NCBI GenBank assembly: GCA_035235625.1
Contig: CP141142.1
Coordinates: 47,471,644 to 47,535,643, forward strand
DNA from: Saururus chinensis
Lineage: Eukaryota; Streptophyta; Magnoliopsida; Piperales; Saururaceae
Reading direction: 5' to 3'
Length of the DNA stretch: 64,000 bases
Shown: piece after piece, positions 1 through 64,000 of the stretch
How the letters are laid out: every line of letters begins with the position of its first letter
Position numbering within the stretch: the stretch's first letter is position 1
Made by a program: the position numbers and the translations under genes
The notes under the pieces: generated by a model
Database searches by the model: none
What the model was told of the DNA's origin: nothing
Seen by the model: only the letters and a program-made list of their open reading frames with translations

Positions 1-2038
1 GAAAGACTCTGGTCTAACTCTCATTGAGTTAGGAACATCTAGTTTTATAAAAAATATATTATAATGCCCTTAATGACATTACGGTAATTTTTCACATGGA
101 ATAAGGTCTTTTCCGTTCTTTGGTACGTCCTTGACCTCTCAAGAGGTTTCGCTCTCATATTAGCACATTGATTCCATTCAGTCTTTTCATTGGGGAATTT
201 TTGTTATTTTATTTAGGGTCTTCCTAAACTCCGATGGGTCTAAAATTATTCTCATGAGTACTCTTTGATGTCATGAGCCCGTAGTAGTTTTTAGATATTT
301 TATGAGGCTATAAATCCCTTAAAGCAACTTTGGTTCCCTCAAAGGTTCACTCATAACCCTAGGGGAAAAATAATTAATTATTCACTTACATAGATTTTTT
401 CCCACTGTGTAGCTTAGTCTAAATTCAGGTTACATCATTGTCTCTCATTAAAAAAAATTCTAATTTAAAACTCTACTCATAGGCCCCTGGATTAGATTGA
501 GTCAAATAATTAAATATTATTACGGTTCACTTATAAGGATAAAAGTATCATTTTAACCATTTTCACAAATTTTTTCGGAAGGTAGAAGTCCCTGGATAGG
601 ACCCAGGTAAGGAATTTTATTTTTTCCCCAAAATGGCCAGGGTTTTAAACCTTGGCCCGATAGGCCTTGGGTTTATATGCCATGCCCATGAGGCAAGGCT
701 GCGGGCCATGCACCTCCGTCCTCTTCCTCCAGCAAAACTCCTACTGGAGGTGGGAAATAGATGAGAGGCAAGGCCAAGCGCAACCGCTAGCCAGTGGCAA
801 AATTCTACCAGTATTGATGAAAACCAAGGGACAGAGGGATGAGGCAAGTCCTTTGGCTGTTAAGCGGCCTGCAGATCTGGCATCCAACCCTCTGCAACTC
901 TCTCTCCGGCTAGAATGATGGAACAGGGCAGACCCCTAGGGTTGGTGATGGCAACTCTCAATCACTGAAGTAGTCAGAGGTGCTCTCCTCATCTGCAAGA
1001 GAACCCGAAGTGTGTCTGTTGGAGGCCTGGACCACCGTGGCGGCATCGACCATCTCCACCCAGCAGAGCCAGAAAGACAAACTAGTTCTGTGAAGATTCA
1101 CAGCCGGTGGCTTGTAGAGCAGCCATTCTGGATGCAACTGAAAGGGGAGGAAATAAAGATGGAGGTGTCATGTCGATGTCCTCCCTACCGTCGTGCTACT
1201 AGCCACCTTAAGGAACCCAACGTCAGAAAGAAAGAAGAGAATGAAGAAGGGGAGAACTGCTCATGTCCCCCTCTCGTCCAACAATCCTTCATGGAGGCAG
1301 CATAATAGGTGGTGGCAGAGTGGCCTACCGGCATGTGGCCAACCGACACAGTGGCTAGGTCCAGCCGACCATTCGGTGAGTGAGTGGTTGTGCAACGCTC
1401 ATGTGAAACAAAATAATATAACTACTAATCTAAGTCAAGCACACAAGTACTTAACAATTATTATAATTTCCACGTTGTAAGTAGTGTCATTAAGCGATTC
1501 TCTCGTCGAGACTCCGGTCTTTGCAAACAACGCTCCTCACCTTTTCCATCGTAGGTGAGACTCACCAAAAACTCCCCCAATGCCTCCTTCTCACTCTTCC
1601 CTTAAAGCCAAAAACTCCTAGTTGAAGCCCTAGTTAGCCCTTTTATATTAATAGAGACTAGAAAACCTTAATCTGTTTAAATTTGGGCCAAAACACACCT
1701 ACTAGGATGCTTAATTAGAATATTTTTTATTAATTTTTGAAACTTCAATTACATAGGCCTATAAAGTGCATTAAAAGGCCCAATTGCACATTTAATTTGA
1801 GAAAATGGGCCTTGCGCAATATGTTTAACTTTGAATAGTCATATCTCCTTCATTCAAACTCCAATTTGTACAATCTTTGTTGCGTTTCGAAGATATTTAT
1901 GTCTTCTTTATAATCAAATAGTTATCAACACTAAATTCTACATATTTAGGAAGTTATTTAAATAAGAAATTAAAGGGTCAAACTCTCTATTTTTCACATG
2001 GTTAAGTTTCAAAACCTAAGAAAATCTAGGATATTACA
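1..2038 (+). mobile_element. LTR (family A), 3' part, cut by window start
   Basis: The stretch is collinear with the two complete family-A solo LTRs at 3804-11061 and, inverted, 54542-57959: the block at 20-150 matches about 5240-5370, and the tail (about 1830-2038, ending GGATATTACA) matches the 3' ends of both. The middle (about 620-1400) is more GC-rich, as in the other copies. No gag or pol coding is present; the short open frames here are chance frames. Its 5' end lies outside the window, so its TSD cannot be tested. Confidence 0.7.
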
Positions 2039-3560
2039 ATTCGTGTTTGGACCCAAGGGTGGCACCTATTACTCAATGGGTTCCAAACATGTCTGCATCT
2101 ATTTTTTTTAAATCTCAAACTTACCCCTTATTATCTATGTCCCCTTTCTTATTTGTAACCATTATTTCCACCAGCCCAAACACAAGGACCACTGCCTCTG
2201 CCAACTTGCTACCACCTCCACCACTCTACTGCCACCGCCTTCACCTCCATCACCCATTTGTTGTTGCTTTTGCCTCTACCACCTTGTCAACATTGTTCCT
2301 ATGCCATCCTACTACCATTTCCACCATCACCTTCTACACCACCACCACTTTTAGCTTTATTTCTACAATTGTACAATTACTGTTGTGGCACCACAACCTC
2401 CCCCCACCACTGCCAAGTTATGGCTGGTCATACACAATCATCCTGCCAACCACCACTACTGTTCTGCCACCTCCAACACTCACATCACCATCACTACAAT
2501 ATAAATTTACTACACCACCACCAAATTATGATTGGTCATACACAATCATCTCATCAGCCGCCGCCACTATTTAGCTATCTCCAACACTTATCTCCACCTA
2601 CATCACTATCACTACAATATAAATTTACTATTGAGTACAATAAAATTAGTCTTGTTAACGTGCATTGGGTAACGCACATTGGGCGCATATGCACTGGGCA
2701 CATGTCAGTTGCACAACGATCTTGATCATGTAGCCAAGGTAGTAGGGGAAATGCATCTGCCCCTTGATCCAACAAATCATCATGTGCATGTTGAGAAGTG
2801 CCCGGGTGGACATGTGCACAAGCTGGGCTCTTCTTAACTATTCTAAAAAAAATATAGTGTAGTAACTTGCACTACAAGTGCTAGCCATTAGTGGCTCTAA
2901 TGCCCACCACCACCTCGGCCATCACTACCTTCAAAAAGCTCCTGTAAGCTCCGGTAGAAATAGACACAATATAGTTTAATTGTATAAACTTACAAATATA
3001 ATGCGTACCTTAGAATAAAAATATACTTCGTATAACACACCCACCCCACCTCCGCCTACTGGGGTGCGGTGGTGCAAAAGAGCTAACATATGTAGGGGCA
3101 TAGTAATGGGTAATTGATGGTGCAAGGGCATAGTAAGAAGGCAGGATGATGACACAAGAAAGTTAGGTTGGGTGCCGGCAAGTTTGGCATAGGTGGAGGA
3201 CAAGATGGGCCAGTGATGGTCTAGGACATGGACCTAATGGAAGTCCGAAGGGATTGATAAAGAGGCAATAGGTGGCATGAGAACTAGCTAGGACGCGGTG
3301 GAGTAGTTGGCAAAGCAATGATATGATGGTGTGTGTTACTAAAAGCTGCCTTCCCCCTGAGTAACATGTGTCATTGGATTGAAATCCGATGGCCTGTAAT
3401 GCCCCAAACCATGCAATCGCAGATGAGCCATGACTCATATTAATGAGACTCATTTTAATAGGAGTACAAGCACTATATCATGAAGATTTTTTCCAAAAGA
3501 AAACAAACCCTTCTATGGTAGCTAAGATTCACAATTACTAATAACAAAACTTATAATATT
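2039..3560. other. Gene-free stretch with CCACCA-rich duplication
   Basis: No supported gene. Positions about 2160-2640 are rich in CCA/CAC trinucleotides and contain a segment of roughly 110 bp repeated in tandem (about 2410-2515 and 2520-2635; both contain TGGTCATACACAATCATC and ACTACAATATAAATTTACTA). The proline/histidine-rich open frames over it follow from the base composition. The rest is unassigned. Confidence 0.5.
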
Positions 3561-3803
3561 ATTACTATCTCAAAATCTATAAATAAACAATGTTATCTAT
3601 CTAAGTGCAAGTTTCTCATTGAAAATAAATAATGAAGTAAAGTTGACTCTCATGCCATTATTACAATTCTTCAAAAATTATGAAAATAAGGAAACTAAGT
3701 CCTATTAGCGCTATGTTGTCCTCAATCCCATGCTTCCTAGTCATGGTTTGACTTCTCTTTGTCTAATAATCCTACATCATCATAATGTTGAATATATAAA
3801 TAT
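3561..3803 (+). mobile_element. LTR fragment (family A), left part of a split copy
   Basis: About 3590-3740 aligns with 3990-4115 inside the next LTR (shared AAGTTTGTCAT-like and AAGTAAAGTTG..CTCTCA segments). The matching right part appears to be 11062-11420. The 7.3-kb LTR at 3804-11061 therefore sits inside an older copy of its own family. Confidence 0.55.
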
Positions 3804-6729
3804 TGTCACGGCCTAAAATTTTAAAACCTTATATAATAAAGGATGTGTGATAAATCAAGAGGATTTTTTTTCTTAAATACAAAGCAAAACCATTCGATTA
3901 AATATTTAGGTCTTGATAATTGGGGTAATATCAAAATATATGATATTACTACACGTATTCAAAGTCCATAATTAGTAGGTTAACCCTCTAAGTATAAGTT
4001 TGTCATCCATATGAAAATAAATAGTCAAGTAAAGTTGGCTCTCACACTAGTAATTGTAGTTAGTTACATAATTGCAAAAGTAAGAAACTAGATCCTAATA
4101 GTACAACGTCGTCATTAATCCCCAACCGATGCCCTAGTCTTGCTAGTCCTCGCCTAAATAGTTTGCAACCAATAAGACAAAACAACAATAGAACATTTCT
4201 TCCCTTTGGAGGTTCGGATCAGGCCAACATCATCAGATGTTAGTTGCCTACATATTTATTTGACAACATCTTCAATGTTACTTTCAAAAAGATCAGATTA
4301 AAACGTAATTATGCCTAGAAACTACAATATCTCAAGAAGCATAATATCAAACATACAATGCTTACGTGTTTGATGCAAGTCTTTTAGTTGTTCCACTTGT
4401 TTTAATTAAAAAATTAATAATAAGTATATTTATTAATTATCTCACCAACCTTTGTTTAATAATTAATATCCCTGTCTAATCCCAAAGATTGATAGACTCA
4501 TCAAATGTCAAGCTAAGTGACATCTAATAGAACCACCGTGGACCATCATAAAAGGGAATTATCCATAGTGCAGCCCTGAAATATACTAGGAAATACCATA
4601 ATCCATCCTAGCCCTTAAGTACCTGGTAAGAGTGGAAAGACATGACCCACAATTACACCTTAATAGAATTGGTAGGAAAAGCCAACTAAGTAGGATGTTA
4701 GCTACTCCAAATGCGTGTATACTAAATGATATTGAATATATTAATTGTGAGAAAATGCACACGTAGAACTCCATCCAACCGAGAGGTGGAATGACACAAG
4801 CAAATCAACATATCCTCAATAGTGCTAATACTTAGAAAAACCATTCTATCCATGCTTGACAAATAGGCTAGGATTCAAAATGACTATCTAAACCCTATCA
4901 GTCGCTTTGAGATTATGGTCAAAACTCAAAACTGACATAGGTTCATTAACTAAGGCAAATTGTCAGGTCAAATGCCTTATTCACTCTGTGAACTAGTCCT
5001 AGACTCCTCTAAGGGTATTTTAACCTTTATCTTGATTAAATGTTCTCGCCCAATCTAAAGCTATTTATTTCCCCTTGATTAATATTTTATTAATCTTAAG
5101 TTAGTGATAGATTACTATCAAAATAATAATTGTAAACATTAAAGGAAATAAAAGCATAAATAATACGGGCCCACACAGGTCCCATAGATAGTACTAACAA
5201 AGCTCAACTTAATTATGGCATTAGAAAAACTCGTGCTCTTGTGATCTAACTCTTCTCGGGTTAGGAACATTTTCTTTATGAAAATGGGTTATAATGCAAC
5301 TAAGGGCATTAATATAATTTTTTACATGAGACATGGTCCTCTCCATTCTTGTGTAAGTTCTTGACCTCTAAAGAGGTTTTACTCTCTTATTGGCCAATTG
5401 ATTCCATTCATGAGAATGCGGTTAGTCTTCTCATAGAGGTATTTATTTTATTTTGATCAAGATCTTCCTAAATTTCAATGGGCCAAAAACTAATCTTAAG
5501 AGTACTTCTTAATGTAATGGACCCGTGATAATTTTTTATACATTTTATGGGGTTACAAACCCCTTTAACCGACCTTTCACTCTACAGTTTACCCTTAACC
5601 CTAAAGATAAAATAATCAATTATACACTTATCGAGAATTTTCCCCACCATATGGCTCAATTTAAATTTAGGCTACACCCTTAACTATCACTGAGATTTTT
5701 TCTCAAATTTTAACTTCTCTCATAAGCCCCTAAATTGGTGCCTACGTCGGGTAATTAAACATTATTATATTTTACCCATTAGGGTAAAATAGATATTTTA
5801 TAGCCTCTTGAGATTTATTCCGAGCCTAAAACTTGGTCAGAACGCTCATGAAAGTTTTTGGGTTCATTGCTAATTTTCACAAATTTTTTAGGCAAGTTAA
5901 AGTTGCTAAACTAGACCTGGTTCATAACTTTTTTTTAGACTAGTTTGAACCTAGGCCAGACTACCTGGCTGGGTCCTGGCCAAACAGGTTAGGTGACCCG
6001 ACCTGGGCTCAAACCGGAACTTGATTACCCACTTTTGCGGGTCATCTTCCCTGCAATTGGCTAGAGGTTGCTGGCCTCTCGAGGCCGCCGTTGGTCGCCA
6101 CAGTGGGGCGAGGACCAGGCTTGGTTGAATTGTCATTGAGCGGCGATTCTCCTTGACTTGGCCCTTGTAACGACCCGACCCGAGCCGGGCCCACAAAATC
6201 ACTAATAAGAAATTTTCTCTTTCCTTGAGCCAGGAATCATCGTCTAAGTGCGAGAGGTACAACGTTCGTCTACGCACTACGGAGCTTTAAGGCTTCCTCG
6301 TACGTAGACTTAGGTTGTAACGAACACGTACACATGACGAAGCTTCATAGTTCGTTGCGTGTAAAACAGAATAAAACATATTATTATAATGATTTGGATC
6401 GGGCCAACGTTGCCTTGCCGTTGGTTGCCTACGTACATATTGGATATTATCCCAATACGATCGGATCCGAACGTAGTTCTGCCAAATGACTACTACATAC
6501 AACAAGCATCACAAAATCATACGTATAAAATATATATCTCCGAATATTTAGTCGGAGTGTACAAAAACTCGTCATATATCGGAGTCAAGCGAAAATTAAT
6601 AAACCAAAAACATACATCTCGCTCTACCACCGAGCGGGATCAAAACTACACATATACATCTTGCTCTATCACTGAGCCGAGACCGAGAACACAAATTACA
6701 TGTCTCGCTCTACCCTAGAGCGAGACCAC

Positions 6730-7080
6730 ACACGTCATATAAGTATACATCATGACATCTAGGCACATAGCATAGTATATAGGCACATAGCATGACATAT
6801 AGGCACATAGCATAGTATATAGGCACATAGCATGACATATAGGCACATAACATAGTATATAGGCACATAGCATGGCATATAGGTACACAGCATAGTATAT
6901 AGGCACATAGCATAGTATATAGGCACATAGCATGACATATAGGCACATAGCGTAGTATATAGGCACATAGCATGGCATATAGGCACATAGCATGACATAT
7001 AGGTACATAGCATAGTATATAGGCACATAGCATGACATATAGGCACCTAGCATGGCATATAGATACATAGCATATAGGTA
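6730..7080. repeat. 20-bp minisatellite, about 17 copies
   Basis: A unit of about 20 bp (CACATAGCATAGTATATAGG) is repeated, mainly alternating between a CATAGTATAT form and a CATGACATAT form, so the higher-order period is about 40 bp. It lies in the U3-like part of the B1 LTR. On the minus strand all three frames stay open across it, because 20 is not a multiple of 3 and the unit contains no stop in that orientation. The Cys/Tyr/Met-rich frames are repeat artefacts. Confidence 0.9.
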
Positions 7081-7389
7081 TAGTAGCGGAATACAGAGTT
7101 GATTACTGCCCTTATGTCTCGTATAGTAGCGGTATACGGAGTTGCTCACACGAGCATCCTCCCCTTCAGATCCGAAGATATTAGACGGAGCTTATTCTGA
7201 CCTCCATACGTTCCTCGTCTTGTACCGAAAGACTACGTATAAATGTTCTCCTTGCCATAGACTCTTCTCGTTTCCTATGCCCGTGACTGGCGGACAGAAC
7301 CTCCCCTAGTCTGGATTACTTCTCTTGATGTAGCTTGGCAACTTCAGACAGAATCCCGTCTTGCTCCGGGCCCATATTTCTTGTTCGTT

Positions 7390-7915
7390 GCTCGAGGATG
7401 ACGGGTGGAGCCTCTCCTTGTCTCGGGGCATTTCCTCCTTATACGGTTGCCGAATCAAAGAATGGACCTCTCCATCGTGTAGAACATACTTGATTTAGTC
7501 AAGAACGCCTCTTAGACTGACTAAATCGGAGTTGGGATGGCCAGAAACAGAGAAAACAAAGTTTGTCGGTACGAGTAGAACCTTTCTTTGTCTTGGGGCA
7601 TTTCCTCTTCATACGATTGCCAACTCAGAAAATGGAACCCTCCACCACGTAGAACATACTCGATTTAGTCAAGAACGCCTCTTGGACCGACTAAATCGGA
7701 GTTGGGATGGCCAGAAACAGAGAAAATGAAGTTCGTCGGTGCATGAAGATAACGGGCAGGACCTCCTCTTGTCTTGGGATGTTTCTTTATCATACAGTCT
7801 CCAACTCGAAGAACGGACAGCTCCATTGCGTAGAGCATACTCAATTTAGTAGGAAATGGGTCTTAAACGGCCTTAATCGGCCTCAGAACGGTCAGAAACG
7901 GGGGTAGAGAAGTTC
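7390..7915 (+). repeat. Three ~175-bp tandem repeats upstream of an LTR TATA box
   Basis: Units start near 7390, 7565 and 7740. Each contains the order CTTGTCT.GGG, a CATACG/CATACA box, AACATACT.GATTTAGT and CGGAGTTGGGATGGCCAGAA or its diverged equivalent. The third is the most diverged. Similar GTAGAAT..CCTTGATTTAGTAGG motifs occur in the B2 LTR near 25110 and 25270. Position upstream of the TATA box suggests repeated cis-regulatory units of the retroelement; this is inference. Confidence 0.75.
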
Positions 7916-7941
7916 TGGGTCAGAGAAGGAACGAAATGGGG

Positions 7942-7949
7942 TATATATA
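7942..7949 (+). promoter_or_regulatory. Putative LTR TATA box (B1)
   Basis: TATATATAG follows the triple repeat directly and precedes the GC-rich segment. The same GGGTATATATAG string sits at 25400-25410 in the related B2 LTR, so it is conserved between the copies. Confidence 0.6.
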
Positions 7950-9011
7950 GACCCCCGAGCCGTCGAAACCGCGGCGCCGTGCCGCCAAATCCGCGCGCGG
8001 CTCGCGCCCGCGCGTTACGCGGGTCGCATTCGTGCGCGGAACCGTGGCGTGCGCGAAACCGCGGCGCCCGCGGTAACGCGGGCGCGCGTCGCGCTGGCTC
8101 GCGCTGCAGCTCGCGCCAGTCGCGCGCCGCGCGCCGGCTCACCCATTTTCCATTTTTCTTTTTTTTATTTTTATACTCCAAATTACAAACGCGCGTATCT
8201 TCCTACCCCGGATTTGGATTCGCGCGTTCTTGGTACCATTGGACTCGTATTGACGAGCCCTTCGATACTAACCCACTTAAAGCAGTAAATCACACTATTT
8301 CCAAGTGGGTCCCGCCTATAAAGCACGTTTCTCAAATATCATAATTTCTGGTCCCAACCTCTGTTTCGCGCGTTCTTCGAATCGTTACGCTTATTATGCC
8401 AAGCTCTACATAACTACAGGTATTTCATCTAATGAAAACCCTTAACATTAATCTCAAATTACCGAATTACCCTTAACCCTCCCGGGTTAAGCGTAATTGA
8501 AAAACGGGTCGTTACAGCCCTACTCTTGTCCAGTGCCCAGCCTTGTCCCCCTTTTCCCTTTATTTCTGCAGCTTCTAGCCAAGGTAGTATTGCGGTTGGC
8601 TGCCACAACGGGCCATGGGCCAGGCTGGATCAGATCACGGTCGTCCAGCAATTCTAGGATTATTGGTTCCTCCTCCAACTAGTGACTGTGTCGCACCTCT
8701 CCCCACTTCGGCTAGAGCTTTGTTTTACCTTTTTTTCTTCTTTTTTCCTGCACTACCTTCTCGATGCAATGGTCTGCTGCCATGGATGGGTGAGGTCCAA
8801 GCTCAATTGGATTGTGGTCGTCTAGCGATTCTGGGAGCCCCTACCCTGCCTCCATCTTGGGTGGTCCTGCTAGCGCCTAGAGCCTTTTGTTTTGTTTTTA
8901 ACTACTACCACTCACATGAGGGGACCTAGCCCTTGCGGCCATGGTCGGTGCAGCTAGAGCCCCTGTGTTCAACAAACCCAACACGAAAGTGGGCAACCGG
9001 AGTTTGGCCAT

Positions 9012-10379
9012 TGATAAGTATGAAATATATATCTATTTTATATACCTTTTTACCTTATTTGCTAGTATAGATTTGGTTAATTTAGAGTTAGTTATGGTTT
9101 ATTTAGATTAAGATAGATATTAGTATTTTAGTTTAATTATTAATAATTTTATAGTTATTAGTAGTTTAGATATGTATTTGAACAAAGTTAGGATTTTAAT
9201 TATATTATACATGTCTAAAAGATGATATTTTATATTTTGTAGAAAAAGTGCGCTTATCGAGGTACTTGGATGATGTTTGGAATAATTAAAAATAGTTTTG
9301 ACATGCTTTAAAGTGATTTGGACAACTTTTCAGAGTTATAAACAAGTTAGAAATTAATATGGACATGAAGAAAAAGCTTAATGAACAGAATATGGACTGT
9401 CCAGGAAAACTGTCCAGATTGCAAAAATAGTGTAGCCGTTCGAACGGGCATGCAGGGCGTTGGAACGACATAACGTGCAGTTTCCTAGTTTGACCCAAAT
9501 TTCAATCCTTTTTATATTGGACTTCTTCCTACGAAACTTATGCCTATAAAAAGACATATTTGACTTAAAATTGAGGGATTCCAGGAGATTTTATGAAAAG
9601 AAAAAAAGAAGAAGAAGATGGAAGAGAACTCAAAGCTTTCAATGGAGATTCAAGTGCTTTCTTCTACAATGGAAGGCTAAACTTTTCTTTTACTTAGGAG
9701 TTGATGAAGCTATAGATAAGTTTCAGTTTCTTTTCTTTTTAATTTAGATCTCAGTTGTGAATGATGACAATTGTATGATATGAATTTCCTTTTTAATTGA
9801 AGAGCTTTTAATGTTTATTTAAGTCTATGTTGATTTATTGTCTTGTAGACGATAGATTGATATGGTTTTGATATTTGCATCGATTCTAATTTCTGTGATT
9901 TAGATGAGATGGTCATACAATAGTTTTAATGTTCAGATAATTAATAACTTGGATGAGTTATACTAAGATTAGACGGGTCATGCCTATAGCTAGTTTAGTG
10001 TAGATGATTCGTGCTATTGTCGAAGATAGTTCATACCATGGAATTTAATTAATGAATCTTTCTAAAGTAATTCTAGCTTGTAGCTGAGAATACTTGTTCA
10101 TATTCACACTAGATTTAGATTAAGAGTTAAGGAATTGTTATGGTTCTATAGTGGATTCGATTTCTTAAGTAAATTCTATCATATTAATCTCTTGTTTTTA
10201 AACTAGTTGATTTCTTTCCTTTACTTAATTAAAGTTTAAGTTTGTTTTAGTTTTCAATCAACAAATTCCTCTTTAGATTTAGTGATAATCCATCTGTCCC
10301 TGAGGTTCGACAACCCTTAAATACTTATCCTAGTACAATTACCTTGTACACTTGCAAATGGTTTAATTATAAACGATCA
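9012..10379 (+). mobile_element. Solo LTR (family C), TSD GCCAT
   Basis: It starts TGATAAGTATG and ends TAAACGATCA. Flanking GCCAT is present at 9007-9011 and 10380-10384. Length 1368 bp. It has a TATA-like TATAAAAAG (9545-9553) and a terminal GAGGTTCGACAACCC segment (about 10302-10316) that I associate with plant Ty3-type LTR 3' ends. It is inserted in the A2 LTR. No coding region. Confidence 0.88.
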
Positions 10380-10413
10380 GCCATTTGGTGCTTGGCTGGC
10401 CTTCCACCGGCCG

Positions 10414-10415
<2 letters not shown>

Positions 10416-10452
<37 letters not shown>
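10416..10452. repeat. (TA)n microsatellite
   Basis: About 18 uninterrupted TA dinucleotides in the A2 LTR, shortly after the C insertion. Confidence 0.95.
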
Positions 10453-10455
<3 letters not shown>

Positions 10456-11061
10456 TTTTTTATTCCAATTCCACAATTACAACAAATCTATTAATTATTA
10501 CTAATTACGTTTAAGGATTGAATTATTGAGCAATCTTTCATCACCACCACTGGTCTTCAAGCTCGCTCCTCTTCCCCTTTGTCACCAGCTGGACTTACTG
10601 GAAAACTCTTTAGCATCTCCTTCTTCATCCAAGTTTGTCCAAGCCAAAAGCTCTCATCTCAAAAGCACTAGGTGAGTATTTAAAATTAATGGGAATTAGG
10701 GTTCCTAATCCCCTAAGGATTTTGGGTCAACTAAACCTCCTATAAGGAGCCTTCTAAATCTATTCGTGTCACTATAGTTTACCGGGCCTACAAAGCACCT
10801 GAAATGGCCCACGTGCGCATCTAATTAGGGTTAATGGGCCCTACATGTCATGTTTAACTTTGAACGGTCATATCTCCCTCATGCGAACTCCGATTTGCAT
10901 TCTTGGTGACGTTTTGAAGTTCTTTCTGTATATTTTCTAATATCATTGATTTTAGCTCTAATTTTTTTTTGGAATTTATTCGAATAAGAAGGTCAAATGG
11001 CCAAACACACTATTTTCCATGTGGTTAAGTTTCGAAACCTAGGAAATTTCTGTATATTACA

Positions 11062-11420
11062 AATACACAGTAGGATAACACAACAAAGCTAATAAATTCA
11101 AGTCTGTATTAGATTTCAAGAAGGTCATCAATTGTTCTACTTGTACTAGTTGACAATAAACTTCATTAATTATCTCATTAGTCCATGTTCAATAATTAAT
11201 AAGTAATTTGGCTAATCCCTTGGATAGACAAACACATCACACATCAACCAAATTGATATATGATACAAACCACCATGACCCATCCACTAAAAGCCTATAG
11301 TTAGATGTCAAATAAGTGTTATCATGAACTACTAGCTACGAAAGTCTAAGGTGTTGAAGATAGCTTAAAACCTTGTAAAAATAAAATTCATTGTTAGCTT
11401 TAATTAGTAGTACTTGAACA
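11062..11420 (+). mobile_element. LTR fragment (family A), right part of the split copy
   Basis: About 11100-11290 matches 4360-4560 in the A2 LTR (shared TTAATTATCTCA, TTCAATAATTAATA, ACCACCATGACC-type segments). Together with 3561-3803 it forms the older LTR into which A2 inserted. Confidence 0.5.
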
Positions 11421-12780
11421 TGTTTATTAGTTTATTTTTAGATACTAAAGTTTGTAAAGAAAAAAATCAAAATTTTAAATGACTCCATAGCTAGTTCCCA
11501 GTCAATCCCACTTGATACTTCGAAGAAGAAGCAGAAGGTGAGGAGGAGGAGGCAGTAGGGAGAGAGGAGATGGAGGAGAAGTAGTTGCAATAGAGGAGGA
11601 GGAAGAGGAGGATAAGACAAAGGAAGAGTTGAGAGCAATAGTGAAGTAGGAGGAGGCAAAGCAGGGCTCGAAGGCAAAGATGGGCATGGCTGATTTAAGG
11701 GGGTAAGGGCCTTTAGGCATCTTCTAGCTATATGTATAGAAGTTCCCATGTATGTAGGGTCATTTCATGTATTTTGGCAAAATTATATACAAATCTAGGA
11801 TTTTTGCCAATTCCAAGGGTATTTCTAAAAATTATTCATATTTCTAGTACTACAGCTCAAATGTGTTACCCAATTTATACCCATCTAAAGTTTAACAGCC
11901 TTGGTCAGGCCTTGCTTCCTTATTTGTTGACAAATGTCATGCCTCACTTCTTAACCATGCTCGACTTGCTAAAAGGAAGAAAATTAGCAACTCTAATTTT
12001 TATGAACCTAAATTAGATGGTGATGCTTCATGAGCGACCTTGTGCGTAAAGTTAATTTTACCAGTGGTGAAGTTAATTTCACCCTCCATCAACTTCACTG
12101 GATCAATGGACCATACACTAGTATTAATTAGGAGCTAATGCATGAGACATCACATGTGCTAGGTGTGACCCATCAATCTAGTGGACCAACGGTTGGTGAT
12201 TGACTTCTACTAAAATATACATTTGGGTGTGAAATTTTTTAGAAATGAAAGTGATTCTTTTTTTGAATTAATTTAATTAAATTACCGTCTAATGAGAATT
12301 AAGGTTGGTAATATAATTTTTTAAAATAAATTGAGTTGAAACTTCAAACATATTTCTAAAACTTTAAATTAACATAATTCTATCTCCCGAACCAGAATAT
12401 ACATGTTTTTGGTATTGTTGCACTCATATTGATGAGCCTTATCAAAGAAGACCATATATGAGCATGTTATTTTAAAGTAAGACTGACTTATTTAATATGT
12501 TTCTTGATACTCAAAACGATATGAAGGAAATAATTAAAAAATAACAAAATTTTTAATTCTAAAATAGAGGGATAAGAGATAGAATTGACGAAATCACCTC
12601 GTAAAGTGATTCAATAATTCTAGAGGGAAAAGTGAAATATATATATTGGATCAACTATGACGGAATCAATAAAATCTTGCCCAAATTCAGATCCCAAATA
12701 ACCCCTTGTCCCCAGTAAGCAGAATTATAGTCTTATATCAAAACCATTTGATATTTCTTAAGATGTATTTCCCTTTCCTT
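11421..12780. other. Gene-free spacer with a purine-rich tract
   Basis: Positions 11518-11670 form a GA-rich tract (GAGGAGGAGG-type triplets), which gives artefactual Ser/Pro-rich frames on the minus strand. Around 12385-12500 there is similarity to the 3' part of family-B LTRs (TTTTTGGTATTGTTGCACTC then a TTGATGAGCC motif), suggesting an LTR remnant. No gene is supported. Confidence 0.45.
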
Positions 12781-12792
12781 CTTCCACTCAAT

Positions 12793-13570
<778 letters not shown>

Positions 13571-13610
13571 TCAATCAGATGGTTGTAGCTAGAAAACTTG
13601 AGCTAGATGA

Positions 13611-13619
13611 GAATTTATA
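13611..13619 (-). promoter_or_regulatory. TATA box of GST1
   Basis: CTCTATAAATTC on the minus strand, about 60 bp before the ATG at 13552. That leaves a 5'UTR of roughly 25-30 bases, with no other candidate nearby. Confidence 0.65.
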
Positions 13620-13667
13620 GAGGGTAGCGCGCTACGAAATTTATCTGGGCGGCTGTTGGGACAAATT

Positions 13668-13692
13668 TAAGATGTCACTGCTGGCGTTGAAA
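13668..13692 (-). promoter_or_regulatory. as-1-like block of the GST1 promoter
   Basis: The minus strand reads CAACG, a 7-base spacer CCAGCAG, then TGACATCTT. The spacing equals that of as-1/ocs elements (two TGACG boxes, 7 bases apart), which are known in auxin- and stress-responsive tau GST promoters. The same block, better preserved, is in the GST2 promoter. Both boxes here deviate from consensus. Confidence 0.4.
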
Positions 13693-13699
13693 TGGAAAT

Positions 13700-14955
13700 T
13701 ATATTAAGCTTCGACAAATAAGGATAGCCAACATTTTAGTCAAATAAAAAAAGCGATAGAGCCTTAAGAGGCTTTTGCTACCTGCAAGTGAAAAAGACAC
13801 TTACTAAGCTTGTAATGGTATTACTGCATGTTCTAACTAGGGCAACTATGATGAATCTAAACGCAGAATTTCCACCCCTGCACATAATGGCCATGTATTT
13901 TAAGGCACGTACGGTTAGTTCCTATTTTTTATCAATAGTTAATGCTCAATTTCTTTCTATATATTTGTGAATTTAATTATAAAATATTTTTGTGACCACT
14001 TACCGTGGTCCTAATGCATGACCGGTGGATATGTGGAGGAAGGAACCTTAAGAATTGTTAAATTGATTCCCAAGTTTCTCTCTATGTGGTAGCCTCCCAT
14101 TATTGATGACATGAAACTTTGCCCTACGCAACTTTTAAGTATATTAAAGGCGAGTTGAACTTAGAGATCGTGACCTTCTAAATATTAGACATACACTCCC
14201 TTACGTTTGAAAATTATACTTACGCCCCTTTTATGTTAACACACTTGTTACTTGAAGCTAAAAATAAAATATCTCTTGTTCACGGATGCACCTTGATCTT
14301 TGGTGAAACTATACTCAACTTGCTCTCATGTTTAAAAAACTGTACTTTCGATGTGGAAAAAATGTAATTCTGTAAACAAAAAGAGTAGAAGTCGACTATT
14401 GATAAAAGGTTAGGTGTAAGTGCAATTTATTTTATATTTTATTAGTAGAAGTGCACGTCCCTCCAGAGATTAGTCTCATTACCATATATATATAATTGAG
14501 CTTCAAGGTAAACAATTTTACCCGTACAAAGATAAGAGTCCATAAATGATACTTTAAACGTATATAGATCCAGCTGATCATGGTCCAAATTAATTTTATG
14601 AGCATCAACCAAACACGTTTGAACGACCAAGCTAGTGTGCTCATTTAAAAATTATCTAACCAAACCAAACCAATTATTTCTATAATTTTAATAATCACCT
14701 TACACTTGCACCCATAAGGAAGGCGTTATGCTGTGAATGTGATGGGTCAACAAACGAGAGCGGAATGAGTCATGAGTTCAATGTCGTCATTAGGGTAACT
14801 TATTTGATAGCCATCAGAACTGGGACAAATTATCTAGCGGTCCCCGCTGAGAACTGAAGTGTTCAAAGCGAATAACAATAGAAAAAAGAACAATAAGCAA
14901 AGATGAGGCAAGAAAACTTCCATGGAACTTTAGTTGCACTCTCGATTGATCGCTT
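13700..14955. other. GST1-GST2 spacer, no gene seen
   Basis: AT-rich; the short frames have no recognisable similarity. Nothing repetitive stands out. Confidence 0.5.
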
Positions 14956-15852
<897 letters not shown>

Positions 15853-15875
15853 TTAACGATCGAGGACATATGGCA

Positions 15876-15885
15876 TTATATATAT
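15876..15885 (-). promoter_or_regulatory. TATA box of GST2
   Basis: ATATATATAATG on the minus strand, about 75 bp upstream of the chosen ATG at 15801. Confidence 0.5.
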
Positions 15886-15923
15886 GGGGCATTTGCAAAG
15901 CTGGACAGAGTACTTAAAGGTTT

Positions 15924-15948
15924 GAAGACGTCATTGCTCGCGTTTAAC
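15924..15948 (-). promoter_or_regulatory. as-1-like TGACG element of GST2
   Basis: The minus strand reads AAACG, seven bases, then TGACGTCTT. One box is a perfect TGACG and the other is degenerate, at the as-1 spacing of 7. TGA-type bZIP factors bind such elements in known GSTU promoters. The block is shared with GST1 (13668-13692). Confidence 0.45.
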
Positions 15949-16085
15949 GTTGATTTTATAAATATAGAAGCGGAGAAAAGTAGTGATTGGCTGGTGATAT
16001 TCCTTGTTTTTTTCTTTTCTTACGAGCGGTTATTGATATTCCGTGGCTGGCGTCTTGAAAGTATTTATCTATATATGCTTAATAA

Positions 16086-16262
16086 GGATTGATTTGTAGG
16101 GCTGAAAGCCACAGTCAATTGGCTGGTGATCATATTCCTTAAGGATTGATTTGTAGGGCTGAAAGCCACAATCAATTGGCTGGTGATCATATTCCTTGGC
16201 TGGCTTCTTGAAGATATTTTTCTCTGCTTTATGAGGATTGATTTGTAGGGCTAAAAGCCGCA
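16086..16262 (+). repeat. ~55-bp tandem duplication plus a partial third copy
   Basis: AGGATTGATTTGTAGGGCTG followed by AAAGCCACAGTCAATTGGCTGG occurs at about 16086 and 16141, and a shortened diverged copy at about 16230. It lies upstream of GST2 (minus strand). Confidence 0.8.
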
Positions 16263-16470
16263 GTCAATTGAGAAAATAAACTCATTATTCTGGGAAGAAA
16301 ATAGTAAACTAACCCATATACAACAAGTAGCGGCTATATATTAATTTATCTAGATTTTTTAAACGATAGAAAGGTAGTGTTGTACCAAAAAAAAAACAAG
16401 ATAGAAAGGCAGTGTACTTAGAAGTTGCCAAGCAAGTGAAATCACTAAATCAAGTTTAATTTATGAATGC

Positions 16471-17257
16471 GGCTATTTTCCCCCAAAAAAATGCTTAGAA
16501 CCCCCTACCACTAAAAAATAACTGACATTTTTTAACTACTCAATACCCCCTACACCCCCCCTATAATTTTACTCATGCCACCCCAACACCCCAAAATTTC
16601 TAGAGGTTCTTTGGTGGGTGGTACCCTTCACCAAATAAAATTAATTTTGGATGGGGGCCTTAAGTCCCTGTCAAATTTTATATATTGTGGCAGTGACCAC
16701 CCCCCGTCAGAAGTTTTTCAGAAGTTTTTAAAACTTCAAGAAGTTTCGTGGCAGGGGGTATCCCCCGACAAATTAAACTGTATTATACAGGAAACAAAGG
16801 TATCCATCATTGTCTACATATTGTGGTAGTGACCTCTCCCCGCTAGAAACCATCTGAGGTTTTTTAGTATAGATATCATCCGCCAAATAAAATTTATTTA
16901 GATGAAAACCTTAGTTCCCGGTTAAATTTTGCATATTTTGGTGGTGCCCACCTCCCGCAAGAAACTATCCAGAAGTTTTCTAGATGAGCAGCAAGGTGAG
17001 GGGAAAAGGGGAAAAGATTATATAAGATGAGTCACAAGAAAGTGGGAAGAAGGAAAATGGTCGGGGAAGAGGAGCCACAAGCGACGGGGAAATGAAAGAG
17101 CTTATGCCGAAGGAGAAAGATTGTGAATAGGATCATGAAAGAGCAAAAATAGAGTTAAAAAGAATAGTGGAAGGTGGGGGTATTTAGTAATTTCTTAAAT
17201 TTTGTCAGGGTGTGTAAAATATGGGGGGGGTTAAGTAAATTTTGGGGGGAAATAGCC
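16471..17257. mobile_element. Non-autonomous TIR element (GGCTATTT ends)
   Basis: The left end reads GGCTATTTTCCCCCAAAA; the right end is its inverse, GGGGGGAAATAGCC. The right end also reads GGGGTTAAGTAAATTTTGGG, against ATGCTTAGAACCCCC on the left. The interior has about three diverged ~140-bp units, each containing CAAATAAAATT-type, ATATTGTGG.AGTGACC and CCCCG..AGAA segments. No TSD could be fixed, so the superfamily is open. Related sequence occurs at about 23310-23575. Confidence 0.6.
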
Positions 17258-17851
17258 GTGTTCTTAATTTATATTGCGTTTTCGTTCAGATAAGAACAAA
17301 GACTTTCTGATAGAGAAGATTCATTTCAGCAGGAGGCACTTGTTATGGAAAAATTATACAGTACTCCAGGAGTACTACGTAAGATTTACTTCCATTATAC
17401 AGGAACAGTTAATCTTCAATTCCAATGACACACACGTTAGCTCAAATTATTATTATTATTTATAAGCTAAGGATGCTCCTTAATTACAAGAGTTTCTTAG
17501 AACTATTATGGTGCATGCATAGTATGGTCATCCTCGTTGGGACCAGCGCAATCGGTGCCTTCACAAATTCATATATATTGCACGACAAGATAGTTTTAGT
17601 CATTCTACGAAAGAAGTATGAGAAAAAAAATCAGAATTATATATTAATTGGTACAAAATTTTATGAGTTAATCACTTGCGTTAAGCTGCCCAAATGGCAG
17701 TTCAAAGAAGTCATGAGCGACACACATGAAATCAATGAAGAATGTCTGTGCAATATTAACTGAAGTCTTTCGAGCATTCTAGATAACAAATTAGTCCAAA
17801 AGTAGATATAATTTGATGAAAAGACTCAAATGTGAAAGTACTAAAGTTACG
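17258..17851. other. Gene-free stretch
   Basis: Two modest open frames (about 17274 and 17425) show no recognisable domain. Nothing else seen. Confidence 0.4.
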
Positions 17852-17963
17852 TACTCTCTCTGTTTCACATTAATAGTTCCGTTTAGTTTTTTAAAATAAA
17901 TAAATTAAAATTAATTTATTTTAAAAAATTAAATAAAATTATTAATGTGACACGGAAGGAGTA
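17852..17963. mobile_element. Stowaway-type MITE
   Basis: TACTCTCTCTGTTTCACATT at the left and its inverse ending GGAAGGAGTA at the right form an almost complete ~110-bp hairpin. TA at both ends fits the TA target of Tc1/mariner Stowaway MITEs. Confidence 0.8.
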
Positions 17964-18599
17964 TTACAGATTGTACAAATTAGACAAGAGAGTAACTTGA
18001 TTAGAACTCAAATTTAACAATATCCTAATAAAAAATACGGCACTACAACAGATAATGTTAGATCAGATATGCTTATCGATATTTTAGAAGTGCTCTCTGT
18101 ACCAAGCGTTCATAAAGTTCAATGTAATAAACTAGAGGAATTGACCAAAGTGGAGTCCTACTTTGGTCAAATAACTGAAGTGTGAGCAAGTTTCTACTAT
18201 ATACCAAAGTAGACTTGCTCAGTAGGAACTTGTAAGTGTGTGAAGGAATTTGACTTAACTACCCTCTCATTCATTATATGACAAGCTGACAGGAAAAACA
18301 TGGCAGATCAATCGCTCAGCCCAGGAAAAAAATGTATTCTTCTTCTCCTGTAAAACTTCATCTCGCGGTGATTTTTCCTCCTCCTGGGTAGGTTCTTCTT
18401 CCTCATATTTTTGTTTTCCCAGTTTGCTTCCTTTTCTCTGCTTCTTTTCTCCTGGTCTTCACATCTTCCAGCTCCGAAGACCTAGTAGTTTATTTCCCTT
18501 CCACCAAGTAGATTGGTTTAGGTTATTTTGGATGATGAAAAATGTGTTATATGATGAAAATATTATTTTGGGTTGGTAATATCTTGGACATTACATAGT

Positions 18600-21345
18600 T
18601 TTTGATAGTAAGATTTTCTGGGTAGCTAAGAAATTGGAAACTAGAAAATTGGAACACTGGATCATTGAAATACTAGAAAAGTAGAAAATTGAATTACTTA
18701 TATGATATGGGAAGAGTATAAAAGGGATATAAAAGGTTTGTTGTGTGTTTGGGATGTCCATTGGGATGCAAGTGGTATGAAATATAATTTCGACAATGCG
18801 GAAACAAAACTAATTTAATCACCTTTCAAGTTTTTCAGGATTTACGTTTTCTAGTTTTTTAGTTTTCCAGTTTTTCAGTTTCTAGTTTTCCAATTTGACA
18901 ATATGTCAGTTTTCCAGTTTTCTAGTTTTCCCTTTAACACATGGATTATTCTAGTCAATGCAGACATATATATAGGGTTCCTCCCATTTTTCTTCCTATG
19001 TTGTGAAGCTAATTTAGACTTTTTAGGGTTTTTGTTCATATGTTGTTTCCAAAATTGCTCATTTGTGTGAACTATGATTGATTCCTCTCACCATTTCCAA
19101 AATTATTCATTTGTGCCAAAATATGAGATAGTTCTTTTAGAACAAAATAACAAATATGTGAGTGAACAAGACAATAGTAATTTAACAATAATTCCCCGAT
19201 TCTCTCTTTGCTCTTTTATTTTTGGTGCTTATCAGTTTTGTATGGCTCTTGTTGCATCTTCTATGTTGAGCTTGATTTGAATGAAGGTAATTTTTCTGAA
19301 AAATGGATGAAAGGAAATTTGTGAACTGGATAACTGTCAAACTGGGAAACTGGAAATTTAAGAAGCCTAAATGAAACCTAAAGTAAATTTAATAGTTAAC
19401 TATAAAACTGAATAACTAGTTATTTGTAAGTTACAAATTTTAAAACCTAAAGTAAATTTTGCTGCTTCATGTTGCGAGACTCCTAGTTTGGTCGTATAAC
19501 CAAAATGTGGGGATGTTTCAAAGATTTACCTAACTAAACGTATCCATGTGAGAATTGAATCTTATATTCGCTTGTTGTCAGTAGGGTACTCACATTGGGC
19601 TGGGTGGATGTTTTTGTAAATTAGGGTAAGTGATTAGATTGGTTATTTTGTGTGATAGCATATGACTTTTGTTTCATCTTCTACATATGTAACATTTCTA
19701 AAAAACTGGAGAACTAAAAAACTAGAAAACGGGAAAACTATAAGACTAGACATCTATAAAACTGAATAACTATAAAACGAAAAAATTGGATAATTGAAAA
19801 CTAGATAATAAAGAATTATTACTTTTGTGTATTGTATAGTAAGAAAACCTCCTTATTAGTGAGCAATAATTAGTTGTTTTAGGCATGATATCTCTTTTTC
19901 ATATATACGTATTTGAACTAATAGCTTGATTTTACATTTTTACTATTTTTCTTTTTGATTGATTTTAATCTAACATCTTTCTGCAAGCTTATATTTTTTC
20001 ATTGATTTTAATATGATATCTTTGTATAGGAAATGTCAAAGGATGCAGGTAAAACAAACATAAAGGGGAAACATGTCCAGAATAAGCTATATGAAGGCGA
20101 TCTCTAATGAAAGTCTACTTATTATTACATTGGACAATTAAAAGAGCACTTTAACAAGCACAAAGTGTAGAAGAAATTATTCGAGAAAACATGTTTGAGT
20201 AAGTAATTGCAATGTGAGGTTACACGAAACACGTTCCCTATCCAGGCTTTCCACCATCTCCTAAGGAGACAGAAGGGGGAATTCCTATTTGAAGTGAATG
20301 AAAGGCTGAGCATCAAGTTGTCCCCCAAGGAATTTTGCATGGTGATTGGCCTTAGATTTGCTGACTCGACCCCTCTTCTCTCATCAGTTCCCAAATGCTT
20401 AAAGAAAGGCAGCCTCCTAGTGCAAATATTTGGGAGGTTAAAGTTTCATTTGGGGGTGAAGAGGAAGAAAAGTTTATGAAGAGGGGTGCGAAGAAGTGAG
20501 TTTATTTGTTACTATTCTCAATGCGGTACTATTAATAATATTACTTATTTAGTGGGCATTGTATTTGATTGGGGGTGGTATTTGTAATAAGCAAATATAC
20601 AGGCCTTGGGGGCACCCTAATAACCCTAGCATTCTTCAAGGGTTTTACAAACCCTCGGAGTTGGATTAGAGATGAAGTATGTATATTGATTTAATTTATT
20701 TTAATATATGACTGTAAGAGCTAAATAAGGAATTTGATTTAATCTATTGGTTTCATTTTCATATAGCACATTGATGCATACGTGACACTCCTGCGCAACC
20801 ATAGGCCTCATTGGGTTAAGGACCATATATTCCACTAAATAAGCAATTTAGAGAAAACCATACTAACATAATGGGATGCAACCTGGACCTAGTATACATT
20901 GGAACTGGAAAACTAGCAACTGGAAAACTGAAAGTTGGGACTTGAAAAACTGAAAATGGGTAACTGGAAAACGAAAAGTTGGGAAATTGGCAAATTGGAA
21001 ACTAGAAAAGTCTACTGGAAACATGAATAGAAACATAATAACCTCATGCAAAAACATAATTTCAACAAAAAATTCTCCTTGTACACCTTTCATATCCACA
21101 AAAATATAATTTTCTCTAAACTTGTATCATATTTCAAGGAGTTCTTGTCTTTTTCTTCTTTGTTGAAGGGATTTGTCTATTTCCCAATGTACGTCCCAAA
21201 CACACAACAAACTTTGTGTCTTCCTTTCCATGCTCTCTCGTATCATATCAGTAATCCAGTTTTCTATTTTTTCAAATTTTCAGTTATCCCGTCTTCCAAA
21301 TTTCTAGTTTTCCGTTTTCAGTTTTCCAGTTACCCAGAAATCTTA
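18600..21345. repeat. Dispersed AACTGGAAA-type motifs in both orientations
   Basis: Clusters at about 18620-18700 (AACTAGAAAA), 18825-18930 (TTTTCCAGTT), 19310-19410, 19700-19805, 20895-21010 and 21250-21340 repeat a 9-11-base motif. Orientation flips between left and right clusters, so the element can form many short stem pairings. Confidence 0.7.
20030..20690 (+). pseudogene. DUF1985-like remnant carried by the MULE
   Basis: The reading frame at 20207-20479 contains HLLRRQKGEFLFEV, then RLSIKLSPKEFCMVIGLRF and GSLLVQIFGRLKF. This resembles the DUF1985 pattern (beta strand, FxVN.., (S/R)xxEFxxVTGL) found in Ulp1-protease-bearing MULEs (Kaonashi type) and in many plant ORFs derived from them. 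Upstream (20035-20100) and downstream (20560-20690, including a frame like IYRPWG..NP) coding resemblance continues in shifted frames with stops. A SUMO-protease catalytic domain was not seen. It is considered broken. Family assignment is from pattern only. Confidence 0.5.
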
Positions 21346-21821
21346 CTAGCAGAAACTACGTAATGACCAATATATAACCAACCCAAAATACCATTTTTCA
21401 TCTGGTAATACATTTCTCATCATCCCAAATAACATTAATCAATCTTCTTCATTGAAGGAATATACGGAGCTGGACGTTGAGACATGCCAGAGAAAAGTCG
21501 TGAAGAAGGAAACAACTGGGCAAACAAAAGTAGCTCGAAAGATGAATAAACCCAGGTAGGAAGCTTTACTGGAAATAAAACTATCGCAGAATGAAGTCGT
21601 ACCAGAGAAGAAAACACTTTCCTGGATTGAGCAACGGATGTAGATGATTTTTTCCGCCAAGTTGTCATAGGATAAAGGAGATGGTAGTTTAGTTAAAAAC
21701 CTTCACACATTTGTAAGTTCTTACGTAAGGAAGTCTACTTTGGTAAATAGAAGATACTTACTCACATTTTGGTTATTTCACTAAAGTAGGAGTCTACTTT
21801 GGTCAATTCCTCAATAAACTA

Positions 21822-23575
21822 AGTCCAAAACTGTGCATTTAAGTTACTAGAAAACTTTATTACGATGGGTTCACGACGCTTTTTTCACTGAATTTAAAAC
21901 AACATAACAAAGATGTAAGAGTTTAGTAATCAAAACATCCTTAACACGGCAAATGTTATTCATTAGAAATACCCATATAACATCGACCACAAATTAAACA
22001 ACATACTGAAATTTAAAGTACTCCTCTCCTTCCTTTTCACCTTCTCCTCTACTTCATGCTCAGGCCTCAGCCATTTCAATTTCTCCTTTGTCTTTAAATA
22101 TTGCGCCTTCTTTCGTCCTCAAAGGATGTACATAGTCACTGCTATATATTGATACAAAACTATGAAAGGTTTGCAAGATATATAGTCTATCAGACTATTA
22201 AGGACTCTGTTGTGTCCTCTGCTTGCCAAGGGCCAAATCAAATAGAAGTAGAGAGGGACAAAGGAGAGAAGAGAGGACTGGTTTGTGGGAGAATGGGAAG
22301 CACTTGCCTTCGGCAAGTGTGGTCATGAGAAGAGAGAAGAGTCTCTTTTTCCAGTGAGTTTCTTTTGTGACAACACTTACGAAGGTATGAAAATAACATT
22401 TAAATAAAAAGTAAACTTCAAGTGTTGTAGCCATACACAAATTACAAAAAATAAAGATAAAATGCAAGGGAGATACAAATTTTTAAAGATTTTTTTTTCT
22501 GAATTTTAATTATGTGCAGCATACTCATGTGGGGCTCACTTGTAAGAAGAAATCAGGCAATTTATAATTTATAAGACACCTCTCTCTACTGTTCAATTCT
22601 CATCACAGGACTCTATACAGTGCAGAACATAAGAGAGCAGGAAGGGAAGAACGTCAGAGCAGCAAGGTGTAGTGTCTAAGTTCTAAATTTTTTTCTCATT
22701 CTCTCCTGTCAATCTTTGTTTTTTCTTAGATCCTTACTGTTACTTGCTTGTTGAGTTGTATTGTTTTTTACGAACGTCTGATAACTTTTACTTTTAGCAT
22801 TAAAGAATTTGTATTTATGCTGCACATCATGGTTCTTGTTTCAATTTCACTACTTCCATGCAGATTTGTTTTCTTCGTATGCGTGTTTGATCACTACCAA
22901 TGACTCATGGATCTTGCTATGGAAATACATTGGTAGCTAGGCCTAGCCGCCTAGGCTTGTTTCTTGATCTTAATATGGTTAACCTTAATTAAATGTTTTC
23001 AAGTTCACTGCATTACATCCGTTTCATCACGTAAGATTTGTTGAAGGATTCTTGCAATTAGTATGACTGCCAAGAGTTGATAGCACAAGGTTCTCTTAAG
23101 AACCATTTATTATTGTACAATAAGTTTATTCTATTGTTTTCTAGGTTGAGTAAAATATGGTTTGGGGCCATGGACTCGCCATTTACTATGTGAAATTTCT
23201 ATACCGGTGCATCAAGCAGAAATAGAATACTCTCGGGTTCTGGTGTTACTGTAAAACCCAAAACTAAAAGAATGTAGCTATTCAAACCTTTTTGTTTTTT
23301 GTTTTTTTGTCCCCTATTACTTAGGCACCCCCCTTTAATTTACCTCACTTGTACATAATGTCTAACGAGGGGTACTCTTTGCCATAAGTTATACAAACTT
23401 ACAAGGAATCCAAATCCCCATCAAATCTATTAATATGCCCCCGCCAAAACCTAGGTATTAACCACAAACTTACAGGGGCTCAAGGTATCCATTAAATCCA
23501 TTAACATCTGGCAGGGGGCACCTCCACCAAAACCTAAACAATGGGGAAAGGAAGAGTAAATCAATAGGGGATAAG
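21822..23575. other. Gene-free spacer
   Basis: No gene supported. About 22560-22700 has a leader-like purine-rich stretch without a convincing open frame. About 23310-23575 (with its continuation after 26855) resembles the interior of the TIR element at 16471-17257 (CCCCCGCCAAAACCT- and GGCAGGGGGCACC-type segments), apparently an older element hit by the hAT element. Confidence 0.4.
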
Positions 23576-25401
23576 TAGCGGTGTTAATGAGCTGAGCTAA
23601 ACCAAGTATTAAGTTGTTACGGCTCGAGCTAGAATTACTGAAGCTCGAATAAGCTCAAAACTTTCAGCTCAAGCTCGGCTCGAATTAGAAATCCAAAGCT
23701 TGGCTCGAGCTCAAACTTGAATAAGTGAATCATAAGCCTAGGCTCGAACTAAAAAAATAAAAATAATCTATATATAAATCTAAAATATATGAAGTATTAC
23801 GCATACTAATATACTTTTAGTATTAAATATTAATAAAAATACTTCAACAAATATTGCGACTACACCATGAACATTTGATTATAGTCACTATGAAAGAAGA
23901 AAACTATGACAAATAAATTTTAGTTACATATGCTAAAAAATGTAGCATTATTATTTTTATCTCTTTATGTACATATAATCACTAAAAAAGATGTAAAAAA
24001 TAAAAAATCATTTAGGCAACATTGTTCTCTACTTCTTTGTGTTTTCTTTTCTTTACATGTTTATAAATTACTAATAAAAAAACTATTCTTTAACCTTAGT
24101 GTGCCTCTAAAAAATTCTAAAGTACATGTATAAAGATAAATATTTTGTAAGATGAAGAAGGTCCTAGTGTCATGATTTAACTTTAAAAAGAATATATAAT
24201 TATTCTTTTCTAAACTAAGGTTAGTCCCCAAATGTCATGCTTCTTTTAGAAGTATTTTTAAGTATATTAGTGTGATATCATGTTGACCCTCCATCGTATA
24301 CTTATTGTAACGCTCCTCGTATTTTCGAATAAAAGAAAACAATTTTTGAAAACGTAACAAAATTTAATTACAATTGCCAAGGATCACCGTGTACTAAAAC
24401 AGTAATTACAACATACTTTGTATTATACAAAGATTGTCCAAAATTAGGCATCACGTGCCTTTGTACATTGGTCAATACAATAATTTACATAAGTACAAAA
24501 ACAGTAATACAAAACTTGTAATTTAAGGAAACCCTTCGTCGACTCCTTCAGAATTGAGTGAAACACCTGCAGAGTCTGAGGGTGGGTGAGTAAATTTATA
24601 CTCAGTAGGTCGAATTAAGTTCTAAGAATATGCTTCGTGCACATGCCATTTTTCTTTTTGGAAATCCTTCGGAAAACCTGAAAACACGATCACAGAACGT
24701 CGCGATACCAGACGACTTACACCCGCGCCCATGGGGCGATGCGAGACTGAAAGGAAGGGATTTACCCATGACATCCCAATCCTGTGCGCGCCAGATGCCA
24801 AATTTGGTGGTATCCAAAATCATAATAATTCTTAGCTCCGAAGAACCGAGAACTATCCAGACGGCACGATTGCCCAAAACTCGGAGAAATTTTCTAAAGG
24901 AGGAGATGATTTTGAAGTCAGAGCTTTTGTTTTCATAAAGTAATAGAAAAACTTTTAGTAAAACTTTAGTGAGTCAAAATCTCGGCATACGATTAGAATT
25001 TAAAACTACCTACCTATAACACGTGCGAAATCTCCTTGTAGCGTAAAGAGAGTCCCGCCTTAATATATCAGCCTTTGAGCGAGAATTTCGGCAGAATAAT
25101 CACTCCAACGCGTAGAATGTCCTTGATTTAGTAGGGTAGGGCTTTGGAACGGGTTAAAAAGGTTTAGGAATAGCCCAGAAACAGTAAAAAGATGAAAAGA
25201 GAGGATTAGGGAAGGGGCACATTTTTCGAGGTCTTAGAGGGGTCGTCTCAGGAAAATAACGCTTCCGGTGCGTAGAGCACCCTTGAATTAGTAGGAAACG
25301 GGTCTTGAAACATGAAAATCGGACTTAAAACGGGTCGGGAATGGTGAAAACAGTGAAGGGGGCTGAAAATCGGATGTGGGTGAAGAAGTGGCCGGAAAGG
25401 G

Positions 25402-25409
25402 TATATATA
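25402..25409 (+). promoter_or_regulatory. Putative LTR TATA box (B2)
   Basis: GGGTATATATAGG, identical in core to the B1 TATA box and likewise placed directly before a GC-rich block. Confidence 0.6.
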
Positions 25410-25429
25410 GGCGGGGCGGAGGCATATTC

Positions 25430-25632
25430 CGGTGGGCGCCGCCGCCGGAACAGGCGGGCGCCCACCGGCGCCGCCACAAAAAACGGCCGGCGCCCACTGC
25501 CGCCGGCGAAACCGCGTTCGCGCGTGACGAACGCGCGTTCGTCACTGCGAACGCGCGGTTCGTCGCGCGTTCGACGCGCGCGACGCGCGGCACACGCCGC
25601 GCGTTGCGCTGCGCCGTGCCGCGCCGTGCCGA
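25430..25632. repeat. CpG-dense palindromic block of the B2 LTR
   Basis: About 200 bp of very high GC with many CGCG, GCGCGC and GAACGCGC palindromes inside AT-rich surroundings. The corresponding B1 block is 7970-8140. CpG is not visibly depleted. Confidence 0.7.
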
Positions 25633-26416
25633 AAAATAAAATATTATTTTATTATTTTTAATTTCAAAAAAATCCAAAAATTCTAAAAATCGTAACTTCC
25701 TATCCCGAACTCCGATTTGCGCGTTCTTGGTACCGTTGAGTTCGTATTCACGAGCCCTACGATACTAGACTATTTAAGAACCGATCCACTTAAATTTTGA
25801 AAGTGGGTCCCGCCGGTCGACCACGTTCCCCGAGGTCGTAACTTTTGCTCTCGACCTCCGATCTTTGCATTTTAAGACATGTTACGCTCGTCTCCACGAG
25901 CTCTAACCAAAACTTAGGAAAATTAAAAAATAACAGAAAATCGTGTTTAGAAATTAGGGTCATTACACTTATAGCTCCATTTGGCTTTTCAATTAAACTA
26001 ATTTTAGTTCATCTTCAAGAATTAAATAGAGCTATTAATTTGGATCAAAATGAGTATATTAGTGTTTGTGTCTCTAATATTTTTATTTTTATAAAATATA
26101 TATCATATATAAAAATTATGTATCCATTACAATTTAATAAGGATATATATCATGAAAAAAATTTATATGAGTTTAGGCTCTCTTACATCAACGTGATCTA
26201 AGGCATCATGGGCCATCAGATCGAGATCCAAGGGCGCAAGAAGACATAAACTAATCTGCCTCCTGAGTTATGTGTGTTGTTAGATCATAATATGAGGATG
26301 CATGACATCGATGCTCACATAGTCGTGAGTGAGCCTTGACTCATATAAACGGGTCTCATATATCAATATGATACATAGTATTAGTATATAAATATGTGAT
26401 TATATGTCGTTTTATA

Positions 26417-26504
26417 TATTCCATTCGTCCTAGATTAATAGTTCAATTAGATTTTTCAAAATGAACTAATTAAATAGAGCTATTAATCTAGAATGGAGGG
26501 AGTA
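26417..26504. mobile_element. Short Stowaway-type MITE
   Basis: TATTCCATTCGTCCTAGATT at the left pairs with CTAGAATGGAGGGAGTA at the right. It lies within the hAT-like element, right of the nested LTR. Confidence 0.65.
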
Positions 26505-26854
26505 TGTTATAAATATATATTTAGATTAATAGTTATGTTTATATAAAATATGTATATATATGTATTATTTATTTTATATATATATTATTTATATGTAATT
26601 TTTAAATTATATTCGAGTTCGAGCTGAGTAGTGTCGAGTTTGAGTTTTAATCGAGTCGAGCTAAGTCGAGCAGGGGTCTGCTTGAACTTGGCTCGAACCT
26701 ACTCGAACTCGGCTCAAACCTACTTGAACTCGTCTCAAACCTATTCGAACTCAAGTCGAGTTCGAGTCGAGCTTGATTCGAGCCAAGCTTAATTCGAGCC
26801 GAGCTAGGTCTGCCCAGCAAGCCAGCTCAGCTCGTTAACAACCCTAGGGATAAG

Positions 26855-28750
26855 TGGGTATTGAAATAAAAAAACTAGAGTCTTTTTACGTTTGCTTGGA
26901 GGATACACGAAAAAATAGGGATATAAATGGCCACGTTCAACTCAAAAGTACCTCATTATTCATCCTTAGAAATGTCTTGGTTCATAGAGGAGCTAGCCTT
27001 GTCTATTCAAGGCTATCGAAGGCCCCCACCAGCGACTCTTGTCTCTTTTGAGTTCTAGCTAGGAACATAATACATTTTTCTTTTTAGGACGAAGATGATC
27101 ATTTCAAGATTTAATTTTTGAATCCAGACCAATTTTAAAAAATTTTAAACTTAAAAAATTTAAGACCTAGTTCACCAAGCAATAAGTTTTATAAAAATTT
27201 TCAAAAAATTATAATAGGTCCATACAAGTATAATAAAAACCCTACCAAATCTTATGTCAAAAAGAAATTTACACAATGGTGTAAAATTATTGATTTACCC
27301 TTAAGAGTGAATTACAACTTGGATACTCAACTGTTTATGGTTTAGGGAGAAATATAGAGAATAAAAATTTTAAAATTTTAATTTATTCCTATGACTATTT
27401 GAATAAGTGATTATTAAAATTTTAGGCATAAAAGAGTTTTCAATAAATTATAAAAATTCCGAAAATCCTTTTATTTGAACAAATTTAGTTATATTTATAA
27501 TTTTGGTTCAATACTTAAAAGAGTAATTAAGATTATTGACTAACTATAAACATACTTATAAATCTTCAATTCTAATATATATTCTTAGATGATCATTAAA
27601 AAACTTTAAGACTATAAATATACAAAAATACCTTTAATAATAAATTAAGATTATGTGCATTGAATTTATAATCTGGGAAGCATAATAAACTCTTACTCTA
27701 AGTGAGAAAGTATAAGTTTTATGTGCACTTTATACAAATATATAACATCTTTTTCTTGGAGTCGTATTATACACAATAATAATTATATTTTTTATGATAT
27801 ATATTTTCCCATTTTAATTTTAATTTTTTATGTAATACACATTTTCCCTTTTTTATTTTGGGTTACTATAATATCCAGGAATTTTTAGATAATTTTCAAG
27901 AGTTTTTCAATATCTTTAAGAATTTTTTGCAGTTGGAGTTTGTGGTTTAATTTATGGGTTGTGCTCCACCAAGTTGGCCACCAAGTGGTCAACTGGTCTA
28001 ATTGGTAGATACGTACGGCTTTGGAGTCTTAGAGACCTTTCCCTATGTCCTTAATTTCCTTTTCCCAATTGAATTAACCCAAAACCCCTTTTTCTATATA
28101 ATTAGTGGTAAGCTTAACTCGAGCCTAATTATATTTTTTGGAGAAGACCTTCAGGACATTGGCCTTTGGGAGGAGGAATATAGTGGAGGACGGAGTTCCG
28201 GCGGCAGTGCATCGACGGCGACCCGACATTAGAGGTAGGATCGCGTTTTAACGTTAATATTAATTAATGGAGCATGAATGGTTTTAACATTAATTAATGA
28301 AGTGCCCGACGAGCATTGCGTTGCCGCCGACCGGGCCGTTGTCAGGCCCTTCAATGGAGGGGGAAGGGCTGGCCCCAGGCCTTCTCCTTGCCTTCTCCTT
28401 GCCTTCTTCTCCCTTTCCCATAGCCGCTACTGAGATTGTGAGGCGACGGCAGGTGGAGGCCGCAGCGCCTCCCCTCCCTTCCTCCCTTCCCTTTCTCTAG
28501 CGCTTGTTCCGTGAGTCTGCACAGGGCTTCGCTTTCTGTAAACCCTATTTTTTTTTATGTTTGGCTCGAACCCGGTCCGGGTCAACTCAAACCCAAAGGG
28601 GCTGGTTTTCAGGGAACGTCGGGGGAGAGGTCTCTCTCCCCCCAGCCTCACTGCACCAGGGAGAGGATCAGTTCTCCTCTCCCGGTGACTCTCCCTCTTT
28701 CTCCCTGCGTTTCTCCCATTCATATTAGGATTCTCCTTCCGTTCCCCTGC
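26855..28750. other. Gene-free region upstream of the F-box gene
   Basis: AT-rich to about 28000 with no gene. CTATAATATCC at about 27868 resembles the inverted 3' end of family-A LTRs, so 27868-28260 may be LTR-derived. From about 28290 base composition turns GC- and CT-rich, consistent with a proximal plant promoter. Confidence 0.4.
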
Positions 28751-28773
28751 ACGTCTCTCCCCCATTCACTCTT

Positions 28774-28780
28774 TATAAAT
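28774..28780 (+). promoter_or_regulatory. TATA box for the F-box transcript
   Basis: TTTATAAATTCC within a CT-rich (Y-patch) promoter context, upstream of a stretch ending in a strong donor at 28920. It predicts a transcription start near 28805. Confidence 0.5.
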
Positions 28781-28804
28781 TCCATCTCCTCCCTCCCCCT
28801 CGCC

Positions 28805-30592
28805 CCACATGATCCTTCTTCCCTGGTTCGACGAGAAGAGTTTGTGGGAGCTTGCCGGCAGCGACGAGGGGGAAAGCTAGGCAGTGAGAGGACTGGGCTG
28901 AAGAGGGGAAGGCTAAAAGGTAGGTTTTTTTCTTAAAACAACTCTCTCTCTCTCTCTCTGATTTGGGTAAATTCCTTCTTCCCAAATTCGAAAACACTGT
29001 TCACAGTATGTTGGATCGTCTGAAATTTTCCAACTTTCAGCATCTCTTTCCCTTGCGGTTGATTACATATCTCCTCCTATTAATTAGAGTTTTGTTTTGG
29101 TTTTCTTAGGTTTTTGTGAGGAGCAGTGATTTTTGTGTCGGTTTGTGTTTCCAACTAGGCTCAGGTGAGGTCCCTCTGTTGGAACATGAATTGTTCTCTC
29201 AGCAAGTGTGGTGGATTGTGTGGAATGAAATCTGCTCAAATTTTGATTCTGCAAAGTGTTTTTATGTTTTGGTTAAATATGTGATTTCCAACGTTTGATG
29301 GGCAGTACGCTGATTTCAATTCATAAAATGGAATGTAGTTTTCTATCTTGTTTCTGAAGTATGGGTTTGTTTTATGAGTGATATGATTCATGTTCTATGC
29401 TAGGATGAGTTTCAAACAAATCACTGAGAATGGGAGCCTGTGGGTGCGGGCCGCCGGACGGTGGTTAACCACGCCGTCTCCTCCCACTTTTCACCTTCCT
29501 TCGCCCCGGCGGAGCTCCTGCGGCCTTGAACCACCGTCCTTCCACTGTGCCATGCTGCAAATAACATAGAAGGGGGAGGTCAGGGGTGCGGGCCGCTGCC
29601 TCCGCTTGCTCTTCTCCCCTCTACTCTGGGTGGCCAAGTAAACTAAGGCGAATTCAAGATTCTATAAACATGGAATTCGAGATTCTATAAACATGGAATT
29701 CGGGATATTGAATACATGTTGAATTAAGAATATTTTAGTATGAGTTAAATTTTGTGCTTAGTCTAGTAAGATAATTTGATTATGAAAAAAGAATCTTTAA
29801 AAAATTAGGTCGTAACAATAAATTTGTCAAAATTAAATATGAGAATATTATTCTTATTATAGAAATAGTTGATTTGTATATTGGTCTCTTGCCATTTGTC
29901 TTGTATATGTGCATATTATCCTTCAATATGGCTTAAGTAATTTGTTATAACAAATTGACGGTTTTTAACGTAGTTGCAGTTGTTGACAGTGACATTTATT
30001 ATTAGATTGACTCTTACATGCGTGATTGAGAACATCTTTACCTTGCTTTAGCAGTTTTTTTAAGTACATGTTTTACAGATCGAGCCCAATTCAAGCCTAA
30101 GTTTGTCTTCTTATAACATTTATTCGAGTTTGAGTTCTGTTTTTAATTCGAGTTGGTATGCTCATTCGAGTTTCAAAATGGCCAAATTGTCATACATTGA
30201 TTTTGAGGTACATGAGGCTAAAGCTCAACTCGACTCAGCTCATTATCACCCCTACCCTTAATCCCAGCATTTTAATTTAGCTTAACTAGGAGAAGGGCCT
30301 AAAGATGATGGGCCAAGTCTCATTCATATATACCTGCAAATAGTTTCTCTTTATTCTTGACCCAATCATAACATGTTGCTGTGGCAAATTGTGTATTTAA
30401 GGACATTTTTTTAGTTCTTGTGGACCGTGTGTAACTGTGATTGAAATTAGTCAATCAGAGAGCAGTACGTTAAGAATTAAAAAGTACCATCCTCATTGAG
30501 TTAATGTAAAAGTCTGCCTTCATGCTTTGATTTTCATAACTTCACTTGTTTGGGTACCAAAAGTCATGATGTTTTTATTTTGATGGTGACAG
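28805..30592 (+). other. Inferred 5'UTR exon and 5'UTR intron of the F-box gene
   Basis: A non-coding first exon of about 115 bases would end at CTAAAAG|GTAGGTTTTTT (donor at 28920). The intron would close at TGGTGACAG|GAACAAA (30591-30592), eight bases before the F-box ATG. It contains a (CT)n run (about 28941-28960) and, near its 3' end, a hAT-family fragment (30080-30254). Long 5'UTR introns are common in plant F-box genes. Splicing is inferred from sites only. Confidence 0.5.
30080..30254. mobile_element. hAT-family TIR fragment in the F-box 5' intron
   Basis: It ends CTCAGCTCATTATCACCCCTA, the inverted TAGGGGTGATAATGAGC terminus, preceded by CTCGAGT/TTCGAGTT-rich subterminal sequence like that of the element at 23576-26846. 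The left terminus was not found. Confidence 0.55.
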
Positions 30593-30599
30593 GAACAAA

Positions 30600-31649
30600 A
30601 TGGGTAACACAATCCGCAAAAGAGTGAAGAAGTTTTGGAGTCATTCACAATTAGGAATTCCTGATCACATTGCCATTGATGTTCTGAGTCGATTGCCTGT
30701 TAAGGATATACTAAGATTTAGGTGTGTCTGCAAGAGTTGGGGTGACATGGCATTGGATCCTGACTTTGTCAATTTGCACATGAGAAGAGCTGAATCAAGT
30801 GTCCTTGTTAATTTCCATATTAAGGAAGATAGTGCACCCCTTGGAAGAACTTCAGGCTATCGCCTGATCAGTTCTTGCAATGGCTTATTAGTCATCCAAA
30901 CACAAGGAGGTTCATATCACCTTTGGAACTCTGCAACTCGTAAAATAATCTCTTTACCTGAACCACCAGTTAGTTGGGAGAAAATGAGGCTCTATCACAT
31001 CCCAGTTACTGGAGAATATAAATTGGTGTATAGTTACCATGACAAGGAAGATGAGTTTTCAAGCTTGGGTATCCTTACCATTGGGGGAACATGGAGACAA
31101 ATAGCTTATGAATGGGATTGTGATGATGAATCGGTGTGTAAATGGTTTTTTGCAGAGGATGCACCACACCTACTTGAACTTGACATTCCTTCTCGTACAT
31201 GCCACATATCTTCTTTTGATGTGGAGTCTGAGCAGCCAATTCACATTGATATATTAAAAGAGATGAATGATCTGCTTGAAAAAAATTTTCTTAGAAATGA
31301 GTTAAGTGGATGGCCAGGGCACTTTGCAACCTGTTTCTACAGTAAGGATAAGATCATAATATTTGTCCTCGAAGATTATAATCGTAGCAAATGGGTGAAA
31401 AAGGAAATAGCCCATTTTGGTAAGATAGTTCCCAGCAAGGGATTCATGGGATTGTCAGATGCTTTCAGTTATCATGGGCTCACTCACGATGGTGTAATGT
31501 GGTTTAAGGGTGATAGGGACGATGCTTTAATGTCCTATAACATGGAAACTCAGGAAAAAAAATACTTCAATTTCGACTTTCAAAATAACAAGATAGAAGC
31601 TTCTTTTTTTACTTACTTGCCCACGTTGGTAAAGTGTGCCGGCATGTAG
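30600..31649 (+). CDS. F-box protein with FBA-type C-terminal region
   Basis: Uninterrupted frame of 349 residues in one exon. F-box at residues about 19-60, with the typical IPDHIAIDVLSRLPVKDILR and RFRCVCKSW core (Leu-Pro and Trp47 in consensus positions) that binds SKP1. The N-terminal 15 residues are basic. A F-box-associated region follows, beginning with LISSCNGLLVI and YHLWNSATRKIISLPEP and continuing with the beta-propeller-like pattern of the At4g12560/CPR1-like group. By family knowledge it would be the substrate adaptor of an SCF ubiquitin ligase; its substrate cannot be told. The ATG lies 8 bases after a consensus acceptor, which supports this start and a 5'UTR intron. It is the only single-exon, fully intact gene in the window. 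Confidence 0.93.
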   Translation: MGNTIRKRVKKFWSHSQLGIPDHIAIDVLSRLPVKDILRFRCVCKSWGDMALDPDFVNLHMRRAESSVLVNFHIKEDSAPLGRTSGYRLISSCNGLLVIQTQGGSYHLWNSATRKIISLPEPPVSWEKMRLYHIPVTGEYKLVYSYHDKEDEFSSLGILTIGGTWRQIAYEWDCDDESVCKWFFAEDAPHLLELDIPSRTCHISSFDVESEQPIHIDILKEMNDLLEKNFLRNELSGWPGHFATCFYSKDKIIIFVLEDYNRSKWVKKEIAHFGKIVPSKGFMGLSDAFSYHGLTHDGVMWFKGDRDDALMSYNMETQEKKYFNFDFQNNKIEASFFTYLPTLVKCAGM

Positions 31650-31924
31650 TACTGTACTTAATAGAGTAATATTGAGTTAGCTATTAAGTGATTGCATTAT
31701 CATAGTCAAATATATATATTTTCCTCATGCCAACGGTCTTTGGGCCAATCGTTGTATTCGTGTTTGTCATCTTTCACAAATTGTGTTTCTTATAAGTAAA
31801 CTGTAAAGTGAGTCTGTTTATCATGACTGATTTAATGAGCAAAGCTTCAAAATTTGATGTTTATTTTTCTTCTACGATAGAAATCTAGTTATTGTTTGAA
31901 AGGATGCTTGTACAATAGAATTCT

Positions 31925-34090
31925 TCATGGGGTTTTACCCAGGTACGCCCTCTTGGATTGGCATGATACTCCAGGTACAATAGTCCATTTTCGCTTATTC
32001 TCAGGTGTCTATCATTAGATGAAATCATGTGGATGCCTTATACTTCAAATTACTGTGGTGCTTCTCCAATGATGGGCAGTACACTTCTGCTGGAGGTGGG
32101 CTGGAGGCTGTAGTTCACATTCATCTGGTACCTTAGGCTCCTCTGGTGCCTCTGCAGGGCTAGAGGCTTTGGATCATTCTCTTCCACTTGGGTCTACCTT
32201 TAGACAACAATCCCCAAGGTGGCCAATATCGTGGCCAAGATCATGTTATTAACAACAGCAACAACAAATAAACTAGTTAAGATGTGTTAACAATAGCAAG
32301 AGACATAACTGCAAATTATTGTAAGGCTATCATATACCACGACAAAGAGTTATATGATTGCCTAAATTATGACACTTAACTTAGTTTGTCTCGTCATCGC
32401 AGGGGACAACAAGGCCCAGCATACATTTATGGAAGGCAGTATTAATGTAGATAACAGTATTGATGATTATGGATACGGATACATATCGATGATATGTTTG
32501 ACACGTACTGAAACAAGCGTGAACTTTTTGATAAACATGAAAAAAATATTATAACTAAAAATATATCATAATAATATTTCTTTTAGAGCATAATAAAACC
32601 ATGGAATGCCGTATCAACTGAAACAAGTGCTTTAAAATTAGTTCATTTTAGAACTATGCACTGTTACTCTCTTTGTCCAATACAAACTATTATTCCTACT
32701 GTCCCTATTGAGTTCTATGAAATTAGTTTATTTTGGAACCAAATAAGATACTTAATATGAATCACATGAATATAATGGAGAAACTCTTACGTTAGATATT
32801 TAAGTAAATGCATAATTATAGAGCACTATATTTAGAAAAAATAATTATGTAAATGGTATGGGCCCACATATATTGATCTCATATGATTTTTAAAAATATA
32901 TTTTTAATATAATAAGAACATTGTCATCTTTAAACCTTTCGAAGAGGTTGGGTTTAAATTGAGTTTTTATTTTTTAAAAAAAAATTAATTTTTTTTCTAA
33001 AAATAAGAAAATATTTAAGTATCAATATGTATCAGCTGTATCACTTATCAGCCGATATGCATCAAATATTTCTGTGTACCATCCCCTCGTACTATATCGA
33101 TGTTTGTCAATACAAATATGTATCGGCTGATTTGCACCCATATTGGCCAATATAGCCTTCCATGGTTAAAACATGTTACCCTCAATTTTGGCAAAGAAGC
33201 AAAATATTAAATAATAGTTAAAAGTTTGCAATGACATAAATGTAGTTATACTGAAGTAAATATTCACTAGAGGTTTAATACATTGCTAAATTTTAACGGG
33301 AGGACTCCACTAACATAGTTGTTCTGAATGTTTCTGAAAAATACCAATTGGATTAAGAAACTAAAAAGAAAATTATGGTAATTTTATGAGTTTCCAAGGT
33401 AGGTAGCACATGCAGGAAGGTTAAAGGAAGATTGGCAGGATATTAAATTGGTCTAGTAAATCGATTATTTTGTGAGATCCTGCATTAAGTTTAAAAAAAA
33501 ATGTTCCTTCGCCTGCGGATACGCTGCTACTAGCGTTGCTAGCTCGCCCCAGCTTAGCAGACATACCAGAGCAATTAAGGATACGATGTCATTTTTATTT
33601 TGGACTAAATCTGAGTGTATATTTAGTAAACATGTTTCAAATATCCAATGAAGCTGGTGCATGAGCTATCCCTGAGATTAGATATTAGAAACCTAATTGC
33701 ATGAGAGCAAAACAATATAAAGAATATGCAGAAAATAAATTCACAGTGATATCATACTTATATGCAAAAGGTTCAATCAAGACAAATGTTTTAATTTTTT
33801 AGACATGGGGAGAGTTAATTATTAATTATGTGACAGCGCACAGTAGATAGATAGAACAGAGATGGGCAAAACAAAAACTTGATCCCTTACAATGTGCCTG
33901 AACATGAAACTTCCACCCTTACAATGTGCCTGAACATGAAACTTCCATCCAGGTATCGCTTCTACTCAATTGTGCAGTCCATAGAATTCATAATTCGAAC
34001 ATCAGGTAATGCCACAAGGCACAACCTAGAAAGCCATGGAATCGCCAATTTCGGTGGATGCAAAATATTAAAATCAATTATATTTTTATG
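31925..34090 (-). pseudogene. Decayed duplicate of the acidic-repeat membrane protein gene
   Basis: Collinear with the intact gene at 40506-41380. 31925-32260 matches its exon 3 (ATACTCCAGGTACAA, then CTGGAGGCT..AGTTCAC repeats). 32340-32425 matches part of exon 2. 34010-34065 matches the signal-peptide exon. The copy is disabled: the start ATG is TTG, the acceptor CAG before it is CCG, exon 3 has frameshifts and stops and only about two of four repeats, and a TIR element (32429-33163) splits exon 2. Confidence 0.75.
32429..33163. mobile_element. TIR element inside the pseudogene
   Basis: ATGGAAGGCAGTATTAATG at the left faces ATTGGCCAATATAGCCTTCCAT at the right (inverse ATGGAAGGCTATATTGG). 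The interior near the ends repeats TATCGGCTGAT and ATACATATCGATG motifs. It interrupts sequence that is continuous in the intact paralogue near 41155. No TSD could be fixed. Confidence 0.6.
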
Positions 34091-34455
34091 AAAATTCAGA
34101 TTTGAAAGAAAAAGAGAACAAGCATAAAATATTCAAGAAAAGCCTCATATTACACACTAAAATATGACAATCGATAGCAGAACTTCATGAATTTTTTTTA
34201 TAGAAACGTCCGGAATAATGTAAACAATTTCATCCTTCTACATGAAAAATTATCTGGCTATTCACAATGAACAAAAACATGTGAAAGAACAAATTTGGAC
34301 AACAAAAAGAAACAAAGTCTTCGATTTTTTTTTTTAAAAGAAAAGGAAACAGAGATTATTTGGTGAGACTTCAACAAATACAAGCAAAGAGACTAGAAGA
34401 AAGAAGCTCACAGTGAATTTCTGGTAGAATGATGGCGGACGATCTTGTTATAGAG
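34090..34455 (-). repeat. First-exon/upstream unit, copy 1 of 4
   Basis: It contains AATTCAGATTTGAAAGAAAAAGAG, GCCTCATATTA, ACTTCATGAATTTTTTTTAT, AACGTCCGGAATAATG, ATTATCTGGCTATT and AGAAGCTCACAGTGAATTTC in this order. The same order recurs at 39625-39995, in part at 40012-40290, and at 42240-42535. The last segment is the proposed exon 1 donor of the membrane protein gene. Confidence 0.75.
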
Positions 34456-35580
34456 CGAGAGGAAGTGGTTATGTAACATGGTATCAAAGAGAGAGGTCCC
34501 AACTCCCAGTTCCCAACAGGTTTTAAACTCACATCCCTATTGAAAGTAATAGTCCTCATTAAACATTATCTGTCTTTTGTTTATGTGTTGCCGTGCAACC
34601 TCATCAAGCCTGCACAACCGGGGTGTGTGTTGATACGCATTGTTAGTCTGTTCCCTATGAGCTACAGTGTTTAGGCATACAATATTTATTTACATTTTCA
34701 GATCACACTTTAGTACAGGAACAACTTCAAACTATGTTTATTTGGAATTTACACGCATAAATATCCATCCAATGTTAAAAAATGAAAGGATCTACTTGAA
34801 TTATGCTAAATTGAGGATGAAAAGGAGAAAACACAAGTTAATTGCTTGCTGAAGAACAATTGATTGAAGAAAGGTACACTACTAAAAAAGGTTTTCAACT
34901 CAGTTATCTCACTTTTATTAAGATGAAGAAGTACTTTATCTCTTGTTCATTTAGATGAGAATCTTGGTGGTTCAGATCCTATCAATGACAACATAAAAGT
35001 GACACTTGATAGCACCTTTGTTAAACATATGAAGAAAGTAATAAGGAAATTCAGCATTCACTCGTCAGGAAGCGTTTTTTATGTTCCACACTTAGTGTAA
35101 GCAAAGCATAAGGAACACCTTGGAGGCATTGATTTTAAAGATCGACGTCGCAAACAGTAGCACATATTAGTGTAAGTATTAGTTATGTTAACGTACGCTA
35201 CCATGTGCGCTGTTATCTTGAAAATCAACACCTCTCAAACATTCCTTACACTCAGCTCACACTCTTCACGGACAGTAAAAAACACTTCCCTCCCGCTAAT
35301 AGTGAGCAATACCTTCAACAAGCACCATAGGTCAGTTTAAGGAAAAAGCTGCCAGTTTGACTTAGTAAGAAAACTGAATGTTTTGGCATAGACTTGCAGA
35401 GCACCGGGGGTTAATATAGTACAGACTGGTCAGTCTACTCTGTAACCTAAAGCTATAAAATTGAAGGCACAGATTCCTGCCAATTGTAAAACATTAACAG
35501 CTCAATAAAAATGCATCAACAAAGAGAACAAAAAGACCAAGTCACATGAAATACTGAACATCTTTATAGGAAAATATTAA
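34456..35580. other. Gene-free stretch
   Basis: No domain or repeat structure recognised. The open frame at 34667-34852 has no recognisable similarity. Confidence 0.4.
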
Positions 35581-35589
35581 TTCTAAAGA

Positions 35590-38500
35590 AGAAGATGCAA
35601 CCAATTTCTTGTCGTCCCCCTTCAGGTACACAAATAATCTTCCCTAGTAACGATCTCTTCCACATGAAGACCTCTGTAGTGCTGAATCAAGTAAGCCTTG
35701 AATTTCTGATATTTGTTGGATGGCCTCAGATATGTGCAGCATCTGTAAAAAAGGACAAAATTGAGAAGCAAGGGCTTCAAAGCTTGTCGTCAGGCAACTC
35801 AAAGAGCCACTTGACGGCAGGCATTATCACTGACCATAAGAGCCATACCTGACGCCAAAGAGACAGAATAAAAGAATCCGCCCAGTCTGCCAGCTCCATA
35901 AAATGGTAACTCTTCAGTGCAGACAAATGACCTTGTAGATCAAATCCTTTTTCAAGCAACTTAACACTAAATCTGTTAGTATAATTATATCTTAGCATGG
36001 TTAAGAAAAACCACATCCTAACTATACGTGTTTATGAGAATAAAGTCAGAACCTGTGACTTGGCCACTTCAAAAGAAAAGAAAATTGTACACTAGCCAAA
36101 GAAAGAAGATCAATTAACAAAAACCAACGGTAAAGGATGCCACATCAACTAATGTGCTCCTAGTAAATAATACAACAGCTACTGCTTCGTTCCTACCGTC
36201 AAATATGAAAAGATGTATTAAATTGGACTTATATGAACCATTTTCTCTGCTTTGATAGAAGCATAATGAAATTGTTACCAGAAAGGAATTCTCAACTTCA
36301 GAATAAGATCAAAACACATCCACGAACATTGTCACAGATTACTCAAAAAGAGTACAATCAATGCAGGCTCGGCATTGGCTATTGTTCTATTATGCTTACA
36401 AGATACACGTTTGGTTAAGTGTCCTAATGAGCAATGCCTAGTCAAGTCTTTCTGGACATACGTGAAGCTGAGTCAAATTCATATCCATTCCTAAAAGAGC
36501 TATAGTATGTAAACCCAAAAAAGGTAAAGATCAGACGGATACTGAAGCAGGATATCTTGCACTATGCATCGTCCAATAACAAATATCAAGTGGTATTTCA
36601 AACCCATCTGAAGGGGGAAATATTTGGGTCATATCAGTCCACTGGACATGTTTAGCGGAATACTAAAGCAAACTTCCCCACCTAGATCCGTCGGAAATAT
36701 TATTCAGACAATAATCTATTCCCGCACTTCTTGACGTTAAAACTGATTCATTAAAACCCTTGACTGGAATATCACACCCAATTTTGTGTTCTTTTTAGTA
36801 TGCACCTAACTCCCTCAGTGAAGGGATTTCCAGACAGATTGCAAGCCAAATCTAAGGTTTGAACCAATAATATCACTATTTTCTCCTATTTGTGTTTGTA
36901 ATACCGAACTCAGTAAAGGGTCACCTCCCATTTTGCCTTGTTCAGGTACTAGCCTCCCAACTCCGTTAACAGACTGATCATGAGAGAATGCTCAAAACTC
37001 CCAACAAGATCAATCTAAAGTTATCCACATAGGTCTTCCATGGATTTTGAACAGAAGTAAAATCATAATATAGAAATAAGGGCTGCTTGTACTCCGTAAA
37101 ACCTTTATCAATTAAGCCGCTTTTCAGGTAGACTCTCTTCTCCAACTACATATAAGAGGACCCAGCATTTGAGGTGTTAGATTACCATTGTTTCTCAATA
37201 ACTTAAACTGTAAGGATGGATTATCAATGTAACTGTTGTTTCCCAATTAACTTTAGTTGGCAAATGGATTATCACTATATTTATTTCATTCAGTACAAGG
37301 AAAATTAATATACAAAATATAGAGGAACAACACAACAGGTAAACGAGGTAGCAAGCAGAGACAGAACGAAAAAAAAACTACAAATTTCTTTACAAAAATG
37401 AAAAGAAGACACAAAAATAGTTGTAAAAAGGTCTATGTTTAAGGAGACTATGATCGCTTTTATAAAGTGATACGTGAAATAATATTTTTTGGAATTAATA
37501 TAAAAGATATTTAAACTAATAAAAAGTGGGCGAAGACATCTAATAATTAGAACTGTAGAAGATGAAAACCAGGCTACGTAAATCATGATGCACCAAATCT
37601 TGACCTTAATAACCAAAACACAGACTTAAAAAAATGTAATAACCTTCCGGCGAACACTTAATGCTTATTAAACCTTTTTCTTAGAATAAAATTGAAATCA
37701 ATAATATAACAGCAAGAAAAATCAGATGGCTAATTCAAAATGTGTTAAAGCTAGATATAAGGATCGCAGCTAAGACAAAAACATTACCTAAACAAACATT
37801 GACTGATAGTCCTTGTTTTTTCCATTGAAAAGATGCAAGTTCAGCGCTGAATCCTCCACATATTCAATGACAAACTCCCCATAAGGATCATCAATGCTTG
37901 CCTTAGTAGATCCATGACTTGATAAAACCGCAATACGGTTCTAACAAAAAGAAATTCTAGGAGTGCTCCGTGAATTGGATCAGAATCCTAAAAGAAAATT
38001 GTGAGTACAAACTTTTAATTGAGGTAGTACAACATATTTTCCTCGGTTATACACACATGAAAAACCATGGATAGAAGAGTCATAATGCAATTCCAGAGAG
38101 GATGACACTGCCAATTTGGTTAGCTGAATGCATTAAACCCAATTTTTTCATTCCAACAAGGAACTGGAAAGCCCAAGCTCTTATATCAGAAACAGATGAA
38201 GAACAAAAAATATATGAAATATTTCTTCTAATAGAAACTGAGAATTAGACGTAGCATACCCTCTTCAGCCCTCTCATATATGTGTCATCCCTCACACCAA
38301 CCATGATTCATGATGTAAACTAGAGTCCACTTTAAGAGAAAACACCATGTTGTTTATGACAATTATATCAAACTCACTTTTTTTGCATAAAAAAACCTCA
38401 GAGACCTTTGCCAATCTGATGAAGACAATCAAATCAATGTTTCTATTATCGCACAACTACCTACAATGCCAGATTCATTTGTAGATAACTACAGATTTAC

Positions 38501-39255
38501 ATATGCTATGTTAGCAGAGCCCAGTGGAATGGACAGTTTTAATCACGTTTCGATTGCTTCTGCTCTGACTCTTCTAGGGATCCATCATTTACTACTCTTC
38601 TTTCTTCCTCAAATCAAGGGGTAAAGAAATTGTTTTTAAAATATTACTAACAAAATCTATCTTAAGATATCTTGAAGTAGAGTTTAGAGATTATTCAATT
38701 CAGAATGTTTTCTTGACCTTCTTTAAAAGTAAGCATTTAGGATACAAACAAGGTAGCAAATAAAAATGATTAAAATGTATAACATATGAAACGAAAGGGT
38801 AAATCAAGTACAAATTCTTAAAGAACATAGTGCAGATAACAACAATCTTCAATGCATTGGCCAACACAAGTAAAGCAAGGCAGAAAATAACATTGTCATA
38901 CCCGGAGTTGCAAGTATAAATAGGTAAGTAAATCAGAAACAGTCGGGAAACACAAAGTTGATGTCAAGAGTCAAGTTCTCGTTAGAAGAGGTGAATATTG
39001 GATAACCAAACAAGCATATTTACAAGAGATTCTATGTGAGTTCTTAACTCCTAGGTATGCTGATAAACCTAGAGCATAGAAATGTCAGAATTGATAATGC
39101 TAGTGAGCCATCCATTTCTAAGAGATTCTTCTGTAAGCCCGTCAACATTTTTGAAACGCCTCAGTTTCACAGATGTAGTAGTGTATTCAATGCCCGCAAA
39201 TACTCCTAAACTTTTGTGCACCGCCACAGCAAATGCCTGGTTAACAACACTTCAC
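35590..39255 (-). pseudogene. GCP6: Gamma-tubulin complex protein 6 (GCP6) exon remnants
   Basis: Four blocks on the minus strand follow the order of plant GCP6, which belongs to the Spc97/98 family needed for microtubule nucleation. 39255-39080 encodes NQAFAVAVHKSL to LTSIINSDISML. 37940-37788 encodes ASIDDPYGEFVIEYVED. 35972-35849 encodes KLLEKGFDLQGHLSALKSY and MELADWADSFILSLW. 35742-35590 encodes ISEIQGLLDSALQRSSC and, two residues past an in-frame TAG, LFVYLKGDDKK. Good splice sites bound the inner blocks (TTGTTAG acceptor at 37941, CAG|GTATGG donor at 35848, TTTTTACAG acceptor at 35743). The first block ends in a stop, and most of the long protein, including the gamma-tubulin-binding C-terminus, is missing. 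Hence it is a partial pseudogene. Assignment rests on remembered family motifs. Confidence 0.7.
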
Positions 39256-39503
39256 CGAGGTAGGCTTCCTGTTGCCTCATCCCTAGGTTCTCAGCCTTTA
39301 GCTGAATTTTGATAAAGAATATAGTCAACAAATTTCCAAAGCTAAGATTTTCCAAAGCTAAGATAAAATTTTCAATTGTCACAAGATAAAATCAAAATTG
39401 CTCAACAAATAACATTTTAATTCAAAAGTTTACACCAAAAAGGTTTCCCCTCCTCCTTTCTCATCTGGGCTTGGGACCGGCAATGGCGGATTTAAAAACT
39501 TGG

Positions 39504-39611
39504 TACTCCCTCCATCCCAAAATAAGTGTCCTATTTGGATTTTCAAAATGAACTAAAATTTGTTTATTTTAAAAAACTAAATGGAGCTATTAATTTAGAA
39601 CAGAGGGAGTT
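39504..39611. mobile_element. Stowaway-type MITE
   Basis: TACTCCCTCCATCCCAAAAT at the left pairs with its inverse ending ACAGAGGGAGT at the right, about 108 bp. It lies between the GCP6 remnant and the duplicated units. Confidence 0.8.
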
Positions 39612-39624
39612 CTAACGAATTTTT

Positions 39625-40300
39625 TTTATGAAAATTCAGTTTTGAAAGAAAAAGAGAAGTATAAAATATTCAAGAAAAGCCTCATATTATATACTAAAAT
39701 ATGACGATCGATAGCAGAACCTCATGAATTTTTTATACAAACGTCCAGGAACTTCAAGAAATTTTTTTATAAAAAGATCCAAAATATTGAAAACAATTGT
39801 ATCCTTTAACATAAAAGATTATCTGGCTATTTGCAATGGACAAAAATATTTGAAAGAACAAATTTAGATGACAAAAAGAAACAGCCTTCCATTTTTTATG
39901 AAAAGGAAAAGAACTGAAGATCATTTGGTGAGAATTCAACAAATACAAGCAAAGAGACGAAGAAAGAAGCTCACAGTGAATTTTTGGAAGAAAGATGGCA
40001 GGCAGAACTTCATGAATTTTTTTATAGAAACGTCCAGGAACTTCAAGAATTTTTTTTATTATAAAAACGTCCAGAATAATGAAAACAATTGCATCCTTTA
40101 ACATAAAAGATTATCAGGCTATTTGTAATGAACAAAAATATTTGAAAGAACAAATTTAGATGACAAAAAGAAACAGTCTTCCATTTTTTATGAAAAAGAA
40201 AAGAACCGGAGATCATTTGGTGAGAATTCAACAAATACAAGCAAGAGACGAAGAAAGAAGCTTACATTGAATTTTTGGAAGAAAGATGGCGGACAAAAAT
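39625..40300 (-). repeat. First-exon/upstream unit, copies 2 and 3 in tandem
   Basis: Copy 2 runs to about 39995 and copy 3 is about 40012-40290. Each ends in AAGAAGCT(C/T)ACA(G/T)TGAATTTTTGGAAG. The two are very similar, so this tandem step looks recent compared with copies 1 and 4. Downstream (minus strand) of the intact gene's stop. Confidence 0.75.
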
Positions 40301-40505
40301 CAAAGCCCACATTAAAAATAGGGTAAAAGATGAGGGGAAAAATGGGAAAAAACTGGAGAAGTTCTGCAGGGGAAAAAGCATACCGAAAATTCAAGAAACA
40401 GAATTTCAAGGACAGACTAGTGTGTATGGGAATGCTTACTGCGACTCCTAAAATAAGCATCTCCTTTTTCTCCAAATACCCAAAATTTGAAGTTTCAAAA
40501 ACTCT

Positions 40506-41380
40506 TCATGGGGCGTTACCCAGGTACGCCCTCTTCAATTGAAATGATACTCCAGGTACAACAGTCCACTTTAGCTTCTTTTTTTTCCTCACGTATTTAT
40601 CATTATAAGAATTCTTCAAGTGGATTTTCATGTATGAGAAACGACCTCGGTACATAGGCTGCTCCGGTTCTGGTAGAGCTGGAGGCTCTAGTTCACCTTC
40701 ATCCAGTACCACGGGTTCCTCTGGTGCCAGCAAAGCAGGATGCTCTGGATCATTCTCTTCCACCATAGGCTCCTCCGGTGCCGGTAGAGCTGGAGGCTCT
40801 AGTTCACGTTCATCCGGTATCATGGGCTCCTCTGGTGCCTGCAGGGCTGGAGGCTCTGGATCATGCTCTTCCACTTGGGTAGGATACATGGACCTGAGGA
40901 TAGCAATTCCCAAGGTGGCCAATATCATGGCCCATATGATGCAACAAACGACTGCAACAATGAATCAAATAGTTAAGATGCGTCACAAAAGCAAGACACA
41001 TAACTACAAATTAATTTAAATTTAAGGCTATCATATACCAAGAGCAATAGAAGGATAATATCCGATGGCACTTGACTTGGTCTCTGTGTTGTCAGGGCTT
41101 CTATCATTGTGTGCAGAGGTGGTATTAAGAGAAGAAAAAGACCCAGGTTCAAACATGTTACCCTCAATTCTAACAAGGAAGCAGGATATATTATAAAAGA
41201 ACCAGCAATGATAGAAATGTAGTTATACTGAAATAGCAGTAGATAGAGAAAACAAAGATGGGCAAAACAAAAAACTTGATCCGAGTTTCACTACCTGAAC
41301 ATTGTGCCTGAAATTATAATTGGTAGTGCGCATGAAATTAACACCACGAGGCACAACCAAGAAAGCTGTGGAATCGCCAT
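40506..41380 (-). CDS. Unrecognised single-pass membrane protein with acidic Pro-rich repeats (3 coding exons)
   Basis: Coding exons are 41380-41295, 41169-41039 and 40951-40506. Acceptors TTCCACAG (before the ATG), CCTTGTTAG and TTGTTGCAG and donors CAG|GTAGTG and TTG|GTATAT join them in phase into 220 residues. Residues 1-25 are a signal peptide (MAIPQLSWLCLVVLISCALP). Residues 29-71 form a short Ser/Thr/Asn-rich segment with an NTT glycosylation site. Residues 72-91 are one membrane helix (VVCCIIWAMILATLGIAIL). Then come four 17-19-residue repeats of the type ELEPPALPAPEEPM, and a basic tail with RKKKKLK. A type I topology would place the repeats in the cytosol. I do not recognise the family. 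The intact frame beside a decayed duplicate argues for selection. A TATA box and 5'UTR exon are proposed near 42.5-42.6 kb. Confidence 0.7.
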
Positions 41381-41399
41381 TTTCTGTGGAAGTAAAATA

Positions 41400-42062
41400 T
41401 AAAAAACCATTTTTTTTATGAGAATTCAGAGAACAAGTATAATACCAAAATATGACAGCAGAAAACAGTATGAATACCCTTCACCCATAAGATAGGCGGA
41501 GAATCAATTTTTAGCATTATAAGCAATAAATGTTGTGAAGATGATAGGAAGACAGCAATTGCAGCAAAGTTATAAGAACAGGAATAGATTTTGTCGCCGC
41601 AAAGTTGGAGAAAAAACTTCCATGTCCAGTCGACGAATGGAGTGAATTTTTTTTTGTCAAACGGACAATCTGTTTCCGACCAGCAACAGATACAAGGAAA
41701 AGACGAAAACCAAAGGGGGGCCAAAAATACTAACAAATACATACCAATTTTTTTTATGAGAATTCAAATTTGAAAGAAAAAGAGAACGAGTACAAAATAT
41801 TCAAGAGAAGCCTCATATTAGATACCAAAATATGAATATGACAACAGTATGAATATCCTTTCACCCGAGAGCAATTGCGACAAAGAGGACGCCGGACAGG
41901 AATAGATTTTGTCTTCGCAAAGTTGAGAAAAACTTCCATGTGAAGTCGATGAATGGAGGGAAAATGTTTGTGCCAAAGGGACGATCTGTTTCCGACCAGC
42001 GAAAGATACAAGGAAAAGATGAAAACCAAAGGGGGCCAAAAATACGAACAAATACATACCTA
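41400..42062 (-). repeat. Tandem ~330-bp duplication in the 5' intron of the membrane protein gene
   Basis: 41580-41840 and 41905-42060 share CGCAAAGTTG.AGAAAAACTTCCATG, a CGAATGGAG/TGAATGGAG box, ATCTGTTTCCGACCAGC and ATACAAGGAAAAGA. Each copy ends in AACAAATACATACC, i.e. a GGTATGTATTTGTT donor-like string on the minus strand, so it may be a duplicated leader exon. 42060-42250 is GC-richer and open on the minus strand, ending at ATAG|GTATGT. It could be an alternative leader exon. Confidence 0.55.
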
Positions 42063-42239
42063 TGGAGGGGACAAGGTCGCCGACGGCGATGTGAAGCGGA
42101 GGAGGTCGCCGGCGGCGAGGCTTGGCAGAGGAGACTCGATCAGTGGATTGAAACTGGCCGCCGGTACGATGCTTGGCGGAGGAGATTGGTTCAGTGAATC
42201 AGAACCGGTCGTCTGCGCCGGTGACGATCTCTGCGCCGG

Positions 42240-42611
42240 TGACGAGAAGAACTTCATGAATTTTTTATAGAAACGTCCGGGAACTTCATGAATTTTTTTA
42301 AAAGAAACGTCCAGAATAATGAAAACATCCTTCAACATGAAAAATTATCTGGCTATTCGCAATGAACATAAATATCCGAAAGAACAAATTTAGACGACAA
42401 AAAGAAACAGTCTCTTCATTTTTTTGAAGAAAAAGAAAAAGAAAAAGAAACCGAGATTACTTGGTGAGAATTCAACAAGGACAAGCAACGAGACGAAGAA
42501 AGAAGCTCACAGTGAATTTCTGGAAGAAAGTTGACGATCTTCTTGGAGAGAGGAAGTGGTGATAGGTAAGGTAAGTCTGAGAGAGGGAAATGGGGAATTC
42601 ATATATATAGA
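42240..42611 (-). promoter_or_regulatory. Promoter and 5'UTR exon of the membrane protein gene (unit copy 4)
   Basis: On the minus strand CTCTATATATATGAATTCC (42599-42611) is a TATA box. A leader of about 60 bases would follow to AATTCACT|GTGAGC (donor at 42510). The splice partner would be the CAG at 41384 directly before AAAATGGCG. 42240-42535 is the fourth copy of the repeated unit. Inferred from signals only. Confidence 0.45.
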
Positions 42612-42619
42612 GAGGGACG

Positions 42620-43030
42620 ACAGGCCGGCCTCCTCCAACTCCCCCTATCGTCGTTGGAGGCGGGCCAACTGCCCCTGCGAGAGGCTACGGGGGTCTGGGG
42701 ACACTCGGGGGCGAGGGGAGGACCCGGGTTCAATCGCGTCGCAAAGGACCCCGATCGAACAAGCTTTAGGCCAAGGCAAAGGCGTCCAGCAGGAGCCGCT
42801 TCCGGGTACTCCGTCGCCTCCCGGTAAAATGGGGCAAAAAAGAAAAGAGAACATTCTGTTGATGGGACCAAGTGGGGGGAATATAGTAGGCTCCTTTTGA
42901 CGTTCGAGGAGGTGGAGGAGGAGGTGGTGGTGGGAAGAGCAGGGAGCAGCAGCAACTGCAGAAGCCACTGGGGCTAGGCGTGGAAGAAGAGGCCAGTGTC
43001 GTGTTTTTGCACCGGACGGGTTTTTAAGGG
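42620..43030. other. GC-rich orphan segment
   Basis: About 400 bp of high GC. The plus-strand frame ends KENILLMGPSGGNIVGSF. The minus-strand frame begins MASAVAAAPCSSHHH, transit-peptide-like, but leads into no recognisable domain. Possibly a truncated first exon of a lost gene or a captured fragment. Confidence 0.3.
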
Positions 43031-43169
43031 TTTAACCAAAAAATTACCAAATTATCCTCGGAAATAATTTAAATATAAGAGACCCGGTGGAATTTGGAGG
43101 AAGACTCGTTATCCTGTCGCGCGTTAACCAATAAATTACCAAATTAACCTAAGTTACGTGAGTTATAGG

Positions 43170-43554
43170 ATCAAAATGCAAAGGCATGCCATGTGAGCCC
43201 TTATACAGTTGCATGCGAGCCTACGCTCAAATAAATGGGTCTAAGGTATATATGTAATTATATATCTTATTAAATATAAGTTATAAAAATATATTTAAAT
43301 TAATAATTATATTTATATAAAATATAAATATATATTATTTATTTTATATGTATACTATTTATATATAATTTTAAAATTATATTTAAGTTTGAGCCGAGTA
43401 GAGTTGAGTTCGAATTTTAATCGAGGCAGTTGAGTTGAGCAAGTATACTCGAACTCAACTCGAGCCTATTCAATCTTGAATCGAGTTTGAGCTGAGCCCA
43501 ATTCAAGTCGAGCCATGCCTCCCAATGAGCCTGTACAGCTCATTAACAACCCTA
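43170..43554. mobile_element. hAT-family fragment
   Basis: It ends CAGCTCATTAACAACCCTA, the same terminus as the element at 23576-26846, preceded by the same AT-rich core (TAATAATTATATTTATATAAAATAT) and GAGCCGAGTAG.GT.GAGTT array. The left TIR is missing. Confidence 0.65.
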
Positions 43555-45521
43555 ATTTGAAAGCTTAATCTTAAATTTTAATTAAAAATAAAAAATAGAT
43601 AAATTGAATGCTTGAGATTATGGTGGAGAGAAGAGTTAAAGTCTTAAATGATAGATGAAAGGGTGAAGAGAAAGTTAAACCTCATTCCTATTTATAGATT
43701 TTTAAATATGATAACTCCCTCTTTTACCCTTAAAAATGATTATTTTTTTTAACGTAAAGAGGCTTAAAACTGTCTTTTTGAAGGGAAGTGGCAACTTTGT
43801 AAATGCCCCAAATCTAAGGATTCCACGACAATTCTATCTTGATTCGATGGAATTGTGGTTAGATACAAAAGTAAAAATTTGGTCAATAAGATGATTTGAA
43901 CTCGATTCTAATGAAATAACCAAATCACTCATGAGGTGATTCGGCCAATCTGGATCCTGGCCTCCTATTTCTAACTATTACCCTTCGTATCAACTTGAGC
44001 CTCAAGAAGCATTCTATATGGGTGGGCCCTATTTAAAAAGTTTAAAATAACTTACCTATATAGGGTCTTATTTAATAGGGCTCGTCAACACAGGCACATC
44101 GGTACTAAAAATGTGCATATTCAAGTTCATGAGAGAATGTTAAGGTTGTTAAGAGTTTTAGAAATGGGTTGAAAGTTCCCTTTAAATTTACTCTAAAAAA
44201 TTCTTTTACCATACGATATGAGTCTCAAAATATTGTATTTGCATTATGCAAATCTTATCATATTCATAAATAAGACATCACATGTGATTATGTATAAAAT
44301 ATATTTTATAAACCAATATTACATTTCCTAGTTCATTCTTTTAACTTTAACATAAAAACATGCTATGTATCATTCACCATCCTTATTCAGACAATTTTAA
44401 TAAATATTTTCTTTTTTGTCATTAGATTTTTCTTGTTTATTTAGGATAGGATAAGACACACATAACATAACCTTGAAACATTGAACATAAACAATAAATC
44501 ACCATATCACATCGTAATAGCCATATTGCACCATAAGCTCAGCTCATAACATAAACATCCAATATATTTTTTATAAATATTTTATTTAACAATCAAAATG
44601 CTCATGAAGTCTTATCTAGTACTCTCACCCTCACATAAGAGTGGTAGTTTGGCCACACAACTCAAGCTACGCATAGGGGATCTTGATCTTTAAGTTATCT
44701 ACATAGAATTTTAATTATACTCTCACCCACACCTATGAAGGGGGTATTATACCTTGTGACTCAGCCTTCTCTGTGGGGGATCTTGAGCGCCCTTAGTTTT
44801 TTATGCCCAAACATTTAATTTTGATCGTCTTCATCACACTATATGTCTTATCCAATTCTTACACCTTACCTAATATGCACATATGTAATGCAATTCCCTA
44901 GCATGTCATATGCAAATAAAGCTAAACACGCTAAGAGTAGCAAAATAACACAATTAATAATATAATATCTTATTTATTATTATACTAGCTTAAGTAGATA
45001 TTTTAGCATAATCACAACATGTAACTTATACACTTTAGGGGAAATAGCAAATGAACTCTAATCAATGTGAAAATTGACAGAAACCGACATCATAGTCATA
45101 ATTATAGAAAAAATAATATTATATGAAAATAAATAAGAAAACTAATTTTTGTTATTTAATTAATGAGACTATACAATTATGTCAAATCTATCTACCTTCA
45201 AATTTAAGATCTAGGTCAACATATTTATGAAATGTAAGATCTAGGTCACCATATTCATGAAATTTGAAGATGAACATCCCTTGCCTTGTGCTTCTTGCTC
45301 AAAGCCCACACTTTCCATGAAACAGTTACATAAACAAAATCATGAAAACCCTAACTATTCATTAACCCTCTTAATTCAAACTTAAATTATAAACAAAGTT
45401 AATATAATAGCATTGTGAGCTTGAGTCCTGAGGATTTTGACAGATTAAGTTCTGTGTTTGAGCTACGTAATAATGAGTCGTGTCATGCCTCCCGACCCAA
45501 AATCGGCAAGAGGATGTGACA
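43555..45521. mobile_element. LTR-derived AT-rich region
   Basis: No gene. At about 44020-44095 it matches, inverted, the family-B segment GAGCCC..AAGTGGGTCCC. The stretch ends GGCAAGAGGATGTGACA at 45521, which inverted reads as an LTR start (TGTCACATCC). A ~260-bp direct repeat links 44940-45200 to 46580-46830 (shared ATACTAGCTTAAGTAGAT and ATTAATGAGACT). Exact boundaries and TSD not found. Confidence 0.45.
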
Positions 45522-47885
45522 ACTCCTAACCCAACCCTAGATTAGATCAGATTTGCACTTGAGTCATCATTTTGTTTAAAAACAATCCACATAATAAATA
45601 TGAAAAGAAAATTTTACTATTTTTTATCATGATTATGACTAAGTATTCAACTACCAAATCCAAGTGCAAAACATATGCCTCCAACTAATAAAAGAAATCT
45701 ACTACTACAAATGAAATATTAAAATATTTCTTTATTTATTTCCTACTAGCTATCTCTTATTAATTTGTTCCCCCACTCAGTAGCTCCTCAATTATCGTCT
45801 TGGTCACAGAACAAGTCATCTTGAACACCTACGTGACACCACACATAGAGGATCCCAACAAGTTCCCAAAATAAAACAAAGGGGATTGTAAACTCTCTAA
45901 GATTTTGAAAACAATTGTATTAACACCCAAATGCAAGCTTCAGCTTTTAAACCAAATTACTTATGCAACCATAATGTACATATATCTAAAGGTACATCAA
46001 GAGCCATACAAATCATGTAATTTAATCTCATAATTACATCTAATATAAGTCTCAATATAATAAAAATTAGAGCAACGAACAAATTTTTTTACTTGTTACA
46101 TGATACATGATGTATGAACCTGACATTCCAAACCAAAAAAGCCAAAATAATACATGGTCAAGCCGGTCCATATCGATATGACTAACCTGGACTTCAACTC
46201 CAAAAATCTCAATAATATAAACATTTCAGTCATCTCAACCTGGGGAGGCAAAAACCTACCCTTTCATATAGAAAACACTACGCTTTCGGATAGAAAACTC
46301 TGCCCTTTTAGACAGAAACCCGATTTGATAAACCTCCGATAAGACTAATCTGACAACCATAGAAACCTCGACTAACTACGATTAATCCATAGTTTACAAA
46401 TCATTTTCATGATGTAATAAATTCTAAACATGGCTACATGTGCAACCCTAAGTAATCATACTATCTTATATAAGACATAATTCAGTAGATAAGATCATAT
46501 ATACTAAGACATGCATGAAACATAGATTTGCTAAATTAACCTTGGATATATGCATGCATATCCTTAATAAAGTTAAACATATTGAAAGTACAAAGTAGTC
46601 CAATCAACAATACAATATATCATGTATTATCATACTAGCTTAAGTAGATGCTTTAACATAATCACAACATATAACTTGTACATTTTAGAAAAATAACAAA
46701 TAAACTCCAATTAATGTAAAATTTTTTAAAAACCTACATCATAGTTTTATAAATACAAAAATTAATTTTTGTTAACTAATTAATGAGACTGTGCAGTTCT
46801 GCCAAAATTGTCAATCTACAAATTGACTATGCCATTTACTTATTGTGCTCGAAACAACTTGAAATTATAATACGATGCTCATAACACGTATATCAATTCA
46901 TCATAAAAAGGACCAAAAAATTATACTTTTTCATCGCTAAACATGCTTATAAACACGGAAACAGAGAACTATTTTACTGTATAACATGTATTATAAAAAA
47001 TATAATAAATACACATTATTTTAAAAAATCTAAAAAATTAGGAATATGATCTAGACATGATAATCTACTCCTAAAAAACTTTTAGAGCAAAATTTAAAGT
47101 AAAAGTATCTAAAACATAGTTGTGAATCCAAAACAAAGGCTAAAAATGATTCAAGTCATATCTATTGTGGAAGAACATGATTTCACCCATAAACATGGTG
47201 TTAATGTAAGCAAAACCTCATTAAACAAAAACCCCTTATCTATAAGATAGAGAAACACCTCAAATCTGCCTAAATCAAAGGATCCTTATTCAACAAAATT
47301 ATGATTTGTCATTAGATCTAAGCATGAATTATGATTAAGCATAAAGAACCTTCAATTCTCCATGAAGTATTAAAATATTAAAGAGAAAATAATTAAATTA
47401 CTCATATTGAAGGAGGCTCAGGCACCATAAATTTTTAGCCAAATCTAAAAAGCTCAAAAACTCTCTAATTAAGGCCTTTATGACTTATTTATAGTGGGTG
47501 GAGATTAGGGTTCCTAATCCACCTAGGGTTTGGGTCAATAAACCCACCTCAGCCCAACTAAATTGGCCTTTAAATTACTAGTCTTGTAACTCATTTTAAA
47601 TGAGCCAAAAAGGCTAAGTAAAAGGCTCAATTTTTTGTATTGGGTAATTGGGTACAATGCATCTAGTACAATTTTGACCGTCATATCTCACTCATTTGAA
47701 CTCTGAATTATGCATTATTGATGGTGTTTCGAAGCTCTTTCTATCTAGTTTCTAATAGTACAAGTCTTAGACCGAAAGTCATCGTATATAGAGAGTTATC
47801 TAACTTATAAGGCTAAAAGGCTAAACTCCTTAAATTTCTAAAAGTCAACCACAAAAAAGACAAGTGGAAACAAGAATTACCATAT
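45522..47885 (+). mobile_element. LTR-derived region, plus orientation
   Basis: No gene. The 3' part (47440-47860) is collinear with family-A LTR ends: ATTAGGGTTCCTAATCC, CCGTCATATCTCACTCATTTG, GTTTCGAAGCTCTTTCT and a CAAGTGGAAACAAGAATTACC end. The start is uncertain (TGTGACAACTCC at 45516 is a candidate), and no TSD was matched. Confidence 0.5.
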
Positions 47886-47888
47886 CTT

Positions 47889-49413
47889 GTCATAGTATTT
47901 ATTATGCGGGATATTGTTTATGTGTTATATCTAAGCCCAAACGTTTGATGCTATGTTAAGAGTGATGTATGTTTTTTATTTTGTTTGTGCAATGTTATTA
48001 AGCCCAGATGTCTGATGCTTTGTTGTGAGCGATGTATGTTTTCGATTTTGTCTATGTGCTATATTAAGCCCATGCATTTTATACTCTATTTAGAGCATTG
48101 TATGTTTCTACCCTAGTTAGCACTATATGAATTTGTCCACGAGTGGCACTATAAAATTTTGGCCCAAAAGTGGCACTGTATGGCCCAAAGTGTAAGCATT
48201 TTTGCGCTCAAGTAAGTAGTATCATGGAACTATTCTTACTTGTTTGATCTTATGCCCCATAAGCATAAGTGTGTCTTACCTTTAAAAAAGTTCATGACAT
48301 CTAGTTACTCCTTGGAGGTTATGGTGATGCCCTAGTGGCATCCCTTTCCATTTTTTATGCTGGAGCTTATTACTTGTAATGAGCTTTAGTGGTCGATAGT
48401 ATGTGTATGACTGTAAGAGTATGTACGCTTTTGACTAAGTTTGTAAGATTTTAAGCAAGATCATAAGTGTAAGATTCCAAGTAAAACTATAAGAGTATGC
48501 TATGAGTAAAACTGTAAGAGTATGTTCTGAGTAGGACTGTAAAAGTATGTTTCAAAGCAAGACTGTAAGAGTATATTTCTAAGGAAGACTATAAGCATAT
48601 GTTTATGAGCAAAACTGTAAAAGTAAGAATTTGAGTAAGATGGTACGAGTAAGACTATAAGAATGTTATTACTAAGTCTCTAAGTGTGTAAGGATTGTAT
48701 GCGTAAGATTGTAAGTGTAAGAAAGGTAAGATGATATGTGTATATGCATGATTGTTATATTATGTGACTCCATTGTGATTTGTATGTTTTAGGCTTCATG
48801 TTTGAGTTGCATGAACACATCTATGTATAGACTTACATAGTTCACTGTTTAAAATTCCCCTATTGAGTATGAAAATACTCATTTCCTCAATTTTTTTACC
48901 CTCGATGTTCAGGGGGCTTTTGTAGATTTGCGATAGAGAGCTCCTGGAGATGGATGCTTGTTTTTGCGGGTAGAATAATTTTCATTAGCTTACGTATACC
49001 CTTGACTCACTACAAGTCTTTATTATTTGTGCCACAATCTGATATATTGGGTGAGATAAAAATTGAGATATTTATACCTTCTGGACTTTGTGTAATTTGG
49101 ATTAGACTATGGACTGTTTATATCACCTATATTCAGGGATGCATAAGAGAGATTCGTATTTAAAGCCTATGATCATAGAAATTTATTTCATATGTTTGTT
49201 TTTTAGTAGCATTTGAGAATGTTTGGTTTAGCCATACGATGTTTGATTGAAAAGAAAAAAATTGTATGAGAAAAATTGATGTGTGATGTTTTAAATTCTA
49301 AAACTGCTTTCACAAGTTTTGTATTTCACCATTTTTCCTGATTTATAGCCGGTATATTGAAAAAAAATCCGTGAATTTTAAAGAAAATGTGTTAAAAAAT
49401 TTCGGGAGTTACA
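47889..49413 (-). mobile_element. LTR-like sequence, minus orientation
   Basis: On the minus strand it would begin TGTAACTCCCGAAATT (49413 downward) and contains GAGTATTTTCATACTCAATAG, the counterpart of GTGAGTA..TACTCAGTAGG in B2. It holds degenerate short tandem repeats: AAGCCCA..CG/TTTGATGCT units (47930-48090) and ACTGTAAGAGTATG units (48410-48720). No TSD matched. Confidence 0.45.
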
Positions 49414-49701
49414 ACCCTAATGTCAAGAGAATGGAAAAATAGGGGTTTTTTTTATAGGGAGGCTCAGGGTTTCATGATACGAGCCTTAGGCCCGTTCAAT
49501 TCAGCCCATTCAATTTAAAATGATACATGAGCAATGTCTATAACCAAAATTTGGTGTATAACCGCCACTAAAACTGAAAACAACTCACCATTGGGAAAAT
49601 TTCATAGACATAGGCAAGGTGAACAATTTTCCCCGATCCGTCGATGGTTACCGATAATGAAATTTGCACTTCGCTGATCGCGAGCAACGACGCATCAAAG
49701 C

Positions 49702-49860
49702 TTGTCGACAATAGCCCAAAATTTCATTGGTGTAAACATCGACGTGTCAATGCTTACTGACAGTAAACCAAAATTCCATTGACACGACCATCGACGTGTC
49801 AATGCATGCTGGCAGTAACCCAAAATTTCATCGGCGTGAACACCGATGTGTCCATGCTTG
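49702..49860. repeat. 52-bp minisatellite, three copies
   Basis: Units start at 49702, 49754 and 49806, each with GACA/GGCAGTAA.CCAAAAT.TCAT and ATCGACGTGTCAATGC or a close variant. They lie in an otherwise unassigned stretch (49414-49980). Confidence 0.8.
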
Positions 49861-49980
49861 CCAACATTAATTTTTTTCAAAATTTAATACATTCTTAGAA
49901 ATGAATTTCTCACCTAGCAAACTAAGTTCACATTAAAAATGAAAAAATAGAAAAAAAAAAGTTTAAGGTCTCACATCATA

Positions 49981-50272
49981 AGGCGGAGACTAGCTAGATC
50001 TGAATTGTCGATGGGAAATTGAGGATGCACATTGATCTAGTTTCTTACTTTACTAGAATTACTGGTGCAAGAGCCAACTTTACATGGTTATTTATTTTCA
50101 AATAGATAATAGACTTGTACTTAGAAGGTTAGCATGTTATTTATGAATTTTTAAGATGTGTAGTAATATTATATATTTTAATATTCATATTTTTGAACAC
50201 CAGCCATTAGGACCTTGATATTTAATCTAATAATTTATTTTACATTTAAAAAATAAAATTTCTTATAATTTA
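49981..50272 (-). mobile_element. LTR fragment (family A4), left of the Pack-MULE
   Basis: 50055-50250 aligns with 57685-57860 of the A3 LTR (GCAAGAGCCAACTTTAC, GACTTGTACTTAGA, ATATTTAATC). The alignment continues on the far side of the Pack-MULE at 58984-59036 (ACACATGTTTTATT..GTTGTGACA). The MULE therefore inserted into an existing LTR. Confidence 0.65.
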
Positions 50273-50616
50273 GGAAAAATTATTTAAATAATAATTAAAA
50301 AAATATTTACCACAATGATTTCGTTCCAAAGTGGTGTTGCTTTTTGCCACACAGGCGCCAGCCAAGTAGCTAGAGCATGCGTGGCTTTTTTAAAAAATTT
50401 TATATAATTTCATCATTTGAAAGGATGAAATCAAGTTTAAGTTAATTTCCTCATTTCAAAGGACAAAATCAGGTTATGTTTATAACACCTTAACCTGATT
50501 TCGTTGTTTGAAACGACAAAATCACCTTAAAGGTTGTTTCATCGTTTGAAACGATGAAATCACCACATGTGACGTTCCCACTCGAACCCATGCATAAATG
50601 AATCAATCATGAAGAT

Positions 50617-51516
50617 ACCATGTTGACCTCGTTCGTCCTCATCCGACGACGTTGCCTACATCCGGCGTTCCTAGGGGAGAGGATCATATGCGACCATGTC
50701 TTCGCCAGCTCCGCCGCCATCCGCGAGTCCTGTTTCTTGGATATCACCTGCAACGCAGCCATTGACCTCCTTGCCTTCGTCGAGTTGGTGGCCACCAAGT
50801 GCAAGAAGTTCCTAGAGCATATGTTCTGCTTCCTCGACATCTACGATGTGGTGGCTGAGCTCTGGCCAGAGATCGAGTCCGTCTTCTCCTTTGACTCCAC
50901 AGCCGCTATTGGAGCCCAGGCAGGACGTCGATATCCCATCTAGCCGTTGTGATCAACGCCATGCTCTCCGACTTCGAGGCAGCGATCTAGAAGGACTCGT
51001 CCAAGAGGTCGGTCCCAGGCGGTGGGATCCACCCCTTGACGAAGTACGTCATGAACTTCCTCGGCTTCCTCACTGACTACAACGTCTGCCTCGTAGACAT
51101 CTACATCGACTTGCCACCACTGATGTGAACCTCCCTGCTGGAGATGCTCTTCCTTGACAACAACTCTTCGTCCTTCTCCCCCGACAAGCCAACATCCTTG
51201 GTGTCGGTCTGGCTCATCCTGGTCCTCCTCTGCAAGCTCGATAGCAAGGCAGAGCTATACAAGGACGTGGGCCTCCTCTTCTTGTCCAACAACCTCCAGT
51301 ACGTGGTAGCCAAGGTTCGAAGCTTCGACCACCGCCACCTCCTCGACTTGGAATGGCTGGCCAAGTACGAGGAAAGGGTGCGGCTCTACACCATGAACTA
51401 CAAGCGGGTAGCTTGGAACAAAGTGTCCTCGGCGCTGCCCGAAGCTCTCGTCGTGGAGATGTCTCTGGTGACGGCGAAGGTGGCATTTAGGCGGTTCAAC
51501 GCGGCATTTGGTGCAA
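50617..51516 (+). pseudogene. EXO70: Captured EXO70 exocyst subunit fragment
   Basis: EXO70 is the exocyst subunit that helps tether secretory vesicles at the plasma membrane. The fragment covers roughly the central to C-terminal part. Frame 1 (to about 50930) has ERIICDHVFASSAAIRESC, DIYDVVAELWPEIESVFSF. After a frameshift near 50935 follow AMLSDFEAAI, IHPLTKYVMNFLGFL, WLILVLLCKLDSKAELYKDV and NNLQYVVAKVR, ending near RRFNAAF (about 51516). It is broken by one frameshift and two in-frame stops (TAG at about 50988, TGA at about 51126), and lacks the N-terminal half and the extreme C-terminus. High GC and codon use differ from the AT-rich surroundings. It lies in the left part of the Pack-MULE, convergent with the LysM fragment. 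Confidence 0.85.
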
Positions 51517-52411
51517 TGGAGCGTGTCATGCTGCTCATGGCCGTGACACTTAAAGCATTTATTTCGGCCGTTTGCTTCTGAAACCGACCATGCTGTCATA
51601 GTTGCATGGCAACGGGATCTGGAGCCTCTGCCCGACCTGAATCAAGTTCGGGTCTAGGATAAAGTTCACGGCCACAATCTCCTGGAAAATCACTGTCACG
51701 CCCTGGCATTACCCGACCCAAGCCGAACCCGGTCCAAGGGCCGGTCAAGCGCACGGGGGCGACAAGGAGATTGAAAACGATTAGCGGAAGACTTATGCCC
51801 TAATCACGGGCGATCTAAAAATTTACGGAGTAAACGCACCACTTTGAGCAAGAGTAAATAAGTAAAATTAAAAGAGTTACTTTAACTCTAAAATAAACTA
51901 AAATCTCAAACCTACATACTAATTAATCCATAGCCCACACTAGGCTCCAAAACTATGTCTCAATCAATCTAAATGTATAATGTAGCACAAATCTAAAACG
52001 AGAACTACACCACATAGGTTCTAACATCATAGCAAAAATCAAAGAAACATGCCACACAAGAGGTCTCCACGTCTACTCCCAAGTCCTCTCCAACTTTTCC
52101 TCATAGAGAGGATCATGTCCATCTGCGTGTCACGCTACGCAGCCCCAAAGCAAAAGCACAAGAAAGAGAGGTGAGTATAACAAACTTAATAATGGTTTTA
52201 ATATAACTATAATCATCAAAAACACTACGACATAGTAATATAACAATTCAGATCAATGATTAACAAGATAAATATCATTTTTTGATCACACATATATATC
52301 TCCTAACCTCCATAATAGTGTCTAAATCGCATAGTTCAGACTATTTAGAATATCACCTATACCGCATGAGAAGTGTCTCTACTACACATTCAAATCATGC
52401 AATTCAACATC

Positions 52412-52760
52412 ATATAAACCTGCATGAGATGTATCTCTAACATACATTTCAGATCATGCATTAACATCATATAAACCTACATGAGATGTATCTCTAACAT
52501 ACATTTCAGATCATGCATCAACATTCTCATTCATCAGGCATATATAAGTGTCTTAACACACACTAGTCTAACATGCAAGTACATATACATAGAGAATAAA
52601 CCTACTCTTCAAGGCTGAAGCCCTAGAGCAAACACTTATCAAATAGACATGCTCCTCAAGGTCAAAGCCTTCGAGCAACTCCTGCTCCTTAAGGCCAATG
52701 CCTTCGAGCAACTACTGCCCATCAAGCCTAAACTCCCGGGCAACCCTACTTATTAAGACT
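52412..52760 (+). repeat. Tandem repeats in the B3 LTR
   Basis: 52412-52530 holds two ~59-bp units (ACATGAGATGTATCTCTAAC, ATTTCAGATCATGCAT). 52600-52760 holds about four degenerate ~42-bp units with AAGGCC.A.GCCTTCGAGCAAC. Confidence 0.75.
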
Positions 52761-54541
52761 AAAGTCCCAAGTAATAATACCTAGTAAGCCGGTGCACTCA
52801 GACAAACCAGCTAATCATAATAATCTCAATCGGCAAGACAAGTACACAACTTGTCCCCACATAATTCTATTTAACTAGACTCAACCCGGGGAGTGCACAT
52901 GTTCCACAAAGGAACTCAAATCAAAACATGTCCCTTCGGACCAATCAAATTTCGATTAAGCCAACGACCGATTAATCTAGCATGCAATTTCACCACATTG
53001 CATCTAATCGATCAAACTTGGTTAAGCTCGATAAAGTCTCAATCGGAAATCCATTTTCATGATGCATGCAACATGGAACATATGTGGGCAAGGCATACAT
53101 GAATCCTAATTCATGATAAGTGCTCTCATCAGCCCCTCATGCATCACTCATAATCATAATACCAAGCCTCATCATAATCATTAACCCCACATGTGTGTGT
53201 ACATGGTAGAAACACTTCATTCGATGTATATCAACATGCTTTGTAATTTAACTCACCATCACACTACACATGCACATTAACATCTAATCATGGATTCCAG
53301 CGGAACTCAAAGGAGAAGAACTATTAAAATCATAACTCAAGTCAAAACATAACCACATGCTAACATATGTAAGCTCATTCACCTCATATTGAGTCTAGGC
53401 ATAACACTAACATTCACCCATCATTTAACCACATCCTATAATGACATATCAGTCCATTAGCATGTTGTAACTCCACTAAAAACATGCTTAAACCATAGGG
53501 AATCAACCACTCATATCTTCAAGATAGCAATTCCAACAAATATATCCAACTACAAGCCATTTCACATAACTTTAAATATACACCACAACTTCTAAACATC
53601 AATAGTATGCTCTTCCAGTGGCTTACTCTGGCTCAAAACACTCCACATAAACATAAAAATGATATTTAAGAGTAGAGACATCGAAATAAGCAACATACAT
53701 ACAATGGTTAATTCTGCTGTGTAGCCGTTCTAACGCCCTGCATGGCTGTTCGATTTGCTAAACAGGAAATATGTCAAAACTTCAGTGTTGCCGTTCAAAC
53801 ACCTTGATAGGCCGTTCAAATGCCAACAAGGCATATTCGACCGTCTTCTTCATTTCAAATTTCAAACCGAAACTCCATTGATGCAACTTAAAATCTTCAT
53901 CTAGCTACCCAAACGCCATGAAAATTCCATCATAGCTTCCCGAAAGCTAATCTACACCATATTAAGACAAAACCCTAAGAAATTGAAACAAGAAATTAAC
54001 ATTTACTAATCCCACCATTAGAGCACTAAATCAAGTAAACCCATTCCAATTAAACCATAAAAATCAAAATTTTTACCATAGGAAAACTAAGATTTCAAAG
54101 ACCCATTACCTTATCACTTGATTAGGTTTCACCCTTCTTGGAAACCTTAATCTCCTTCTATTTCTGGCCTAATTGGGAACTAGGCCTTAATCACCCTCTC
54201 CAAGCCTATTCCCCAAAATGGAAATGGCTTAGCCTTTTCTATTTATAGTAGGGCTTAGGGTGTACATAATTAACTAGTGGGGTATGAATAGAAATTTGGG
54301 CTAAAAATGAGTATTTTGACCATTTGAGCACTAATTAAACCTGAAAAAAATTATGAAATTTTTTTATAAAAGCTTGAGTTGAGCCTGGGCTAATTTGGTC
54401 CAAAAGCCTCAATTTCTCCAGTAGGGCCCACAGGGGGTCCCTCCAAACCTTAATTTTTAAAAAATTAGTGAAAAATCAAAAAAAATCCAAAAGTTCAAAT
54501 TTGAGCAAACCAATAATTGTAAAGTTGATTTTGATTTAAAC

Positions 54542-57500
54542 TCTAATATCCCGAATTTTCCTGGCTTTCAAAAATTAAATACGTGGAAAATAAGGTGTTT
54601 GACACCCTTTGACCTTCTTAGAATAATAACTTTTCCCTAGATGGAATTTGTAGCTAAAACTTATATCATTAGAAAGAAGACAGAAAGAGCTTCAAAACCC
54701 CAACAAGATCGCACGAATCTAAGTTCAGATGAGGGAGATACGACTGTTCGAAGTTGAACATATCGTATAGGGCCCATTTATCCGATTTAAACGTGTTTTT
54801 GGGCCATTTAAGTCATTTGCAGGCCCGGTTAATTAAAGTTCCGAAATTAATTGTTAGAGGCCTAATTAGAGGACTTAAGTGAGGAGGGTTAACCCAACTT
54901 CTAGGGGGATTAGGAACCCTAATCCCCATGCTTATAAAAAGGTTACTTAGGGCACAATTAGGGGGGGTTCTTTTGGCTGAAAAGGCGGAGAAGGTGGTTC
55001 CGGCGAGGCTCCGGTGGCGAAGGATCGACGACAAACTGACAATTAAGGTAGGTTGGTTGTCTTAGTCTCGAGTCAATTAAATCTGCACACTGTTGTGTAA
55101 TTAATATGAGCAGAAATCTCTGCAATGAGTTTGTAATTTCTTATTCAATTAGTGCAGAGATCACTGTTCTCGTAATTACGCGGAACCGTGAATCTGCATA
55201 ATAAAAACATGCACTTTACTGCTTCCGGCCGGCCACTGGCTGCTGGTCTCCTTCCGGCCAGAAACCCTGGTAGCTGGGTGAAAGCGAATGGAAGATACTC
55301 ACCGGCGGCAGGTTCCGCCACCACCATGCAGGCCTGTACTTAAAAAAAACAAATGAGGTTGGCTACACTGTCCCCGATCATGCCGTCGTGGCCACGCGGG
55401 CCCCGGTTGCACCGGACGTGGTTGCGCTAGCCCTGGTCGTGATGGTCCTGGTCGTAGAGGTGGCTCCGCCGCTCGGATTCACAAAGAGAAAAACAAAAAA
55501 ATAATGGCTCTTTTGGCCACAGGCCGGCCACCGGACGGCGGCGGGATAGATGCAATCAGTTCCGCTGCACCCCGACGGTCTGGAAGCCTGAGGTCCGGGC
55601 CCCCCTCCGCCGCTGTGCAGGCGGTGCTGCCAGAGGCCAGGTGGCCTCTAGCCGGCCTTGTGGAAGACGACCCGCAGTGCGGGTCATCGTCTCGCTGGAC
55701 TGGGTTAGGTTACCCGACCTGATTTGGCCCAACTAAAAATAAATAAAATAACTGAACCAGGTACGGTTCAGTGAGCTATAACTTTCATAAAAATTCGAAA
55801 CAAATTATGAAGAACCATGATTGTATGCCAAGTGTCTGTACCAAGTTTTAGACCCGGTAAAAATCCCAAAGTCTATAAAATGACTAATTTACCCTTATAT
55901 ATTTAATCGTTTAATGACCGAAGGTTGGGGCTCCGGTTTAGGAGCCTATGAGTGGATTCAAAAATTAAGAGAAATCTCAGAGAGATTTAAGTGTGTATCC
56001 TAAATTTTTACTAAGCCACAAGTTAGGGAAAAATCCCAGTAATTAGATAATTGACTGTTCTACCCCTAGGGTTAAGGTAAGATAGTTAATTGAACTGGGT
56101 CGGTTCAAGGGGTTTACTACCCGGTTAAATAGTAAGAAAATTACCTCGGGTTCACAATGTCAATGTGTACCCCTGGGAGTAGTTTTGGACCCATCAAGGT
56201 TCAGGGAAGCTCTGAACAAAAAGACAGAAATACCCATGTGTAGACCGGCCCGCATTCGCGTGGATGTTATTAATGGGCCAATGTGATACTGAAACCTTTT
56301 GAGAGGTTAAAGGCTTACTCGAGAGCAGAGAGGACCATATCTAATGTTGAATAATTACTTTAATGCCCTTAGGTGCATTATGATCAATTTTTAAAGAGAA
56401 TTAATAAGCTAACCTAAGGAGGGTTAGGCACATGAACTCGAACAATTTAATATCATTATTGAATTTAATTATTGATATTATTATCTACTTGGACCTGTGT
56501 AATTCTAATGGTTTATGTTGTTCATTGTTTCAATATTTTGTTATTGTTGTTATGATAAGAGTTTATCATCTGCTTAAGATTATTGAAAGATTAATAAATA
56601 GGGTTTGATAGCTTTGGATTGGGTGAGAACACCTAATAAAGATAAAGACTAATATACCTCTGAGGGGTCTGGGACTAGTTCATAGAGTGAACAAAGCCTT
56701 TGACTTGACGATTTGCCTTGATTGATGAACTGATGGCAATCTCGAGTTTTAAACCCTAGTCTAGAAGAGACTAATAGGGTTTGGGATAGTTATTTGAAAT
56801 CCTGGCTTAATGATGAGTAAGATAGGGTTCAGAATGATTTCTTGAGTTTTAACTCTTTTGAGGAGTCGCTAATTTGACCGTGTAGTTGCACCTCCCCATT
56901 GGAGGGAGCTGTGCGTGAGCCGGGCTCACTTTCGATCTATTGAGGATCTTTTAGTGTACACACATTTGGATTAGCTGACATTCCTGCTTGGTTGGCTTTT
57001 CTTGCCACTTCTGTTCAGGTAATGTTGTGGGTCATGCACTTCCACTCCGATCAGGTCCTTTATAGGCTAGGAGGGGTGATGATACTTCCTAGTGGATTCC
57101 AGGGGCCTGGTGGATTCCAGGGTGCTTCATCATGATTTACCTTTAAGGGTGGTTTATGGCGAGTTATCATTTATCACTTAGGATGACATCTAATGAGTCT
57201 GTCTGTCATTAGGATTGGATGAGGATATTAATTATCGAACAATGGTTCGAGAGATAATTAATAGCATTGTTTGATATTGTTTTTTTAATTAGAACAAGTG
57301 GAACGATTAAAGGACTTGCATAAAGTGTAGGTTGCTTTAAAGTACTTAAGCATTACATGTGTGATGCTATGCTTCTTAGTATAGTGTCGTAACTGACAGA
57401 ACTACGTCTGGATCCGATCTTGTTGGAAACATTGGAGATGTTGTCTGATGAGTACGTAGGCAAATAACATCGGGTGATGTTAGCCTGATCCGAAAAATAT

Positions 57501-57959
57501 TAAATTTTGTTTTTGTTCTTTTGAACGCTCCTCTAAGGGGAGTAGATGTTTTGTTGCCTGTTTGGTCTTGTTTGCTTGCAGGTTCTTTAGATGGGGACGT
57601 TGCAAGATTAGGACGTTGGTGGGCATTTGAGGACGACATTGCACTTGTGGGATCTAGTCTCTTGCTTTTACAATTGTGTAAGTAATTTTAATTATTGGCG
57701 TGAGAGCCAACTTTACTTAGTTGTTTATTTTCAGATAGATGACAGACTTGTACTTAGAGGGTTAACTTGCTATTTATCGAAATTTGACACGTGTAATAAT
57801 ATTATATGTTTTGATATTCATATTTGTGAACCCCAGTTATCACGATCTGGATATTTAATCGGATGATTTGTTTTGTGTTTAAGAAAGAAAGAAAAAATTT
57901 GTCGTGATTTATCACGTGTCCTTTATTTAAAAAGGGTTTTGAAAATTCGGGTCATGACA
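54542..57959 (-). mobile_element. Solo LTR (family A3), inverted, TSD TAAAC
   Basis: On the minus strand it begins TGTCATGACCCG and ends CGGGATATTAGA, the expected terminal CA having changed. TAAAC flanks both sides exactly (54537-54541, 57960-57964). It is collinear with A2, including the block at about 57390-57500 that matches 4205-4320, and the tail with GTCGTATCTCCCTCATCTG. Length 3418 bp. It sits inside the B3 LTR. Confidence 0.88.
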
Positions 57960-58983
57960 TAAACCATAAGAAATCTCATTTATTTTTGAAACCACTGAAT
58001 AAATTAGAAAAAACGTTAACTACACAATAACCGATAAATAATCATTAAAATAAACCGATTTAAGATCAGGGATCTTACAGTCACCATCCCGTTGAAGTGA
58101 TTCCGGGCATTCGCGTCCAGCCCATCGCCATCCTTGACCCTATAAACGGGTATGTCGTTAGAGATTCTGGTTCCGTCCGGGCAGTTGTAGGGGAAGGGCA
58201 CCCGAATGGTGGACCTGGCCGAGACTAGGCGGGAGGAGGGGGTGGAGGAGGGTAGGTTGTTGGCGGATATGAGGGAGGGGAGGGACTCGACGGTGAAGAG
58301 GGACATGACCGCTCGGAGGGTGGTGGCGTTGGCCGGGATGTAGCCGGCCGTAGCAATGCAGGTGGCCAGAGACTGGCAGGTGAAGTTGGCGGCGCGGGAG
58401 ACACTGGCGCAGGCCACCAGGAGGAGGCACAGGCGGAGGAAGAGCTGCATCTGCTCGCCAGACTTCATCCTTGTTCTTCCAAAATTCGGGTCGAAGCAGG
58501 GTCACCTTAAAAAGCTCGGGGAGACTGGGACTGTGTCATGGTCTGGACTGCGGTGGCGCGAGACCATTGATGGGATGGAACTGCTTTGAATTTAGAGCAG
58601 CCCGGGCTCACGCGTAATTATCTCCTCATAATTAAGTTGATTTTGGCTTCAGTTTCAGAAGCTAACGGCCAAATGACAATTTCGTTGTTTAGAAGGACGA
58701 AATTGCGCCTAGGTTATTTCGTCCTTCTAAAGGACGAAACCAGGTTAAGTTTTATAAACGTTAAACCGATTTCGTCGTTTAGAATGACGAAATCAACTTA
58801 AACCTAATTTCATCCTTCTAAAGGACAAAATCATCTACAAAATTTTTAAAAAAAACCACGCAGGCACTAGCTACTTGGCTGGCGCCTGTGTGGCAAAAAG
58901 GAACACCATTTTGGGAAATATTTCCCAAAGTGATCCAAATTGGTAAAATAGTTTTTTTTAATTATTAATTAAGTAATTTTCTC

Positions 58984-59036
58984 TATAATTTATTACACAT
59001 GTTTTATTAAAAGAGTTAAAAATCCAAGTTGTGACA
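58984..59036 (-). mobile_element. LTR fragment (family A4), right of the Pack-MULE
   Basis: Continuation of the LTR at 49981-50272 after the MULE TSD, ending GTTGTGACA (minus-strand start TGTCACAAC). The LTR's own TSD was not found because its left end is unclear. Confidence 0.6.
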
Positions 59037-60454
59037 CAATCAAGTGGATACATCGACAAAAATTACGTGAAATTAAAATCCCAACTAAGCATAAATTTTT
59101 ACATGTTTTCATAGCAATATTTCTTTAATGTCATTGACTATGAATGACGAGAAATTATCTAGTGAAACTATTATACAAGCTACATAGTGCATAGGTCCCT
59201 CATAGCAATCGCTTGCCCAATCATTTGTATACAATGGCAAAAACTATGCAAAATTTAAATCCCAAATAAGCACAACTTTCACACATTTTCAAATATAGCA
59301 ATGAATGTAGCTATTCACACCCCGATTATTTCCTATGTCTCTTATTTCCTATTTACCCTAACCTTACCTAATCTAATTTTTCACTTATCCCCCACCTTCA
59401 TTAACAAATCTTGATTTCATTCTACCCCACCTTCCCCTCTCCTTCTTTGTCACCGGCTGACGATGTCATCGCCACTGGTGACCCAAACTCCGCCCCCACC
59501 TCCTCGACTCCTCTCTCCCTCATCATGCCAGGCCATCATGGCGAGGCCTGGTTTGCGCACAGCCACAACTAGATCTAGCAGAGACCAAGTGACTACGGCG
59601 GGCCTAGCCAGTGTACTTAGTCAAGACTAGATCTAGCATGGCTCTTGGTCATGATGGCTCAGCCAAAGTCTGGCTTGTGCACGTAGCCGTACCGAGCCTA
59701 GTTCTTGGCCATGCATGTGCAGCCAGAGCATGGCTTGTGCATGTGGCCGCGGTCAAATCTGACCAGGATGGGTGTGGTTCTTGGCTGGGCCTGCACAGCC
59801 AGAGACTGGTCAGGCCTGTAATCTCTGGCTAGGCCTTTAGAAGTAGGAGTAACATAAGCAAAAAAACACAAGAGAAAAGAAAAAAAACAGGGCATTTTTT
59901 TAGTTTGGTTGGGGTACGGAGGAAAAAATAGGGTTCAAATAGAACTAATATATAGCAATATTTAGTTGATGCGATTGACTATGAATGCCATATCCAATGG
60001 AACCGTTGTAGGTTCCACAAGCCACATAAATATTTTTAGGTATAAGTTTTATTTTAGGTGTCATAAAAAATAAAAATAAATCTACCCACCAGGTGGTAGA
60101 ATCGTGAATTCACAACCAGAAGATGTCGAATTGGATGAGGAAGAGGATTTCAGTATTCGTTATTGAAAGATAAAATTGAGGAAGTGTACAAAGAAGAGCT
60201 GCCCAAGGAAATATGCATTCTACTCCTCCTTGTTCTAGTTGCATTTTGTGGCTCATGCTGTCATGCATTTCCTTCCTCATTTCTTTAGGGTTTGGTTAAT
60301 AATTTGTTTTCGGGAAAGGGTTATTTTGCATTGCTTCATCTTACTTGTATCTTTTTCCTGCATACCGGAAAAAAGAAAAACATGATATATAGTCTAGCAA
60401 ACCCTAATATACAACATCTTCCCCCTTGAGCTCTTCCACATATGAGCACCCGAT
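59037..60454. other. Gene-free stretch with a degenerate tandem repeat
   Basis: About 59595-59815 holds about three diverged ~70-bp units (TGGCTCTTGGTCATGATGG / TTCTTGGCCATGCATGTG / GGTTCTTGGCTGGGCCTGC, each followed by CAGCCA.AG..TGG). The rest to 60454 is unassigned; nothing gene-like is seen. Confidence 0.5.
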
Positions 60455-61267
<813 letters not shown>

Positions 61268-61284
61268 CTAGAAGTACGAAGTAA

Positions 61285-61293
61285 GTTTATATA
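61285..61293 (-). promoter_or_regulatory. TATA box of GST3
   Basis: CACTATATAAACTT on the minus strand, about 70 bp upstream of the ATG at 61216. Confidence 0.6.
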
Positions 61294-61493
61294 GTGCAAG
61301 ATATTTAGGAAATATTTTTTATGTTTCCTACTTTTCATGAACCTACTATATAAAATGCATTAGAGCCGTTAATATTTAAACATATGCACCATCGATATTA
61401 CAATTCAACGGCTATGAGGCGTTCTTTATAAGGTTCACGAAAAAAAGAGAGCATAGAAAACTCTTTCTAAGATTTACTCTTTGCAGCAGGGGC

Positions 61494-61578
61494 TACTACG
61501 TTTCTAGGCTGTTCGAGCTTTAACGGATAAGACGTCTACTCGTTTCTAGGACGTTCGAGCTTTAATGGATAAGACGTC
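61494..61578 (+). repeat. 42-bp direct duplication upstream of GST3
   Basis: Two adjacent copies contain CGTTTCTAGG, TTCGAGCTTTAA.GGATAAG and ACGTC. Each holds an AGACGTC (TGACG-like core lost), about 280-360 bp upstream of the GST3 ATG. Confidence 0.8.
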
Positions 61579-62272
61579 GTTCCTTCTGGAGTTAAGTAGA
61601 AGAGGAAGATGAGGCAAAGACCAACTTAAGAGTTCAGATAACTAGTTGGTGACAGAGTAATATGGGAACAAATATGGCATGCACGCCTAGGTATAAGGAC
61701 AGTAACACGTGTAACATTAGCAAAAAAACAGAGATGGATGTCTGAGTTTTTCAAAATTCCAAGTACGCCCACATAAATGTGAACAGCAGCCATGACTATC
61801 GTTACAAAATGCTACTTCAGAAAGCTCTAAATTATTACATATTTTATTATTTTTTTATATAATGTTTTACTAATGTAAATTACGGTGTCTGCTGTAGGTC
61901 ATCAATGATGTATATATTAACACATGTTAATACATATGTATTTGCTCATTATTCGTACTTAGTCGATCTTTATGATTGATAATTCTTGATAAAAGATATC
62001 CTTTAAGAGATGAATTTTTTTAATCTCTATGACCTAAGGTAAATTTTGAATTTACCTTAATATTAATGTTTCATGATACTTTGATGTATAGATACTACAA
62101 CAAAATTGACTATTAGCGACGCATAAAAATAGCTACTTGCAAAGTATATAAAATCGTGGCAAAAAAATCATCTATTATAGGCCATAAAATTAGTATTTCA
62201 ACACAAATAGTTCATGCAACATCCATTCACTGATATGATTTAACGGATCACATATAAGAAAATACTCTCTAT
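61579..62272. other. Gene-free spacer
   Basis: AT-rich; no gene, repeat family or signal recognised. Confidence 0.4.
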
Positions 62273-62371
62273 CCTATATTATTAGTCCTATTTAGTTTTT
62301 TAAAAATAAATTCAAATTAGTTTATTTAAAAAATGGAGCTCTGAATATAAGATGGAGCCATGGAGGGAGTA
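62273..62371. mobile_element. Stowaway-type MITE
   Basis: TACTCTCTATCCTATATTAT at the left and a diverged inverse ending TGGAGGGAGTA at the right, with the usual TTTAGTTTTTTAAAAATAAA core. Confidence 0.7.
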
Positions 62372-62679
62372 TGATATATAAATAAGCCTTACAATTAATA
62401 TTTTTACTACAACCATAACTTTTTTTTACTCCATTCACTAATTGTTATAAAAAATAATATAAAATGAGATTACTAATATGAGAAATATTTTTCTCGAATG
62501 AGACTACTAATATGAGAGAAAATAGTATTTAACTGCTCATGGTCTATAGTATACCAAAAAAATAAAAACCTTTGTCTAGAGAAAAAAAAAACAATCAAAT
62601 TTCAAATCTATGTTTGCTAAAAAATCAAATTTCTATTATATAGAACTCCATTGATTAATTTTTTACTTATAAGGAATTG

Positions 62680-64000
62680 TGTTTCACAATGCCAGTTTCA
62701 AGCTCGGATAAAGGCGAAGGGTTACATAAGGTTAACAACCGGCTATAAAAACTCTTAACAATCTCTATAGATCTTACACCACATATTCTAACTAGAGCTA
62801 GGGCAATCTCAAGAAGCGACATGTTGCACCAAAACCCAAGTGCAATGATAAGTGAGCAAGGGTTGGCTAGGGTGTCCCCTGGAAGATGCACTGCAACAAC
62901 GCCCGGTTATAATGAGAAGTGGGCAATGGTTCTCGTGTTGTAATGGACAAATGCGGGTAAAGAAGCTAGTTTAGGAGTATAAGCTTAGAGTAGCAACTTG
63001 GAATATTAGGACCTTGAAGGGTGAGGGTTTGGAGTTAGTGGAGATACTTAAGCGTAAGAGGGTTACTATAGCTTGCATGAAGGAAACAATGTTTGTAGGA
63101 GAGAAGGCTAGGGAGCTAGGTGAGGGGATTAAATTATTTTTTGTAAGTAAAGAGTCAAATAAGAATGAGGTAGGTATATGGTAGACAATTATTTGAGTAA
63201 AAACTTGGTAGGCGTCAAAAGATTTAGTGATAGGATTATATTGGGAAACTAGTGTTAAGGGAATATGTAGTTAATGTTATTAGTGTTTATGTACCGCAAG
63301 CACGATTAGGAGATAACCGTATGAAGCAAGTTTGGGAGCAAATAGACCTAGTAATGCAAGGGATACCAAATGAGAAAAAATGTTATTACAAGGGGAGATT
63401 TAAATGGGCATGTAGGTGAGAAGAGTATAGGATATGAGGGGTATATATGGAGGGTATGGTTTTGGGGAGATAAATGAGATGGACGAAGTTATCCTTCATT
63501 TTCTATAGCAAATAACCTAGGCATTGCAATTAATTACTTACTTTAAAAAGAGGGAGGAGCATTTAGTAACCTTCAAGAGTAATCTTAATAAGAGTTAATT
63601 AGATTTATTTTTAGTTAGAAGTGAGGATAGAAGGTAGTGCAAGGATTTTAAAGTTATTTTCGGTGAACCTTTAGCAATACAACATAGATTAGTTGTTTTA
63701 GATGTCTACATGAAGGGATGAAGTAAAGAAATGATAGAGTAGAGCCTAGGAAAAAATGGTAGAATTTGAAGGGTGAATTGCTCAATACATTTGTGGAGAG
63801 CTTGAGAGTGAAAGGAAACTTAAAGTTGGATGAAGAACCGATAACAATGTAGGGTAACATGGTTAATTTTATTAAAAAGTTGGGAAAAGAAGTGCTTGGT
63901 GACGCAAGGAGGGGAAATGATGTAAAAAAGAAAAACATGGTGGTGTGTGTGGAAGTGCAAAGAGTTCTTAAGGAAAAGAAATGTTCTTTTAAGGAGTGTC
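62680..64000 (+). mobile_element. Degenerate LINE-like element (endonuclease region), cut by window end
   Basis: From about 62985 a broken frame reads LRVATWNIRTLKGEGLELVE, an endonuclease/exonuclease/phosphatase start typical of plant LINE-type ORFs annotated as craniofacial-development-protein-2-like. Fragments follow in order: ISVYVPQARLGDN (about 63275), GDLNGHVGEKSIGYEG (about 63400), CKDFKVIFGEPLAIQHRLVV (about 63640) and EVQRVLKEKKCSF (about 63950). Multiple stops and shifts separate them. A reverse transcriptase would lie beyond the window. Confidence 0.7.

Follow-up and report, generated by a model that had tools for sequence, protein, structure and literature searches.

Non-autonomous Mutator-like DNA transposons with host-gene fragments, the Pack-MULEs, were reportedly described by Jiang et al. 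in 2004. Silencing of their parent genes is a long-debated role of these elements. The TSDs of MULEs range from 8 to 11 bp (PMC6446971), the donors of rice Pack-MULEs are GC-rich (PMC4858842), and both two-donor and multicopy Pack-MULEs are already known (PMC4858842, PMC8277862). Two further systems are close to the family described here: the maize Mu killer (Muk), an inverted duplication of transposase and TIR sequence (PMC3440606), and Ssk-FB4 of Drosophila, a multicopy Pack-TIR for which the FoSTeST model is given (PMC8277862).

We analyzed a window of 64,000 nucleotides from Saururus chinensis (C3:47471644-47535643; throughout, "the window" means this whole stretch) and searched the genome of 516 Mb in 11 contigs for relatives of the element that it contains. 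By the structural features tested this element is a Pack-MULE, and it represents an established kind well, without being a new system. As in Pack-MULEs, its TIRs are hundreds of bp long, its TSD falls within 8-11 bp, it contains host-gene fragments and the copy has no transposase; its two donors are GC-rich (61% and 63%), which compares with rice (PMC4858842). Nothing defining sets it apart from Pack-MULEs; its peculiarities are the cargo, a single EXO70 gene spread over 22 loci, the likely fusion from which it arose, and foldback sisters. The foldbacks (E4, E5 and E13) resemble Mu killer in being inverted duplications within a Mutator-type family that could potentially give a long hairpin RNA; however, their arms carry the host gene EXO70, whereas those of Muk carry transposase and TIR sequence, and the window element itself is not a foldback (PMC3440606). 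Ssk-FB4 is likewise a chimeric TIR element multiplied by later transposition, with repetitive, rearrangement-prone TIRs and a separate TSD for each copy, but it belongs to an animal and to another superfamily (PMC8277862). A literature search that left most subscription papers outside its reach returned neither an EXO70 capture by a Pack-MULE nor a named EXO70 foldback, which says little. The locus lets one read how a Pack-MULE lineage may be assembled: a fragment captured once, then amplified and rearranged internally, and two Pack-MULEs that have likely fused.

The original prediction, of long TIRs, a perfect 9-bp TSD and two convergent gene fragments in an element of about 2.3 kb without later insertions, agrees with our measurements. 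The TIRs are approximately 290 bp (left) and 330 bp (right) in length; an inverted-repeat search pairs their arms as 79 bp (91%) plus 142 bp (74%), and a second comparison pairs 271 bp at 77%. The TSD is identical at 9/9 positions (TATAATTTA on both sides) and fits the MULE range, the EXO70 fragment (+) faces the LYM fragment (-), and the length is 2,320 bp after subtraction of the insert and one copy of the insert's TSD. TIRs, EXO70 and LYM take up almost all of this length, leaving the element without a transposase gene; no Mutator-type transposase domain was found in 20 open frames picked from sister loci. The TIR is multicopy rather than unrelated single-copy DNA: sister copies, which the prediction had proposed to look for, are present among the 40 genomic places scored out of 2,787 first-look candidates (80 matches, many of them a second match in the same place), and they match the window TIR at E values down to 3e-79. 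For thirteen sister elements both ends were available, and their TSDs are perfect in eight cases (8-10 bp) and show one mismatch in five; an end shift of up to four bases was allowed, and five of the eight perfect TSDs needed no shift. The TIR copies and the recurring sister TSDs rule out a chance origin of the structure. We therefore regard the window element, with high confidence, as a non-autonomous Mutator-like DNA transposon with host-gene fragments, now decaying, for which we propose a fusion history.

Table 1. Features of the Pack-MULE, in positions of the window.
Feature	Position	Strand	Remarks
Left TSD	50264..50272	.	TATAATTTA, identical to 58984-58992
Left TIR	50273..50563 (right limit approximate)	+	Inner half with short palindromic units
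Small 5' EXO70 piece	50647..50667	+	Donor ~1206-1233; from alignment, limits approximate
Main EXO70 fragment	50668..51508	+	Donor L034:1501-2357; frameshifted; 89% to donor
Non-EXO70 tail	51509..51551	+	After chimeric junction; common to sister elements; end approximate
Inner-TIR remnant, EXO70 side of LYM	51561..51587	+	27/27 identical to L063:620-646 (C7)
Inner LYM part	51594..51693	-	Matches L032 up to 5913
Later LTR-like insert	51694..58079	.	6,386 bp; TG...CA ends; second repeat inside; 5-bp TSD
Outer LYM part	58085..58633	-	167 bp upstream of start codon plus first-exon sequence; donor match
Inverted copy of inner-TIR motif, other side of LYM	58649..58673	-	25 bp, 88%; 19-nt core exact
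Right TIR	~58650..58983	-	Pairs with left TIR
Right TSD	58984..58992	.	TATAATTTA

Each window TIR (50407-50562 and 58679-58833) contains four 27-nt imperfect palindromes of the type ATTTCGTC...GACGAAAT. Two or more such units occur in 27 of 35 TIRs versus none of 18 interior control stretches, by a loose pattern that was written after the units had been seen; the palindromes are possible transposase-binding sites. Directly upstream of the element lies a 52-bp tandem repeat in three copies (49681-49870). The DNA immediately to the left of the element (50057-50257) is similar to the repeat nested in the later insert (57690-57890; 201 bp at 80%), and the element may thus have inserted within or next to an older repeat of this type.

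The EXO70 and LysM donor families named by the prediction are both borne out. The main EXO70 fragment, which contains Exo70_C matches with E values of 3e-20 and 7e-25, aligns over 857 bp with a gene at C1:61937458 (L034). This donor has one uninterrupted reading frame of 709 codons, in which Exo70_N and a full-length Exo70_C domain are matched, and so appears intact and intronless; no TIR of the window-element family was seen within 1.5 kb on either side. The search for intron-bearing donors, suggested as a check, consequently cannot work for EXO70, while for LYM an intron probably follows the open frame of the donor, judging from where that frame ends. The LYM donor is a LysM-protein gene at C2:4995762 (L032), of which the captured stretch starts 167 bp ahead of the start codon and ends within the first exon; leaving out the insert, 584 of 651 positions are identical (90%). 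The outer LYM part has a start that by eye looks like a signal peptide, and the donor frame, in which LysM domains are present, extends about 75 codons beyond the captured part. A genome search with LYM returned four places, namely the window, its donor and a pair of paralogs with 81-82% identity, and among transposon copies LYM was found only in the window element.

While the identity of the LYM fragment stands as predicted, its layout is refined: LYM itself is split by the LTR-like insert, with the inner part left beside EXO70. The insert is flanked by ATCAC (51689-51693) and GTCAC (58080-58084), a TSD with one mismatch. The second repeat sits within the insert, since what precedes 54503 and what follows 57961 adjoin in the sister locus L016. 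A 57-bp direct tandem duplication, 96% alike, is present within the insert at 52406-52519, and a relative of the insert is found on the upstream side of the parental LYM gene (L032:405-3588).

The analysis of the family covered 19 sister regions from the TIR search and further loci found through EXO70 itself; the EXO70 genome search had 29 candidates, every one of which was scored, and yielded 54 matches. Leaving out the window, the donor, one paralog at 67% and four loci where a 40-44-bp tail is all that is present (E6 has the tail only), 21 other loci contain pieces of the same EXO70 gene (E1-E5 and E7-E22). The capture of EXO70 was correctly predicted, but the fragment is not private to the window element. 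A same-family TIR lies near the EXO70 pieces in 19/21 loci (18 in the flanks examined, plus E15); none was seen for E19 and E20, which share the stretch examined with the other group B elements at ~92-97%. The pieces fall into group A (E2, E10 and E14; donor ~1206-1233 joined to 1501-1663), group B (E15, E17-E20 and E22; donor 1597-1766), group C (E7, E16 and E21; donor 1965-2189) and group D (E1, E3, E4, E5, E8, E9, E12 and E13; parts of donor 1187-2357, with E9 placed by tree); E11 (donor 1434-2357) stands by itself.

Structures shared among these elements point to a single EXO70 capture, followed by amplification and reshuffling. The window element has in common with all three group A elements the spacer and the deletion of donor ~1234-1500 across which the small 5' EXO70 piece joins the main piece; the chimeric junction after donor 2357 is identical in the window element, E1, E5, E8, E11, E12 and E13; groups B and C have ~1.4 kb of flank in common; and, among the matches listed, group B elements carry the 5' piece of group A, while the 3' flank of group A is carried by E21 of group C. 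These same features argue against the alternative that the EXO70 gene is a hotspot which the TIR family copied several times, with groups A to D as separate captures. Such repeated capture would account for the different boundaries of the EXO70 pieces among groups, and for a star-like tree of the pieces in which the donor branch is near zero and one clade of copies is neither shown nor rejected (p 0.337). It would also fit the higher identity of group A to the donor over the same stretch (94-96% vs 91% for the window element), which is unexpected under equal rates after one capture. On balance we consider repeated capture unlikely.

Beyond EXO70, the block that follows it in group D had no evident full-length donor gene among 59 matches; part of it resembles an AP2 domain (E 7e-5, under the Pfam cut-off), and in E12 (C7:34228875-34230872) this block is present in three consecutive copies. 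In a domain search of 20 selected open frames of the sister loci, ten had matches and ten did not. The matches were to Myb (L015), ankyrin (L024), ANTH (L027), Inhibitor_I9 (L020, L023 and L028), Exo70_C (L014), DUF4408 barely over the cut-off (L022), AP2 below the cut-off (L025) and retrotransposon domains (L016); L020 and L028 each have a single visible TIR. Inhibitor_I9 is typical of subtilase propeptides. The theme of secretion and immunity that had been proposed for the cargo does not extend to the TIR family, because the sister loci carry Myb, ankyrin, ANTH and Inhibitor_I9 pieces, and the theme itself is probably due to chance.

How LYM came to lie beside EXO70 is suggested by the sequence around it. 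On either side of LYM lies one arm of a 25-bp inverted repeat (51563-51587 and 58649-58673), and the 27-mer on C7 that matches the remnant on the EXO70 side is located 16 bp inside a same-family TIR match, pointing inward. With at most one mismatch, the 19-nt core of this motif occurs at four places in the whole genome: two in the window element, one at C7:15905024 (exact) and one at C1:20438777 (with a mismatch); its one exact place outside the window element is within another same-family TIR end. The 27-mer was not present in 20 other loci scanned, where matches reached at most 11 bases. As LYM sits between two inward-pointing pieces of inner TIR, the arrangement that an older TIR-LYM-TIR element would leave, we propose that an EXO70 Pack-MULE and a LYM Pack-MULE have fused. 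In this scheme an ancestor of the TIR family would have copied ~1.2 kb of one intronless EXO70 gene, and transposition would have spread this piece while deletions, duplications and inversions reshaped the copies in at least 21 other loci. Separately, the TIR family would have captured upstream and first-exon sequence of LYM, and the left part of an EXO70 element would then have joined the right part of the LYM element, inside the left TIR of the latter, to give TIR-EXO70-(TIR remnant)-LYM-TIR. This product would have arrived at its present site with formation of the 9-bp TSD, and LTR-like repeats would subsequently have inserted into its LYM part. The EXO70 capture, its spread, the arrival and the insertion are read from junctions, copies and TSDs; the separate LYM capture and the fusion are deduced from the TIR remnant, and we judge these two steps, taken on their own, to be reasonably probable.

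LYM could instead have been taken up in place, by an EXO70 Pack-MULE at gap repair, with the 27-mer as filler DNA from template switching. For Pack-TIRs, template switching at microhomology has been described (PMC8277862), and the LYM genome search, with its four places, revealed no separate TIR-LYM-TIR element free of EXO70, as in-place uptake would have it. Against this stands the inner-TIR sequence on both sides of LYM, which points inward like the two ends of one older element. Furthermore, LYM is not clearly younger than EXO70, though EXO70 had already been amplified: divergence from the donor is 9.4% ± 2.0 for EXO70 and ~8.4% ± 2.5 for LYM on the window-element lineage, the latter using a 30:10 split of polarised changes, and these values fit captures of like age. 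Uptake in place is conceivable, but we doubt it, and we retain the fusion of two Pack-MULEs as our working model. The fusion cannot be read from TIR similarity alone. The window TIRs are 75% alike, but in 11/16 other elements, likewise, neither TIR is closest to its own partner, and so this low likeness does not help the fusion model.

The captured sequences are decaying. Compared with its donor, LYM has 16 synonymous changes on 126 sites and 37 nonsynonymous changes on 357 sites, a dN/dS ratio of 0.81 (0.79 with the other copy of the insert TSD), with 16, 21-22 and 16 changes at the three codon positions; the EXO70 fragment has indels of 1, 9 and 6 bp. A coding element under selection is ruled out by the ratio and the changes per codon position for LYM, and by the indels for EXO70. 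C>T plus G>A account for 55/79 changes in EXO70, where the direction depends on the near-zero donor branch in the tree, and for 31/54 in LYM. An excess of these changes is typical of methylated transposon DNA. Today the window element most likely has no effect beyond that of a silenced repeat.

This bears on the proposal that convergent or antisense transcripts of the element yield small RNAs against EXO70 and LYM. The convergent order would make either transcript antisense to one donor, and perfect 21-mers do persist, 141 to EXO70 and 69-81 to LYM depending on the insert-TSD copy; a single shuffled control retained no 21-mers to EXO70 even at up to three mismatches. However, the predicted fold of the interior is no better than those of 8 shuffled versions (z -1.2), the 6.4-kb insert parts most of LYM from EXO70, and the cargo is free of coding constraint. 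We consider it extremely improbable that the window element is a working regulator.

The sisters E4, E5 and E13 appear to be better candidates for silencing, given that the window copy is decayed and split by the 6.4-kb insert. An inverted-repeat check of 18 elements (E11 without its left end) identified these three EXO70 carriers as foldbacks beyond the TIRs, while in the window element, which lacks a long inverted duplication, only the TIRs pair. E5 (C2:0.98 Mb) has arms of 719 bp at 92%. In E4 (C11:12.10 Mb), one pairing of 455 bp at 87% takes in the TIR and a second covers 274 bp at 97%; the corresponding pairings in E13 (C5:7.45 Mb) measure 536 bp at 73%, again with the TIR, and 161 bp at 93%. 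We folded six of the 18 elements with the outer 300 bp removed, and the predicted helices are 529 bp in E5, 266 bp in E4 and 155 bp in E13 (z -49, -38 and -35), versus 23-25 bp in the window element, E1 and E8 (z -0.5 to -1.3). A broader scheme, in which the TIR family amplified the EXO70 fragment and repeatedly duplicated it in inverted form, so that the foldbacks jointly act as hairpin-RNA loci against parental EXO70 and the window element adds antisense LYM, seems to us very unlikely. If the EXO70 foldbacks are transcribed, they would allow a direct test of whether gene fragments borne by transposons silence the gene they came from, and the sisters that are not foldbacks would serve as built-in controls. 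In the tree the two arms of E5 are each other's nearest rows (87/78) and those of E13 stand apart, and therefore the inversions may have more than one origin.
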